DNA of 54,774 nucleotides. Origin: Treponemataceae bacterium. Lineage in GTDB: Bacteria > Spirochaetota > Spirochaetia > Treponematales > Treponemataceae. Location of the stretch: NCBI GenBank assembly GCA_024680915.1, contig JAILBN010000001.1, positions 1-54,774 of the forward strand, in the 5' to 3' direction. Shown in pieces: positions 1 through 54,774 of this stretch. The notes below the pieces were generated by a model. The model searched no databases. It saw nothing but the letters and a program-made list of their open reading frames with translations, and was not told the DNA's origin. How positions within the stretch are numbered: the first letter of the stretch is position 1; each line of letters starts with the position of its first letter. The position numbers were made by a program, and so were the translations under genes.

Positions 1-2739
1 GGAAACTTCGTCCTTACGGAGAGCCTGATAAATTATTTCAAGTACACGAATTACTTTGTTGCGTCAGCGACAAATACCCCGGCCGGAAACAACGGCAACA
101 GCGGCTCTCCCTACGCACCGCTCGCGACCATAAGCGAGGCATTGCGCCGTATTTCCGTAACTGGCTCAGCCAGTGATGATTACACTATCTGGCTTATGTC
201 GGACATTACGGGTAACGTCACAATGCCGGGAAGCGGCTCCGTCGGACTTGATGGAAAAGCATCATCAATTAAGATAAGATCATGGCAGAACGGTGGCGCA
301 ACTCTGAGCGGAGAGTCAGGACGCGTCCTCAGTGTCGAGACGACAGTTCCCGTAACGCTTGAGAACCTTACGATAAGAGACGGCTCCACAACCGAAAACG
401 GTGGAGGAATCTACATATCAAGCGGTACGGAAGTAACGCTTGCAAGCTGCACTGTCACAGGCAACTCTGTTACGGGCAGCGGCTTGGGCGGCGGCGTATA
501 CAACGGAGGAACACTCAAAATAAAAGGAAAAACGATTGTCACCGACAACACAACAGACAACGTTTACCTGCCGTCCGGCAAAACAATAAACATCATCGAC
601 GCACTCTACCCAGCAAGCAAAATCGGCGTTACGACAGTGAATAAGCCTAGTTACGGTTCGCAGGTTGTCATCACTAATGGATTGGGTGACAGCGGGCTTA
701 CGGACGCTCAAATAAGCAGTATATTCTCTGGCGATGAAGGCTACGCTGTTCTTGCCGGAACAGACACGAACGAGGGCGAGGCGACACTGGCGGCGAGCGG
801 CGGAAGCATGAGCGACGTTTTTGACTACTCTGTTGCACTTTCTTGCAAAGAAAAGTTCATCGCGCCTGGTTCAATTATATCTGTCGCCGCGGAAGTCAAA
901 AAAGGCTCGGATACGGTCGCTGTTACCGCAGCCGAAGACTTAGCGTGGAATTTCACGCTTTACTACTACGGTGACGAGGTTGCATCCATGACAGCAGTGA
1001 AAGGAGTAGGCTACGGTTCATTCCGGGTTCCGGTAAACCTGCACATTTTTGGCGGAGTGAATTACGAACTTCATGCCTCGGCGGTATACGACGGCGTAGC
1101 TTACGACAAGGACTTCAAGCTCACCGGATACTCCTCTTCTGTACCTTACGGCTTCGTCGCGGTAACAGGCGCGACTGTCACAGATACGATAAGCGGCTCA
1201 TACATATTCAAAGGAAGCCCCGTGGTTATTCCTAACATGTATGTATGCGATCATGAAGTAACGCAAGCGGAATATCTTGCTGTCATGGGCTTAACGCAGG
1301 AGTCCATACTGAGTGCGGATTATGGTCTTGGCAATAATTACCCTGCATATTATGGTCTTGGCAATAATTACCCTGCATATAATATGAGCTGGTTCGATAT
1401 GCTTGTGTACTGCAACAAACGGAGTATTGCGGAAGGACTCACTCCATGCTACATGATAAATAATTCAACGAATCCTGATAGCTGGGGTGAAGTTCCGGAT
1501 TCAGCGACTCATGCGAATTACGCTGTATGGAATGCTGTTACATGCGATTTTAACGCGGGCGGTTACCGCCTGCCGACAGAAGCAGAATGGGAGTACGCTG
1601 CCCGCGGCGGAAACGGACTGACAGGAACGCAATACACATACAGCGGAAGCAGTACGCTAGGTGATGTCGCATGGTATAATAATAACAGTGAATACAGTTC
1701 TCACGAGGTAAAAACAAAGGCCAAAAACAGTCTTGGTATATACGACATGAGCGGCAACGTATGGGAAAGGTGCTGGGATCTGGGTACTAATTCTGAAGGT
1801 GCGAGAGGGCGTGCTGTGCGTGGTGGTTCTGCAGGATGCAATACTGTGGACTGTACTGTTTACGGCCTGAATTATTATGATGTGCCGGAACAACATAAAA
1901 ATGATGACGGTTTCCGCGTAGTACGCACCATCGACTCGGCTGTATTAGTCGCCGTTAATGGCGCGACGGTAAGCGGCGCAGTCTCTGGTTCATCCGTGTT
2001 CATAGCAGGACGCTCCGTGACGATTCCGAATTTGTATGTGAGCGATCACGAGGTTACGCAGGCAGAATATCAGGCTGTAATGGGAACGAACCCGAGCACT
2101 TTTGACGGTTCAAGTGGAAGAGAACCGGCATCTGGCGAAATTCAGGTAAACCGCCCTGTTGAGCGCGTAACCTGGTACGATGCGCTCGTTTACTGCAATA
2201 CAAAGAGCATTATAGACAACTTAACGCCATGTTATACGATAAACGGCAGCACAAACCCTGCTGCTTGGGGAACGGTTCCAACATCGAGCAATGATACTTG
2301 GAACGCAGCGGCGTGCAATTTCAACGCGAACGGCTACCGTCTGCCAACAGAAGCAGAGTGGGAGTACGTGGCACGAGGCGGCAACAACGGAATACCGACA
2401 ACTCAGACAACACACAGTGGAAGCGACACAGTCGACGCTGTTGCTTGGTACCACGACAACAGCGGAAACATAACGCACGAGGTTAAGAAATTGAACGCAA
2501 ATACGCTTGGAATATGTGATATGAGCGGAAACGTATGGGAGTGGTGCTGGGACTGGTATGGCGACATAACGAGCAGCACGGCAGCCTCTGGTGTTTCGTC
2601 TGGTCCTAGCCGCATTATTCGCGGTGGTTCTTACAGCCGCTATGCTTCTCTATGTACTGTATCTTACCGGTACGACTTCGGACAGTGGGATGTCAAGAAC
2701 AGCAATATCGGTTTCCGCGTTGTACGCACCGCACAGTAA
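1..2739 (+). CDS. Large surface-type protein, beta-helix plus two FGE/SUMF1-like domains (5' end outside window)
   Basis: The frame is open from base 1, so the gene starts upstream and only the last 912 residues are seen. The N-terminal visible part has the motif GNNGNSGSPYAPLATISEA and short beta-rich repeats typical of right-handed beta-helix proteins. Two C-terminal domains of the formylglycine-generating-enzyme/SUMF1 (C-type-lectin-like) fold follow, at about residues 400-643 and 653-912, each with GYRLPTEAEWEY, DMSGNVWE and an RGGS...GFRVVRT ending. Domain 1 keeps both cysteines at the FGE catalytic positions (GGSAGCNTVDC); domain 2 keeps only the second (GGSYSRYASLC), so enzyme activity of domain 2 is unlikely. 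Domain 1 has ER where domain 2 has EW after GNVW. Probably exported and ligand-binding; the signal peptide cannot be seen. A related fold is diversified by a retroelement in Treponema denticola TvpA. Confidence 0.85.
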   Translation, partial: GNFVLTESLINYFKYTNYFVASATNTPAGNNGNSGSPYAPLATISEALRRISVTGSASDDYTIWLMSDITGNVTMPGSGSVGLDGKASSIKIRSWQNGGATLSGESGRVLSVETTVPVTLENLTIRDGSTTENGGGIYISSGTEVTLASCTVTGNSVTGSGLGGGVYNGGTLKIKGKTIVTDNTTDNVYLPSGKTINIIDALYPASKIGVTTVNKPSYGSQVVITNGLGDSGLTDAQISSIFSGDEGYAVLAGTDTNEGEATLAASGGSMSDVFDYSVALSCKEKFIAPGSIISVAAEVKKGSDTVAVTAAEDLAWNFTLYYYGDEVASMTAVKGVGYGSFRVPVNLHIFGGVNYELHASAVYDGVAYDKDFKLTGYSSSVPYGFVAVTGATVTDTISGSYIFKGSPVVIPNMYVCDHEVTQAEYLAVMGLTQESILSADYGLGNNYPAYYGLGNNYPAYNMSWFDMLVYCNKRSIAEGLTPCYMINNSTNPDSWGEVPDSATHANYAVWNAVTCDFNAGGYRLPTEAEWEYAARGGNGLTGTQYTYSGSSTLGDVAWYNNNSEYSSHEVKTKAKNSLGIYDMSGNVWERCWDLGTNSEGARGRAVRGGSAGCNTVDCTVYGLNYYDVPEQHKNDDGFRVVRTIDSAVLVAVNGATVSGAVSGSSVFIAGRSVTIPNLYVSDHEVTQAEYQAVMGTNPSTFDGSSGREPASGEIQVNRPVERVTWYDALVYCNTKSIIDNLTPCYTINGSTNPAAWGTVPTSSNDTWNAAACNFNANGYRLPTEAEWEYVARGGNNGIPTTQTTHSGSDTVDAVAWYHDNSGNITHEVKKLNANTLGICDMSGNVWEWCWDWYGDITSSTAASGVSSGPSRIIRGGSYSRYASLCTVSYRYDFGQWDVKNSNIGFRVVRTAQ
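1321..1380 (+). repeat. Perfect 30-bp tandem duplication inside the first FGE-like domain
   Basis: Bases 1321-1350 and 1351-1380 are identical. The repeat is in frame and encodes two copies of YGLGNNYPAY. The second FGE-like domain has a single equivalent segment (NRPVERVTW), so the extra copy looks like a recent slippage or duplication event. Confidence 0.9.
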
Positions 2740-2742
2740 CTA

Positions 2743-2773
2743 GGTGGCAACCGTCGCAGACGGTTAAGCCACC
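2743..2773. other. Strong hairpin just after the FGE-like gene (possible DGR target hairpin or terminator)
   Basis: Two nested arms, GGTGGC plus AACCGTC, pair with GACGGTT and GCCACC around a three-base GCA loop, with a two-base AA bulge. It starts four bases after the stop codon. No T-run follows, so it is not a typical intrinsic terminator. Diversity-generating retroelement targets usually carry a GC-rich hairpin just past the variable region, which is the alternative reading. Confidence 0.7.
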
Positions 2774-2790
2774 GTCAAGCGCCCATATAG

Positions 2791-3105
2791 TTATTCTGCC
2801 AACACTGTCGGTAAATCCCTTGCTCCATAAACGATTCTGATTATATAAGCGTTGTCATCAATGAGTTTATAAAAAATGGAATAATTACCTTCGGAAAAAA
2901 ATCTTACGCCTTCGCTAAGATAAGGCTCAACTTGATAAAAATGATATGAATCCGCCATAAAAGACAAATCTTCTATTACTTTCATAAGTCTAAGAACCAG
3001 ACGAGCGGCATTTATAGAATCTTTTTTCTCTTCTGAAAGATATGAGTATATGTCGTCTAAATCTGATTCCGCTTCTTTTGAATAAATAACCTTGAAGTCA
3101 TTCAT
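2791..3105 (-). CDS. RelE/ParE-superfamily toxin
   Basis: A 104-residue basic-acidic protein that reads as a ParE/RelE fold: an N-terminal helical hairpin with AESDLDDIYSYLSEE, then beta strands with VRFFSEGNYSIFYKLIDD and a final IIRIVYGARDLPTVL, which is the usual YRVxHxARD-type end of ParE toxins. The length is normal for the family (about 90-110). Members act either as gyrase poisons (ParE) or ribosome-dependent mRNases (RelE); the sequence alone favours ParE. The start codon overlaps the stop of the upstream antitoxin gene by ATGA, so the two are translationally coupled. Confidence 0.85.
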   Translation of the reverse strand: MNDFKVIYSKEAESDLDDIYSYLSEEKKDSINAARLVLRLMKVIEDLSFMADSYHFYQVEPYLSEGVRFFSEGNYSIFYKLIDDNAYIIRIVYGARDLPTVLAE

Positions 3106-3425
3106 ATTCCATATTTTTCATGAAATCGCTGATGAACGACATCGGCAGGAATACATCGACCTTCTTTTATAGAGGCAAGTCCCTCATCCAGTTTTTGATG
3201 TAAATCTTCTACGCTTGATACTCTAAGACTAGGAGGTGCTGGCTCTTCTTCCAATAAGGAGTCTTGCAAAACAGAAAACAATGATAATCGCTGCTGATAT
3301 GATAACGCTAGAATTGTAGCTACTAATTTAGAATAATCTTCCTGTGGCATATCATCCTCCAGATATTTCAATTCTATCATTGTTTTTGAAATAAATAAAG
3401 CTTTCTGTTTTGATGAGAAATTCAT
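3102..3425 (-). CDS. Antitoxin partner of the ParE-type toxin
   Basis: A 107-residue protein lying directly upstream of the toxin and overlapping it by four bases, the normal antitoxin-first order. The C-terminal half (SVEDLHQKLDEGLASIKEGR...) resembles the helical toxin-wrapping tail of addiction-module proteins; I do not see a clear DNA-binding domain. Two starts have good ribosome sites: ATG at 3425 behind GGGGGAG, and ATG at 3350 behind GGAGG, the second giving 82 residues (MPQEDYSKL...). The shorter form removes an N-terminal stretch that might otherwise be a DNA-binding or dimer segment. Confidence 0.7.
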   Translation of the reverse strand: MNFSSKQKALFISKTMIELKYLEDDMPQEDYSKLVATILALSYQQRLSLFSVLQDSLLEEEPAPPSLRVSSVEDLHQKLDEGLASIKEGRCIPADVVHQRFHEKYGI

Positions 3426-3444
3426 AGAAAACTCCCCCCTTGCT

Positions 3445-3473
3445 TTGAATCTTTCTGTGCGGTAAAATAGAAT
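3445..3473 (+). promoter_or_regulatory. Promoter for smc operon
   Basis: TTGAAT at 3445-3450, a 17-base spacer and TAGAAT at 3468-3473, 26 bases before the GTG start. It lies in the divergent gap with the antitoxin gene. Confidence 0.7.
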
Positions 3474-3499
3474 GCTATTTCTTCAAAAAAGAGGTTTTC

Positions 3500-6478
3500 G
3501 TGTTTCTCAAAAGTCTGGACATATTCGGATTCAAATCTTTCGCTGACCGTACCCATATAGAATTCGCAGACGGCATAACCGCTTTGCTCGGTCCTAACGG
3601 CTGTGGCAAAAGTAATGTCGTTGATGCTGTTAAGTGGGTTCTTGGTGAGCAGGGCGCAAAAAATATGCGTGCCGAGAAAATGGAAGATGTCATTTTCAAC
3701 GGTACAATGACCAGAAAACCTCTTAACGTAGCGGAAGTAACGCTCACAATTTCGAATGAGCAGGGGCTTCTTCCCCTTGATTTAAGCGAGATAACCATAA
3801 AAAGAAGGCTTTTCAGGTCTGGGGAAGGGGAGTACTGGATTAACGGAACTCAGGCCAAGCTTAAGGATGTGCGCGAGCTTTTCTGGGACACTGGCGTAGG
3901 CAAGGCGGCTTACTCCGTAATGGAGCAGGGCAAAATTGACCAGATTCTTTCCAGCAAGCCAGATGACCGACGTTATATTTTTGAGGAAGCCGCTGGAATC
4001 ACACGTTTTAAGGCAAGACGCGCTGAGGCAGAGCGTAAGCTTGAGAGGACTCAAGAAAATATGCGTCAGGTGGAAGGTATCCTCGGCGAAGTAAAACGCT
4101 CTTATGATGCCCTTAAGATTCAGGCGGATCAGACTAATAAATACAGAGAACTGAAAGAAAAAATATTCAATCTTGAGCTGGATATTCAGCTCCTTAGATT
4201 GAAAAATTTCATGGAGAACAAGAACAACAGAACTTACGATATTAAGAAGGCAGAAAAAGACCGGAGCCTTCTTAAAGCCGAGATTGATGCTATCAACAGT
4301 AATTTGGAGCAGCATCTGGATGAAGTGAATGCGATGGAGTCAAAAATCGTTTCTCTTCAGAAAGAAATTTATGGACTCGCAGTCGAGAAAAACGGCAAAG
4401 ACAGTCAAATAAAGCTTTTAAATGAAAGGGAAAGCGAAGTAAAACAGAAAATCAATCAGCTTGAAGGACGTAAGTCACAGATTGAGGAGCGGATAGAAAC
4501 TCTGAAGGAAGATGCGGACAGTCAGGAAGCTGCTCTTTATGATTTAAACAAAAGACTTTCGGAAATCGCAAGGAATATTGCTTCCTTTGAAGACAATATA
4601 AAGATAGCTGGTGACCGTATAAATGATAACGATAAGCTTGTCGCCGAGCTGGAATCACAGATATCAGAGCTTGATGTAGAGCGGGGAATGCTTAAGTCAG
4701 AGCTGGAGGAGATTACTGATGATATAGTGACTCAGCTTGACTCCAAGCTTCGTGATGCAGGTTACTCCTCTTCTTCTCGGAAAAAAGCTCAGGAAGCTGT
4801 TGATTTGGTGATTGGTCAGTTAAGGGTTCTTATTTCCGGGCGTAAAAGTATTTTTGAAGACTTTTCCATGCTGCATGATCCCACGGAGAGTGACGTACAG
4901 AAATTCTCGACCAATGCAGTTTCTTCTTTCAAGGAGCTGGAGAAGCTGGTTTCTGCCCTTGAGACTGCATTCAGTGGCTATACGGCCACGACCCCCTCCT
5001 TTATTGACGAGTTCCTTTCTCCAGAGGGAATAATAACAAAAAAACGTAGTATAGACAGAAAAATTGACGATAACAGGAATCTGGTCCTGGAAAAGCGTGA
5101 CAAAATACAGTCTTTGAAAACGGATACATCAGATCTTGTAAAAAAGATTGATGAGTATAGGGCTACACTTGAGGGAATGCGCATTAACCAGGCTCAGATG
5201 AAAACCCAGGTCACGGCCGCGGAAGATAAAATGCGTTTTCTGCGTAGAGAATTATCTGATCAAGAAGCAGCTCTTCACGATCTTGAGAATGAGCTCTATG
5301 AAGAAAACCGGCGTTACGATGAGCTTAAGGAGCAGATACTGGAGCTGGAGGGAGAGATTGCTTCCATCGAAAGAAAAGGTCTCAAGCTGACGGATGATCT
5401 TAACAATCTGGAGACTACTGTAAAAGAGCGTAATTCCGATGTCATAGAGAGTCAGGAGACTTTGCGCTTAAAAAAAGATTCTATGGCTTCTCTTCAGTCC
5501 CAGATAGAAAGATTTAATCTGGAGCTTGCCACTGCCGAGACGGAAATCAGGTCGACCTTGGAAAATTTCCGAGAGACTCATTCACGTGACCTTATGGAAT
5601 TCCAGGACAGAATGGAATCCATTACCGCGGCTCCGGGAGCTTTGAGGTATCAGCTTTCCAACGCAAAGTCTGAGATGAACGAGGTCGGTTCCGTAAATCT
5701 TATGGCTCCTGAGGAGTTTGCCGAGGCAAAAGAGCGGTATGATTTCCTTTCCACCCAGCTTTCAGACCTTCAGAAAGCGTGCGATGACCTGGTAAGAATA
5801 ACGGAAGAAATCCGCGCGGAATCAACGGAGCAGTTCCTTGCCACTTACAACAAGATAAAGAAAAACTTCCATAATATGTTCCGAAGGCTTTTCGGTGGCG
5901 GCCGGGCTGAGCTTAGACTTGTGGATCCTCAGAATGTTCTTGAATCTGGAATAGAGATTTTTGCTCAGCCCCCGGGAAAGAAGCTCGAGAATATTGCCCT
6001 CCTTTCTGGTGGTGAGAAAACTATGACGGCTGTATCCCTTTTGTTTGCCACATATATGGTGCGTCCTTCTCCCTTCTGTCTTTTGGATGAGATTGATGCC
6101 GCCCTTGATGAGCAGAATGTACTACGTTTCGTCCAGACTCTTAGGGAATTCGGCAATGTCAGCCAATATATAGTAATAACTCACAATAAGAAAACAGTCG
6201 CAGGCGCCGGGACCATGCTGGGCGTTACAATGGAAGAATCCGGAGTCAGCAAGGTCATAACAATAAAGCTTGAGGAAAACGGTAAGATTATTCTGCCGGA
6301 TCCTGAACCCTTCGAAGAAGAGGATGTGCCGCCTGAATCAGATGTATATATTCCGCCCCATCCCCCGAAAAGGAATGTTACTAACTATACGAAAGGTCTT
6401 ATCGTTGAGACCGCTAAAAAAGTAGAGCAGGAACCATCTGTGAAGGATAATCCTGATGAGATTAATAGGGACGAATAA
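3500..6478 (+). CDS. smc: Chromosome segregation protein SMC (short form)
   Basis: SMC ATPase that organises and segregates the chromosome as a long coiled-coil dimer. Walker A is GPNGCGKS at residues 31-38, followed by the SMC head signature FEEAAGITRFKARR; the C-terminal head has LLSGGEKTMTAVSLLFA near residue 833 and Walker B CLLDEIDAALDE near 860. Long coiled coils fill residues 165-830. GTG start behind AAAAAGAGG. At 992 residues it is about 190 shorter than the usual 1,170-1,190, and the middle (residues about 415-520) shows no recognisable canonical hinge with its glycine motifs. The C-terminal tail after the head is acidic and proline-rich. First gene of a three-gene run. Confidence 0.95.
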   Translation: MFLKSLDIFGFKSFADRTHIEFADGITALLGPNGCGKSNVVDAVKWVLGEQGAKNMRAEKMEDVIFNGTMTRKPLNVAEVTLTISNEQGLLPLDLSEITIKRRLFRSGEGEYWINGTQAKLKDVRELFWDTGVGKAAYSVMEQGKIDQILSSKPDDRRYIFEEAAGITRFKARRAEAERKLERTQENMRQVEGILGEVKRSYDALKIQADQTNKYRELKEKIFNLELDIQLLRLKNFMENKNNRTYDIKKAEKDRSLLKAEIDAINSNLEQHLDEVNAMESKIVSLQKEIYGLAVEKNGKDSQIKLLNERESEVKQKINQLEGRKSQIEERIETLKEDADSQEAALYDLNKRLSEIARNIASFEDNIKIAGDRINDNDKLVAELESQISELDVERGMLKSELEEITDDIVTQLDSKLRDAGYSSSSRKKAQEAVDLVIGQLRVLISGRKSIFEDFSMLHDPTESDVQKFSTNAVSSFKELEKLVSALETAFSGYTATTPSFIDEFLSPEGIITKKRSIDRKIDDNRNLVLEKRDKIQSLKTDTSDLVKKIDEYRATLEGMRINQAQMKTQVTAAEDKMRFLRRELSDQEAALHDLENELYEENRRYDELKEQILELEGEIASIERKGLKLTDDLNNLETTVKERNSDVIESQETLRLKKDSMASLQSQIERFNLELATAETEIRSTLENFRETHSRDLMEFQDRMESITAAPGALRYQLSNAKSEMNEVGSVNLMAPEEFAEAKERYDFLSTQLSDLQKACDDLVRITEEIRAESTEQFLATYNKIKKNFHNMFRRLFGGGRAELRLVDPQNVLESGIEIFAQPPGKKLENIALLSGGEKTMTAVSLLFATYMVRPSPFCLLDEIDAALDEQNVLRFVQTLREFGNVSQYIVITHNKKTVAGAGTMLGVTMEESGVSKVITIKLEENGKIILPDPEPFEEEDVPPESDVYIPPHPPKRNVTNYTKGLIVETAKKVEQEPSVKDNPDEINRDE

Positions 6479-6495
6479 GGAAAGAGAATTTTTCA

Positions 6496-6888
6496 ATGAA
6501 TGATAAGTTGAGTGCTTTCGTTGAGAAAGTCAGGTCCGTATCAGATAAAATGTATTCTTTAGTGTCCTCTTTGTGGGCGACGAACAGAACTCTTCTTCTT
6601 GCGAGCTGTGCTCTTATTATATGTATCCCTTTGATACTTATAGTTGTTATAGGTATTGATGATTCTGAGCCAGAAGCTGTAAAAAGTGATACTACTATTG
6701 GTGATTATATTTATCTTCCAGAGGAGCCTGGTCTTGGCAGCGACTATGTTTATTCGAGAAATAAACAAAATCATTGGACCGAGGAAGAATCTCTTGAATG
6801 GTTCGTTGAGCCTGATGGAAAAATGATGAACGATATGCGTACTGTAAACGATAGACTTATAAATGACTTGCTGGAGGCTGTACCTTGA
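6496..6888 (+). CDS. Small single-pass membrane protein, unknown function
   Basis: 130 residues with one clear hydrophobic segment at residues 32-53 (LLLASCALIICIPLILIVVI) and an acidic C-terminal tail containing EEPGLGSDYVYSRNKQ. No enzyme motif seen. It starts 17 bases after smc behind GGAAAGAG and overlaps the next gene by four bases, so it belongs to the smc operon. The long cytoplasmic or periplasmic tail orientation cannot be decided. Not recognised as a known family. Confidence 0.7.
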   Translation: MNDKLSAFVEKVRSVSDKMYSLVSSLWATNRTLLLASCALIICIPLILIVVIGIDDSEPEAVKSDTTIGDYIYLPEEPGLGSDYVYSRNKQNHWTEEESLEWFVEPDGKMMNDMRTVNDRLINDLLEAVP

Positions 6889-8354
6889 AGATCCATTTAG
6901 AAAGGATATTGATGATTGTCGGTTTTTTTTGCCTGACAAATACTTTTTTTGCACAATCTCTTGTCGGTGATAATGAATCCGATGATTTTTTTGAATTTGT
7001 AGTAGTTGAGCAATCCACCCCTCCTGTAGAGGTGGTCGAGCCTGATTCCTTAGAAGCGGTTACCGATGAGTTCATTCCTGTGGAGAACGATACCGCTTCA
7101 GAAGAGACCGTTGGGGATGAATCTCAGGAAGCTTCTGAAGACACCTCTTCTTCAGCCACAGTTACAGATGCTTCCAGTGATGTAGTTGAAGAGCTTTCAC
7201 TGAAGACAAATCTGACGGATACTGCCTCGCCGTCAGAAGCCCTTCCTTCTGAAACTGATGTGACTCTTATCGGGGAAGCCTCAGCTGTGATTGACTCTGC
7301 ACCAGTAGAGGCCGCAGCTGATAAGCTGTCTGGTGAACCTGAGTCAAGTGATGGGGTCATAAACACGGAGACGATCATTGCAGAGCCTAAGCCAGAAGAA
7401 AATTCTAGTCCTGCTGCAGACAATACGTCAGAAGCTTCTTCTTCAGAGACACCTGAGAATGCAGAGACGGAACCTGTACAGGAGGAAGAGCCCCCTGTTG
7501 ATGATAAAGCTCCTTCGCGGTCTGTGGAGATGAAGAAGAAAGAGTATCTTGATGTGGAGTATCCAGGAGAAGGATGGCTTTACATGGGGGATGAGAATGG
7601 CTCTAAGGTATTGACTTTTAAAGGTAGGGAACAGAAGGGCAGTACCACGATTTTTAAGTTTTATGCAGTCAGAAAGGGTGACGCTCTTCTTAAATTCAGT
7701 AAACATGATATCCTGACAGATACTGATATATATGATTATCTCCTTGTATCTGTAATTAATAAAAGTGGAAATAAACAGCATATAAAAGCACCTGAATATG
7801 TGCCTGCTCAGGCTGAATACCCGGAAGAGGATGAAGAGCTTGTCGAAGAGGATTTAAGTGATATGGAGCAGGAAGAAAATCCTGTGGAGGACTCTGAAGC
7901 AGAGGAGCCTTCTGAAGAGCAAGAAGAAGAGCCGGTAGAAGGGGTAGAAGAGCCCCTCGTTGAAGATATCGTTGTGGAAAGCGGAATATCATTATCTGAT
8001 GAGCCTGATGTCGTTTTCTCCTTCGGTGAAGGTATAGATTTCTTTGGATCAGATTCAAGTGATGATGACTATTATCAGCAGCTTATTGATGAGGCTAATG
8101 ATGCCTTTTTCAGCGGGAATGGACAGGAGGCTGTTGATAAAGCTCAGATTGTGATTGATGATGGAAGTTATTTTTCAGATGAAGCTTATTATATTCAAGC
8201 ACAGGTTTATGAGACCAATGAAGAGCTGCTTGATGTGAATAAGGCTTATGAACTATATAAAACAATAGTCGATTATTATCCAGAGAGTGCTTTCTGGACA
8301 AAAGCCTCTAAGAGGGTTACTTACCTGGACAGATACTATTACTCCATAAGGTAA
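6885..8354 (+). CDS. Exported acidic, low-complexity protein with C-terminal TPR-like region
   Basis: TTG start at 6885 overlaps the preceding stop (TTGA) and sits behind CTGGAGG. A signal peptide is clear (MKIHLERILMIVGFFCLTNT...FFA|Q). Residues 25-210 and 300-370 are rich in Glu, Ser, Pro and Val; between them is a beta-rich block (EYLDVEYPGEGWLYMGDENG then FKFYAVRKGDALLKF). The last 95 residues hold a helical TPR-like unit (DEANDAFFSGNGQEAVDKAQ, DEAYYIQAQVYETNEEL). Probably a periplasmic scaffold. The acidic linkers may span the periplasm. No family assigned; function unknown. Confidence 0.75.
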   Translation: MKIHLERILMIVGFFCLTNTFFAQSLVGDNESDDFFEFVVVEQSTPPVEVVEPDSLEAVTDEFIPVENDTASEETVGDESQEASEDTSSSATVTDASSDVVEELSLKTNLTDTASPSEALPSETDVTLIGEASAVIDSAPVEAAADKLSGEPESSDGVINTETIIAEPKPEENSSPAADNTSEASSSETPENAETEPVQEEEPPVDDKAPSRSVEMKKKEYLDVEYPGEGWLYMGDENGSKVLTFKGREQKGSTTIFKFYAVRKGDALLKFSKHDILTDTDIYDYLLVSVINKSGNKQHIKAPEYVPAQAEYPEEDEELVEEDLSDMEQEENPVEDSEAEEPSEEQEEEPVEGVEEPLVEDIVVESGISLSDEPDVVFSFGEGIDFFGSDSSDDDYYQQLIDEANDAFFSGNGQEAVDKAQIVIDDGSYFSDEAYYIQAQVYETNEELLDVNKAYELYKTIVDYYPESAFWTKASKRVTYLDRYYYSIR

Positions 8355-8368
8355 GAACTATTGGCGAT

Positions 8369-8410
8369 AAAAAAAAACAGCCTCAAACTAGTTGGGGCTG
8401 TTTTTTTTTT
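8369..8410. terminator. Bidirectional intrinsic terminator
   Basis: Arms CAGCCTCAA (8378-8386) and TTGGGGCTG (8392-8400) are flanked by an A-run on one side and a T-run on the other, so it can stop both the smc operon and the minus-strand phosphatase operon. Confidence 0.9.
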
Positions 8411-8436
8411 ATGAGCAAAACCGATATTCGGGAAAA

Positions 8437-8988
8437 TTATTCTCCGTCGATTGTTACACCATGTCTTTTTAACTGGAAGCGTTTTAGCATAGCAACGCCA
8501 TTCCTTTTATCATTATAAACAAAACCGCCGTTCCAATATTCCAGAGCAGCAAAAAGAGCGTTACCACCATCATGGTCATCGCTTTTGTTTGTACGGAATG
8601 AAACGAAATCCGCAAGCTGCTCAAAATTCTGAGTATGCAGACATTCAAGTCTCTTCCTGTTGAATTCATTCCATTTTTCAAGATCTTTGAAACCTTCGCC
8701 TTCATCTTCTACTATGAGATGAGCATGGGTCGGACTGAAAGAATACCATACTCTTACCTTTTTATTGGTATCACATTCATTTCCATGTTTTACGGCATTT
8801 TTTATAACTTCACTTATCTGCTGCTCAAGCAGGTTTATTTCCTTTATCTCTAAAGGTGCAGACTGAACTATAAGAAGTGTAAAATATCTTATTTGTCTAA
8901 AATCTGAAGGGAATTCTTTAAACAGCATGCTCGTTTTATCGAAAAGCGGGTCGCTGCCATCAGATCTTAATTCTTTAATTTCATTCAT
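8437..8988 (-). CDS. RsbW-like HATPase, anti-sigma/serine-kinase family
   Basis: 183-residue GHKL ATPase of the partner-switching kind. The N-box is EVIKNAVKHGN (near residue 63) and the G1 box is DEGEGF (near 94). A histidine-kinase phospho-acceptor domain is absent, as in RsbW/SpoIIAB proteins, which phosphorylate a STAS partner on serine and sequester a target protein. It is the last of three minus-strand genes (phosphatase, STAS, kinase) with a 47-base gap from the STAS gene. After the N box it has an extra segment (KWNEFNRKRLECLHTQNF) not typical of SpoIIAB. The sequestered target is not encoded here. Confidence 0.85.
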   Translation of the reverse strand: MNEIKELRSDGSDPLFDKTSMLFKEFPSDFRQIRYFTLLIVQSAPLEIKEINLLEQQISEVIKNAVKHGNECDTNKKVRVWYSFSPTHAHLIVEDEGEGFKDLEKWNEFNRKRLECLHTQNFEQLADFVSFRTNKSDDHDGGNALFAALEYWNGGFVYNDKRNGVAMLKRFQLKRHGVTIDGE

Positions 8989-9035
8989 AAAAACAGTTCC
9001 TTATCTTAGATTTTTGATAAACTATACTTCTCGAA

Positions 9036-9374
9036 TTAGTTAGCAATCTTCATCAAAGCTTCTTCAACACTGTTAGCAATCGGGAAATATCCCATCAGTT
9101 TCGTCAGTTCGATAACCTTCTTGACGGAACCGTGAATATTTGCTATGGAAAGCTTAAGATTCATCTTTTTAATGGTCGAGCAGATATATATAAGCGCACC
9201 TATTCCAGAAGAGTCAATGTAATCTACTTGTTCTAGATTTATAATGAAACTACGGACATTTTTTTCCAGCATTTTCATTACTAGTTCTTTCAACTTATAT
9301 GAATTATACAAATCCATTTCACCGTTAACATCGATGATATAGATTTCTCCGTTTTTACGGATTTTAAGTTCCAT
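9036..9374 (-). CDS. STAS-domain anti-sigma factor antagonist (RsbV/SpoIIAA-like)
   Basis: 112 residues, the full length of a single STAS domain. The phosphorylation loop is VDYIDSSGIGALIYI, with the acceptor serine in the DSSG motif. In this family the unphosphorylated form binds the HATPase kinase and frees its target; the serine is phosphorylated by the kinase and reset by the PP2C phosphatase. ATG start behind AAGGAG. It lies 11 bases after the phosphatase gene and is followed by the kinase gene, which makes a complete phospho-switch trio. Confidence 0.92.
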   Translation of the reverse strand: MELKIRKNGEIYIIDVNGEMDLYNSYKLKELVMKMLEKNVRSFIINLEQVDYIDSSGIGALIYICSTIKKMNLKLSIANIHGSVKKVIELTKLMGYFPIANSVEEALMKIAN

Positions 9375-9385
9375 ATAAAATCTCC

Positions 9386-11041
9386 TTATAAAACCTTTAT
9401 TATCAGCAGAGTCTGATCATCATGCTGACGGGTAGAACCTGTAAAATTCTTAATATCAGCCTTGACAAGGCCTACAATCTCTTTGCTCGATAATTTGTTG
9501 TTACTTCTTATCGTATCAATGAGTTTTTCTGTAGAATATTGGTTACCGCTGCTGTTGACAGCTTCTACAATACCATCAGTATAAAGAGCGATAACGTCCC
9601 CGGAATGAACTTCCATTTCATTATCGGTATAATCAGTCATTTTCTCCACACCAATCGGGTCAGCTGATGTAGAAATTTTTCTGATTTCTTCTGATTTCGC
9701 ATCATAATAAAGAATAGGTGTACTACCAGCTGTCGCGAACTGAATCTTATTCGTGGTGGTGTCATAATTTATTAAGGCAAGACTGGCAAAGTGATCGATG
9801 TTATTCTCGATTGAGATACCTCTGTTTGCCCAGGAAAGGATTGTGGCAGCAGACTGGGTTGTATTGACGATCAGACGGAGTATAGCACGTATCATAATCA
9901 TTATGATCAGAGAGTTCATTCCCTTTCCAGCGATATCAGAAACCAAGAAAGATACCCTGTCCTTTCTTGATGGTAATACATCGTAGTAGTCTCCGCATAC
10001 ACCTTCTGAGTTGATTGAGAAAGCTCCTATCGAAAGTCCAGGAATCTGTGGAAGCTGCTTGGGTACAAGAGTTTTCTGTATTTTTCCTGAAATTTCAGCT
10101 TCCCGGGTCATTTCTGAGTGTTCTTTAATTTCCTGGAAGGTATAAATATTTTTTATAGATGCACATGCATAATCAGTAAGTATCTGGGCGTTCCTGAATT
10201 CTTTATCTGTAAACAATGGTGAGCCGTAACGTCTTGCAAGGGCTATTACACCTATAACATTATCCTGTAAGGTCATTGGTATAATAATGTAGCTTCCGCA
10301 CTTAAGGAAGTCTTCCGGCTCATTTTGATAAATACGGGAATCAGAAGCAGGATCGGTTATGAGTTCTGCTTTTCCGTTCATTGCTATGGCGCCGAATATA
10401 TTCTCTGTAAGTGTAAATTGTGCGAATCTGAAGGATGTCTCCACACGGACGACTTTATGGGGAAGATCCTCGGGAAGTTTGTAGGGAGGAGGGAAGTCTC
10501 CTGTAAAAGCTTTGACACTTATAACATCATCAAAATCATCAATAAGAAGTATTGCTCCTCCGTCTGCTTTTGTCTCGTGTATGATGCTGGTATTTATGAA
10601 TTCCAGCAGACGTGCGAGACCAGCTTCTTCAGAGAAGGCTTCTCCTGCATGAACGACAAAATCCTTTCCTGCGGTGAGCAGGGACTTGTTATCCTCGAAA
10701 AAGGCTTTCTCTGCTTTTTCTTTCTCATCTTCCTCATCTGGGAGCTCTGGGGCGGACAGAACGTCTATACCCTGGCTTTTTTCCAAGTCATCATTACTAA
10801 GGTTCTTGAAATAGGAAAGGATGAGGATAACCGAAAGTACTAATGTTATGGACAGAATTCCCGTTTCTTGTACGATAAAAGTAATTACAATACCTACAAT
10901 TAAAACAATAGGCGCTAATATAAGCGTGCCTTTGATGGAATCTTTGCGTTTTCTTTTTATCGAAACGAGCAGTATAAAAAAATATAGAGACACTACTAAA
11001 GCTATAATTAATGATATCAAAGTGATAGTTTCACTTAACAC
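9386..11041 (-). CDS. SpoIIE/RsbU-type PP2C serine phosphatase with membrane segments and GAF domain
   Basis: 551 residues. Two to three membrane helices occupy residues 5-80; a GAF-like sensor region follows at about 130-300 (FTGDFPPPYKLPE..., IIIPMTLQDNVIGVIALARR), then a SpoIIE-type PP2C domain at about 320-551 with the metal-binding motifs GDYYDV, VSDIAGKG, LYTDGIVEA and HDDQTLL. It should dephosphorylate the STAS protein encoded next in response to a signal sensed by the membrane or GAF part. GTG start behind GGGAG. First gene of the operon with a strong promoter just upstream. Confidence 0.93.
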   Translation of the reverse strand: MLSETITLISLIIALVVSLYFFILLVSIKRKRKDSIKGTLILAPIVLIVGIVITFIVQETGILSITLVLSVILILSYFKNLSNDDLEKSQGIDVLSAPELPDEEDEKEKAEKAFFEDNKSLLTAGKDFVVHAGEAFSEEAGLARLLEFINTSIIHETKADGGAILLIDDFDDVISVKAFTGDFPPPYKLPEDLPHKVVRVETSFRFAQFTLTENIFGAIAMNGKAELITDPASDSRIYQNEPEDFLKCGSYIIIPMTLQDNVIGVIALARRYGSPLFTDKEFRNAQILTDYACASIKNIYTFQEIKEHSEMTREAEISGKIQKTLVPKQLPQIPGLSIGAFSINSEGVCGDYYDVLPSRKDRVSFLVSDIAGKGMNSLIIMIMIRAILRLIVNTTQSAATILSWANRGISIENNIDHFASLALINYDTTTNKIQFATAGSTPILYYDAKSEEIRKISTSADPIGVEKMTDYTDNEMEVHSGDVIALYTDGIVEAVNSSGNQYSTEKLIDTIRSNNKLSSKEIVGLVKADIKNFTGSTRQHDDQTLLIIKVL

Positions 11042-11085
11042 AAAGAACTCCCTTTTACTACATATTTATTTGAATAATCACATAA

Positions 11086-11114
11086 ATATTAGCATTGAAC
11101 GCTATTGCCGTCAA
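11086..11114 (-). promoter_or_regulatory. Promoter for phosphatase-STAS-kinase operon
   Basis: Read on the minus strand: TTGACG, 17-base spacer, TAATAT. About 45 bases separate the -10 from the GTG start. Confidence 0.75.
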
Positions 11115-11158
11115 GTTTTTTTCTTTCTTTATGGTCTGTCAGATGCTTTTTTCAAGCT

Positions 11159-12064
11159 TTATCTTTTTAGAATATTCCTGAAACAAACAATAATCCGTTT
11201 TATAAGGCTTATTCCGAATTTTTCACTGAATTCAGCGGCTGCATCATCTATAGTGACCTTATCTCCGAATTTTTTCTTTAAGTCATCCCAATATTTTATT
11301 ATCCAAACATAGAGGTCAGCGGCAGTCCTGCCTTTGAATCTTCTAAGGATCTTACCTTTTTTTATTGCTGTGATTATTGGTAGGTAGAGGTTTTTATACC
11401 AAGAGAGAATAGCTTCCTCCATGGAGATCTCTTCCGTTTTGTCCTGGTTTATATAATATTTATGGATAAGGATATGCTGGTATAAGACATCATATTGACC
11501 TGCCGTAGAGAAATCTATATTCCAACAGTCGGTTATATCTCCGAAGGATGTTTCTGAATAGAAAACCCGTTTTTCGTATTGAATGACCTGTTTCAGGATT
11601 CTTTTTTCTGACCAGCCTGCCTTTAGTTTTACCTCACTTTTAAGGCTGATAACCTCTGCGTCTATATTTTCGACACCTTGGGCTTTTGCCACCGAAACCC
11701 TATGGTTTCCATCCCTGACGAAATAGATTCCTCCTATTTCGTAGAGGACTATGGGAGGTAGAATCACATCGGTGAGATGAGCCCTGTCTATGCTTTCCCA
11801 TCTTCGTTTAAGGTGCATGTTGCGGGGGAAAAAATGACTGTCAAAATCATGATATCTTCCTTCACTGCCAGCGATCAATGATACTGGCACAACCTGCATT
11901 CCCTTGTATACCTCTCCTTGTGGTTTAAGGAGATCTTTTATTTCTGAAAATGAGAGGAGCTTTGATTCTTCGGGATTGAGAAAATGCTGAAGCTCATTGA
12001 AAAGCGCTTTGTTACGAGCCCTCATAAAGTCATTTTCGCTTTGGACTATTACAGAATGATCCAT
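11159..12064 (-). CDS. ParB/sulfiredoxin-fold domain protein
   Basis: 301 residues. The middle (about residues 55-140) resembles a ParB N-terminal domain: VVPVSLIAGSEGRYHDFD, then FVRDGNHRVSVAKAQGVENI, matching the DGNHR box of ParB/Srx-fold proteins. That box binds nucleotide in ParB (CTP) and sulfiredoxin (ATP). The C-terminal half is basic and helical, ending in a basic tail. No HTH of the partition-protein kind is obvious, and no ParA or parS-like repeat is nearby, so this is probably not the chromosomal ParB. Its ATG shares a base with the stop of the phosphoesterase gene (TAATG), implying coupling. Confidence 0.65.
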   Translation of the reverse strand: MDHSVIVQSENDFMRARNKALFNELQHFLNPEESKLLSFSEIKDLLKPQGEVYKGMQVVPVSLIAGSEGRYHDFDSHFFPRNMHLKRRWESIDRAHLTDVILPPIVLYEIGGIYFVRDGNHRVSVAKAQGVENIDAEVISLKSEVKLKAGWSEKRILKQVIQYEKRVFYSETSFGDITDCWNIDFSTAGQYDVLYQHILIHKYYINQDKTEEISMEEAILSWYKNLYLPIITAIKKGKILRRFKGRTAADLYVWIIKYWDDLKKKFGDKVTIDDAAAEFSEKFGISLIKRIIVCFRNILKR

Positions 12065-12756
12065 TATTTTTCCTTTTTTTCTTTTACGACTGGGTTTGGA
12101 ATCTCAAGTATGTAATGGCTGAATGCATTTATTATGACCGTAGATTCAAATTCAGAAACTCTTTCATCATGAAAATCGTAAAGATGAATATGCCCATGAA
12201 TCATATATTTGGGTTTGAACTTGCGTAAAAACCATAGATAGCATTTGAAGCCCGTGTGGCACGGGTCTTTCTTGTCGTGTATGCCTAAAGGCGGTGCGTG
12301 GGTGAGAAAAATGTCAAGATAGCGTCCGTACTTTATTTTGTTGATTACAAGAGAGGGGACCATTTTCAGTAAGCTGATATACATCTGACGGTCTGTGTAC
12401 TGACACTGTCCATTGTTGTAGCGTATGGAGCCGGAGACACCTGCTATAAGCAGGTTCTGCTCTCTTACAGTCTTGAAGCCTGCATACACAGCACCATGGG
12501 AGTGGGTAAGCTCGTACCTGTCTGTCATGATATATCCGCCATGCTCTGCAGTTTTATGATAATAAGGAAAATCGTTGAGATTGTGATTTCCGAATATGAA
12601 ATATGTCGGTTTGTTGAGCGTGGATACAACATAATCAATATAATCTGTCGAAAGATCCCCGGCACAAAGAACCAGATCTATATCGGCAAATCGTTCCTTA
12701 GCCGCGTTGCTGTATACCAGAGGATCTATTTGGTCGGAAATACAAAGTATTTTCAT
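12064..12756 (-). CDS. Calcineurin-like metallophosphoesterase
   Basis: 230 residues with the metallophosphoesterase motifs in order: CISDQIDP (motif I, with the usual histidine replaced, DxQ for DxH), CAGDLS, GNHN, LTHAPPLG and MIHGHIHLY. This resembles the single-domain phosphoesterases that act on phosphodiesters or phosphoproteins; the substrate is not evident. It lies 11 bases after the TPR/Mrr-like gene and is fused by TAATG overlap to the ParB-like gene. The loss of the motif I histidine could change metal preference. Confidence 0.85.
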   Translation of the reverse strand: MKILCISDQIDPLVYSNAAKERFADIDLVLCAGDLSTDYIDYVVSTLNKPTYFIFGNHNLNDFPYYHKTAEHGGYIMTDRYELTHSHGAVYAGFKTVREQNLLIAGVSGSIRYNNGQCQYTDRQMYISLLKMVPSLVINKIKYGRYLDIFLTHAPPLGIHDKKDPCHTGFKCYLWFLRKFKPKYMIHGHIHLYDFHDERVSEFESTVIINAFSHYILEIPNPVVKEKKEK

Positions 12757-12767
12757 GACGGAATACT

Positions 12768-14135
12768 TTACAGTGAAGCCTTATCAAGCAGGTTCTGAAG
12801 TTTCTGCTTGTCAATCAGTTCCAGGGGCCTGTTTTCTGAGAATTCGACGGCGGAGCGGGTGAAGCCTGCGCTTGTGCAAATTATTCCCTTAAGGAAATTC
12901 TTTGACTTTATAGTCTCGTGAAGCCTGCGGAGAACAGAGTCTTCTATAAGATCCGGTTCTCTGTAGAAAACCACAAGGAAGAGCTGCTGCCTTGTGTTCA
13001 TCCAGTTTTCAGCCTTTGCCTCTGAGGCAGATACGATGCAGCCGAATTTTTTTTGCTCCACAGTCTTGGCTGAAAGCTGCAGTCCGTTGGTTACTATACG
13101 CTTGCATATGGCGCAGAAGTTTTCGGAATTACAAGTAAGATATTCTTTCATGTTGTCGTTGGCTTCTATATCACCATATTGAGAGAGCTTTGCAGGTACG
13201 TCCTTGAAATTGTGGTTCTTTGCGTTTATTGCATTCCATTGCACTATGGCAGATTCTATCTGACGTGTTTTCTCATAACATGCTGCAAGGAAGTAACGGG
13301 CATAGAGGGTTTCCTGGGAAGCTTCGTTCTGGGAGGCTTTTACGGCCCTGTCAAATTCAACGATAGCCTTCTCTGTATTGTCCGCGGAGGCATAGCAGGA
13401 GCCCCTTTCCAAGAGTGATTTCTGTTTATATTCAGGGTCTCTGAGGGCTTTTCCGAAGGCTTCTACAGCCGCTGCATAATCTTTGTTTTCCTTGAGTATT
13501 TTTCCAAGATAATAATATGAGGAGAAGGTGTCCGGACTGAGCTGGATAGCTGTGTCTATCTCTTTTTTTGCTTCTCCGTATTGTTTCGTTTTGTATAGAA
13601 CAAGACCCAGCGCTGCATGGGCCTTCACATGCCGTTTGTTAAGCTGTAAGGTCTGCTGGTAGAAGCCCAGCGCATTATCGGTTTTTCCTTTCTGCTCGAA
13701 AAGCTTACCTGCATGGAAGAAATTCTCCGCATTCGTTGGCTCCAGTTTTGTCAACAAAAGGTACTCTTTCAGGGCCTCCTCATTCTGATTGAATTTCTCG
13801 TAAAGCTCAGCAATTTGCTTCCTGAAGGCTTTTTCAGAGAGTCCCTTTTCAAAAATGGCATTCTGATTGACGAATTTTAACTCCATCAGGGCCAGTTCCG
13901 GTTTTCCATCATTTATATATGCCTGACCAAGCCAGTAATGGGCAAAAACATCCCTTGGGTCTTTTGCGATAAGAGTCTTTGCCAGTTTTATAGCAGCCTG
14001 ATACTTTCCCTGCTTGACAAGTTTCTGTATCCCCTCTACTTTTTTGGGAGAAAGAATAGATTTTAAAATGGCATAGATTAAAAAAGCTATACCGGTACCT
14101 AAAACTGCAATAAGAATTATCTGAATAGAATCCAT
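12768..14135 (-). CDS. Membrane-anchored TPR protein with Mrr-like C-terminal domain
   Basis: 455 residues from the ATG at 14135, chosen for the CGGAG ribosome site; a longer frame exists upstream but crosses the promoter. A membrane helix is at residues 5-22 (IILIAVLGTGIAFLIYAILK), then about eight TPR units to residue 330. The last 120 residues look like the C-terminal half of a restriction-endonuclease-like Mrr domain (LKGIICTSAGFTRSAVEFSE, ELIDKQKLQNLL), preceded by a CAIC pair. The usual catalytic D...(E/Q)xK is not visible, so the domain may be inactive or only structural. First gene of the minus-strand operon. Confidence 0.8.
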   Translation of the reverse strand: MDSIQIILIAVLGTGIAFLIYAILKSILSPKKVEGIQKLVKQGKYQAAIKLAKTLIAKDPRDVFAHYWLGQAYINDGKPELALMELKFVNQNAIFEKGLSEKAFRKQIAELYEKFNQNEEALKEYLLLTKLEPTNAENFFHAGKLFEQKGKTDNALGFYQQTLQLNKRHVKAHAALGLVLYKTKQYGEAKKEIDTAIQLSPDTFSSYYYLGKILKENKDYAAAVEAFGKALRDPEYKQKSLLERGSCYASADNTEKAIVEFDRAVKASQNEASQETLYARYFLAACYEKTRQIESAIVQWNAINAKNHNFKDVPAKLSQYGDIEANDNMKEYLTCNSENFCAICKRIVTNGLQLSAKTVEQKKFGCIVSASEAKAENWMNTRQQLFLVVFYREPDLIEDSVLRRLHETIKSKNFLKGIICTSAGFTRSAVEFSENRPLELIDKQKLQNLLDKASL

Positions 14136-14157
14136 TTGAACTCCGATATAGTTAAAT

Positions 14158-14186
14158 AGAGTAACTTTTTTATTCAAATATGTCAA
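14158..14186 (-). promoter_or_regulatory. Candidate promoter for the TPR/Mrr-like operon
   Basis: On the minus strand TTGACA, 17 bases, TACTCT (a weak -10 but with the key first, second and last bases). The site lies in the 70-base divergent gap. Confidence 0.5.
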
Positions 14187-14205
14187 ATGTCGGAGGTCGG
14201 ATAGT

Positions 14206-15015
14206 TTGACTTTACGTAAAAAAATGACGATATTCGCTATTTGCGCGTTTTTCCTTGCCTGTAAGTCTCTTTTTGCAGGCAACTATGATAAAGGTCTCTC
14301 CCTTTTCTGTGAGAATAAGCCTGCGGAAGCAATCATCTATCTGCAGCAGGCTATCCTTGAGAATGGTGTGAATCCTGATGTATACAATTACCTGGGGCTT
14401 GCATATTATCAGACAGGACAGTTCCAGAAGTCTCTTGAGGTCTTTCAGCTGGGAACGGGAGTGAGCGGGACTGACCGGCGCAGACTTTATTATAATGCCG
14501 GGAATTCAGCTTTTTCCTTGGGTTATTATGATAGGGCAGTGGAGATGTATTCCTATGCCCTGGCGGCGAACCCGACCTTTTCCTCCGCTCTTTTGAACAG
14601 AGCTAATGCCCGTATGAAGGAACAGTCCTACGAAGATGCCATAACCGATTATACTCAGTATATTGAGTTGGAACCCGATTCTTCACAAGCGGAATCCATA
14701 AAAAGACTGATTGAATTACTTTCCTCTGAAATCGTAAGTAAGAAAGAGGAAGAGGAAAGGCTGGCAGCCGAGAATGAAAGAATTCGGCTGGAACAAGAGA
14801 GGGTGGCAGAAGAGCGCAGGAAGATAGCAGAAGAGCGTCTTGCCCAGGAGCAGGAAGCTGCAAGGAAAGAGGCTGAGAAACAGGCTGCTGAGGCAGAGCG
14901 GAGAAGAAAGCTTTTGCAGCAGGTCGCGGATACTCTGAAGACAGGCGATGCCGAGACAGTTTCTGTTAATACTCAGAGCCTTATATTATATGAAGAGGAA
15001 GCAGAACTTGACTAA
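14206..15015 (+). CDS. Exported TPR protein with C-terminal coiled coil
   Basis: 269 residues. TTG at 14206 is preferred because GGAGG lies nine bases before it; an in-frame ATG at 14224 has no such site. A signal peptide ends near residue 24 (IFAICAFFLACKSLFA|GNY). About four TPR units follow (residues 25-165), then a Glu/Arg/Ala-rich coiled coil (about 175-245). Such BatE-like TPR proteins are common in spirochaete envelopes, but no BatA-D genes are adjacent. It overlaps the next gene. Confidence 0.8.
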   Translation: MTLRKKMTIFAICAFFLACKSLFAGNYDKGLSLFCENKPAEAIIYLQQAILENGVNPDVYNYLGLAYYQTGQFQKSLEVFQLGTGVSGTDRRRLYYNAGNSAFSLGYYDRAVEMYSYALAANPTFSSALLNRANARMKEQSYEDAITDYTQYIELEPDSSQAESIKRLIELLSSEIVSKKEEEERLAAENERIRLEQERVAEERRKIAEERLAQEQEAARKEAEKQAAEAERRRKLLQQVADTLKTGDAETVSVNTQSLILYEEEAELD

Positions 15016-17065
15016 GAAACAAAAGATAGCATTGATTTCAATTATAGGTTTGATGGCAGCAGGGCTTGTGAGTTCTGTCGTTTATATAGCTACAGGAGCC
15101 GGTGGAAGCTCTGGTTCCGGCGGCGGGGGGACACAAACTTCCGTGGTGTCTGGACAGAATGGTGAGAATACATCCTCGGAACGGGAGAATACTCTCCTTC
15201 TGGCAAAGCGGTATATGGAGAGGGGGGAGTATGATCGTGCCATGAATCTTCTTGATAATCTCCTTATAAAGAATGCCAACGATGCAGATGCTCTTAAGCT
15301 GATGGACGATATAATACTTCTTCGTGATAACGGAGGTAATGAGACTCTTCTGGCTAATTCAGATACAGCCAACAGTGAGCTTCAACAGACCCTTGCGGAG
15401 GTGGCTGAAGCTAACAGGGCCGCCGCGGAACAGAATGCCGCTATGCAGAAGCTGCTGAAGGAACAGGCGGAGCAGGAAGCCCGTCGTCTTGAACTTGAGC
15501 AGGAGAAAATAAGGCAGGAGGAAGCAGAGAAACAGGCTGAGAAGCAGCGTCAGGAAAGACTTGCCCAAGAAGAGGCTGCAAAAAAAGCCAATGAAGAGGC
15601 TTTGGCTAAAAAGAACAAGGAGCTGCAGGAAAAACTGGCTGCGGCGAACGATGAGTTTTCTGCCGGAAAAAATGCTCTGAAGGTGAGTAAAATAGATGAG
15701 GCTCTCGGGCATTTTAAGAAGGCCCGCGAATTGATGCCTCTTTCTGAAAAAGCTCCCTGTGCCGATATTCTTTCGCAGATAGCTGAGCTTTTGTATACAG
15801 AGGCAGTGGATGATAATTCCGGGCTTGGCAATCAGGATGTGGAAAACCTTAAGAAAACGGCAGAGACCTATGCGAATGAGGCTGAATCCCTTGATAAAAC
15901 AGCTCCCGGGGCCCATTTCGTAAAGGGAATGACAGCGGCTGCCAAGAAAGATTATACCAAGGCAGAAGCTGAGCTTAAGCTTGCTGTTCAGTACAATACC
16001 AACAACAGTATATATTTCTATGAGCTTGGAAAAGTTCTGTATATGATGAAAAAATATACAGAAGCCAGAAAATCCTTCGAGTCCTCAGTTCAATTAGATA
16101 CAAATTTCGCTAATGCATATTACAATCTGGGAATGACCTATGAGAAACTCTCTCAAAGTGATTCTGCCCTCTCTGCTTATAAAAGAGCAGTGGGCATAAA
16201 TGAAAACTATTCAAAGGCACACCTGCAGATTGCCCGTATTTATAGCAAGATGGGTGACTATAACAATGCTATAAAATCTTATCTTTCCGTACTTCAGGGG
16301 GATGATTCCAATGTGGCAGCGATAAGGGAGCTTGCCTCCTCCTATGCCATGACAGGTGATTATTCAAAAGCCGAGAATTATTTCAAAAAGGCTCTGATCT
16401 TTGAACCTGATGATGTCACCACATCCTTTAACCTGGCTAAAGTTCTTAGCGACAATAACAAATACAACGAAGCTCTTCCTTATGCAAAAAAAGCTGCGGA
16501 TTCAAAGCCTGAGACAGCAGATTATTTCTGCCTTTATGCCTTTGTATGCGAGAAAGCAGGGGACTTGGACTCAGCCATCATCTATTACAGCAGGACACTC
16601 CAGCTTGAAAAGAAGAATCTTGACGCAAACATAAATCTAGGCAAGATATATCTTGACAGTGATGTTCCTGATACAGCCCTTGATTATTTTAAGATTGCTA
16701 TAGAAGTTGATCCAAAAAATTTTGAGGCTCTGAAAAACATGGCGGCAGCATATCTGAAAAAGGAAGATTATACTAATGCCATAAACAGTTTCATTTCTGC
16801 GTGGAAGCTTCGTCCTGAGGATGTGAATATCCGCATCGACCTTGCCAAGGCCTACAGTTCCTCCGGCCTCTATGATGATGCTATTACGATTCTTAAGGAT
16901 TTGATAAAAACGAGTCCTAAATCTTGGGATGCTTACATAGAACTGGCTCGTGTATCCATAGTCTCTGGTGATACGGATATGGCCCTGGGCTATCTTCTTA
17001 CAGTTCAGCAGAATGTGCCTAACTACAGGAAAGCAGAAGTGGATCTCCTGATGTCTGGTCTGTGA
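14990..17065 (+). CDS. Membrane-anchored coiled-coil and multi-TPR protein
   Basis: 691 residues from ATG 14990; TTG at 15008 (685 residues) has the better ribosome site GAGGAAG seven bases ahead, so either may be used. A membrane anchor is at about residues 11-32 (IALISIIGLMAAGLVSSVVY), followed by a Gly/Ser linker, one TPR-like pair, a Glu/Gln/Lys/Ala coiled coil (about 130-225) and then roughly eleven TPR units to the end (for example YNLGMTYEKLSQSDSALSAY). It overlaps the previous gene by up to 26 bases, so both TPR proteins are co-translated. Probably an assembly scaffold in the periplasm; no enzyme domain. Confidence 0.82.
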   Translation: MKRKQNLTKKQKIALISIIGLMAAGLVSSVVYIATGAGGSSGSGGGGTQTSVVSGQNGENTSSERENTLLLAKRYMERGEYDRAMNLLDNLLIKNANDADALKLMDDIILLRDNGGNETLLANSDTANSELQQTLAEVAEANRAAAEQNAAMQKLLKEQAEQEARRLELEQEKIRQEEAEKQAEKQRQERLAQEEAAKKANEEALAKKNKELQEKLAAANDEFSAGKNALKVSKIDEALGHFKKARELMPLSEKAPCADILSQIAELLYTEAVDDNSGLGNQDVENLKKTAETYANEAESLDKTAPGAHFVKGMTAAAKKDYTKAEAELKLAVQYNTNNSIYFYELGKVLYMMKKYTEARKSFESSVQLDTNFANAYYNLGMTYEKLSQSDSALSAYKRAVGINENYSKAHLQIARIYSKMGDYNNAIKSYLSVLQGDDSNVAAIRELASSYAMTGDYSKAENYFKKALIFEPDDVTTSFNLAKVLSDNNKYNEALPYAKKAADSKPETADYFCLYAFVCEKAGDLDSAIIYYSRTLQLEKKNLDANINLGKIYLDSDVPDTALDYFKIAIEVDPKNFEALKNMAAAYLKKEDYTNAINSFISAWKLRPEDVNIRIDLAKAYSSSGLYDDAITILKDLIKTSPKSWDAYIELARVSIVSGDTDMALGYLLTVQQNVPNYRKAEVDLLMSGL

Positions 17066-17105
17066 TAGAAGCTTCGTCTGTCTGCTTCACATTTATATCA
17101 AAGCC

Positions 17106-18986
17106 TCATGTTCTTTTTACGAGGGCATAGAGGCTTTCTTTTGTCATGCGTATCCACACCGGCCTGCCATGGGGGCAGTGAGGGTCGGGTAGTCTGAAGG
17201 CTTTTTCTATTATGTCCTCGGCCGTCTCTCTGTCCAGATAGTCACCTTCCATTACCGCCGCACGGCAGGAGGAATAAGCTGCTATTGTCCGTATTATTTC
17301 GGAAGGGGATTTCCTCTCAACCAGCAAGGAGCGTTTTATGTAATCCTCCGTTCCCTGCCATTTTTGAGGAACTGTTGAGATTTCCCAGCCTGAGTCTGTT
17401 TTTTTTATCGTAAAGCCAGCCTTCTCCATTTCCTCCGAGATAGATTCTATATACTTATCGTCATCGTCGGATTCTGTAACGATTTTATAGGGAAGAAGGA
17501 GAGCTTGCTTTAAGCCGGCTTTTGCCATGAACTTATCGAAAAGAATTCTTTCGTGGGCCGCATGTTGGTCAATAAGATAGAAGGAATCATCCTTCTGTAC
17601 TGCAAGGAATACTGAGAAAACCTGCCCTAGGTAGCGGAAATCTTTTTTTCCGATATCTGCTTTGATTTCCGGATCTGTCTCTGCTGCAGGTATTGTTATG
17701 ACTGGACTTTGGAAGGCAGTATGGGGAAAAGACAAGCGGTCAGGATACTGTCTGCGGGAGGAATAACTTTCTGGCCTGTAATCCTCATTTTTATCTGAGA
17801 TACTGGTTTCCTCTTTACTGTAGAACGATTCCTTTCCGTAGGAGAAGCTTTTTACGGTCGGTTCCGGGATAGGTGTCCTGTCGAAGAAAAGACCCTCTTC
17901 CGGAGCTTCCTGTATGGGGGAGCTTTCAGGAATGTCTGCCCTGCTCATGTAAAAATTCCTTACGGATGAGCTGACTGCATGGTGAGCTTCTGAAATATCC
18001 TTGAAACGTACTTCTTTTTTTGCAGGGTGGATATTAAAGTCAACGAGAGAGGGCTTCATGTCCAAAAATAAGATGGCTGCCGGGTGAGTTCCGTTGGGGA
18101 AGTAGCCTGTGGCACCATATTCTATAGCCTGAACCAGGGAGAATTCCTGGACTCTGCGGCCATTCACGTAAATAAGAAGGAGCCTTTTGTCACTTCTGCT
18201 TACGGAAGGATTTCCTAATATAAGGCGGAATTTCCAGTCAGGAATACTATCTCCTCCGGAATGTCCGCTTTTTCCTGTGATTTCTGAAAAAAATCTTGGT
18301 GATTCAGCAATATCGAAGGCTTCGACGAAACGCTCCCCATAGGACTGTCCTGCAGGAAGCTCATACTTTGTCTTTCCGTCACAGATAAACCTGAAGGAGA
18401 TGTCTGTACGGGCTAGCGCTTTCTCTATGAAAATCTGCCGGCAAAGGTTTGTCTCTGATGCAGGCCTTTTAAGAAAAAGCCTGCGTGCAGGGATGTTCTC
18501 AAAGAGGGCTTCGGACTGTACTGTGGTGCCTTTTGTCCTAGATGCGGGAATTATTTTATTGGGAGATCTTCCTGCCGGAGGGATAACAGCTTTCCATGCG
18601 TTCTTTTCGCCTTCCCTCATTGAGGTTATCTCGAGCCTGCTGACAGCCGCGATGGAGGCAAGAGCTTCTCCTCTGAAGCCTAAGGTGGTAAGTGTGAGCA
18701 AGTCTGTCTCTGCTGTTATTTTGCTTGTAGTATGCGGTCTTGCGCAGGCTTCCAGGTCTTCTCTTGACATACCGCAGCCATTATCCGTTACGCAAAGTCG
18801 TTCTATTCCGCCGCCTGTGATCTCTGCTGTTATCATGTCAGCCCCTGAATCCACGGCATTGTCAAGAAGCTCCCTTAAAATTGATGCCGGGCGTTCTATA
18901 ACCTCTCCTGCGGCTATTTTCCTTGCGACTTCAGCTGGTAAAGTTCTTACTGGGGCGAATTTCCTGTTTTCGTTATTTTGAGCCAT
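17106..18986 (-). CDS. mutL: DNA mismatch repair protein MutL
   Basis: 626 residues. The N-terminal GHKL ATPase has ELLDNAVDSGAD, DNGCGMS and TLGFRGEALASIAAVS, which are the MutL/Hsp90-type ATP motifs; the transducer region has VDFNIHPAKKEVRF. A variable linker (about 340-425) leads to the C-terminal dimerisation domain. The endonuclease metal site DQHAxxExxxxE is present as DQHAAHERILFD, with the last Glu replaced by Asp, and the zinc motif is CPHGRP. This implies a nicking MutL, as expected without MutH. It is the third gene of the xseA-xseB-mutL operon, 13 bases after xseB. Confidence 0.96.
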   Translation of the reverse strand: MAQNNENRKFAPVRTLPAEVARKIAAGEVIERPASILRELLDNAVDSGADMITAEITGGGIERLCVTDNGCGMSREDLEACARPHTTSKITAETDLLTLTTLGFRGEALASIAAVSRLEITSMREGEKNAWKAVIPPAGRSPNKIIPASRTKGTTVQSEALFENIPARRLFLKRPASETNLCRQIFIEKALARTDISFRFICDGKTKYELPAGQSYGERFVEAFDIAESPRFFSEITGKSGHSGGDSIPDWKFRLILGNPSVSRSDKRLLLIYVNGRRVQEFSLVQAIEYGATGYFPNGTHPAAILFLDMKPSLVDFNIHPAKKEVRFKDISEAHHAVSSSVRNFYMSRADIPESSPIQEAPEEGLFFDRTPIPEPTVKSFSYGKESFYSKEETSISDKNEDYRPESYSSRRQYPDRLSFPHTAFQSPVITIPAAETDPEIKADIGKKDFRYLGQVFSVFLAVQKDDSFYLIDQHAAHERILFDKFMAKAGLKQALLLPYKIVTESDDDDKYIESISEEMEKAGFTIKKTDSGWEISTVPQKWQGTEDYIKRSLLVERKSPSEIIRTIAAYSSCRAAVMEGDYLDRETAEDIIEKAFRLPDPHCPHGRPVWIRMTKESLYALVKRT

Positions 18987-18999
18987 ATTTGTATTTTCT

Positions 19000-19233
19000 C
19001 TAGTCCAGGGATGAAAAAAGGTCCAGCTCCGGGCTTTCTTCCGGCATGTTTACTTTGTTGTTCATAAGAATCTGTATTTTGCCTTCGATTTTATCTATAT
19101 CTTTTTCCATTCCCTTCGCAAGGTTTATTCCCTCCTCGAAATATTTGAGGGCTTCTTCCAGTTTTAGCTCAGGCTTTTTTATGGCATTGGAAAGCTCTTC
19201 CAATCTTTTAAGCTTGTCTTCAAAATCTTTCAT
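19000..19233 (-). CDS. xseB: Exodeoxyribonuclease VII small subunit
   Basis: 77 residues from ATG 19233, chosen because GGAAAGGAT precedes it and the family length is 70-80; a longer frame back to 19278 lacks such support. It shows the XseB pattern FEDKLKRLEELSNAI then LEEALKYFEEGINLAKG. Several XseB helices decorate each XseA chain to form the single-strand exonuclease. It sits between xseA (122-base gap) and mutL (13-base gap) on the same strand. Confidence 0.95.
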   Translation of the reverse strand: MKDFEDKLKRLEELSNAIKKPELKLEEALKYFEEGINLAKGMEKDIDKIEGKIQILMNNKVNMPEESPELDLFSSLD

Positions 19234-19355
19234 ATCCTTTCCTTTCAGCTTTTTTCTCTTTCCTGCATGGAAATCCACTGGTCTGAGAGTGCTTCCCTTT
19301 TTTTTATGCCTTCCAGGATGCAGCCCTTCAAGGCATAAAGCTCTTTTTCAATCGG

Positions 19356-20558
19356 TCACAAGCGGACTTCTGCTTTTATTCTTCCTTCATAAGGCTCTAT
19401 CTCAAGAAGCTGCCCATCTTTCAGTCCTTGGGAGCTTCTTATCACAGACCCGGTTTCTTTATCATAAACCATGGAGTATCCTCGGGCAAGAATCGCTTTC
19501 GGATCCGCCGCTTCCAGCTGCATTATGGAATTCTGTATGCGCTGCCTGTAGCCTGTGCATTTGTCTGTCATGCTTTTTAGTAAATCGTCCTTTGCGTCGT
19601 CAAGGCGGGTTAGAAGCGGTTGCTCTATTGTGCGGAACCTTAGTTCCAAAGACTCCGCTGAGAAAGAGGACAGCAGGAGTCTGGCTTTTTCTGTGCGGGC
19701 TGTCATGTTGTCCAAGAGGTTCTTTTTTTGACGGTCTATAGTCTCCAAAACATCGCTGAGCAGGGGGGTGCAAAGCTCTGCCCCGGCGGAAGGAGTGGGA
19801 GCCCTTCTGTCTGCGGCATAGTCGCTCAAAGCCCAGTCTATTTCGTGTCCTACAGCCGATACTACCGGAATTTCCGATGCGGCGACCGCGCGGACAACTT
19901 GCTCGTCAGAAAATGGAAGCAGGTCTTCTATGGAGCCTCCTCCCCGGCCTACAATAAGAACGTCTGCCATGTGGAACTTGTTCGCTGTTTGTATGCAGCG
20001 TACGATCTGGGGAGCGGCTTCTGCGCCTTGTACAGCACAGGGAAAGATGATAATGCTTATTGCAGGGTTACGACGCTTCATTATCTGCATTATATCCCGG
20101 AGGGCGGCGCCTGTGGGACTGGTGACCACACCGACGGTCCTGGGGAAAAAGGGCAGGGCTCTTTTGTTCTCCTCATCAAAAAGCCCTTCCATGGCAAGCC
20201 TTCTTTTTCTTTCCTCCAACATGGCAAGAATGTCTCCTGTACCGGCTTCTTCCATGGTGTCTACTATAATCTGATAGTTGCCTCGCTGGGGATATACAGA
20301 AAGCTTACCCTTTATCCTTACGGTCATCCCATCCTTTGGAATGAAGGTAAGATTACTTTTATATTTGAAAAGGACCGCTTGTATCACTGCCTTGTCGTCT
20401 TTTAGAGAGAAATAAATGTGGCCTGAGCTGGAGGGTCTGTAATTGGAAATTTCCCCTTCTATAGCCACCGGTGGAAATGTGTTTTCCAGAAGCTGCTTTA
20501 TTTGTTCCGTGAACTCGCTGACGGAAAGAAAATTGTTTTTCGTCATATCTATGGTCAT
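19356..20558 (-). CDS. xseA: Exodeoxyribonuclease VII large subunit
   Basis: 400 residues, in the normal size range. The N-terminal OB-fold has IEGEISNYRPSSSGHIYFSLKD; the catalytic core has VGVVTSPTGAALRDI, VLIVGRGGGSIEDLLPF and VSAVGHEIDWALSDYAADRRAPTPSAGAE broken up along residues 130-270. The C-terminal helices carry the repeat RGYSMVYDKETGSVIRS. This is the catalytic subunit, cutting single-stranded DNA into short oligonucleotides. ATG at 20558 is used; an ATG at 20546 is possible because neither has a clear ribosome site. A good promoter lies just upstream. Confidence 0.96.
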   Translation of the reverse strand: MTIDMTKNNFLSVSEFTEQIKQLLENTFPPVAIEGEISNYRPSSSGHIYFSLKDDKAVIQAVLFKYKSNLTFIPKDGMTVRIKGKLSVYPQRGNYQIIVDTMEEAGTGDILAMLEERKRRLAMEGLFDEENKRALPFFPRTVGVVTSPTGAALRDIMQIMKRRNPAISIIIFPCAVQGAEAAPQIVRCIQTANKFHMADVLIVGRGGGSIEDLLPFSDEQVVRAVAASEIPVVSAVGHEIDWALSDYAADRRAPTPSAGAELCTPLLSDVLETIDRQKKNLLDNMTARTEKARLLLSSFSAESLELRFRTIEQPLLTRLDDAKDDLLKSMTDKCTGYRQRIQNSIMQLEAADPKAILARGYSMVYDKETGSVIRSSQGLKDGQLLEIEPYEGRIKAEVRL

Positions 20559-20573
20559 AGCTAATTGATCTTA

Positions 20574-20603
20574 AGTATACAATAAAAAGCGATAGTAATG
20601 CAA
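20574..20603 (-). promoter_or_regulatory. Promoter for xseA-xseB-mutL
   Basis: On the minus strand TTGCAT, an 18-base spacer, TATACT; the -10 ends 16 bases before the ATG, giving a very short leader. Confidence 0.7.
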
Positions 20604-20665
20604 ATTGTCCGTGATCTTCTGGGGTATGGTTCTATGCCGGGCTAAGACTGCTGCTGTCCCTTCTC

Positions 20666-22336
20666 CTAACGTTCTTCCAGTATGAAGGCTTCGTAAGGCT
20701 TTATCTTATATTCTCCCTGTCGACGTATGGTATAATTAGAGATGAGCATTTTGCATCTTGCGTATAGTTGTACAGCCTCTTCCGGAAGGAAACGCTTTTT
20801 CTCAGAGAAATTCATTATTGTGTAAAGCTTCTTTTGACCTGCCAGGGAGCGCTCTATGATATAGATATCGTTTGCCTTGTAAAGTATGGAGAAGGCTCCG
20901 TAAACAAAGGCAGATTTTTCCTTTCTGAGACTGATCAGCTGCTTGTAGAAAGAGAATACCGACTGGCAATCTTTCTCTTCTGCTTCCGCATTGTATTTTA
21001 CATAGTTCGAATTGGGGCGGAGCCAAGGTTTCCCTGTGGAGAAGCCTGCATTCTCTGCCGTGCTCCATTGCATGGGAGTTCTTGCATTGTCCCTGCTGGT
21101 TTTTTTTATCATGGACCATCGTATTTTTTCAGGAAAGTGCAGCTCCTCCGCCATTTTCCATATGTTGTGGGATTCAATATCCTCTATCTCATCCATGCTG
21201 CTGTAATCGAAGTTGGTCATACCCAGTTCCTGCCCTTCGAAGATATATGGGGTTCCTCGGAGCGAGAACAAAAGGACCGCAAGCATTTTTGCGGACTCAT
21301 CGTGAAAGTCTTCATCATTTCCGAAGTGGGATACTGAACGAGGCTGGTCATGATTCTCGAAATAATTGGCATTCCAAAGGACTTCCTTCTGCCATTTTTC
21401 CAAGACACTCATGAAACGGCTGCTGATAAAGGGAGTCTTGAACCATTTGTTGTTTATGCAGTCTGTTTCCATGTGCTGGAATCCGAATACCATGTTGAGC
21501 TCTCCTCTGTCTGGAGCGCTCAGTTCGTTTGCCATTTCCGGTGTTACCATAACAGTTTCACCCACGGTGAAGCAGTCGTATTTGCTGAATATCTCTTCGT
21601 TCAGTTCCCTTAATATTCTGTGGCATTCTTCTTGGGATAGATAATGCTCCAATCCTGTAAGGGCAATTCTTTTCCTTCCATTTTTAAGGGATGTTTTACC
21701 AATTACGTTTATAACGTCACATCGGAATCCGGATATTCCCATGTCGAGCCAGAACTTAAGGATTTCTTTTACTTCTCGGATTACCTGAGGATTCTTATAA
21801 TTCAGGTCAGGTTGTTTTTTTGAGAAAAGATGGAGGTAGTATTCTCCCGTTTCTTCATCTTTCTGCCAGGCAGAACCAGTGAAAAAACTGGTCCAGTTGT
21901 TGGGGGGAAGTTCCTTTCCTCCCAGTTTTATACCCGGCCTCCATATGTAATAATCCCGGTAGGGATTCTCTTTGCTTTTCCTGCTCTCCTGAAACCATTT
22001 GTGCTCATCGGATGTATGGTTTATTACAAGGTCCATTATGAGCCTTATGCTCCGGTCTTTACAAGCCTTGATAAGAGCCTTCATGTCTTCCATAGTTCCG
22101 TATTCCGGGTTTATGTCCATGTAGTCACTTATGTCGTATCCGTTGTCATCGTTGGGAGATTTGTATAGAGGTGAAAGCCAGATTATTCCTATTCCCAGTT
22201 CTTCCAGATAATCGAGTCTTGAGATAATCCCTGGAATATCGCCTATCCCGTCTCCATTAGAGTCGCAGAAACTTCTGGGATAAATCTGATAGACTACCTG
22301 TTCTTTCCACCACTCGCGTATTGTTCCCTGAAGCAT
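20666..22336 (-). CDS. GH13 alpha-glucosidase (oligo-1,6-glucosidase type)
   Basis: 556 residues from ATG 22336, which has AAGGAAG at the right distance; a longer frame upstream runs over the promoter. GH13 motifs appear in order: MDLVINHTSD, GFRCDVIN (nucleophile Asp), FTVGETV (acid/base Glu) and ENHDQPR (transition-state Asp). The opening WWKEQVVYQIYPRSFCDSNG and the QPDLNYKNP box are typical of oligo-1,6-glucosidase and related exo-acting maltose enzymes, so it probably releases glucose from short alpha-glucans. No signal peptide, therefore cytoplasmic. A single-gene unit. Confidence 0.94.
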   Translation of the reverse strand: MLQGTIREWWKEQVVYQIYPRSFCDSNGDGIGDIPGIISRLDYLEELGIGIIWLSPLYKSPNDDNGYDISDYMDINPEYGTMEDMKALIKACKDRSIRLIMDLVINHTSDEHKWFQESRKSKENPYRDYYIWRPGIKLGGKELPPNNWTSFFTGSAWQKDEETGEYYLHLFSKKQPDLNYKNPQVIREVKEILKFWLDMGISGFRCDVINVIGKTSLKNGRKRIALTGLEHYLSQEECHRILRELNEEIFSKYDCFTVGETVMVTPEMANELSAPDRGELNMVFGFQHMETDCINNKWFKTPFISSRFMSVLEKWQKEVLWNANYFENHDQPRSVSHFGNDEDFHDESAKMLAVLLFSLRGTPYIFEGQELGMTNFDYSSMDEIEDIESHNIWKMAEELHFPEKIRWSMIKKTSRDNARTPMQWSTAENAGFSTGKPWLRPNSNYVKYNAEAEEKDCQSVFSFYKQLISLRKEKSAFVYGAFSILYKANDIYIIERSLAGQKKLYTIMNFSEKKRFLPEEAVQLYARCKMLISNYTIRRQGEYKIKPYEAFILEER

Positions 22337-22379
22337 ATATTCTTCCTTATTTTTTATCCTATAGCGATAACTCACCTAA

Positions 22380-22388
22380 ATTATATCA
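22380..22388 (-). promoter_or_regulatory. Extended -10 promoter for the GH13 gene
   Basis: On the minus strand the sequence is TGATATAAT, a perfect extended -10. No good -35 is seen because a run of twelve adenines lies there. It is 43 bases before the ATG. Confidence 0.6.
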
Positions 22389-22404
22389 CACTTTTTTTTT
22401 TTTA

Positions 22405-22412
22405 GCCGATAT
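22405..22412 (+). promoter_or_regulatory. Possible sigma28-type -10 before the spiro-SPASM operon
   Basis: GCCGATAT matches seven of eight bases of the flagellar sigma28 -10 box GCCGATAA. It follows a run of twelve thymines and lies ten bases before ATG 22423. No TAAA box is found at the expected distance, so support is partial. Confidence 0.3.
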
Positions 22413-22422
22413 TTTAGTGAAT

Positions 22423-23967
22423 ATGAAAACTTTTGTGTCTGTTTATATACCGTGTTTTGATCAAAGATATTTCAACAAGGTCTATTCTTGGATTTCCTGT
22501 CTTCCTGATGTTGAAAAGGTTTCTTTTTTTGTGGAGAAAAATTGTGAGAATGAGTTTTCTGCTTTCCTAGAATCCTGTAAAGCTTCTGATGTTTGTGTCT
22601 CCTGTAAAGATAAGTGGTCTCTTCTTGATATCCTTTCTGCCCTTTCGTCTTTGCCCCAGGGATACGATAATGTAGTATTTGCCTGGGGAGATTGTCCTTT
22701 CTATGATTCTGAGCTTACGTTGAATCTCTACGATCAGCATGTGAAATACTCTGCAGAATACAGCTATGCTGATGGTTGGCCCTATGGACTCGTTCCGGAG
22801 ATACTTGCTTCCGGAACGGTAAGGATTCTATCCAAGCTGGCGTATGAAAAGAAAGATATTTCCTGTGCGAAGCTGAAGAAAGAATCTCTTTTTGATCTTA
22901 TAAAAACCGATATAAATTCATTTGAGATAGAAACTCTTATATCTCCTGTGGATTATAGGATGTATAAGCTTGAATTCACTTCATCCACGAAAAGAGGAGC
23001 TTTGCTCTGCGACCGTCTTTCAGCTGTTACGGGAAAAAGTGCCCGCGAGCTTTGTGATGAGGCTGTCAAGTCATCATCTGTTCTCCATACTCTCCCTTAT
23101 TTCTATTCTATCCAGATTGCAGAAAAATGCAGCGGTAACTGCATATATTGTCCTTATCCTGAGGAATACCATAAAAAATACGGAAAGTATCCCGATGAAG
23201 CAGGTGCTTCATCCTTCATGACCATGGAACGTTTCTCCGAGCTTATCGATGGAATAAAAGCTTTCTCCGATGATGCGGTGGTCGCCCTTTCCCTTTGGGG
23301 TGAACCTATGTACCATCCCCATATCGTTGATTTGATAAAAAAAGTCCTGGAATATCCTTCCCTTTCTGTTCTTGTGGAGACTACCGGAGTCAATATTGAT
23401 GACAGCTTCTGCAATGCAGTAAAGAAAGTGGTTGAGGAAGCCCCTGAGCGAAGTTGTGGATATCCGCCGGTTATGTGGATCGTCAGTCTTGACGCAGTGA
23501 CGCAGAAAACCTATGAGACTCTGCATCCTGGTTCAGAGATGAGTCTTGAGAAAGCTTCTGCTTCAGCAGAACTCCTGCGTAAATATTTCCCGGACTCAAC
23601 TTATGTGCAGATGATAAGGCTGGAGCAGAATGAAAATGAGCTGGAAGCCTTCTTTAGAAGTCATGACAACCGGATAATTCAGAAGTACGATTATTTTTGC
23701 GGCAAGCTTCCGCAGTTCAAGCCTGCTGACCTCAGCCCTGTCTGCCGTAATGAATGTTGGCATCTTCGTCGTGATATGCAGATTCTTTCAGATGGATCTG
23801 TACCCTTATGCAAGGAATATATGTTTGATACTTGTGTGGGAAATGTTTTTTACGAAAGCTTTGAGACTGTCTGGAACAAGGGCATTCCCCTCCTCGAATC
23901 CCATATAGACAAAGAGTATCCTGATTTGTGTAGGAAATGTGATGAATTCTATACCTGTAACTTTTAA
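22423..23967 (+). CDS. Spiro-SPASM radical SAM protein with N-terminal nucleotidyltransferase-like domain
   Basis: 514 residues from ATG 22423 (GTG at 22417 is a near alternative). The N-terminal 190 residues look like a degenerate NTP-transferase fold (FVSVYIPCFDQRYF, NVVFAWGDCPFYDSELT). The radical SAM core begins with CSGNCIYC at residues 236-243, the CxxxCxxC that binds the iron-sulfur cluster, and includes LSLWGEPMYHP. The C-terminal SPASM region has cysteines in CRNECWHLRR, VPLCKEYMFDTC and CRKCDEFYTC for extra clusters. I recognise this as the spirochaete family called spiro-SPASM. It opens the operon and overlaps the next gene by 26 bases. Substrate is unknown; glycan or peptide modification fits the neighbours. 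Confidence 0.85.
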   Translation: MKTFVSVYIPCFDQRYFNKVYSWISCLPDVEKVSFFVEKNCENEFSAFLESCKASDVCVSCKDKWSLLDILSALSSLPQGYDNVVFAWGDCPFYDSELTLNLYDQHVKYSAEYSYADGWPYGLVPEILASGTVRILSKLAYEKKDISCAKLKKESLFDLIKTDINSFEIETLISPVDYRMYKLEFTSSTKRGALLCDRLSAVTGKSARELCDEAVKSSSVLHTLPYFYSIQIAEKCSGNCIYCPYPEEYHKKYGKYPDEAGASSFMTMERFSELIDGIKAFSDDAVVALSLWGEPMYHPHIVDLIKKVLEYPSLSVLVETTGVNIDDSFCNAVKKVVEEAPERSCGYPPVMWIVSLDAVTQKTYETLHPGSEMSLEKASASAELLRKYFPDSTYVQMIRLEQNENELEAFFRSHDNRIIQKYDYFCGKLPQFKPADLSPVCRNECWHLRRDMQILSDGSVPLCKEYMFDTCVGNVFYESFETVWNKGIPLLESHIDKEYPDLCRKCDEFYTCNF

Positions 23968-24901
23968 TGAACACCAATTCAAACGTACTGTTCTGGGAGG
24001 TACAGTCCGGTCGGAGGAAAAACTCCCTCTTTCCGTTATTCTGCTTAACAGAAATGGGTCTACCTTCAGGACCAGCAATTTAGAGAATCTTGATCATTTT
24101 GGTTTCAGAAAAATTGTCTGTATCGAGAATACCGCGGTGAATTATAATCTGGAGGATATATCCAAACGATATCCCCACGTCAAGTTCATAGTTCCTTATG
24201 AGGAGCTTTCTCCTGGGGATATGATCAACCTGGGAATGACTGAGGTTCCCGATGGTGAGGTGCTTGTTATTTGGGACACAGTCTCCATTTCATCAAAGCT
24301 GCTGACAAAAAATGTGGTTGCCCGGCTGGCAGAGGAGGAGACCTTCTGTCGTGTTCCACTGATCGCCGGAACGCGTCTGGACCTTCTTCCTATGCATATG
24401 GTTCCCAAGGTTGTCAAGGGTTCTCTTTCTGTAGACGCACAACTCTCTGCTCCCGATGGCTGTCCTACCTTCTATCCCTTTGATTACATAGGCATATATA
24501 ACCGTCAGAAATTCATCCTTTCTGGAGGCTTTGACTATACAATAAAATCTCCTTTCTGGCAGAACCTGGATTTGGCCATGAGAATCTGGCTTTGGGGAGA
24601 AGAGATCCGGATAGTTCCTCAGATACGTGTCCGTTACGAGACAGATGTTCCTGTCGAGGATTGTACTCCGGATTCCTCACAGCTGCGATTCTTCTTGAAG
24701 AATATCGCACCAAAATTTTCCCGTGATCACTCTTATATACCCAAAGTAAAGTTTTTGTCCTATTTTTTCCGTTCGGGCAATAGTTTCGCAGATTCTCTCG
24801 CAGAGTTCAAGGAAGCCAGGCGATGGGTCGAAAAAAATAAGTTCAGGTTCAGGATGGATGCATCTTCTCTTATAGATAATTGGGAGAGGGGGGCTGAATG
24901 A
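23942..24901 (+). CDS. Divergent GT2-like glycosyltransferase family protein
   Basis: 319 residues; ATG at 23942 behind AGGAA (GTG directly before it is also possible). The N-terminal half reads as a GT-A fold (LPLSVILLNRNGS, IVCIENTAV, LVIWDTVSIS), where the usual metal-binding DxD is replaced by WDT. The later segment FILSGGFDYTIKSPF and NLDLAMRIWLWG correspond to the acceptor-side GG and ED/Lxxr blocks of family 2 enzymes, again diverged. It may be inactive or use another sugar-transfer chemistry. Overlaps the spiro-SPASM gene by 26 bases and the following fusion gene by an ATGA overlap, which couples the three. Confidence 0.65.
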   Translation: MNSIPVTFNEHQFKRTVLGGTVRSEEKLPLSVILLNRNGSTFRTSNLENLDHFGFRKIVCIENTAVNYNLEDISKRYPHVKFIVPYEELSPGDMINLGMTEVPDGEVLVIWDTVSISSKLLTKNVVARLAEEETFCRVPLIAGTRLDLLPMHMVPKVVKGSLSVDAQLSAPDGCPTFYPFDYIGIYNRQKFILSGGFDYTIKSPFWQNLDLAMRIWLWGEEIRIVPQIRVRYETDVPVEDCTPDSSQLRFFLKNIAPKFSRDHSYIPKVKFLSYFFRSGNSFADSLAEFKEARRWVEKNKFRFRMDASSLIDNWERGAE

Positions 24902-27312
24902 CTGTTGTCGTCGTGCAGTGCCGTCTCGGGTCCTCACGGCTACCTGGAAAGGGGCTTCTCGATCTTTTGGGAAAACCTGTGATAGCTAGAGTCCTTGATG
25001 TTATGAAACGCGTTGAGGCAGATTCTTACTATCTTGCCACTGATTTTGACTCTTTTCCTCAGCTTTCTCCTGTAGCGGCAGAATATGGTTGGAAATGCTT
25101 CGCCGGCTCTCCTGATGATGTGCTTAGCCGTTTTTGTCATATTGCGGAAGAAAGCGGAGCGGATATAATTGTCAGGGCCACCGGAGACAATCCTTTTCTT
25201 TTCAGTGATGCTGCCTCTGCTTCTGTTAGTAGGTACAAAGAGCTTTCCAGGACAGAAGAGGTGGATTATTTCACTTATTCTGGTCTTCCCCATGGCAGCG
25301 GAGTGGAAATCCTAAATGGAAGAAGACTGCTCCTTGCGGCTCAAAATACAAGCTCCCCTTATGATCATGAGCATGTGGGACCGGCTTTTTATAATCACAG
25401 CGAAAAATTCAAGTGTATTTTTGAGAAAGCTCCTGATAAATGGAATTTTCCGGAAAAACGGACTACCATAGATACTCCGGTGGATTTCAAAAGGGCTGAG
25501 AGAGTGATGTGCCTTCTGAAAAAAGAGGGTAGGGAAAACAGCTACACTTCTGTTGATATACTGGATGTGCTTGAAAAGGATTTTATTAAAAGGCCTGTGC
25601 TTTTTGTCCCCTCCGTTGAAGCTGGACACGGAACCGGACACTTGAGACGCTGTCTTGACCTGGCTAAGCAGTTGTGCGCGGATATATTTATTCCTGAGGA
25701 AGCTTCTCTCCCATCGTTTTCTTCTATTATTACCCAGTCAGGGCTTTCCCCCTATCAAATCATTAGAAAGCTTCCTAGCCTTTCAGAAAGCGATGTAATA
25801 ACTCCATACAGCCTTATCGTCGCGGATTATTTTCAGCTGCCTCCTTCCCTGGCGGAGAAGCTGTGGGCTCTGGCCCCTGTAGTGGCTCTTGATGAGGGAG
25901 CTCCCAATACTGATTACTGCGATTATCTTCTTGATATAATTCCCTCATCTGTTTTGGAGCGTAAGGCCAACCTCAAAGACGAAAGCTTTATCCCCTTGCC
26001 TGAGAATAGAAAAAAAAGCCATCCTGCAGCTTTGCGTTCGGCTCTTGTCTGTATCGGAGGGGAGGATCCGGCAGGCTTCACTTCCATGTGTTCCCAGGCC
26101 TGCCGTTCTTGCGGACTTGATGTGAGGGAAGTGACTGCGGAGAATCCTGTCATCGGACTCCGGGAGAAACTGGCGGATTTTGACCTTGTCGTAACACATT
26201 ATGGATTCACCGCTTTCGAGGCTTGCTCTGCAGGCTGTGCTGTAATCCTGGTGGAGACCTCTCCTCTTCATCGCACTCTTTCAGAAAGTGAAGGCTTTGT
26301 CTGTATTCCGGCTGCTGCCTTGAAGGATCTTTCTCTTTTGACAAATGTTTTTTCTCAGCTGATTTCAAAAAAAGAGATATTGTTTAGGAATGATGATGCT
26401 GAAGCCGGTGCCGGGCAGGAGAGCCTTTCCGATTTTATAAGACAGCTTTCAGCTGGCTCCAGGTTGCCTTGTCCTATCTGTGGAGGAAGCTCAGTTCCCG
26501 ATGATGTCATTAACAGATCTAAGCTTAAGACCTACAGAATCTGCCGGAATTGTTCCACCATGTATCTTTCTTGGATTTTCGGGAAAGAAGAAAAATATGC
26601 GGAGAGTTATTTTTTTGATGAATATAAGAATCAGTACGGGAAAACTTATCTGGAGGATTTTGAAAACATAAAAGCTCAGGGGAAAAGACGTATATCCCTT
26701 ATAAACAAGCTTTCTTCCAAGCCTTCTGGACATAGACGTATCCTTGATGTGGGATGTGCTTTCGGCCCCTTCCTGTCTGCTGCATATGAAGCCGGCTGGG
26801 AAGCTTTCGGCCTTGATGTATCAGATGCGGCTGTAAGCTATGTCAATGAGAAGCTGGGCTTCAAGGCTGAGAAAGCTCCCTTTCCTGACTGCAACCTGAA
26901 AACAATTCCCTCTACTTATGATGCCCTCTCTATGTGGTTTGTGATCGAGCACTTCAAGGATTTGGATTCTGTTCTTAAGAAAGCTGCGGCAATGATCTGT
27001 GAGGGGGGTGTTTTTGCCTTTTCAACACCTTCTGCTTCCGGGGTTTCTGCTCTTTTCTCCCGGGAATCATTTTTTTTCAAGAGTCCTAAGGATCATTTCA
27101 CCCTTCTTGAGATGAAGAAATGCAAGAAAATATTAAAAAAATATGGCTTTACCAAGTTTAGATGCGTTTCAACAGGACATCATCCGGAACGCTTCCCTTG
27201 CCATCCGAAAAAAGATTCCTTAAGCTGGAAGTCAATTTCTTTAATAAGCCGGCTTTTCAAGCTGGGCGATACATTTGAGTTATATTGTGTTAAGGATACG
27301 TATAAAAAATGA
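24898..27312 (+). CDS. Three-domain fusion: SpsF-type cytidylyltransferase, PseG-like domain, zinc-ribbon methyltransferase
   Basis: 804 residues. Residues 1-225 are an SpsF/KdsB-type cytidylyltransferase (VVVVQCRLGSSRLPGKGL, ATGDNPF, TIDTPVDF), which normally activates an acidic sugar as a CMP-sugar. Residues about 230-505 resemble PseG, the UDP-sugar hydrolase of pseudaminic acid synthesis, with GHGTGHLRRC and HYGFTAFEACSAG. Residues about 525-560 form a zinc ribbon (CPICGG...CRNC), followed by a class I SAM methyltransferase (LDVGCAFGPF near 617, ALSMWFVIEHF). The chain therefore joins sugar release, activation and methylation. It overlaps both neighbours by four bases (ATGA). No separate NeuB-like synthase is present in the window. 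Confidence 0.85.
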   Translation: MTVVVVQCRLGSSRLPGKGLLDLLGKPVIARVLDVMKRVEADSYYLATDFDSFPQLSPVAAEYGWKCFAGSPDDVLSRFCHIAEESGADIIVRATGDNPFLFSDAASASVSRYKELSRTEEVDYFTYSGLPHGSGVEILNGRRLLLAAQNTSSPYDHEHVGPAFYNHSEKFKCIFEKAPDKWNFPEKRTTIDTPVDFKRAERVMCLLKKEGRENSYTSVDILDVLEKDFIKRPVLFVPSVEAGHGTGHLRRCLDLAKQLCADIFIPEEASLPSFSSIITQSGLSPYQIIRKLPSLSESDVITPYSLIVADYFQLPPSLAEKLWALAPVVALDEGAPNTDYCDYLLDIIPSSVLERKANLKDESFIPLPENRKKSHPAALRSALVCIGGEDPAGFTSMCSQACRSCGLDVREVTAENPVIGLREKLADFDLVVTHYGFTAFEACSAGCAVILVETSPLHRTLSESEGFVCIPAAALKDLSLLTNVFSQLISKKEILFRNDDAEAGAGQESLSDFIRQLSAGSRLPCPICGGSSVPDDVINRSKLKTYRICRNCSTMYLSWIFGKEEKYAESYFFDEYKNQYGKTYLEDFENIKAQGKRRISLINKLSSKPSGHRRILDVGCAFGPFLSAAYEAGWEAFGLDVSDAAVSYVNEKLGFKAEKAPFPDCNLKTIPSTYDALSMWFVIEHFKDLDSVLKKAAAMICEGGVFAFSTPSASGVSALFSRESFFFKSPKDHFTLLEMKKCKKILKKYGFTKFRCVSTGHHPERFPCHPKKDSLSWKSISLISRLFKLGDTFELYCVKDTYKK

Positions 27313-28919
27313 AAAATGTGCTTATACTGGGGGCGGGTCTTATGCAGAAACCCGCAATAGAGACTGCTTCTAAACTGGGATATAAAGTCGCCGTCGCGGA
27401 TGGGAATCCCAAGGCAGTCTGTTCTTCTCTTGCTGATATTTTTGAGCCTATTGACCTTAAGGACAGGGACTCTCTTCTTTCTTTTGCCCGTAATCTGGAT
27501 AAGAACGGAGGTTTGGAGGGTGTTTTTACAGCTGGTACAGATTTTTCTGCTTCTGTCGCTTTTGTCGCCCAGCATTTAAGCCTTCCTGGTCACAGTTATG
27601 AAGCTGCTCTGAACGCCAGTGATAAAATCCGTATGAGGACATGTTTCTCAGAAGCAGGTGTTCCTTCCCCTTGTTTTTATTGCGTCGATTATAGGAATGA
27701 GGGAAAAGATCTGGATGAGATAAGGGCTCTGCCGGAGCTTTCTTCCTTTCCGCTTGTCGTCAAGCCTGTAGACAATATGGGGGGGAGGGGCTGCCGTATG
27801 GTCCGCTCTCCAGAAGAACTGGCCTCCGCAGTTAATATCGCAGTCTCTTTTTCAAGGACGAAAAGGGCTGTGGTTGAGCAGTATATGCCCGGCAGGGAGT
27901 TTTCTATAGATTCCCTTGTCTTTGACGGTGAAGTCACTATAACTGGTTTTGCTGACAGACATATCTTCTATCCACCCTACTTTATAGAGATGGGGCATAC
28001 AATGCCTACTGTCATCAATGAAAAGGACTGGTCTGATCTTGCAGAAACTTTCAGAGATGGAATAAAAGCTCTGGGGCTTACCCACGGAGCTGCCAAGGCT
28101 GATATAAAGCTCACTCCGGAGGGTCCGATGATAGGAGAGATAGCGGCCAGGCTTTCTGGGGGCTATATGTCCGGTTGGACATTCCCTTATGCATCCGGTA
28201 TCAACCTGACTGAGCAGGCTCTTCTTCTTGCCCTTGGGAAAAAGCCGGAACTTCTGCTTGAAAAAAGAAAAGCGACATCTGTAAAGGGAATTTGGAATCT
28301 GGATACAGAAAAGACCTCTGCGGAAAGAGCTTGGGTCTCTATACCTGGAGTGATAGAAAAGACAGAGGGAGTGTCTGAGCTTTTAGCGGAGAAGAAAAAA
28401 AACTCTACTCCTCTGAAAGATTTTCTTCCACGCTGCAATTCAGGTGACAAGGTTTCTTTCCCTGTGAACAATGTGGGAAAGTGCGGCAATATAATCACAT
28501 GCAGCGAGAACTACGATGAAGCTGTATCAATCGCGGAGGAAGCTGTTTCCTCAATTGTCCCTGTGCTTAGAAGCGATAACAAGGAGACTGAAGCTTTTTT
28601 GTCAGCTCCTCTTGATACGGAATTTCCTCCATCTGCTTTTATCCTTCCGAAGGAATGTGTGGAATCTGTATTTTCAGAATGTGCCGGAAAGAATATTTCT
28701 TCACAAGAGAAGATAGAAATGCCTGCTGCTTTAATTCCTTACGCTGAAGCTGTTAAGGATTGGAACAAAAGGAATATAAGAAAAAGCCTGGAGCTTTTCG
28801 AGTCCTTGAAAACATCTTTCGTTGATATGCCTCTCTGCTCATTCTGGAAGGCTTTGTTCAGGGGCGGAGTTCAAGGCGCCCTTTATAAAGCGGCTGAATA
28901 TGAGGTAGAAGAAAAATGA
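27309..28919 (+). CDS. ATP-grasp ligase family protein with C-terminal extension
   Basis: 536 residues. The N-terminal Rossmann-like pre-ATP-grasp part has LILGAGLMQKPAIETASKLG and VAVADGNPKAV; the ATP-grasp core has FPLVVKPVDNMGGRGCRMV (ATP-binding glycine loop), VVEQYMPGREFSID and a late metal site in GPMIGEIAARLSGG. This is the PurK/biotin-carboxylase/CarB-like group, which forms acylphosphate intermediates and then amide or carboxyl bonds. The last 120 residues are an extra helical domain not typical of the family. It is linked by ATGA to both the fusion gene and the amidase gene. In this setting it may add an amino acid or acyl group to a sugar; that is inference. Confidence 0.82.
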   Translation: MKNVLILGAGLMQKPAIETASKLGYKVAVADGNPKAVCSSLADIFEPIDLKDRDSLLSFARNLDKNGGLEGVFTAGTDFSASVAFVAQHLSLPGHSYEAALNASDKIRMRTCFSEAGVPSPCFYCVDYRNEGKDLDEIRALPELSSFPLVVKPVDNMGGRGCRMVRSPEELASAVNIAVSFSRTKRAVVEQYMPGREFSIDSLVFDGEVTITGFADRHIFYPPYFIEMGHTMPTVINEKDWSDLAETFRDGIKALGLTHGAAKADIKLTPEGPMIGEIAARLSGGYMSGWTFPYASGINLTEQALLLALGKKPELLLEKRKATSVKGIWNLDTEKTSAERAWVSIPGVIEKTEGVSELLAEKKKNSTPLKDFLPRCNSGDKVSFPVNNVGKCGNIITCSENYDEAVSIAEEAVSSIVPVLRSDNKETEAFLSAPLDTEFPPSAFILPKECVESVFSECAGKNISSQEKIEMPAALIPYAEAVKDWNKRNIRKSLELFESLKTSFVDMPLCSFWKALFRGGVQGALYKAAEYEVEEK

Positions 28920-29983
28920 AAAAATATCATTTAAACTTGAGTCGTAGCGTATGCGGCAAGTTTTTTTGCATTTTCTTAGGGCTTGTCCTTGTTCTTCCAG
29001 TATTTTCCGAAGAAATCTCCAAAAAAATAAATCTCACAGAATACACATCGGCTGAAGAAGCTGAGTTTTTTTGGGATAGCATGACGGGGGGAGGTATGTT
29101 CATAAAGGATGGGCATACTGTCAGCTTCCGTGTTAATGATTCCGTTATCCTGCTCGACTATAACAAGCTTGCTGTGGTGGAAGCTCCTTTTATGAAGGAT
29201 GGAAACGTGTATGTGGGAGAAGATTTTAAGGATTGCGTAGAATCCCTCCTCCGTACCCAAGCCCCAGACCCCTTTTTCAGTATTGGAACTATCCTTATAG
29301 ATCCTGGCCACGGAGGAAAAGATCCTGGAGCTATAGATACTTTGACTGTCGATGGAAAAAAGATAAATGTTCAGGAAAAGGATATAGTGCTGAATGTGGG
29401 AAAGAAGCTGTATACGCTTTTGAAAAAGAAGTATCCTGATAAAAACATAGTTATGACCCGTGATACTGATGTTTTCCTTTCCTTGGAGGAAAGAGTCGAG
29501 ATAGCTAACAACATCCCCTTGGATGAGAGAGAGGCTGTGCTTTATGTATCCATACATGTGAACGCAGCCTTTGATAAGACAGCCGGAGGCTTTGAGGTCT
29601 GGTACCTCAGTCCTGGATATAGGCGTACCGTGATAAGTGGCAGCGAGGCAGAGGATAAAGAGCTTCTGCCTATACTCAACTCTATGATGGAAGAAGAATA
29701 CACCACAGAAAGTATCCTTATGGCAAAATATATTTTAGATGGTCTTGACAGCAAGATAGGTTCCGTCATGACTAACAGGGGTATAAAAGAAGAGGAATGG
29801 TTTGTCGTAAGGAATGCCAAGATGCCTAGTGTTCTTGTGGAGCTGGGTTTTCTGACAAATCCAAGGGAAGCTGCTATCCTTACTGATGAAAGCTACTTGA
29901 AAAAGATTGCGGACGGAATATATAATGGTATTGTATCCTTTATCGTTCATTTTGAATGTTCCAGGGGATTCACCGGGTTATAA
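28916..29983 (+). CDS. N-acetylmuramoyl-L-alanine amidase (Amidase_3), exported
   Basis: 355 residues with a signal peptide at 1-32 (FFCIFLGLVLVLPVFS|E). An N-terminal domain of about 90 residues resembles a copper-amine-oxidase-like or AMIN-type targeting domain. The amidase core has the zinc ligands in LIDPGHGGKDPG, NVQEKDIVLN and SIHVNAAF, and the catalytic Glu in VLVELGFLTN. It cleaves the bond between MurNAc and L-alanine in peptidoglycan. Coupled by ATGA to the ATP-grasp gene and followed at once by a GerMN gene and flaA. In Treponema pallidum an amidase gene also lies close to flaA. Confidence 0.93.
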   Translation: MKKYHLNLSRSVCGKFFCIFLGLVLVLPVFSEEISKKINLTEYTSAEEAEFFWDSMTGGGMFIKDGHTVSFRVNDSVILLDYNKLAVVEAPFMKDGNVYVGEDFKDCVESLLRTQAPDPFFSIGTILIDPGHGGKDPGAIDTLTVDGKKINVQEKDIVLNVGKKLYTLLKKKYPDKNIVMTRDTDVFLSLEERVEIANNIPLDEREAVLYVSIHVNAAFDKTAGGFEVWYLSPGYRRTVISGSEAEDKELLPILNSMMEEEYTTESILMAKYILDGLDSKIGSVMTNRGIKEEEWFVVRNAKMPSVLVELGFLTNPREAAILTDESYLKKIADGIYNGIVSFIVHFECSRGFTGL

Positions 29984-29990
29984 TTGTTTT

Positions 29991-30458
29991 ATGAAGAAGA
30001 AAGCTGTTTTTTTAACTACTTTACTTTTCCTTTCTGTTGGGATATCACTTTTCTGTTACATACAGAAAAGTGTGAATGCGGGGTCTGTGCGTAGGCTTTT
30101 CATCTTTGAGTCTTACGATAACTCCGAGAGATCGATGGAAGTACGTTATCTTCATGAGAAAAATGGGGAGGCTGCTGTGAGGGAGTTTATAGAGGAGCTC
30201 CTTCTGGGGCCTATGTCCGATAGATATATTCGTCTTTTTCCATATGGGACAAGACTTCTGTCATGTTTTATAAGGGATAATGTTTTATATATTGATCTCT
30301 CTGAGGAGGCTGCCCTTCGTACGGAAGGCACTTCAGATACTGAGAGGGCATGTACATTACTAAAAGAAAATGTCAGACAGAATTTTGCTGATCTGACAGA
30401 TTATAAGATTTTTATGATGGGCAATGAGGTATATGCAAGCGGAACTGTTTTTGAATGA
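29991..30458 (+). CDS. GerMN-domain exported protein
   Basis: 155 residues from ATG 29991; an upstream in-frame extension crosses the amidase stop and is not needed. A signal or anchor segment is at residues 5-24 (FLTTLLFLSVGISLFC). Residues 60-155 match a GerMN domain: AVREFIEELLLGPM, RLFPYGTRLLSCFIRDNVLYIDLSEEAALR and ERACTLLKENVRQNF. The domain is found in sporulation and envelope proteins and binds unknown ligands. It lies seven bases after the amidase stop. The Cys at the end of the hydrophobic segment could be a lipobox, but the context LFC is weak. Confidence 0.82.
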   Translation: MKKKAVFLTTLLFLSVGISLFCYIQKSVNAGSVRRLFIFESYDNSERSMEVRYLHEKNGEAAVREFIEELLLGPMSDRYIRLFPYGTRLLSCFIRDNVLYIDLSEEAALRTEGTSDTERACTLLKENVRQNFADLTDYKIFMMGNEVYASGTVFE

Positions 30459-30487
30459 TGATTGAAAAAGTGGAATGCAAAAAATCA

Positions 30488-30517
30488 TTGACAAAAGAGG
30501 TTTACCTTACGTATAAT
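30488..30517 (+). promoter_or_regulatory. flaA promoter
   Basis: Perfect TTGACA and TATAAT boxes separated by 18 bases; it is the strongest sigma70-type promoter in the window, in keeping with a high-abundance sheath protein. ATG follows 43 bases later behind AAGGAG. Confidence 0.9.
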
Positions 30518-30559
30518 TCAATGATAAGGCTACATCAAAAAGTATAAAAGGAGCTTTGA

Positions 30560-31711
30560 ATGAAGAGAACATTTATTGTATTTGCAATCGTTTTCCTGTT
30601 TTTAGGAACTTTTGCAATTTGTGAGGAGTCTGTTCTTATCGACTTCACTCTCTTGCAGCAGGATATGGTCGAGCCGGTTCAGGAAGTCGAAGGTGTCCGT
30701 ACAAACGATCTTTCTGAAAAACAGAACCGAAGAACTATAATGGATTATCAGACAGCGGCTGGAGCTACGTTCACAGATGGACAGAAGGCACTTATGCGTA
30801 CGTCTTTGGCTCTTAGTAACTGGCAGATTGAGCTTAATTCTTCCGCAAGAAATGTAACAAGTCTTTCTCTTTCGAGAGTTGTTCCTGCTCATGTCCGTAC
30901 AGAAAAACCTCAGAAAAATGCCTATGGTGAAGTTGAGACTGTTCCTGTAACCGTTCCTTTCGCTGATGAGGAAGTTATGGGTGTCCGTATCGTTTTCCCA
31001 ACCTCAAATGTAAACGCAAATGCTAAGGTTGTTCCTCCATTTGAAATTCCTGCTTATGAGAAAATGGCTTACATCGATGATGAAGGTAACATCGCGATGA
31101 ATGAAGAGGGGACGAGAGTGGATGCGAATGGAGAGCCCTTTGATACTTCAACAACACGTTTCGAAGAGGGCTACGGTGTCGTAAAAAATGTTGGTACTCT
31201 CAAGGCAATATCTGTTACTACAATGGGTATGAATTATCCTTATGCACTTTATGTATGGCTGAAAGATACTGATAATGTTGAGCGTCGCTATTATATGGGT
31301 ACTTTGGGATTTGACGGATGGAAAGAACTCCGTTGGGATAATCCGACATATATCACAGATGTACGTACCCGTGAGATTCGTATTTATCCGATTTATCCAC
31401 GCGGACTTCCTTATGTTAAGTTCATGGGCTTCCAGGTCGTTCGTGATGCTGCCCAGGCTGGCGGTGACTTTATCGGTTATTTCAAAGATGTAAAGGTTAT
31501 TTATGACAAGGCTGTTCTTAATACAGAACGTGACATAGCTGATGAAGATTTGTGGAATATCGTGACAGAGCGTGAAGCTGCAAAACAGAATTACGAGATG
31601 ACTAATTTCGGACAGAAACAGGTCGAGCGCTTCCTTGAGTACACAAAATATGCTCAGGAAACAACTTTTACATCAAGTCTTGAAGAAGCAGAATCATCTG
31701 ATGAGCAGTAA
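30560..31711 (+). CDS. flaA: Flagellar filament outer layer (sheath) protein FlaA
   Basis: 383 residues, close to the treponemal FlaA1 length. Signal peptide 1-20 (FIVFAIVFLFLGTFA|IC). The mature protein shows the FlaA pattern: an early DFTLLQQDM and later WQIELNSSARN, DEEVMGVRIVFPTSN, GTLKAISVTTMGMNYPY, FDGWKELRWDNPTYI and GDFIGYFKDVKVIYDK. FlaA coats the FlaB core of periplasmic flagella. The gene has its own very strong promoter and a good terminator, so it can be expressed independently of the operon upstream. The C-terminus is acidic. Confidence 0.97.
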   Translation: MKRTFIVFAIVFLFLGTFAICEESVLIDFTLLQQDMVEPVQEVEGVRTNDLSEKQNRRTIMDYQTAAGATFTDGQKALMRTSLALSNWQIELNSSARNVTSLSLSRVVPAHVRTEKPQKNAYGEVETVPVTVPFADEEVMGVRIVFPTSNVNANAKVVPPFEIPAYEKMAYIDDEGNIAMNEEGTRVDANGEPFDTSTTRFEEGYGVVKNVGTLKAISVTTMGMNYPYALYVWLKDTDNVERRYYMGTLGFDGWKELRWDNPTYITDVRTREIRIYPIYPRGLPYVKFMGFQVVRDAAQAGGDFIGYFKDVKVIYDKAVLNTERDIADEDLWNIVTEREAAKQNYEMTNFGQKQVERFLEYTKYAQETTFTSSLEEAESSDEQ

Positions 31712-31753
31712 TATAACTGTATCTCTTTAAAGATAACTCTTTGTAAATATAAG

Positions 31754-31781
31754 AAACCGCTTCGAAAGAAGCGGTTTTTTA
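31754..31781 (+). terminator. flaA terminator
   Basis: AAACCGCTTC, GAAA loop, GAAGCGGTTT, then T-run; ten base pairs with no mismatch. Confidence 0.95.
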
Positions 31782-31783
31782 TC

Positions 31784-31812
31784 TTGTCAGCATAATAATT
31801 CAATGATACAAT
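31784..31812 (+). promoter_or_regulatory. Promoter for alarmone synthetase gene
   Basis: TTGTCA, 17-base spacer, TACAAT. The -10 ends seven bases before ATG 31820, which would place the transcription start at or one base before the start codon. Confidence 0.65.
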
Positions 31813-31819
31813 TTTCTTT

Positions 31820-33085
31820 ATGGATAAATGTAATAGTATATTTATTCCTGATAAGGAAAAGCTCGCAGAGGCATATGAGAAAAGAAAACCAGTGCTTTCT
31901 GCGGTTTTGTTCGGGATAGAGAATCAGTTAAAAAGCATTCTTAAACTTGCTTCTAAACCTACATATAAATCAAGAGTGAAATCATTTCCCAGTTATTATA
32001 AAAAAATATTACGTGTAAAGCCTGAATCGATGGGTAAACAAGATTTACCTGTAATAACAGACCTTATTGGAATTCGTGTTATTTGTGCTTTTCTTGAGGA
32101 TATAGCTGAGGTTGAAAAACAAATTGTTGCTAATTTCAATATTGTGGAGATAGAAAGGAAGGGGGCTTCCCGGACATTCTCGGAATTCGGCTATGAATCC
32201 GTCCATGTGCTCATCAAAATACCTGAAAAACTTACGGCGGCCAGTGAGGTAGCTGCAAAGATTCCTGATGGTTTGGTATGTGAGATTCAGATAAGGACAA
32301 TATTACAGGACGCATGGGCTGAAGTTGAGCATGAGCTTGTTTATAAATCAGAGTTTTCACCCTTTGATCTTCCTTTAAGGCGAAAGCTTGCATCTATGAA
32401 TGCTAGTCTTACGCTGGCAGATATTATTTTTCAGGAAATACGCGATTACCAGAATAAGCTGAATAAGGAGATGGATTTTAGAAGGTCCTTGTTTTATGAA
32501 CAAGCTGATACCTTGTCAAGGAAAGAAATCTCTGAAAGCATGAAGAATGAGAATGTTCCTGTGTTTGAGAACAGAAATTCATCTCTTCCTTATGTGCATG
32601 GTACTATTGATGATATGATCCTGGAAGCTATTCATGCCCATAATACAGGTGAGCTTGAAAAAGCAGTGGGTATATATACCATGATCATCACTGCCCAGCC
32701 GCAGCCTAATAATATCGTGTTATCCGTAATCTTAAAGCATAGGGGAATGGCAAGGTTCTCTCAGAATAAATATAAAGAATCTCTTGATGATTTTTTGCAA
32801 AGTGTGGAAAAAGATCCGAAAAACTTCAGGTCTCTTTATTACATAGGTATAGTATATAGCATTCAAGGGGATGATGATAAGGCTATTGATTATTTTTCCC
32901 GTTCTCTTGAAATCAATGAATATCAATCTCATGTATATTATCGAAGGGCTTTGTCAAAATATAGAAAATGTGATTTCAAAGCTGCCTCTGATGATTTGTC
33001 AAAGGCTCAGAACCTGGGGCTTGACAATGAGGATTGTAAAAAACTCGGGGAAATATTATCCGCAAAGAAAGAATTGTCTATGTAA
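31820..33085 (+). CDS. RelA/SpoT-type (p)ppGpp synthetase domain fused to TPRs
   Basis: 421 residues. Residues about 40-230 are a small alarmone synthetase domain: DLIGIRVICAFLEDI, FGYESVHVLIKIP and CEIQIRTILQDAWAEVEHEL, which hold the pyrophosphate-transfer residues and the EHxxxYK box. No HD hydrolase, TGS or ACT domains. Residues about 270-421 hold three or four TPRs (YKESLDDFLQSVEKDPKNFR, ALSKYRKCDFKAASDDLSKA). A protein-interaction tail on a stand-alone synthetase suggests regulated activity. No ribosome site; the promoter suggests a leaderless mRNA. Stand-alone unit between flaA terminator and tRNA-Glu. Confidence 0.88.
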   Translation: MDKCNSIFIPDKEKLAEAYEKRKPVLSAVLFGIENQLKSILKLASKPTYKSRVKSFPSYYKKILRVKPESMGKQDLPVITDLIGIRVICAFLEDIAEVEKQIVANFNIVEIERKGASRTFSEFGYESVHVLIKIPEKLTAASEVAAKIPDGLVCEIQIRTILQDAWAEVEHELVYKSEFSPFDLPLRRKLASMNASLTLADIIFQEIRDYQNKLNKEMDFRRSLFYEQADTLSRKEISESMKNENVPVFENRNSSLPYVHGTIDDMILEAIHAHNTGELEKAVGIYTMIITAQPQPNNIVLSVILKHRGMARFSQNKYKESLDDFLQSVEKDPKNFRSLYYIGIVYSIQGDDDKAIDYFSRSLEINEYQSHVYYRRALSKYRKCDFKAASDDLSKAQNLGLDNEDCKKLGEILSAKKELSM

Positions 33086-33126
33086 GCTTGTTTGGGCTTA
33101 TCCCTTTAAGTTTTTCTGCAGGGTAA

Positions 33127-33155
33127 TTGACAAAAATAAGCTATTGCGATATAGT
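33127..33155 (+). promoter_or_regulatory. tRNA-Glu promoter
   Basis: TTGACA, 17-base spacer, TATAGT, ending 16 bases before the tRNA. Confidence 0.8.
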
Positions 33156-33171
33156 CACAGACGTTGTTTAC

Positions 33172-33243
33172 GTCTCCCTCGTCTAGTGGTTAGGACATCG
33201 GGTTTTCATCCCGACAACGGGGGTTCAATTCCCCCGGGAGATG
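33172..33243 (+). tRNA. tRNA-Glu (UUC)
   Basis: Folds as a full cloverleaf: acceptor GTCTCCC with GGGAGAT (one G-U pair), D arm with the GTCTAGTGGTTAGGAC core, anticodon stem TCGGG/CCCGA around TTTTCAT (anticodon TTC), and T arm GGGGG-TTCAATT-CCCCC. No CCA is encoded. Confidence 0.95.
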
Positions 33244-33246
33244 CTT

Positions 33247-33272
33247 AGATCGGTTCGTCCGATCTTTTTTTT
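33247..33272 (+). terminator. tRNA-Glu terminator
   Basis: AGATCGG, TTCGT loop, CCGATCT followed by a T-run. Confidence 0.9.
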
Positions 33273-33282
33273 TGTCTTCTTC

Positions 33283-33311
33283 TTGAATATAAGCCATTCA
33301 TAATGTACTAT
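33283..33311 (+). promoter_or_regulatory. Promoter for the helicase gene
   Basis: TTGAAT, 17-base spacer, TACTAT, 20 bases before ATG 33332. The ribosome site is weak. Confidence 0.6.
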
Positions 33312-33331
33312 TTTCCGACTGGTAATTGATA

Positions 33332-35761
33332 ATGAATGCACCTGAAAGATTATCCGAGCAAACAATAAAATGTCTTCGAAAAGCTATTGCAGAGGCTGGT
33401 GGAAATGAAGTTTTTGCCTGTGGTACTATAAATGAAGCTGGAATCGTAGTCTCTGTCGATATCAAGGCAAGAGGTAATTCTGATTCAGTTTATATTACGA
33501 AATCTGCAAAGACAGCCGCTGTGCTTATCCATAATCATCCATCCGGTGTGCTTTATCCTTCTGACGCTGATATGGTTATTGCGGGCCAGGCTTCTGAGAA
33601 CTGTGCCGGTTTTTATATTGTAGATAACGATGTTGAAAAGCTTAACGCCGTCGTAGAGCCTATTCTTCCCAAGACTGTGAATTTGCTGGAGCCTGACCAG
33701 GTAGCATTCTATCTTTCGTCAGAGGGACCTTTTTCAAGGACAGAAGAATTCTATGAGGAGCGTCCTTCACAAATCGAGCTTCTGAAAGATATATGCAAGG
33801 TTTTCAATCAGAATAAAATCGGAGTTTTTGAAGCTGGTACGGGAGTAGGGAAGTCCTTGTCTTATTTGATTCCCTCTATGATTTGGTCTGAAAGCAATAA
33901 GGAGAGGGTCGTTATTTCCACAGGGACTATAAATCTTCAGCATCAGCTAGTGGAAAAAGATATTCCCGCGGCTGAATCTATACTTCCCTTCAAGCTTAAG
34001 ACCGTGCTTTTGAAGGGTAGGCAGAATTATCTTTGCCTGAGAAGGCTTCATTCCGCCCTTGACGAGAAAGATCTTTTCACAGAAGATGCAGAAGCTTTGG
34101 AAGCGATAAAAGCTTGGTCAGATATGACCAGCTCCGGCAGCAGAAGTGACCTGGTGGTTATGCCTCCTGATTCCGTCTGGATAAGAGTGAATTCTGAGTC
34201 TGACTCTTGCATGGGTATGAAGTGTCCCTACAGGGAACGTTGTTTTGTGATGAAAACCCGTAAGGAAGCTTCCGACGCTGATATTCTGATCGTAAACCAT
34301 CATCTCCTGTTCTCGGATATTGAAATGAGACTTGCTGGGACAGGTTTTGAGGATGCTGCTGTGCTACCTCCCTACAAGCGTGTGATTTTTGATGAGGCTC
34401 ATGGTATTGAAGCTGCCGCGACAAGTTTCTTTTCTGAATCCCTGGGAAGATTCAAGTTCCTGCGTCAGTTGAACATGATTTACCGGCAGAGAAAAGGCTC
34501 TGCCGCGGGTCTTCTTTTTACGCTTGATGCCCTCTGCAATGCTGATTGCGATATTACGGAAGTAATAGCGACGGCAGATAACCTAAAAGCGACTTTTGTT
34601 CTTCTTGAGGAAGCCGGACTTGATTTGATAGGCAATGACTTCAGTTTTCGTATAGATGATAAGACTGCTGATAACTCGGAAAGGCTTTTTTCGGTTTTCT
34701 CGAAGCTCCGAGAGGATATTGCGTCCTTCGTTTCTTATGTAAGGAATATGATCGACTCCGTAAGGGATGATGATGCTGATACGCCGGTTGTTTGGGAATG
34801 CAAGCAGATAGTCAAGCGGATTGAGGCGATGGGCAGTCTTTGTAAAAGCTTTTTGACATGGTCTGAATATCCTGATTCCGTTTTTTGGCTGGAAAAAAGA
34901 AAACTGTCAAGTGGGGGCTATACTGTTTTTTTTGTTAAGACTCCCCTTGATATTTCACAGACAATGAATGCAGGTGTGTTTGAGCCTATGGAAAGCGTGG
35001 TTTGTACCTCGGCGACCTTGCGTACGGGAAAATCATTCGCATATTGGAGCAGCAGGGTGGGGATATCTTTTGCGGAAAAAGAACGTGTTTTTCAGAATAC
35101 CTTCGCATCTCCCTTTCCTTACAAAAGAAATCTTCTTCTGTCTGTTCCTGTGGATGCTCCTTTTCCTTCCGATAGAAGCTTCCAGCCATGGATGGAGGAG
35201 GCTGTTATATCTTTGATAAGGGCCTCTGAAGGCCGTGCACTTGTTCTTTTCACGTCATATGATTCCCTTTCTTATGCATGTGAGCATGCAAGAAGAGTCC
35301 TTCCGAAGGAGGGGATTCCTGTCCTGAAGCAGGGGGATGATGACAGATTCCGTCTCTTGGAACTTTTTAAAAAGGATAAGGATAGCGTTCTTTTTGCTAC
35401 AGATTCTTTTTGGGAAGGCGTGGATGTTCCGGGAGAGTCTCTTTCTCATGTAATAATAGTGAAGCTTCCTTTTGGTGTGCCATCTGATCCTGTTTTTGCC
35501 GCAAAATCCGAAGCCATAGAGAAAAGAGGCGGAAATCCCTTTATGGAGCTTAGTGTGCCTGAGGCTGTCATGCATTTCCGGCAGGGCTACGGAAGACTTA
35601 TGAGAAGATCCTCCGACCAGGGCGTTGTTACTGTGCTCGATACAAGAATTGTAAAAAAACAATATGGCAGGATCTTTACAGAATCTCTTCCTGAGTCACA
35701 ATATTGTTTTGAGCCTTTGCTGAGTGTGGAGAAAGCTATCAGGAAATTTCTTCGGGTATAA
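33332..35761 (+). CDS. JAMM/RadC-like domain fused to DinG-family DNA helicase
   Basis: 809 residues. Residues 1-110 are a JAMM-type domain with an early Glu (GGNEVFACG) and HNHPSGVLYPSDAD, which is the full metal-binding HxHP...SxxD pattern of RadC and deubiquitinase-like proteases. The rest is a DinG/XPD-type superfamily 2 helicase: Walker A EAGTGVGKSLSYL, cysteines in NYLCLRR and CMGMKCPYRERCF that would hold an iron-sulfur cluster, the DEAH box FDEAHGIE, SFWEGVDVPGESL and QGYGRLMRRSSDQG (motif VI). DinG unwinds 5'-tailed DNA, including R-loops. The added JAMM domain is the unusual part. ATG chosen; TTG six bases earlier is also in frame. Confidence 0.9.
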   Translation: MNAPERLSEQTIKCLRKAIAEAGGNEVFACGTINEAGIVVSVDIKARGNSDSVYITKSAKTAAVLIHNHPSGVLYPSDADMVIAGQASENCAGFYIVDNDVEKLNAVVEPILPKTVNLLEPDQVAFYLSSEGPFSRTEEFYEERPSQIELLKDICKVFNQNKIGVFEAGTGVGKSLSYLIPSMIWSESNKERVVISTGTINLQHQLVEKDIPAAESILPFKLKTVLLKGRQNYLCLRRLHSALDEKDLFTEDAEALEAIKAWSDMTSSGSRSDLVVMPPDSVWIRVNSESDSCMGMKCPYRERCFVMKTRKEASDADILIVNHHLLFSDIEMRLAGTGFEDAAVLPPYKRVIFDEAHGIEAAATSFFSESLGRFKFLRQLNMIYRQRKGSAAGLLFTLDALCNADCDITEVIATADNLKATFVLLEEAGLDLIGNDFSFRIDDKTADNSERLFSVFSKLREDIASFVSYVRNMIDSVRDDDADTPVVWECKQIVKRIEAMGSLCKSFLTWSEYPDSVFWLEKRKLSSGGYTVFFVKTPLDISQTMNAGVFEPMESVVCTSATLRTGKSFAYWSSRVGISFAEKERVFQNTFASPFPYKRNLLLSVPVDAPFPSDRSFQPWMEEAVISLIRASEGRALVLFTSYDSLSYACEHARRVLPKEGIPVLKQGDDDRFRLLELFKKDKDSVLFATDSFWEGVDVPGESLSHVIIVKLPFGVPSDPVFAAKSEAIEKRGGNPFMELSVPEAVMHFRQGYGRLMRRSSDQGVVTVLDTRIVKKQYGRIFTESLPESQYCFEPLLSVEKAIRKFLRV

Positions 35762-35763
35762 AA

Positions 35764-35797
35764 AAACCGTATTCCACTTTTAATGTGAAATACGGTT
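35764..35797. terminator. Terminator between helicase and zinc-ribbon genes
   Basis: AACCGTATTCCAC pairs with GTGAAATACGGTT with one mismatch. On the minus strand it is followed by seven thymines, so it best serves the zinc-ribbon gene; on the plus strand the T-run is poor. Confidence 0.75.
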
Positions 35798-35815
35798 CTC
35801 TTAAGCAGAAAAAGC

Positions 35816-35986
35816 TTATTTAAAATCTTTAGGACGGCGCTCGACACGTTTGCATTTTGAGCATTCAGCTATATTTTTAAGCTTGCCGTTCTCGAAAAGC
35901 GTTTTCATTACAACTTCACCGCCGCATGAACAGAAAAACTTATGTGTAGATACTGTTGTACGCGAGTTTTTACTGGCTCCAGCCAT
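35816..35986 (-). CDS. 56-residue zinc-ribbon protein, unknown function
   Basis: A short gene with an excellent ribosome site (GGAGG eight bases ahead of ATG 35986) and its own terminator. The protein begins MAGASKNSRTTVSTHKFFC and has CSCGG in the middle and CSKC near the end, giving a two-knuckle zinc ribbon (CxC...CxxC), with a basic tail. Possibly a ribosome- or nucleic-acid-associated factor: its neighbours include ribosomal protein genes and its composition is like small L31/L33-type proteins, but it does not match one that I can name. Confidence 0.8.
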   Translation of the reverse strand: MAGASKNSRTTVSTHKFFCSCGGEVVMKTLFENGKLKNIAECSKCKRVERRPKDFK

Positions 35987-36088
35987 TCTTAGCCTCCGGA
36001 AAAAAATCTATTGCATAAACTATACAAAAATTATCATGCGAAGTCAATAGTGCGTTAAATAGGGGCGTGGAAATCACGGTTTCTCTAC

Positions 36089-36120
36089 TTGACTAATAAT
36101 TTCCGCTTTGGTAACATAAT
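36089..36120 (+). promoter_or_regulatory. Candidate rpsT promoter
   Basis: TTGACT at 36089-36094 followed by TAACAT (17-base spacer) or CATAAT (20-base). The first combination is the more likely. Confidence 0.5.
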
Positions 36121-36147
36121 ACACAGTTTAAGTTTGGAGGGTCTCCT

Positions 36148-36426
36148 TTGGCAGTAAAAAAATCTTCTGCAGAAAAAAGACATAAGCAGAGTGAAGTTCG
36201 CCGCCTTCGCAATAAGGCTGCAAAAAGTTCAGCACGTACCAGCGTAAAGAGGTTCATCGAAGCTGTTCATGCTAAAGACGCTGCACTTGCTTCAGAGAAA
36301 TTGAGGGCTCTTACAAAAGAGCTTGATACAGCAGCAGGCAAGGGTATATTGTCTAAGAATGCTGTTTCGCGCAAGAAGTCACGTATGGCGAAACTTTATA
36401 ACGCCACATTCGCAGCGGCGAAATAA
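36148..36426 (+). CDS. rpsT: 30S ribosomal protein S20
   Basis: 92 residues, TTG start with GGAGG seven bases ahead. It shows the S20 pattern: KKSSAEKRHKQSEVRRLRNK at the start, basic helices, TELD-like loop and the closing KGILSKNAVSRKKSRMAKLY. It binds 16S rRNA early in 30S assembly. Its own transcript ends at a hairpin shortly after the stop. Confidence 0.95.
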   Translation: MAVKKSSAEKRHKQSEVRRLRNKAAKSSARTSVKRFIEAVHAKDAALASEKLRALTKELDTAAGKGILSKNAVSRKKSRMAKLYNATFAAAK

Positions 36427-36432
36427 CATGTT

Positions 36433-36490
36433 ATAAACAGAGAAATCGGACTTATCGATTAATAACCGGTTTCTCTGTTTATCACGCTTT
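36433..36490 (+). terminator. Hairpin after rpsT
   Basis: ATAAACAGAGAAA (36433-36445) and TTTCTCTGTTTAT (36470-36482) pair perfectly over 13 bases. Only a short T-run (CGCTTTTT) follows, so termination may be moderate. Confidence 0.7.
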
Positions 36491-36637
36491 TTGCGAATGG
36501 GACTATGCTGAAAAAGTGATAGTTCTTGTGTAAGTTATGCCTCCATGTGTCGGAGAATGGTTGGCAGTTCATACGGATGGGTTTTAGTTTTGTCGTTCTT
36601 GGCATATACCATCTGTACTTTGTTATGTATAATCTCA

Positions 36638-36661
36638 AGGAGTTCAGTATTTTGAATTCCT
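36638..36661 (+). promoter_or_regulatory. HU-gene leader hairpin; -10-like TATAAT just upstream
   Basis: AGGAGTTCA and TGAATTCCT pair around GTATTT with one G-T pair. TATAAT at 36628-36633 is a possible -10 without a clear -35. The remaining part of the 265-base gap between rpsT and the HU gene holds nothing else that I can name. Confidence 0.4.
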
Positions 36662-36691
36662 CTAAAATACGTTGTGTTCGGAGCGTAGAAT

Positions 36692-37000
36692 ATGTCTTCA
36701 AAAAAAGTAACAAAATTTGATCTCGTCGAGGCTGTTTATAATAATGTAAATTGTGAGAAGAAAGTAGTACAGTCTGTTGTTGACTCTCTTCTTGTGCAGA
36801 TAAAGGAAAGCCTTAAAGGTGGCTCAACAATCGAGCTTCGTGGTTTTGGAACGTTTGAGCTTCGCCTTAGAAAAGGTCGCGAGAAAGCTAGAAACCCGAA
36901 AAATGGTGCTCAGCTTTCGGTAAAACCACACTATGTAGCAGCTTTCCGTTCCGGTCAGGATTTAAAAACTGCTCTTTGGGAACTTCCTATTGAGAAATAA
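36692..37000 (+). CDS. HU/IHF-family nucleoid protein
   Basis: 102 residues. The HU/IHF pattern is clear: TKFDLVEAVYNNVNCEKKVV at the N-terminus, GSTIELRGFGTFELRLRKGR and ARNPKNGAQLSVKPHYVAAF, the DNA-bending arm with the RNPKNG motif at the tip. It acts as a dimer that bends and compacts DNA. GGAG precedes ATG 36692. One HU-type gene with a slightly extended N-terminus. Confidence 0.94.
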   Translation: MSSKKVTKFDLVEAVYNNVNCEKKVVQSVVDSLLVQIKESLKGGSTIELRGFGTFELRLRKGREKARNPKNGAQLSVKPHYVAAFRSGQDLKTALWELPIEK

Positions 37001-37033
37001 GTATCTTTGAGAAAATAGCATTCCGGTTTGAAA

Positions 37034-38644
37034 ATGGAAAAAGGTAAGAATGTACTGATAAACATTGGACTTTTGTTGTCCGGTATAGTTTTGTTCGCAT
37101 TGCCCCATCCAAATTTCATTACCGTAGAAGGTTTTCCTCTTCTTTCTTATTTTGCTTACATTCCTCTTTTCATATTAATAAGCCGTGTATCTTGGAAATC
37201 TGTCTGGATATACGGTTTGTTATATGGAACAGGGTGTTATTGCCTGTTTGTATATTGGCTCGCTATCTTTAATCCTGTTTCTATGCCTGTAATTGCAGGA
37301 ATGTATGCTATTTATCTAATGCTGGCTTTCCTTGTTATGAAAGCTGCTGCGACGCTTTTCCCAAAATATGCGATATTCGCCCAATGGGTCGTCTGGTGCG
37401 CCTATGAGTATGTTAAAACTCTCGGTTTCCCCGGCTTCAATTACGGTGTAACAGCATATGCTCAATGGCGTTGGACTTTGATAATCCAAATAGCATCTGT
37501 TATAGGAGTGTTCGGGCTCAGCTCGGTAATTTCTTTTTCGTCAGCATGGTTTGCTGCTGTGATTACAGATAAAGCTGACAGCTGGCGTGGAAAAATAAAA
37601 AATCATCGTGTTTCCGGGATAATCTGGCTTGTCATCTTCGCGGGCGTAATTGTCTACGGATTCGTCTCTCCTGTAGATTATTCTTCGTGTGAAACAAAAA
37701 AGGTCGCACTTATCCAGACGAACAGTGATCCATGGGCTGGCGGTGAGTCTGTTTTCAAGGAAGACCTTGATACGCTTATTTCACTTTCTGATGCTGCTCT
37801 TGCTGCGGACGATTCTGTTGAGTTGGTCGTATGGCCGGAAACTGCTTTTGTTCCAAGAATTACGTATCACTATAAGCATCGGCAAAATCCATATATGTAC
37901 GAGCTCGTCGCCGAGCTCCTTGACTATCTTGATAGTAAATCTGTTCCTTTCGTTGTTGGTAATGATGACTGTGTTAAAGGCTACAATAAAGAAGGCCAGT
38001 ATACAGATCTTGATTACAACGCCGTATTGTTGTTCCGTCCCGGTGAAAACGTAATTCCTCCGGAGCCTGACAGGTATTGGAAGAATCATCTTGTGCCGTT
38101 TACAGAGCATTTCCCGTTCAAAAAGCAGCTTCCTTTCATTTACAAGCTTTTGGAAGAGAATGACACGCACTTTTGGGAAAGTAGCGATGAAAAAACGGTG
38201 TTTGATATTGATGGCTTCAAGTTCTGTACGCCAATCTGTTTCGAGGATACATTCGGTGATATAGCCAGGGATTTCGTGCGTAACGGTGCGCAAGCAATCG
38301 TTAATATGTCAAATGATGCTTGGGCAAGAACTGCTTCATGCCAATATCAACACTTGGCTATGGGTGTTTTCAGAACCGTAGAGAACAGAATTCCTGCTGT
38401 CAGGGCTACATCATCGGGACAAACTGTGTTAATCGATCCGAATGGAAAAATCCTTAAAATGGCAGAGCCTTTTGAACCGACATACTTGATTTGTGACCTT
38501 CCTGTGATGGAAAAAACATCTCAGACCATATATACTAAATACGGTGATTATGCTGGAAAATTCTTTGTGTACGCGACATGCTTGCTTTTGGCTTGTGGTA
38601 TAATCATTAAAGTAGTGGGGAAAAGAAGAAATGGCAAAAAATGA
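37034..38644 (+). CDS. lnt: Apolipoprotein N-acyltransferase
   Basis: 536 residues from ATG 37034 (TTG 37028 is in frame). Eight or so membrane helices fill the first 220 residues; the C-terminal nitrilase-like domain has the catalytic triad in VVWPETAFVPR (Glu), RYWKNHLVPFTEHFPF (Lys) and CTPICFEDTFGD (Cys). It adds the third acyl chain to the N-terminal cysteine of lipoproteins. The size is standard. It overlaps bactofilin by 14 bases. Confidence 0.95.
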   Translation: MEKGKNVLINIGLLLSGIVLFALPHPNFITVEGFPLLSYFAYIPLFILISRVSWKSVWIYGLLYGTGCYCLFVYWLAIFNPVSMPVIAGMYAIYLMLAFLVMKAAATLFPKYAIFAQWVVWCAYEYVKTLGFPGFNYGVTAYAQWRWTLIIQIASVIGVFGLSSVISFSSAWFAAVITDKADSWRGKIKNHRVSGIIWLVIFAGVIVYGFVSPVDYSSCETKKVALIQTNSDPWAGGESVFKEDLDTLISLSDAALAADDSVELVVWPETAFVPRITYHYKHRQNPYMYELVAELLDYLDSKSVPFVVGNDDCVKGYNKEGQYTDLDYNAVLLFRPGENVIPPEPDRYWKNHLVPFTEHFPFKKQLPFIYKLLEENDTHFWESSDEKTVFDIDGFKFCTPICFEDTFGDIARDFVRNGAQAIVNMSNDAWARTASCQYQHLAMGVFRTVENRIPAVRATSSGQTVLIDPNGKILKMAEPFEPTYLICDLPVMEKTSQTIYTKYGDYAGKFFVYATCLLLACGIIIKVVGKRRNGKK

Positions 38645-39071
38645 ACACTATGTTTCCGGAAATGTGACGATACTTGGTAAGGATACTGAATTTGAAGGTG
38701 TTTTGGAATACACTGACAATCTGGTTGTCACTGGAAAATTTTCTGGAACTATAAAATCTAACGGATATCTTGAGATATCTGAGGATGCTGAATGTAGAGT
38801 AGACTCAATGTCTGCATCATCAGTGATAATTTCTGGAACAGTCAATGGTAATATAAACGCACATAGCCGGTTGGAAATGAAATCAGGCAGTCACGTTGTT
38901 GGTGATGTTACTACGAAAAAACTTTGCATTGCGGATGATGTTGAATTCCATGGTTCTGTTTCCATGCTTGAGGAGGTTCCTGAAATCGATGTTTTTTCAA
39001 TGGAACCGGCAGAATATAAGCAGCAGATGAGAAATTCAGATAGAAATGAAAGTGCGGTTGAACCGCTTTGA
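38631..39071 (+). CDS. Bactofilin (polymer-forming cytoskeletal protein)
   Basis: 146 residues with the right-handed beta-helix repeats of bactofilins: VSGNVTILGKDTEFEGVL, LVVTGKFSGTIKSNGYLEI, VIISGTVNGNINAHSRLEM and SGSHVVGDVTTKKLCIADDV. The short ends before and after the core are typical. Bactofilins polymerise without nucleotide and support cell shape or envelope placement. The start overlaps the end of lnt, so it is co-translated with the lipoprotein acyltransferase. Confidence 0.93.
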   Translation: MAKNEHYVSGNVTILGKDTEFEGVLEYTDNLVVTGKFSGTIKSNGYLEISEDAECRVDSMSASSVIISGTVNGNINAHSRLEMKSGSHVVGDVTTKKLCIADDVEFHGSVSMLEEVPEIDVFSMEPAEYKQQMRNSDRNESAVEPL

Positions 39072-39086
39072 TTATTAATGTAGAGG

Positions 39087-39106
39087 TATATGTCGCTTGA
39101 CATATA
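39087..39106. promoter_or_regulatory. Perfect palindrome at the rho promoter
   Basis: TATATGTC and GACATATA (8 bases) flank GCTT. The right arm overlaps the -35 box of the rho promoter. It may be an operator, or the stem of a bactofilin terminator since a T-run follows a few bases later. Confidence 0.6.
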
Positions 39107-39125
39107 GGAGATTTTTTTTTATACT
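39097..39125 (+). promoter_or_regulatory. rho promoter
   Basis: TTGACA at 39097-39102, 17-base spacer, TATACT at 39120-39125, about 110 bases before the rho start codon. Confidence 0.85.
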
Positions 39126-39151
39126 TGAAACAAATAAAGTCCATCAATGAT

Positions 39152-39201
39152 GAACGGAACGGCTTGTGTCTATACAAGACAGTAGACGTTATCGTTCGTT
39201 C
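39152..39201 (+). promoter_or_regulatory. Structured rho leader
   Basis: GAACGGAACG (39152-39161) pairs with CGTTCGTTC (39193-39201) with one bulge; inside lies a smaller hairpin CTTGT/ACAAG (39163-39178). The structure lies between promoter and start codon. In other bacteria rho controls its own leader. Confidence 0.55.
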
Positions 39202-39236
39202 TTAAATATTCAAATCAAATACATTTGGAGTTCTTA

Positions 39237-40835
39237 ATGGCACCGATTCAAAGACGGCGTTTTGTTGACACGTCTGATTCCCCTGTGTCATCGGAAGATG
39301 AAATGCAGGGAACCCTCCCCTTGGAAGAACCTTCTCAAGCAGGCTCTACAGAAGATGCACAGGAAGGAGCCGAGAAGCAGGCTCACGAGAAACTTGTAGT
39401 ACGTCCTAAAGTTAGACGCAGAATACCTAGAACAGAAGGCAGAAGGACTGCCTCTGTTGTAAAATCTGACAGTCAGGCATCAGAAAACAGAGAATCTTTT
39501 ACAAAGCAGCCTGAATCAGCGGGCTCATCTGTTCCAGAAGAAACAGAAAATCTTAATAGAGAAAAACCAAAATTAGTAATAAATGAGCTTACTTCAATGG
39601 GAATGCATGATTTGCGTGATCTTGCTGCCCGTTACGGATTCCAGAGAGACGAGCTTGCTCCTATGAAAAAGCAGGAGCTTATTTTTGTAATTCTAAAAGC
39701 ACATACAGAACACGGCGGAATAATCTTTGCTTCTGGTGCACTCGAAATACTGCCCGACGGATACGGATTCCTCAGGTCTCCACAGAACAGTTATCTTCCG
39801 GGTCCTGATGACATTTATATCTCACCCAGCCAGATACGGCTTTTTAACCTTAAGACAGGCGATACGATATACGGTCAAATCCGTTCTCCTAAAGAAGGGG
39901 AGCGTTTCTTCGCTTTGCTTAGAATTGAGACTGTAAATGATGATGATACTCGCTGTGCTCAGACAAGAATTCCGTTTGAGAATCTAACGCCTTTGTATCC
40001 TGATGAGAAACTTCATCTGGAGACGACGACAGAGGAGCTTTCCACAAGGATTATGGATCTTTTCTGCCCGATCGGAAAGGGTCAGCGTTCTTTGATCGTA
40101 GCTCCGCCAAAAGCCGGTAAAACTATACTGATGCAAAAAATTGCGAACGCGATTACGGCAAACCACCCAGAGGTAAAGATAATAGTGCTTCTTATTGACG
40201 AACGTCCTGAGGAAGTTACCGATATGGAGCGTTCGATAAAAGCCGAAGTAATCTCATCTACTTTCGATGAGCCGGCTTCCCGCCACGTTCAGGTTGCGGA
40301 GATGGTTCTTGAGAAGGCGAAACGTCTTGTGGAGCACAAACGTGACGTTGTTATCTTCCTTGACTCAATAACCCGCCTTGCCCGTGCGTATAACCAGACT
40401 GTTCCTACATCCGGCAAGGTTCTCTCCGGTGGTGTCGATTCAAACGCGCTCCACAAACCGAAACGGTTCTTTGGTGCTGCTCGTAATGTGGAGGAGGGCG
40501 GAAGCCTTACGATTATCTCCACTGCGCTTATAGAAACAGGAAGCCGTATGGATGAGGTTATCTTTGAGGAATTCAAAGGCACCGGCAATATGGAGATTAA
40601 CCTTGACAGAAAGCTTGCTGACAGAAGGCTTTTCCCTGCTATCAACATCAAGAAGTCAGGTACAAGAAAAGAGGATCTTTTGCTTACCGAAGAAGAGCTT
40701 CAGAAGATTTGGGTGCTTCGTAAGGTTATAAATCCTATGGATGATGCAGAAATTATTGAATTGCTTATTGACAGAATGCGAAAAAGCAAGAATAATGAAG
40801 CGTTCCTGCGTTCTATGAACAGCATGGAAGCATAA
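39237..40835 (+). CDS. rho: Transcription termination factor Rho
   Basis: 532 residues from ATG 39237, which has TTTGGAG six bases ahead. The first 105 residues are a disordered, charged extension; then the Rho N-terminal helical domain ([17 protein letters not shown]), the cold-shock RNA-binding fold ([18 protein letters not shown]) and the RecA-type motor with Walker [38 protein letters not shown] and the closing [20 protein letters not shown]. It is an RNA-dependent ATPase that ends transcription. The long N-terminal extension is seen in several GC-rich or spirochaete Rho proteins. Confidence 0.96.
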
Positions 40836-40923
40836 ATGAATTTAAGTGATTTGTGGAAAATATCTCTGCGTTGAAGCAGCTGTTTTTCGGGCAAGTCGTT
40901 TGAAATAAACCAGGAGGAAAAAG

Positions 40924-41127
40924 ATGAAAGAAGGTATTCATCCTAATTACGAACTTACAAAAATTACATGCGTATGTGGCAATGTAATCGAGACTCGTTC
41001 AACAGTAAAGAACATCAATGTTGAAATTTGCTCTGCCTGCCATCCTTTCTTTACAGGAAAGCAGAAACTTGTTGATACTGCAGGTCGTATCGAGCGTTTC
41101 AACAAACGCTACAATATCAAGCAGTAA
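40924..41127 (+). CDS. rpmE: 50S ribosomal protein L31 (zinc-binding form)
   Basis: 67 residues, AGGAGG before ATG 40924. It has [19 protein letters not shown], then [20 protein letters not shown], which is the L31 pattern with the CxC and CxxC of the zinc form. It lies 88 bases after rho and ends at a good terminator, as in many bacteria where rho and rpmE are neighbours. Confidence 0.96.
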
Positions 41128-41153
41128 TTCTGTTTGTTTTGCGAGAATTGATG

Positions 41154-41181
41154 CAGCTCCTGGAAGGGAGCTGTTTTTTTT
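41154..41181 (+). terminator. rpmE terminator
   Basis: CAGCTCC, loop TGGAAG, GGAGCTG, then eight thymines. Confidence 0.95.
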
Positions 41182-41344
41182 GCCCTGATGAATTGAGCGC
41201 TTGTATGTGTGTTTTTTACAAAATACAATATTTTTTCTTTGAATTGTGTCACTTTTCACATGACAATCTTAAGTTTTTAGAGATTTTCTTTATTCATTAC
41301 TTGTAAAAATAAATGTTTGGTTGTATTCTAGAAATGGAGGCTTT

Positions 41345-41833
41345 ATGGCAGTAGGTGATTCCCAATTCCAGCTGGTAACTTTCCAGTTAGGTGAAGAGTT
41401 GTACGGTGTTGACATTATGGATGTTAAAGAAATCGTTAAGATTCAGAATGTACGTCCCATTCCAAACGCCCCTTATTATGTAGAAGGAATTTTTAATTTA
41501 CGCAGTGAGATAATTCCCGTAATCAGTCTTCATAAACGATTCAGGATTACACAGGTATCGCATGATGAAGAAGACGACGATGAGTCGCAGGGCGGATTTA
41601 TTATCCTGAATATTGACGGTATAAAGATTGGTATAATAATCGACCGTATTGCACGTGTCGTACCTGTCCGCGCGGAAGAGGTTAAACCACCGCCACAGAT
41701 GCTCAGTGGAATTGGAACTGAGTATATTCATGGCGTAATTCATCAGGAGGCGGGAGGTTATCTGATCGTGCTTGATATAAGACGTCTGTTTAATCCAAAG
41801 GATTTGCAGAAGCTTATTGGTGCAGACAGATAG
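41345..41833 (+). CDS. cheW: Chemotaxis coupling protein CheW
   Basis: 162 residues from ATG 41345, which has TGGAGG six to eight bases ahead; a longer frame upstream has no such site. CheW pattern: QFQLVTFQLGEELYGVDIMDVKEIV, IPNAPYYVEGIFNLRSEIIPVI and the late VPVRAEEVKPPPQ followed by YLIVLDIRRLF. It couples methyl-accepting receptors to the CheA kinase. The middle has an acidic loop (HDEEDDDES) that lengthens it slightly. The 163 bases upstream are AT-rich, and I see no convincing promoter. Followed two bases later by the DegT-like gene. Confidence 0.95.
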   Translation: MAVGDSQFQLVTFQLGEELYGVDIMDVKEIVKIQNVRPIPNAPYYVEGIFNLRSEIIPVISLHKRFRITQVSHDEEDDDESQGGFIILNIDGIKIGIIIDRIARVVPVRAEEVKPPPQMLSGIGTEYIHGVIHQEAGGYLIVLDIRRLFNPKDLQKLIGADR

Positions 41834-41835
41834 AC

Positions 41836-42876
41836 ATGAGTATTCAGACATATAGTTCAACAATCCGCAGAAAAGAAATGGACGCGGTTCTTACCTGTAT
41901 GGTAGATGAGAAGACTGGTCCCGGAGAGTTAAATATGCGTCTGGTTCAGCAAGTCAGGGATTATTTCAAAGTGGCAGGAGCTGTCGCGTTGCGCAGCCCT
42001 GCTCTTGCTTTAAAATATGCACTGGCAGCACTGGGAACGGAAAAGGGTTGCGGTATAATGGTTTCAGCTCTTGCTCCTGACTGGCAGTATTCTGCCGTCC
42101 TTGATGCCGGTTACACGCCTGTTATCCTTGATATTGATGAGGAGACTCTGCTCGTTACTGAAGATGTCGTTCGTGACGGAATAAAAAAAGGCGGACGAGT
42201 TCTTCTTTTTCATGAGACATCTGGATTTCTCCCTGATTTTTCTGCTTTTCTTGAAATTGGTATTCCTGTAATCGAGGATATTTCTCAAAGCGCAGGTGCT
42301 TCCGAGGACGACAAAAAGGCCGGTTCTTTCGGTATATTCTCAATTTTGGGATTGGAGCAAAACGATATTCTTACGGCGGGTGGAGGAGCTGTTCTCATAG
42401 CCCCACAAGCGCGTGAGTGGACGGTTCTAAAAAGCATTGCCGATGATCTTCCTTCAACGGATAAATTGCCTGACATTAATGCTGCGCTTGCGTTTATTCA
42501 GCTTAAGGAACTGGACAGGAACGAGCTCATAAGAAAAGAGATGCGCGAGGCCTATTGCCGTTCTTTGATGCAAGGTAGATACAAGACGATAAATGAGAAA
42601 ATCGACAATGCGGTAAGCGCAGTATATTCGTTCCCAGTTGTTCTTGCTGGTGACATAAAAGATGTCGTGGACTATGCGCTGCGCAAGGATATTGAGACTT
42701 CTGAAGCATTTAAAGACAGCATTGTATATTGCAGGAGAAAATCGGAAGAAGCCGATGTTTCGTCTTGTATAAAAGCAATGTCGTTATCGTTGCGCTGCCT
42801 GAATTTTCCGCTTTATCCTCGTTTGGGGAACGCTCAGTCGGTGAAAATTGCAAAGGTTCTTTCGACGTTGCCCTGA
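41836..42876 (+). CDS. DegT/DnrJ/EryC1-like protein without the PLP lysine
   Basis: 346 residues with the DegT-family layout: ALRSPALALKYALAALG, MVSALAPDWQYSAVLDAGYTPV, VIEDISQSAGASEDDKKAGS and GIFSILGLEQNDILTAGGGAVL. In active members the last block is FSFxxTKxLxxGEGG, whose lysine holds PLP; here Glu and Gln stand in its place (GLEQND). The Asp that contacts the cofactor nitrogen is kept. The protein is therefore probably not an aminotransferase; it could be a pseudoenzyme or a changed lyase. The gene lies between cheW and nadK, not in a sugar operon. Confidence 0.75.
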   Translation: MSIQTYSSTIRRKEMDAVLTCMVDEKTGPGELNMRLVQQVRDYFKVAGAVALRSPALALKYALAALGTEKGCGIMVSALAPDWQYSAVLDAGYTPVILDIDEETLLVTEDVVRDGIKKGGRVLLFHETSGFLPDFSAFLEIGIPVIEDISQSAGASEDDKKAGSFGIFSILGLEQNDILTAGGGAVLIAPQAREWTVLKSIADDLPSTDKLPDINAALAFIQLKELDRNELIRKEMREAYCRSLMQGRYKTINEKIDNAVSAVYSFPVVLAGDIKDVVDYALRKDIETSEAFKDSIVYCRRKSEEADVSSCIKAMSLSLRCLNFPLYPRLGNAQSVKIAKVLSTLP

Positions 42877-42903
42877 GCCGACGGAGACAACCGCAGGTAA
42901 AAA

Positions 42904-43746
42904 ATGAGAAAGTGCATAATCGTAATCAATAAATTCAGGGAGACTGCTTTTAAAATTGCGGACGACATCGCTTCCTTTTTGGAAAAGAACGAAGTTGCTG
43001 TCTCGCGTACAGTTTTTGGCAGTCAACAAGAAAACTGCGATTTTTCTTCTTTTGATTTTGCGATAACACTCGGAGGAGATGGGACTGTTCTTTATGCAGC
43101 CCGAAAATGTGCTCCTCTCGGCATTCCTGTTTTTCCAGTAAACCTTGGTGAGTTCGGCTTTATAGCCGGGATAAATCCGTCGGACTGGGAGACCCCTATG
43201 AGCGATTTCCTTGCTGGAAAGCTTCGCCTTGACAGCCGGATGATGCTTGTTACTGATGTAGTAAGAAACGGAAAAACAGTATATACTTCATCATCATTGA
43301 ACGATGCGGTCATGAAAATTGCTGGTTCTGCGAAGCTTGCAGAGCTTGATGTAATCTGTAACGGATATTCTTTGGGGCGGTTCCGCTCCGACGGCATAAT
43401 TACAGCGACCCCTACCGGCTCAACTGCGTACTCTGCCGCAGCCGGCGGTCCCATCGCAGACCCTTTGCTTGATGTAATTGTTTTCAGTCCAATTTGTCCA
43501 TTCTCGCTTTCAAACAGGCCTTTGGTCCTGAGCGGAGACAGTATTCTTGAAGTGACCGTAAAAGATTCTCGCGGGGCGGACATACTTCTTACGTGCGATG
43601 GGCAGGAGTCTTTCATGCTGAAAACGGAAGACGTAGTTGTTGTACGCCGTAATTCGAAAGAGGTTCAGCTCGCCGGCTGCGGCAAAAACGAGTTCTATGA
43701 TGCGTTGCGTTCAAAATTAAACTGGTCAGGAGGCCCCCATGCTTGA
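42904..43746 (+). CDS. nadK: NAD kinase
   Basis: 280 residues with the family motifs ITLGGDGTVLYAARKC, VNLGEFGFIAGI, SLNDAVMKI and ATPTGSTAYSAAAGGPI. It phosphorylates NAD to NADP in the cytosol. The start ATG has CAGGTAAAA ahead, a weak site. It overlaps recN by eight bases, a pairing seen in many bacteria. Confidence 0.96.
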   Translation: MRKCIIVINKFRETAFKIADDIASFLEKNEVAVSRTVFGSQQENCDFSSFDFAITLGGDGTVLYAARKCAPLGIPVFPVNLGEFGFIAGINPSDWETPMSDFLAGKLRLDSRMMLVTDVVRNGKTVYTSSSLNDAVMKIAGSAKLAELDVICNGYSLGRFRSDGIITATPTGSTAYSAAAGGPIADPLLDVIVFSPICPFSLSNRPLVLSGDSILEVTVKDSRGADILLTCDGQESFMLKTEDVVVVRRNSKEVQLAGCGKNEFYDALRSKLNWSGGPHA

Positions 43747-45457
43747 GGATCTTGCTATAAAGAATTTTGCTCTTATAGATGAAGTCTCGCTTGATTTTTC
43801 AGATGGTTTCACTGTTTTTAGCGGAGAAACTGGAGCTGGTAAGTCAATTCTCATCGGGGCAATGACTTTCCTTTTGGGAGGCAAGGGCGGTCTTGAGGTT
43901 ATACGTGCAGGCTCTCATGAAGCAAGCGTTTCAGGGACGATTCGTATTGCAAATGAATGCAAAGCTGCGTATGAATGGCTTGATGAGCATGGTATAGAGC
44001 CGGAGAATGAGAGAGTATTACTTCGCCGTGTAATTAAAGATACTGGAAAGACTTCCGCATGGATTCAGGGAACTCCTGTAACGAAAAACGACCTTGCCGA
44101 CTTCACATCCTTTCTTGTTGATATTCATGGTCAGCACGAGCATCAGTCGCTTATGTATCCGGCTTCTCACCGTGTTTTCCTCGATTCCTACGCCGGTCTT
44201 AACGAACAGGTAGCAGCTTTTTCGGAGTTGTATTCGCAGCTTGTTGAAAAGCGTAACTTGCTGAAAGAGATTAATACATCAGGTGCTGAATGGGAGCAGA
44301 AAATGGACATGCTCCAGTTTGCGGTAGAAGAAATAACGCAAGCAGCGCTTCATCCCGGCGAGGACGAGGAGCTTGATGCCGAAGAAAAACGGCTTGCACA
44401 GTACGAAAAGCTTTTTTCTGATGTTGATGAAGTTGACTCAATCCTTTCCGGGGGCGAGAATATCGTTTCTGTGTTGAAAAAAGCCCGATCCACGGTTTCC
44501 CATGCTGCAGGAATCGACAGTTCTCTTGAAAAACTTTCTGAACGGCTTGAAAACGCGTTTTACGAGCTTTCCGATATTTCCGAAGAACTGAAATCATATA
44601 AGAATTCTCTGGTGTTCGACCCTGTTCGCCTTGATGAGGTTCAGGAACGATCCGCACTAATATTCAGGCTAAAGAAAAAATATGCAGCAAGTCAGGCTTC
44701 ACCCGTCGCAGATGTGATAAAATATTGCGAAGATGCGCAGAATGAGCTTGATAAAATGCAGAGTAGCCGTATAGATTCCGGTACGCTTTCAGAAGAGATT
44801 AAAGTGCTGGAGCGTTCCGTTCTTGCGGAGGCTTCTAAAATATCAGCAGCACGCAATGAAAAGGCGCTGAAGTTCTCTGCTGATGTTATGGCTGTTCTGT
44901 CCAATCTGGGGATGTCGAATACTGTTTTCAAAGTAAACGTTGCGAAAAAGCCCGGCGACACTGATGTCCAGCGGTGCGGACCTTATGGATTCGATGATAT
45001 AGAGTTCCTAATCAGTGCGAATCCGGGTTCTCCGCTTAAACCGCTTGCGAAAATCGCGTCCGGTGGTGAGCTTTCGCGAGTCATGCTGGCGTTGAAGACT
45101 GTTCTTTCTGCATCTGATACAACGGAAACTCTCGTTTTCGATGAGATAGACACTGGTATCGGTGGCGAAATTGCCGTCGCAGTGGGGCATCATCTTAGGA
45201 ATTTATCGCAGAATCATCAGATTTTGTGCATAACACATCTTGCGAGTATTGCCGTTTGTGCCGATAATCAAATTAAGATTGAGAAAATCGTCAGCGATGG
45301 CAATACATCGACAAATGTTCATTATATAGAAGGAAATGAGCGTGTGTCCGAAATTGCGCGTATGCTATCCGGTGACGCTGTGAGTGAAGCCTCTCTTTTG
45401 CATGCTTCTTCGTTGCTAGAGGAGAATCAGCGGCTACGTAAGAGTCTTGGGAATTAA
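43739..45457 (+). CDS. recN: DNA repair protein RecN
   Basis: 572 residues. Walker A FSGETGAGKSILIGAM near residues 29-44, coiled coils in the middle, then the ABC signature IASGGELSRVMLALK and Walker B TLVFDEIDTGIGGEIA; CITHLASIAVCADNQ is the switch histidine region. This SMC-like protein gathers broken DNA ends for recombination repair. It starts inside nadK with AGGAGG ahead, which couples the two. Confidence 0.96.
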   Translation: MLEDLAIKNFALIDEVSLDFSDGFTVFSGETGAGKSILIGAMTFLLGGKGGLEVIRAGSHEASVSGTIRIANECKAAYEWLDEHGIEPENERVLLRRVIKDTGKTSAWIQGTPVTKNDLADFTSFLVDIHGQHEHQSLMYPASHRVFLDSYAGLNEQVAAFSELYSQLVEKRNLLKEINTSGAEWEQKMDMLQFAVEEITQAALHPGEDEELDAEEKRLAQYEKLFSDVDEVDSILSGGENIVSVLKKARSTVSHAAGIDSSLEKLSERLENAFYELSDISEELKSYKNSLVFDPVRLDEVQERSALIFRLKKKYAASQASPVADVIKYCEDAQNELDKMQSSRIDSGTLSEEIKVLERSVLAEASKISAARNEKALKFSADVMAVLSNLGMSNTVFKVNVAKKPGDTDVQRCGPYGFDDIEFLISANPGSPLKPLAKIASGGELSRVMLALKTVLSASDTTETLVFDEIDTGIGGEIAVAVGHHLRNLSQNHQILCITHLASIAVCADNQIKIEKIVSDGNTSTNVHYIEGNERVSEIARMLSGDAVSEASLLHASSLLEENQRLRKSLGN

Positions 45458-45526
45458 AACCTCGGTAGGTAAAAAGTCGTTGATTGATGTTAGATTAATG
45501 TAACCAATTACGGGGGAAACTTTTCT

Positions 45527-46330
45527 ATGGCAAAAATTACAGATGAGAGCAGGGAAGACTTTTTTGTGAAGATGCAGCCTTACAAGGAACTTGTACAGCA
45601 GGCGTTTGACAAGGAAAAAGAAATCCTCGCCCTTATAGCTAAAGACAGTTCAGGTGTCGGATATAAAAAACTTCTTCTTGCCGAACAGATGATATATATT
45701 TCTACGTTATATCTCATCATTAATAATCTTTCTGTCACTCTTCTTGACGCAAAGAATACCGATGCTCTGAACGACAGCCGCAAAACGCTCTACAAGGCTA
45801 TTATCTATCTGGAGGAGATTGTCACCGACACAATCGACGCACCGTACGCTGATTACGAGGACAAGCTTGCGGAGATTAGCAATACGCCTCTTGAAAAGCG
45901 TTATTATATAGTAAGAAAACTCGGACTTGCCATCCGTCTCGTAATAGATGCTTATGGAGACAATACTAAATGGAAGTGGTCTTTCGTCGAGCTGGAAGGT
46001 CGTTTCGCGACAGTTGCAAAGAACATGTTCGATATGAAAGAAGGGATGAAAGTTTATTTTGACCCGCGCTCGCCAGATTTTGACACCACTGTTTATTACG
46101 TGCGCCTTATAAAAAAACTTTTTGATAAATCGGCTACAGGCTACCGGGATAAATACGAGCTTTCTACAAAAAGACAGGATGATATGAGGCTTGGTATTAA
46201 TTATCTTCTTGCTCTACGAAGACTTAATATCATTTTGAACGAAAAGGAAGAGGCCGAGGAACTTAAGAAAAAGATCGTTGTCTGGAGGACAAAGCTAGAG
46301 AAAGACCAGAAGCAGGGAATCTGCCGGTAA
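45527..46330 (+). CDS. Helical protein of unknown function
   Basis: 267 residues, soluble and mainly helical, without a signal peptide or membrane helices. No motif is recognised. Notable blocks are YKKLLLAEQMIYISTLYLII, EKRYYIVRKLGLAIRLVIDA and YDMKEGMKVYFDPRSPDFDT-like acidic stretches, and a charged C-terminal coil. It begins 69 bases after recN and ends at a strong terminator; whether it shares a promoter with recN is not clear. It might be a conserved treponemal hypothetical. Confidence 0.7.
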   Translation: MAKITDESREDFFVKMQPYKELVQQAFDKEKEILALIAKDSSGVGYKKLLLAEQMIYISTLYLIINNLSVTLLDAKNTDALNDSRKTLYKAIIYLEEIVTDTIDAPYADYEDKLAEISNTPLEKRYYIVRKLGLAIRLVIDAYGDNTKWKWSFVELEGRFATVAKNMFDMKEGMKVYFDPRSPDFDTTVYYVRLIKKLFDKSATGYRDKYELSTKRQDDMRLGINYLLALRRLNIILNEKEEAEELKKKIVVWRTKLEKDQKQGICR

Positions 46331-46368
46331 CTATACAAAAAACTAAAAATGATAAGTACACTAAAAAA

Positions 46369-46395
46369 ACACTGCGTAGGCAGTGTTTTTTTTTT
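46369..46395 (+). terminator. Terminator before the nucleoside-uptake operon
   Basis: ACACTGC, loop GTAG, GCAGTGT and a long T-run. Confidence 0.95.
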
Positions 46396-46449
46396 GAAAA
46401 GAGTGTATACTATCTGTTATGAGCATTTTAAGGTTTGCTATGTAAACCT
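46394..46449 (+). promoter_or_regulatory. Possible promoter and inverted repeat for the BMP gene
   Basis: TTGAAA at 46394-46399 and TTATGA at 46417-46422 with a 17-base spacer; AGGTTT and AAACCT (46431-46449) form a short inverted repeat before the GGAGG site. The repeat could be an operator. Confidence 0.35.
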
Positions 46450-46470
46450 AATATCTAGTGGAGGATTCAA

Positions 46471-47577
46471 ATGAAGAAAATTGCTCTTATTTTGATGGTT
46501 CTCGTTCTTTCTTTTGGCGTAGTGTTCGCTGGTGGAAAAAAAGAGACACCTGCTGTTAAGTCAACACTTCCTACAGTTCGTCTTGTTACAGATGCTACAG
46601 GTATTGACGACAAGTCATTCAATGCAGCTGCATGGCGTGGAATTCTTGAGTTCTACGGAGACACATGGGAAAACCAGAAAGGTCGCGGTGATTTGTACGA
46701 TGTAGTTACTTGCCAGACACAGGATATGTATATTCCGACGTTGAAGCAGGTTTCTGACGAAGGATACGATCTTGTTATCACAACTGGATTCACATTCGCT
46801 GACGCTCTTACAGAAGTTGCAAAGCTTTATCCAGATCAGAAATACATGATCGTCGATGTTGACTGGATCGGACTTCCTAACGTAGCAGAGTATGTTTACG
46901 CAGAGGAGCAGGGATCTTATCTCGTAGGTCTTGTCGCAGCTCTTCAGGCTAAAGCAGACGGTATCGTAGATCCTAAATTCGGATTTATCGGTGGTGTACC
47001 TGGTGCAACAATCACAAAATTTGAGATGGGTTACATTCAGGGCTTGAAGTCTATCTATCCTGATTCAGTTGTATATGACTATTATGCTAACGACTGGGGA
47101 AAACCGGAGCTTGCAAAGGCTCAGGCTAAGAACTGGTTCGACGGTGGTGTTTATGCTGTATTCTCTGCTGCTGGTGGAACTGGTGGTGGAACAATCGCAC
47201 AGGCTAAGGAATACCGCTCTCAGGGTAAGAATGTATGGGCTATCGGTGTTGACTCTGATCAGTACTACGATGGTGAGTATGCTGCAGGAAAATCTGCTGT
47301 TCTTACATCAATGGTTAAGCGCGTAGAGACATCAACTCTCCTTACTCTTAACGCTATAAAGAACAACGCTTTCAGTGCAGGTGCCGTAACTCTTGATATG
47401 GCTGCAGACGGTGTTGACTACGCTCCTACAAACACAGAGCTTAAAGCTGAAGTAAAGAGTGCTGTTGACGCTGCTAAGAAAGACATAATCAGTGGTAAAA
47501 TCAAAGTTCTTGGTAAATACAAGGATGCTCTTGCTGCTGGTGTTGTTCCTGCTAACCTTGGCGCAATCGATGACTAA
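46471..47577 (+). CDS. BMP/PnrA-family substrate-binding protein (nucleoside uptake)
   Basis: 368 residues. Signal sequence at 1-21 (IALILMVLVLSFGVVFA|GGKKE). The mature protein has the BMP/PnrA pattern: LVTDATGIDDKSFNAAAWRG, DLVITTGFTFADALTEVA, YPDQKYMIVDVDW, AEEQGSYLVGLVAALQ and GFIGGVPGATITKFEMGYIQG, and a late VWAIGVDSDQYY. PnrA of T. pallidum binds purine nucleosides. Most BMP proteins are lipoproteins; here the lipobox cysteine is missing, so the protein should be free in the periplasm. GGAGG precedes the ATG. First gene of the transporter operon. Confidence 0.92.
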   Translation: MKKIALILMVLVLSFGVVFAGGKKETPAVKSTLPTVRLVTDATGIDDKSFNAAAWRGILEFYGDTWENQKGRGDLYDVVTCQTQDMYIPTLKQVSDEGYDLVITTGFTFADALTEVAKLYPDQKYMIVDVDWIGLPNVAEYVYAEEQGSYLVGLVAALQAKADGIVDPKFGFIGGVPGATITKFEMGYIQGLKSIYPDSVVYDYYANDWGKPELAKAQAKNWFDGGVYAVFSAAGGTGGGTIAQAKEYRSQGKNVWAIGVDSDQYYDGEYAAGKSAVLTSMVKRVETSTLLTLNAIKNNAFSAGAVTLDMAADGVDYAPTNTELKAEVKSAVDAAKKDIISGKIKVLGKYKDALAAGVVPANLGAIDD

Positions 47578-47605
47578 TAACTTGGCAAACAAGTAAATTA
47601 TTGTA

Positions 47606-47644
47606 GGGACTGCCTCGTTGTGAGGTGGTCCCGCTATTTTTTTT
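47606..47644 (+). terminator. Internal terminator between binding protein and ABC genes
   Basis: GGGACTGCCTC pairs with GAGGTGGTCCC (two G-T pairs) around GTTGT, then GCTA and a T-run. It lets the binding protein be made in excess over the ATPase and permeases. Confidence 0.85.
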
Positions 47645-47659
47645 GTCTGGAGGATTCCT

Positions 47660-49210
47660 TTGGCTGATGCAATAGAAATGGTGGGAATAACTAAGACTTT
47701 CCCCGGTGTAATTGCTAACGACAATGTTTCAATAAACGTAAAAGAAAATGAGGTTTTGGCTCTTTTGGGTGAAAATGGAGCTGGAAAATCAACTCTGATG
47801 TCAATTTTGTTCGGAGCATACAGTCCTGACCAAGGCATCATAAAGATAAGAGGAAAACAAATTCAGATAAAAGACCCTAATGCGGCTACCGCACTTGGAA
47901 TAGGTATGGTTCATCAGCATTTCAAGCTGATACATAATTATTCCGTTACCGAAAATATTGTTCTGGGAATTGAGCCGGTGAACAAGTTCGGTATGCTTGA
48001 TTTAAAAAAAGCACGTGAAAAAGTAAAAAATCTTTCGGAAACATACGGGCTGAATGTAAATCCTGATGCAAAGATTGAGGATATTACGGTCGGTATGCAG
48101 CAGCGTGTAGAAATCCTTAAGGTTTTGTACCGAAATGCTGATATAATTATTTTTGATGAGCCTACAGCCGTCCTTACCCCGCAAGAAATAGACGAACTTA
48201 TGGATATTATAAGGCTTCTAAAAAAGCAGGGAAAGACGATAATCCTTATTACACATAAATTAAAAGAAATAAAGGCAGTTGCTGAGCGTTGTACGGTTTT
48301 GAGACGTGGAAAAGTTATCGGTACTGTTGAAGTAAAAGATGTAACAGAAGATCAGCTTGCCGAAATGATGGTCGGTAGGGCCGTAAAATTTGAAATAGAT
48401 AAAAAGCCTGCGCAGCCGGGTGATATTGTGCTTTCGCTTAAAAACATTTCCGTAAAGAACAGCAGGGGGCAGATGGCAGTAAAGGATTTGTCGCTTGATG
48501 TTCGGGCTGGCGAGATTGTTGGTATAGCCGGTGTTGATGGTAACGGTCAGTCGGAACTTATTTACGGAATTACAGGATTGTCACCGCTTGAAAGCGGAAC
48601 AATCGAACTAAATGGAAAAGATGTAACAAAATATACGATTCGACAAAGAATCGAGGCTGGAATCGGACATATCCCAGAGGACAGACACAAGCATGGTCTT
48701 GTTTCGGAGTTTTCAGTAGCTGAGAATATTGCCATAAAAAACTATTACAAGGCACCATATTCTTCAAAAATGGGAATACTTGATTATGACACGATGAATA
48801 AAAAAGCATCGGAGCTTATACAAGCGTTCGATATCCGTGCAGGCGAGGACAGCGCGACGGTTGCTGGCTCAATGTCCGGCGGAAACCAGCAGAAAGTAAT
48901 TATTGCGCGCGAAATTGAGCTTTCGCCTGATTTTTTGGTTGTTGCTCAGCCTACGCGTGGTCTTGATGTAGGAGCTATTGAATATATACGCAAGCGAATA
49001 ATCGAGGAGCGCGATAAGGGAAGGGCAATATTGCTTGTTTCTTTTGAGCTTGACGAGATTATGAATCTTTGCGATAGAATAGCTGCCATCTCAAAAGGAA
49101 GCATAGCCGGAATTTTTAAAGCGGGCGAAGTTACTGAGCGTGAGATAGGTATAATGATGGCAGGCTCAAAAAACAACAGTAAGACTGATGAAAAAGAAGG
49201 GGACGCATAA
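47660..49210 (+). CDS. Nucleoside ABC transporter, double ATPase
   Basis: 516 residues with two ABC cassettes, as in the sugar/nucleoside (RbsA-like) group. Cassette 1 has GENGAGKSTLMSILFG, signature ITVGMQQRVEILKVL and Walker B IIIFDEPTAVLTPQE; cassette 2 has the Walker A variant GVDGNGQSEL (lysine replaced, common in this subfamily), signature MSGGNQQKVIIAREI and AQPTRGLDVGA. It powers the two permeases encoded next. TTG start at 47660 with GGAGG eight bases ahead. Stop and next start share a base. Confidence 0.95.
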   Translation: MADAIEMVGITKTFPGVIANDNVSINVKENEVLALLGENGAGKSTLMSILFGAYSPDQGIIKIRGKQIQIKDPNAATALGIGMVHQHFKLIHNYSVTENIVLGIEPVNKFGMLDLKKAREKVKNLSETYGLNVNPDAKIEDITVGMQQRVEILKVLYRNADIIIFDEPTAVLTPQEIDELMDIIRLLKKQGKTIILITHKLKEIKAVAERCTVLRRGKVIGTVEVKDVTEDQLAEMMVGRAVKFEIDKKPAQPGDIVLSLKNISVKNSRGQMAVKDLSLDVRAGEIVGIAGVDGNGQSELIYGITGLSPLESGTIELNGKDVTKYTIRQRIEAGIGHIPEDRHKHGLVSEFSVAENIAIKNYYKAPYSSKMGILDYDTMNKKASELIQAFDIRAGEDSATVAGSMSGGNQQKVIIAREIELSPDFLVVAQPTRGLDVGAIEYIRKRIIEERDKGRAILLVSFELDEIMNLCDRIAAISKGSIAGIFKAGEVTEREIGIMMAGSKNNSKTDEKEGDA

Positions 49211-50373
49211 TGAAAAATAAAAGAACTTTCAAAGAGCTGCTTCTTAAATCGGACGGTGCCAATTCTGTTGTCGTCGTACTTTTAGGCTTCGTTTTCGCGA
49301 CAATCCTTGTGGCTTGCGTAGGACGAAATCCTGCCGGTATGTACAAGGCTTTCCTTCAGTCGCTTACAGGGCTTTTCCAAAAGAAAGACGGCTCCTGGTC
49401 GTGGAATATCCGCTATGTTGGTGAGTGGCTGGCTATATCGGTTCCGTATATACTTACAGGCTTGTGTATGGGGTTTGCTGCTCGTGCAGGTCTTTTCAAC
49501 ATTGGTGGTGAAGGTCAGTATATCATTGGAATGACTGTGGCGCAGGTCATTGCGCTTAACTTTGCGCAGATACCCGGCGTACACTGGATTGTCGCGATAC
49601 TCTGTGCGATTGTGGCTGGTGCTGTGTGGGGCGGTGTCGTCGGCTTCTTGAAGGCGAAATTCGAAGTTTCGGAAGTCGTAACGACAATCATGCTGAATTA
49701 TGTCGCGCTTTATCTGTCGCGCATAATCACTATGTCAATTCCTGGGACAAACACGTATAAAACATTGAACTTCCCGGAAACCGTAAAGATAAAGTGGAGC
49801 TTCCTTTCTTCCATAACGAACGGTTCTACGCTTAACATCGGTATTTTCTTTGCGATTGTGGCCGTAATCCTTTACTGGTTCCTGATGGAAAAAACGAACC
49901 TTGGCTTTGGGCTTCGCGCGACAGGCTTTAATAAAGATGCAGCCCGTTACGCCGGTATTCCTGTTGTTTCGAGTATCGTAATCTCAATGGCTATTTCCGG
50001 TGCTTTTGCAGGTCTTGCGGGTGGAACGGTTGCACTTGGTTCTTTCAACTATGGCCGCGTTATTTCATCAATGGATAACTACGGATTTACAGGAATTGCT
50101 GTCGCGCTGGTAGGTAACAATACAGCTCTAGGAACGGGACTGGCAGGACTGTTGTTCGGTCTTCTTCACGCTTCTCAGACACTGATGCAGTCGCAGAAGA
50201 TCCCGAAAGAAATAACCTTTATTATACAAGGACTTATAGTTATTTTTATAGCGCTTCGCGAGGGTATACGAATCTTTATTTTATGGCGTGATAAGAAAAA
50301 AGCGAACAAAGCTTTGTCAAAAGCGATGGTTGCGGACTCTGCTGAAAAAGCAGCAAAGGAGGCAGATAAATGA
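49210..50373 (+). CDS. Nucleoside ABC transporter permease 1
   Basis: 387 residues with about eight to ten membrane helices (VVVLLGFVFATILVACVG, ILTGLCMGFAARAGLFNIGGEGQYIIGM). The block RAGLFNIGGEGQ is typical of the NupB/BmpC-type permeases in the branched-chain/ribose permease family, and GFNKDAARYAGIP with the EAA-like loop is where the ATPase docks. The C-terminal tail is charged (AEKAAKEADK). The start overlaps the ATPase stop (TAATG). Confidence 0.94.
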   Translation: MKNKRTFKELLLKSDGANSVVVVLLGFVFATILVACVGRNPAGMYKAFLQSLTGLFQKKDGSWSWNIRYVGEWLAISVPYILTGLCMGFAARAGLFNIGGEGQYIIGMTVAQVIALNFAQIPGVHWIVAILCAIVAGAVWGGVVGFLKAKFEVSEVVTTIMLNYVALYLSRIITMSIPGTNTYKTLNFPETVKIKWSFLSSITNGSTLNIGIFFAIVAVILYWFLMEKTNLGFGLRATGFNKDAARYAGIPVVSSIVISMAISGAFAGLAGGTVALGSFNYGRVISSMDNYGFTGIAVALVGNNTALGTGLAGLLFGLLHASQTLMQSQKIPKEITFIIQGLIVIFIALREGIRIFILWRDKKKANKALSKAMVADSAEKAAKEADK

Positions 50374-51281
50374 GTGGTATTTTGGGAATGATTCCTTCTG
50401 TCTTGATGATTGTATCGCCGATTCTTATAACTGCTTGCGGTGGAATGATTTGTGAGCGGAGTGGCGTAGTAAATATCGCACTGGAAGGTCTTATGGGCAT
50501 TGGCGCTTTTGCCGCCGCCGCTTTCCACGTAATTAACGAAACTGCTCTTGGTGGGGCGTCAATATGGATAGCGCTGCTTCTTGCTGGCGTGTGCGGTATG
50601 GCGATGTCGTTAATTCATGCATATGCATCAATTTCGCTCAACGCTGACCAGACAATCTCAGGTACCGGTATTAACCTTATGGTAAACGGTATAACAATTT
50701 TTATGTCGCAGATTCTTTTTAATGCGGACCGCACACAACCGTACCAAATGGGAATGAAACCGATAATGGCACTTGGCGGCATTTATCCTACAGCGTTTAT
50801 CGCAGTTATCGTAATTGCGGCAGCCTGGTTCATCATGTACAAACTTCCTGTGGGACTAAGGCTCCGTGCGTGCGGTGAGCATCCTGCGGCGGCGGCATCA
50901 GTCGGTATTCCTGTAAAAAAATACCGCTACATTGCAGTTCTTGTTTCAGGATTCCTTGGCGGACTTGCCGGTGGTTGTCTTGTTCTTACCGAGACAATCC
51001 AGTTCACTTCCAACACCATAAACGGTGCGGGATTCATCGCTCTAGCCGCTGTGTCTTTCGGCCGTTGGAAACCTATCGGCATTACATGGTCGTCTCTTTT
51101 GTTCGGAACGGCGGTCGCTTTCTCCATCTATGTCGTAAACATTCCGTCATTGCGAAATTTGCCGACTGAATTCTTTAACCTTTTACCATATGTCATAACG
51201 ATTCTCGCGCTCGTAGCGTTCAGCGGAAAGAATTACGCTCCGCTTGCTTGCGGAAAGCCTTATGACAAAAGTGCTAGCTGA
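50370..51281 (+). CDS. Nucleoside ABC transporter permease 2
   Basis: 303 residues, around eight membrane helices. It has CGGMICERSGVVNIALEGLMG at the start of the core and ACGEHPAAAASVGIPVKKYRY as the ATPase-docking loop; GGCLVLTETIQFTSNTINGAGF follows. This is the shorter BmpD-like partner of the first permease. It overlaps the previous stop by four bases (ATGA) and shares a base with the next gene. Confidence 0.94.
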   Translation: MSGILGMIPSVLMIVSPILITACGGMICERSGVVNIALEGLMGIGAFAAAAFHVINETALGGASIWIALLLAGVCGMAMSLIHAYASISLNADQTISGTGINLMVNGITIFMSQILFNADRTQPYQMGMKPIMALGGIYPTAFIAVIVIAAAWFIMYKLPVGLRLRACGEHPAAAASVGIPVKKYRYIAVLVSGFLGGLAGGCLVLTETIQFTSNTINGAGFIALAAVSFGRWKPIGITWSSLLFGTAVAFSIYVVNIPSLRNLPTEFFNLLPYVITILALVAFSGKNYAPLACGKPYDKSAS

Positions 51282-52546
51282 TGCTTTCTAAAAAACTCGC
51301 GCTTAAACTTTTCGAGGCATTCTCTATCGAACGGTGGAATGATCATATTCGACCGTTCGAAATGATAGAGATGGATAAAGCCGCCGAGAAGATGGTGCTC
51401 GCTTACATCATAGGGAAATATGAGGAAAACGAGGGTCATTCTGTCGATTGGGACTGGATGATATATGCCTCGTTTTTCGAGCTTCTTAAAAAAATTGCGC
51501 TGTGCGACATTAAATCGCCGATTCAGCGCATGATAAAGAAAGATTATCCTGATGAGTACAAACGGATAGAGGGCTGGGTTCTTAATCAGTATCGGGATAT
51601 TATCGATGATGCGACGCTTTTTGAGAAATTCCGCAAATATCTAGCCGGAGAAGATCTTACGGGAAACACGCCGGAGAAAACTTCTTCTATAAGGACGGCT
51701 TCCCGCATTTTACGTGCGGCGCACAAATATTCTGCAATGCGCGAATTCGAGATGCTTTCTGTCGTAAACGAGCCTTTCCGTGTAAAAAACATTGAACGCG
51801 AGTTAAACGAAGATATTGCGCCTTTTATGGATTTGAAAGGATTGCAGCTTCTTATAACAAAGCAGAAACCATACGATTTTCTTATGATAATCGAACAGCT
51901 CCGCTTTCAGACGCGCTGGAACCAGACACCGCGCGTTCCGAAGACTTCCGTTCTTGGACACTGCTATTTCGTCGCCGCGCTTACAATTCTTATGGGATTG
52001 CAGCCTGGCCTGGAAATGTGCGAGAACCGTCGCTACAACAACTTTTTTTCTGCTCTGTTCCACGATTTACCAGAGGCCGTAACGCGCGATATTATATCCC
52101 CTGTGAAGCAGGCGACCGACGAGCTTCCTTCCATTGTAAAGCGAATTGAGGACGAGATTGTCCGCAAAGAGCTTATACCGCTTATGGAGCCGTTCTACGC
52201 AGACGAGCTTCTTTATTTTACAAGCGATGAATTTGAGAACCGGATAATTCTGCCCAGTGTGGATAACTCCGCTGACGGCTCCTCGAAGTACTCTTGTACG
52301 CTGGAGCATGTTTCGTTCGAGGATTTGAACGAAAAATTCAACAACACAAAATACTGCCCGGTTGACGGTCGCCTGGTTCGCGTAGCTGACCACATTGCGG
52401 CTTTCATGGAAGCGGACAGCTCCATAAAATACGGAATAACGTCTGTTCATCTACGAGAAGGCAGGGAGAATATACGAAAGATTTATAAAGACAAGCCTTC
52501 CGTAAACGGTGTAAATCCGACAGCTTTTTTTGACCTGTTTGAATAA
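51281..52546 (+). CDS. YfbR-like HD-domain phosphohydrolase, long form
   Basis: 421 residues. The middle and C-terminal part match YfbR-type 5'-deoxynucleotidases: RWNQTPRVPKTSVLGHCYFV (compare the RW...R...S.H of YfbR), FSALFHDLPEAVTRDIISPVK (HD motif and the TGD-PTPVK box) and RVADHIAAFMEADSS (last metal Asp). YfbR removes phosphate from deoxynucleoside monophosphates. A 200-residue N-terminal helical domain and an insert before the last Asp (about 45 residues) are extra. It overlaps permease 2 and closes the nucleoside operon, so nucleotide or nucleoside salvage is a fitting role. Confidence 0.85.
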   Translation: MLSKKLALKLFEAFSIERWNDHIRPFEMIEMDKAAEKMVLAYIIGKYEENEGHSVDWDWMIYASFFELLKKIALCDIKSPIQRMIKKDYPDEYKRIEGWVLNQYRDIIDDATLFEKFRKYLAGEDLTGNTPEKTSSIRTASRILRAAHKYSAMREFEMLSVVNEPFRVKNIERELNEDIAPFMDLKGLQLLITKQKPYDFLMIIEQLRFQTRWNQTPRVPKTSVLGHCYFVAALTILMGLQPGLEMCENRRYNNFFSALFHDLPEAVTRDIISPVKQATDELPSIVKRIEDEIVRKELIPLMEPFYADELLYFTSDEFENRIILPSVDNSADGSSKYSCTLEHVSFEDLNEKFNNTKYCPVDGRLVRVADHIAAFMEADSSIKYGITSVHLREGRENIRKIYKDKPSVNGVNPTAFFDLFE

Positions 52547-52588
52547 TAATAGTTCTTTGCTCTGCCTGGCAATTTCTCTCTTATATCA

Positions 52589-52608
52589 ACTGTATAAAAT
52601 GCCGATAA
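52589..52608 (+). promoter_or_regulatory. Candidate sigma28-type promoter
   Basis: GCCGATAA at 52601-52608 is an exact match to the flagellar sigma28 -10 box; TATA, 3 of 4 bases of TAAA, lies 15 bases before it. Only eight bases separate the box from ATG 52617, so the mRNA would have almost no leader, and no ribosome site is present. Confidence 0.5.
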
Positions 52609-52616
52609 ATTGAAAT

Positions 52617-53675
52617 ATGAAAATTTCAATAAGCCGTTTTGTAATAATCGTTGTCTTGGTTTGGACAACCATTTCAGTTTTTTGCGAACAGAAGACTCAC
52701 ACCGTTCAAAAAGGTGAAACCTTATACTCTATCAGCAAGCTGTATGGGCTTTCTGTCACTGAACTGCGGCAGCTTAACGGAATGAGTGATTCGAGTATAT
52801 TAAAAGTAGGGCAGGTACTGAATGTATCGGCGGCAACTGAATCAAAAAACGATACGACAGCTGTTTCTTCCACGGCTTCTACAGCATCATCCAGTGGAAC
52901 TGCGAAATCCACATCAGGCTCTTCTGTTTCATCTTCTGGAGCAGCCTCTGCAACATCAACAAATAATACATCATCTGTGAAAAAAACAGAAATCACACAG
53001 CCCGTATACGACGATTATACCGTGAAAGCAGGAGATACTTTTTATAGCATTGCGCGGGCAAACGATATTTCTGTTGCGGAGCTTAAGAAAATAAATGGTT
53101 TTGATGAAAATTCAGTCTTAAAGTACGGAGTCGTTATAAAAATCCCGTCAAAATCTGCAGCATCTTCTGGTAACGGCATTCCGGTAATTACATCGTCATC
53201 GTCGATTTCATCATCAACATCTACAACATCCAACCAGTCTGTGACAAATGAAATGGAGGAAGTCCTGCTTTCTGTTACTGACGATCCGCGTAAATACGAC
53301 AGCAATAAAAAAGGAAACGTGAATCTGGACTGGCCTGTGAAAGCTCTTGAAGTTACATACGTCTCAGGAAAAATTTACGGAGTATCGCTAACATCAACAA
53401 AAAATGAGGATGTCGTTGCAATAAAAGAAGGGACTGTAACGTACAGCGGCTTTTACCGAGGATTCGGTAATGTTGTCTTCGTAAAGTCAGCGTCAAATTA
53501 TATCTATGTATATTCCGGGCTCGGTTCGGTCTCTGTTTCGCTTGGAGACACTGTAAAGCACTCCGACAAGATAGGAACAGTAGGAACCGATTCTTTGAGC
53601 GGAAAAAGCCAGATCAGCCTTATGGTCTATAAAAACGGAAAAGTTATTGACCCGGCTTTAGCTCCGCGCGGATAA
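52617..53675 (+). CDS. Exported LysM protein with degenerate M23/LytM domain
   Basis: 352 residues. Signal peptide 1-23 (FVIIVVLVWTTISVFC|E). Two LysM modules (residues about 25-71, THTVQKGETLYSISKLYGLS, and 133-177, DYTVKAGDTFYSIARANDIS) separated by Ser/Thr-rich linkers bind peptidoglycan. The last 115 residues follow the M23/LytM fold (DVVAIKEGTVTYSGFYRGFGNVVF, SVSLGDTVKHSDKIGTVGTD), but the metal ligands HxxxD and HxH are absent (YGVSLT and QISLMV). This pattern, as in EnvC or NlpD, marks an amidase activator rather than an endopeptidase. Confidence 0.88.
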   Translation: MKISISRFVIIVVLVWTTISVFCEQKTHTVQKGETLYSISKLYGLSVTELRQLNGMSDSSILKVGQVLNVSAATESKNDTTAVSSTASTASSSGTAKSTSGSSVSSSGAASATSTNNTSSVKKTEITQPVYDDYTVKAGDTFYSIARANDISVAELKKINGFDENSVLKYGVVIKIPSKSAASSGNGIPVITSSSSISSSTSTTSNQSVTNEMEEVLLSVTDDPRKYDSNKKGNVNLDWPVKALEVTYVSGKIYGVSLTSTKNEDVVAIKEGTVTYSGFYRGFGNVVFVKSASNYIYVYSGLGSVSVSLGDTVKHSDKIGTVGTDSLSGKSQISLMVYKNGKVIDPALAPRG

Positions 53676-54210
53676 TACATTTACGGAACAACTCCATACA
53701 AACTCTTGCGTCGTCGGTCGCACGGTGTGCTGTTCCGCTTGGAATACTTAAAAAGTCTGCCAAAAACTGAAGAGAGTGTTTCCCCGCCTCTGGAAAAGAT
53801 CTTCTTGAAAGATAAAGCGTATCAATCGTTGCTCTGGCATTTTTCAGCCCGCTCATCCCTGCCAACTCCAGCTCTTTGTTTATAAACCCGATATCAAACT
53901 GTGCGTTGTGAGCTACAAGCGTTGTTCCAGTTATAAAATCAAGAAAAGCTGGTGCAATCTCGCGGAAAATCGGCTTTCCAACGAGCATTTCATCGGATAT
54001 TCCATGTATTCGGATTACTTGTGGAGACATATTTTTCTCTGGATAAATAAGAACGTTATATTCCGCGATTACTTTTTCTTTGGAGAACTTTACGGCACCA
54101 ATCTCAATGACTCTCTCCGTGTGTCTGGAAAGCCCTGTGGTCTCAGTGTCGAACGCAGTATACACAGCTCCATTGTTATATTCTTCTATGAGTTTTTTTA
54201 ATGGTTTCAA
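53644..54210 (-). CDS. DnaQ-like 3'-5' exonuclease (Pol III epsilon type)
   Basis: 188 residues from TTG 54210, chosen because GGAG lies seven bases ahead; the reading frame continues upstream through the terminator region without a usable site. DEDDh exonuclease motifs: VYTAFDTETTGL (Exo I), TLVAHNAQFDIGFI (Exo II), HSLQFLADFLSIPSG and HRATDDARVC (Exo III with the catalytic His). Either the proofreading subunit or a stand-alone nuclease. Its last 32 bases overlap the 3' end of the LysM gene on the other strand. Confidence 0.9.
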   Translation of the reverse strand: MKPLKKLIEEYNNGAVYTAFDTETTGLSRHTERVIEIGAVKFSKEKVIAEYNVLIYPEKNMSPQVIRIHGISDEMLVGKPIFREIAPAFLDFITGTTLVAHNAQFDIGFINKELELAGMSGLKNARATIDTLYLSRRSFPEAGKHSLQFLADFLSIPSGTAHRATDDARVCMELFRKCIIRAELKPGQ

Positions 54211-54255
54211 AAAAATCTCCAGTAGCGTTAAATGCAGTTTTTGATGTTTTTTTAA

Positions 54256-54287
54256 AGAGAAAAAAAGGAGGGGGAAGAATCCCCCTC
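54256..54287 (-). terminator. Terminator for the minus-strand phosphohexomutase gene
   Basis: GAGGGGG (54268-54274), loop AAGAAT, CCCCCTC (54281-54287). On the minus strand it is followed by CTTTTTTTCTC. It lies 200 bases past the stop of the partial gene at 54487. Confidence 0.8.
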
Positions 54288-54470
54288 GCTCCAGTCTCCT
54301 CGACCGTGGCCTTCCGTCAGGCGCAACGACCACGGTCTGCGGTGTCTTCCGCTACCCCCTCAGAGGGGGTACAGTTTCGCAGGGACTCAACCGAGAATAC
54401 GTCGCTTCGCACCGTTTGCATAGGAATTGCATTTTAGTGCTCGCCCGCGCAAACCAGCAATCGCCCCAAA
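54288..54470. repeat. GC-rich hairpin cluster, possible dispersed repeat
   Basis: GACCGTGG (54302-54309) pairs with CCACGGTC (54330-54337); TACCCCCTC (54353-54361) pairs with GAGGGGGTA (54363-54371); GTTTGC near 54414 pairs with GCAAAC near 54450. No gene with a ribosome site is seen. The composition differs from that of the flanking DNA, which fits a dispersed intergenic element or a structured 3' trailer. Confidence 0.5.
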
Positions 54471-54486
54471 AGGTGGCTTTAATGTA

Positions 54487-54774
54487 CTAAGCTTCAAGAA
54501 TAGCGTCTATTTCGTTCTTTATCGCGTCACAAAGAATGTCTGCTTCTTTTTTAGCCTCATCAAGCGAGCCTTTAATTGCAACTTTGCTGTTGATGTAGAA
54601 CTTAATTTTAGGCTCAGTTCCAGAAGGTCTTGCGCTTACGACTGTTCCGCCATCAAGGAAGAACTGAAGAACGTTGCTCTTTGGAAGCGTAATAGCCGTT
54701 TTGTTCGAAGAATCTGCCGGATCGTATGTTACGCTTTCCTGAACGTCGCGTATCTTGAGAACTGTCTTTCCGCC
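54487..54774 (-). CDS. Phosphohexomutase (phosphoglucomutase/phosphomannomutase family), C-terminal end only
   Basis: The frame is open to the window edge, giving the last 95 residues of a minus-strand gene. It has the family's C-terminal phosphate-binding loop RPSGTEPKIKFY, preceded by SNVLQFFLDGGTVVSAR and followed by a helical end (KKEADILCDAIKNEI). The enzyme would interconvert hexose 1- and 6-phosphates. The short active-site and metal motifs are outside the window. A terminator follows after about 200 bases. Confidence 0.88.
   Translation of the reverse strand, partial: GGKTVLKIRDVQESVTYDPADSSNKTAITLPKSNVLQFFLDGGTVVSARPSGTEPKIKFYINSKVAIKGSLDEAKKEADILCDAIKNEIDAILEA

Follow-up and report, generated by a model that had tools for sequence, protein, structure and literature searches.

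In Campylobacter, Helicobacter and Clostridium, the CMP-pseudaminic acid pathway for flagellin comprises PseB, PseC, PseH, PseG, PseI and PseF together with Maf, and in Bacillus subtilis the sps genes encode, in this order, an SpsF-type cytidylyltransferase and a protein of the PseG/SpsG kind. The sps genes are homologous to the Pse genes (PMC13317340). In spirochaetes, the flagellin of Treponema denticola carries a modification of 450.2 Da that is indispensable both for motility and for assembly of the filament (PMC9481697), and glycan densities lie at the core-sheath interface of Leptospira flagella (PMC13144727). A literature search found no paper that names a biosynthetic route to the spirochaete flagellin glycan, none that joined radical SAM, flagellin glycosylation and spirochaetes, and no use of the term "spiro-SPASM".

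The window analyzed here, a stretch of 54,774 nt from a Treponemataceae bacterium (contig JAILBN010000001.1), contains a cassette of four genes that, with a probability of roughly 0.8, builds, modifies and activates the nonulosonic acid attached to the flagellin core (FlaB) in spirochaete periplasmic flagella (cf. Table 1). The ORF coordinates confirmed the tight packing read in the first-pass annotation, all on the plus strand, with overlaps of 26 nt between the spiroSPASM and GT-like genes, 4 nt between the GT-like and fusion genes, and 4 nt between the fusion and ATP-grasp genes. The GT-like gene starts with ATG, with a GTG 3 bases upstream of it; the amidase start overlaps the ATP-grasp end by 4 nt, and the most likely start of the GerMN gene is the ATG at 29991, 7 nt past the amidase end.

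Table 1 Features of the cassette and its conserved neighbours (positions in the window)
Feature	Position	Strand	Description
spiroSPASM protein (TIGR04321), 514 aa	22423..23967	+	degenerate cytidylyltransferase-like domain, radical-SAM barrel, four-Cys twitch/SPASM
N-terminal nucleotidyltransferase-like domain, residues 1-215	22423..23067	+	6oew cytidylyltransferase match
Radical-SAM motif CSGNCIYC, residues 236-243	23128..23151	+	intact here
Four-cysteine auxiliary-cluster region (C445, C463, C503, C506)	23755..23940	+	twitch-like CX17CX39CX2C
GT-A fold protein	23942..24901	+	nearest to GT27 polypeptide GalNAc-transferases, without intact DXD/DXH
Fusion gene	24898..27312	+	CTP_transf_3, PseG-like and methyltransferase domains
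Fusion N domain, SpsF-type cytidylyltransferase (CTP_transf_3)	24898..25572	+	92.4 bits; proposed CMP-nonulosonate synthetase
Fusion middle domain, PseG-like, GxGHxxR	25573..26487	+	weak TIGR03590; proposed UDP-sugar hydrolase
Fusion C domain, CXXC zinc-ribbon-like segment and class I SAM methyltransferase	26488..27312	+	Methyltransf_23 65.6 bits
ATP-grasp ligase with LAL_C2 domain	27309..28919	+	proposed N-acyl (amide) ligase
Amidase_3 N-acetylmuramoyl-L-alanine amidase	28916..29983	+	conserved neighbour
GerMN-domain protein (Pfam Germane)	29991..30458	+	conserved neighbour
flaA, periplasmic flagellar sheath protein (FlaA family)	30560..31711	+	conserved neighbour

Across the class Spirochaetia the genes follow one another as spiroSPASM–GT–fusion–ATP-grasp–amidase–GerMN–flaA. 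Since most of 40 relatives share this arrangement and the 26-nt spiroSPASM/GT overlap is present in 32 of the 43 loci scored, the cassette is not a product of chance. It is retained even in a treponeme genome of only 1.14 Mb (G025), where it adjoins neither the amidase gene nor flaA. Membership of the amidase and GerMN proteins in the pathway is thus unsupported, as neither adjoins the cassette in G025, and the amidase probably lies outside the glycan pathway. In G025 and G020 the ATP-grasp gene is not adjacent to the cassette and the radical-SAM motif is absent; an apparent loss of the ligase was dismissed, because a whole-genome search found the orthologues elsewhere.

SpiroSPASM was found in 50 of 59 relatives. 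The nine without it comprise three genomes less than 75% complete, five that have no flagellin (G043, G046, G049, G051 and G057) and one (G047) whose contig ends inside the fusion gene, with the ATP-grasp, amidase and flaA genes present, so that it does not count as a flagellated exception. Three further members of the family to which the five flagellin-less genomes belong (G037, G040 and G054) have both flagellin and spiroSPASM; within the host's order, flagellated genomes have the cassette and those without flagellin do not. At the level of the phylum, 139 of 159 genomes exceed the TIGR04321 family cut-off, and four Borrelia-like genomes possess flagellin, with neither NeuB nor spiroSPASM. 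Maf (PF01973) gave four or five matches in each of the 14 flagellated cassette-bearing genomes tested and no match that exceeded the cut-off in the five flagellin-less genomes or in the Borrelia-like G130. The ATP-grasp orthologue, likewise absent from G130, occurs in flagellated genomes, G025 and G020 among them, and genomes without flagellin showed traces of it at most. The survey across spirochaetes, a check proposed beforehand, therefore upheld the assignment to a flagellar nonulosonate, as the presence of the cassette tracks flagellin, NeuB and Maf. Flagellin loss within the host's order may represent one event in one family, and the number of independent co-losses is accordingly small, about three.

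These distributions also bear on the possibility that the cassette produces a polysaccharide of the envelope or surface, such as an outer-membrane glycolipid, a capsule or a peptidoglycan-linked glycan, and that its place by the amidase, GerMN and flaA genes is positional. The conserved amidase and GerMN neighbours would suit this explanation, and the lipopolysaccharides of other bacteria can also carry nonulosonates (PMC3438082); we nevertheless regard it as improbable, because the cassette is lacking in the flagellin-less genomes of the order, even in the two (G046 and G049) that carry strong NeuB genes of their own, and because in G025 it adjoins neither the amidase gene nor flaA. Of the initial alternative "flagella or envelope", the flagella thus remain as the probable target. 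The site next to flaA is itself positional only, since in T. pallidum the flagellins are glycosylated and the sheath proteins are not, according to the title of Wyss 1998 as cited in PMC13144727.

The components expected of a flagellin nonulosonate system all have candidates in the genome: the CMP-sugar synthetase is the N domain of the fusion, and NeuB, which had been suggested as something to look for, a PseC-like aminotransferase, a PseB-like dehydratase and four Maf proteins are encoded outside the cassette. The NeuB gene stands alone amid unrelated genes both here and in G025, which has one NeuB, and a second sugar cluster around it was therefore rejected. The PseB- and PseC-like genes form a pair in G025, and in the host's genome they are not far apart. 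Since the dehydratase is a long membrane-type form (about 500-627 aa) and not the short PseB, the configuration of the sugar is unsure.

The triple fusion described in the first-pass annotation proved right for its outer domains, while its PseG-like part scored only 20.8 bits against TIGR03590, far below the equivalog cut-off of 153.6, and yet carries GxGHxxR. Residues G245, G247, H248 and R251 of this motif (fusion numbering) are invariant in 15 sequences, and the histidine, catalytic in PseG, is also invariant in A5; a PDB sequence search with the middle domain returned no relative and hence no confirmation of PseG. The N domain exceeds the PF02348 cut-off (22.6) by a wide margin and bears the motif RLGSSRLPGK (RxxSxRLPxK-type). 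A single-copy argument applies to it, as it is the sole PF02348 match in both the host's genome and G025. In L084, a deep relative, the methyltransferase domain is encoded by a gene of its own. The ATP-grasp protein matches PF13535 (ATP-grasp_4) with 56.1 bits (cut-off 27) and LAL_C2 with 32.2 bits (cut-off 29.4). Its closest sequence relatives with known ligase function are the L-amino acid ligases BL00235, BacD and DdaF (E 5.5e-33 against 3vot, and 9.8e-17 against BacD, 3wo1), from which it differs in that the protein of deep classes is fused to an FMN-dependent dehydrogenase domain.

We infer the individual reactions as follows. The PseB-like dehydratase and the PseC-like aminotransferase would yield a UDP-4-amino-sugar, to whose amine the ATP-grasp ligase would couple a hydroxy-acid in place of the acetyltransferase PseH; the methyltransferase domain may then O-methylate the product, and the PseG-like domain may strip UDP. 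Condensation with PEP would fall to NeuB, formation of the CMP-sugar to the SpsF-type domain, and its transfer to FlaB to the Maf transferases. SpiroSPASM would bind or tailor the (CMP-)sugar by means of its cytidylyltransferase-like domain, its radical step being an optional modification given up in several lineages. Each domain of the cassette thereby gains a testable step.

The spiroSPASM protein matches TIGR04321 over residues 13-514 with 518.4 bits (curated cut-off 250) and radical SAM (PF04055) with 44.4 bits (cut-off 29.5). Its N-terminal domain resembles the 6oew cytidylyltransferase in sequence (E 3.3e-4) and in structure (VIA Z 15.6, 3.0 Å, 215 residues), and hhalign pairs it with the N domain of the fusion protein at E 7e-4 but with a probability of only 26%. 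The best domain-wide fold match is BtrN (2-deoxy-scyllo-inosamine dehydrogenase), a radical SAM enzyme with a twitch (Z 20.8, rmsd 2.5 Å, 233 of 246 residues). BtrN is also the best PDB sequence match and shares the four-cysteine auxiliary pattern, whereas it lacks the cytidylyltransferase-like domain and the catalytic motif is gone from many spiroSPASM orthologues. The seven cysteines of a SPASM domain with two auxiliary clusters were not found; only C445, C463, C503 and C506 occur family-wide, and the auxiliary region is predicted to be twitch-like, with one cluster at most.

Of 71 orthologues, 27 have lost the motif CX3CX2C by several independent changes, one sequence with CX3CX4C (L052) being scored as having kept it. 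C445, C463 and C503 never vary, even among the motif-less orthologues (100%), and C506 is present in 93%. Radical chemistry consequently cannot be the conserved function of spiroSPASM, and a radical-SAM reaction as the conserved key step of the cassette was rejected. Could the losses mark a gene on its way out? Their recurrence might suggest decay, but the motif-less orthologues are full length, many still occupy the operon position and keep the twitch cysteines, and one resides in the 1.14-Mb genome that has shed most dispensable genes, so that we give decay very little credence. No more probable is that spiroSPASM modifies peptides as a RiPP-type maturase with flagellin as its direct substrate, the other genes serving it. 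Peptides are frequent substrates of SPASM proteins, SuiB and SkfB rank with the best folds (Z 20.9 and 20.0), and the fold of the GT-like protein resembles peptide O-glycosyltransferases; however, the gene stays where the motif is lost, its N-terminal domain is cytidylyltransferase-like, the carbohydrate enzymes BtrN, BlsE and DesII match its fold as well or nearly as well, and no precursor-peptide gene was seen within the operon. Tentatively, and at somewhat less than even odds, we propose instead that the conserved role is non-radical: the degenerate cytidylyltransferase-like and four-cysteine domains would hold or hand on the CMP-nonulosonate, whereas the radical-SAM site would be an optional tailoring module, repeatedly switched off. 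If so, spirochaete lineages would differ in one feature of the flagellin sugar according to retention of CX3CX2C. The motif-less set forms a natural series of radical-SAM proteins in which the catalytic motif was lost repeatedly and the auxiliary cysteines were kept.

The GT-like protein matched no Pfam or NCBIfam model and had no relative in the plasmid collection. Its predicted model (pLDDT 90.8) shows, over nearly the whole protein, the GT-A fold of GT27; the best match is to polypeptide GalNAc-transferases (Z 20.6, rmsd 3.4 Å, 262 of 320 residues), with the next group far behind (Z 15.9); this replaces the initial reading as a changed GT2 protein. Unlike GT27 members, with which it shares about 14% identity, it has no lectin domain, and in the alignment, inspected by eye, its DXD/DXH position reads W/R-[DNS]-[DST], mostly with W, so that canonical metal binding is not kept. 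The protein presumably serves the pathway. That it, rather than Maf, transfers the sugar to flagellin serine/threonine is suggested by the fold and by its presence in nearly all cassettes of the class Spirochaetia, but appears unlikely given the degenerate metal site, the roughly four copies of Maf-type proteins, the usual flagellin nonulosonate transferases, and the finding of no GT gene beside the spiroSPASM genes of deep classes.

Taken together, a conserved candidate operon can be assigned to the spirochaete flagellin glycan. Compared with the CMP-pseudaminic acid pathway, counterparts of PseB/PseC, PseG, NeuB/PseI, the CMP-sugar synthetase and Maf are encoded in the genome, but outside the cassette the spirochaete genes are scattered, the synthetase and hydrolase are fused with a methyltransferase, an ATP-grasp ligase stands in the cassette with no GNAT acetyltransferase, and two proteins, spiroSPASM and the GT-like protein, are extra. 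The fusion repeats the order of the B. subtilis sps genes, with the methyltransferase added and with flagellin here against the spore coat there. The T. denticola glycan (Kurniyati et al. 2017, cited in PMC9481697) reportedly consists of a nonulosonate with an acetyl and a 2-methoxy-trihydroxyhexanoyl group; such a structure amounts to 450.185, against the published 450.2 Da. An amide ligase and a methyltransferase would together be expected to yield an N-acyl group bearing a methoxy carbon, and this unusual group is a plausible product of the ATP-grasp enzyme, whose step need not be an undescribed one as first supposed; the ATP-grasp, methyltransferase and PseG-like domains would thus fit the T. 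denticola glycan.

The four cassette genes overlap in the window as the first-pass annotation had claimed, by 26, 4, and 4 bases in gene order, and the ATP-grasp gene is overlapped by 4 bases by an amidase gene, followed by a GerMN gene and flaA. A single 26-base stretch (23942-23967) encodes both the end of spiroSPASM, conserved as DE(F/Y)Y, and the start of the GT-like protein, conserved as MN(S/T)IP, and this overlap was found in 32 of 43 loci scored, including that of G025, a single-contig genome of 1,139,633 bp which is putatively T. pallidum Nichols by its length. Three long ORFs at 300 kb would suit TP0284/285, TP0286/287, and TP0288/289, given as merged pairs (PMC3265458).

Cassette genes in the window and the family searches bearing on them
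Gene	Position	Strand	Family search
spiroSPASM	22423-23967	+	TIGR04321, 518 bits vs cut-off 250
GT-like	23942-24901	+	no Pfam or NCBIfam model matched
fusion	24898-27312	+	cytidylyltransferase and methyltransferase ends backed; PseG-like middle far under family cut-off
ATP-grasp	27309-28919	+	name backed

The genes also proved to be linked in relatives: most of the 40 loci compared with the window (contig C52 of a 134-contig, 3.15-Mb draft) keep the order spiroSPASM, GT, fusion, ATP-grasp, amidase, GerMN, flaA, RelA/TPR, as do four genomes from other families of the class (L080, L081, L082, and L090; at L082 an amidase match was sought and none was found). In the window, a gene joining a RelA/SpoT (p)ppGpp synthetase domain to TPR repeats (31820-33085) lies immediately after flaA and xseA (19356-20558) is divergent upstream; both occupy these places in many relatives. 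In f13 genomes (L075, L087) both GT and ATP-grasp are missing from the set. Other families of the order often have the SpsF part as a separate gene, and in deeper lineages an SpsF-type gene comes after spiroSPASM; L084 has PseG-like as a gene of its own behind it and a methyltransferase of the fusion's kind a few kb off, and L072 encodes a single 525-aa protein with the SpsF domain at its start. Because deep lineages carry its parts as separate nearby genes, the likeliest reading of the triple fusion is that already neighbouring genes were joined late.

The AlphaFold model of spiroSPASM (pLDDT 92.4) combines a cytidylyltransferase fold (residues 1-215; 6oew Z 15.6, IspD Z 16.0) with a radical-SAM barrel and twitch (219-514), the latter closest to BtrN (Z 20.8, 2.5 Å) and also close to SuiB, SkfB, BlsE, and DesII. 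Only four C-terminal cysteines are conserved: C445, C463, and C503 are invariant in 71 orthologues and C506 is retained in at least 93%. The CX3CX2C motif is absent from 27 of the 71 (28 with L052, which has CX3CX4C), and it was found nowhere along the motif-less proteins checked one by one. Motif-less proteins often retain the SAM-binding GE pair (G293 86%, E294 75%). A tree computed without the motif columns needed 12 motif changes, 7 of them inside the class and 8 forced by well-supported branches; such trees are quick and hold some long branches, so the exact number is uncertain and several changes are certain. Judged from these sequences, radical catalysis cannot be the conserved function of spiroSPASM, because the motif was lost several times over while C445, C463, and C503 stayed invariant. 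The pathway step first ascribed to a radical SAM enzyme is thus not supported as a conserved reaction.

SpiroSPASM was present in 50 of 59 relatives. Among the nine lacking it, G016, G022, and G031 are 59-74% complete; G043, G046, G049, G051, and G057 lack flagellin as well, and both are present in G037, G040, and G054, sisters from the same family. The ninth, G047, has flagellin, and its contig breaks off partway through the fusion gene, the downstream genes (ATP-grasp, amidase, GerMN, and flaA) keeping their usual order. Among 159 genomes phylum-wide, spiroSPASM matched in 153 (above cut-off in 139), NeuB in 153, and flagellin in 158. Four genomes of a putatively Borrelia-like genus (g41, 1.0-1.5 Mb) have flagellin and neither NeuB nor spiroSPASM; G200 lacks flagellin and spiroSPASM. 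Since the flagellin-less G046 and G049 retain strong NeuB genes, the cassette tracks flagellin and not nonulosonates generally. Maf-type PF01973 proteins numbered 4 or 5 in each flagellated cassette-bearing genome tested, and the five flagellin-less genomes and the Borrelia-like G130 had none above cut-off. The co-losses perhaps represent about three independent events, so that the association, though its pattern is strong, is modest in number.

A NeuB-like synthase was indeed found elsewhere in the genome: one full-length protein of 379 aa, the only one of full length there; G025 has a single NeuB. In the window's genome the NeuB gene (L071:382-1521, contig C75) lies outside any sugar cluster, beside alpha-2-macroglobulin-like and PbpC-like genes (named by eye), with a flagellin gene some 30 kb away. 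PseB-like and PseC-like genes, matching TIGR03589 and TIGR03588 under the equivalog cut-offs, are adjacent in G025 (L122) and separated by one small gene in the window's genome (L124). There, L124:3704-8981 (contig C83) clusters a long dehydratase, a PseC-like aminotransferase, a sugar-phosphate transferase, and a GNAT gene, with a pgl-type look. Two tandem Maf-type genes beside a protein of about 308 aa occur both in the window's genome (L123:5735-9755) and in G025 (L121:5937-9783). Elimination leaves the fusion's N domain, the sole CTP_transf_3 match in each of these two genomes, as the best candidate for a CMP-nonulosonate synthetase. The fusion's PseG-like domain keeps GxGHxxR, the histidine being invariant. 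All reactions assigned to the cassette are putative, as are the T. pallidum, T. denticola-like, and Borrelia-like genome labels, which follow genome size.

The "changed GT2 protein" of the first-pass annotation has a metal motif that is not intact, and its model (pLDDT 90.8) is nearest in fold to polypeptide GalNAc-transferases (Z 20.6, 3.4 Å, 262 residues; next family Z 15.9). Its best 80 genome matches are spirochaetal throughout. ATP-grasp orthologues (>560 bits) occur in G025, G020, G088, G178, G039, G047, G052, and G056; flagellin-less genomes gave matches no better than E 1e-7, and a search of G130 gave none. L-amino acid ligases are the nearest to the protein among solved relatives of established ligase function. 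Orthologues of deep spirochaete classes carry a C-terminal dehydrogenase domain (L125:7170-9341, L126:7413-9659), FMN-dependent and of the 2-hydroxy-acid oxidase family, and a free-standing relative (33% identity to the L126 domain) lies about 0.9 kb after the G025 cassette, one HAD-type gene between; this fusion and proximity suggest that the ATP-grasp substrate is a hydroxy-acid. The T. denticola flagellin glycan was reportedly described in 2017 as a pseudaminic-type acid carrying one acetyl and, at N7, a 2-methoxy-4,5,6-trihydroxyhexanoyl group; the composition adds up to 450.185 by our computation. Such a group would call for an amide ligase and a methyltransferase. Published T. denticola work gives this glycan as 450.2 Da and as essential for filament assembly and motility (PMC9481697).
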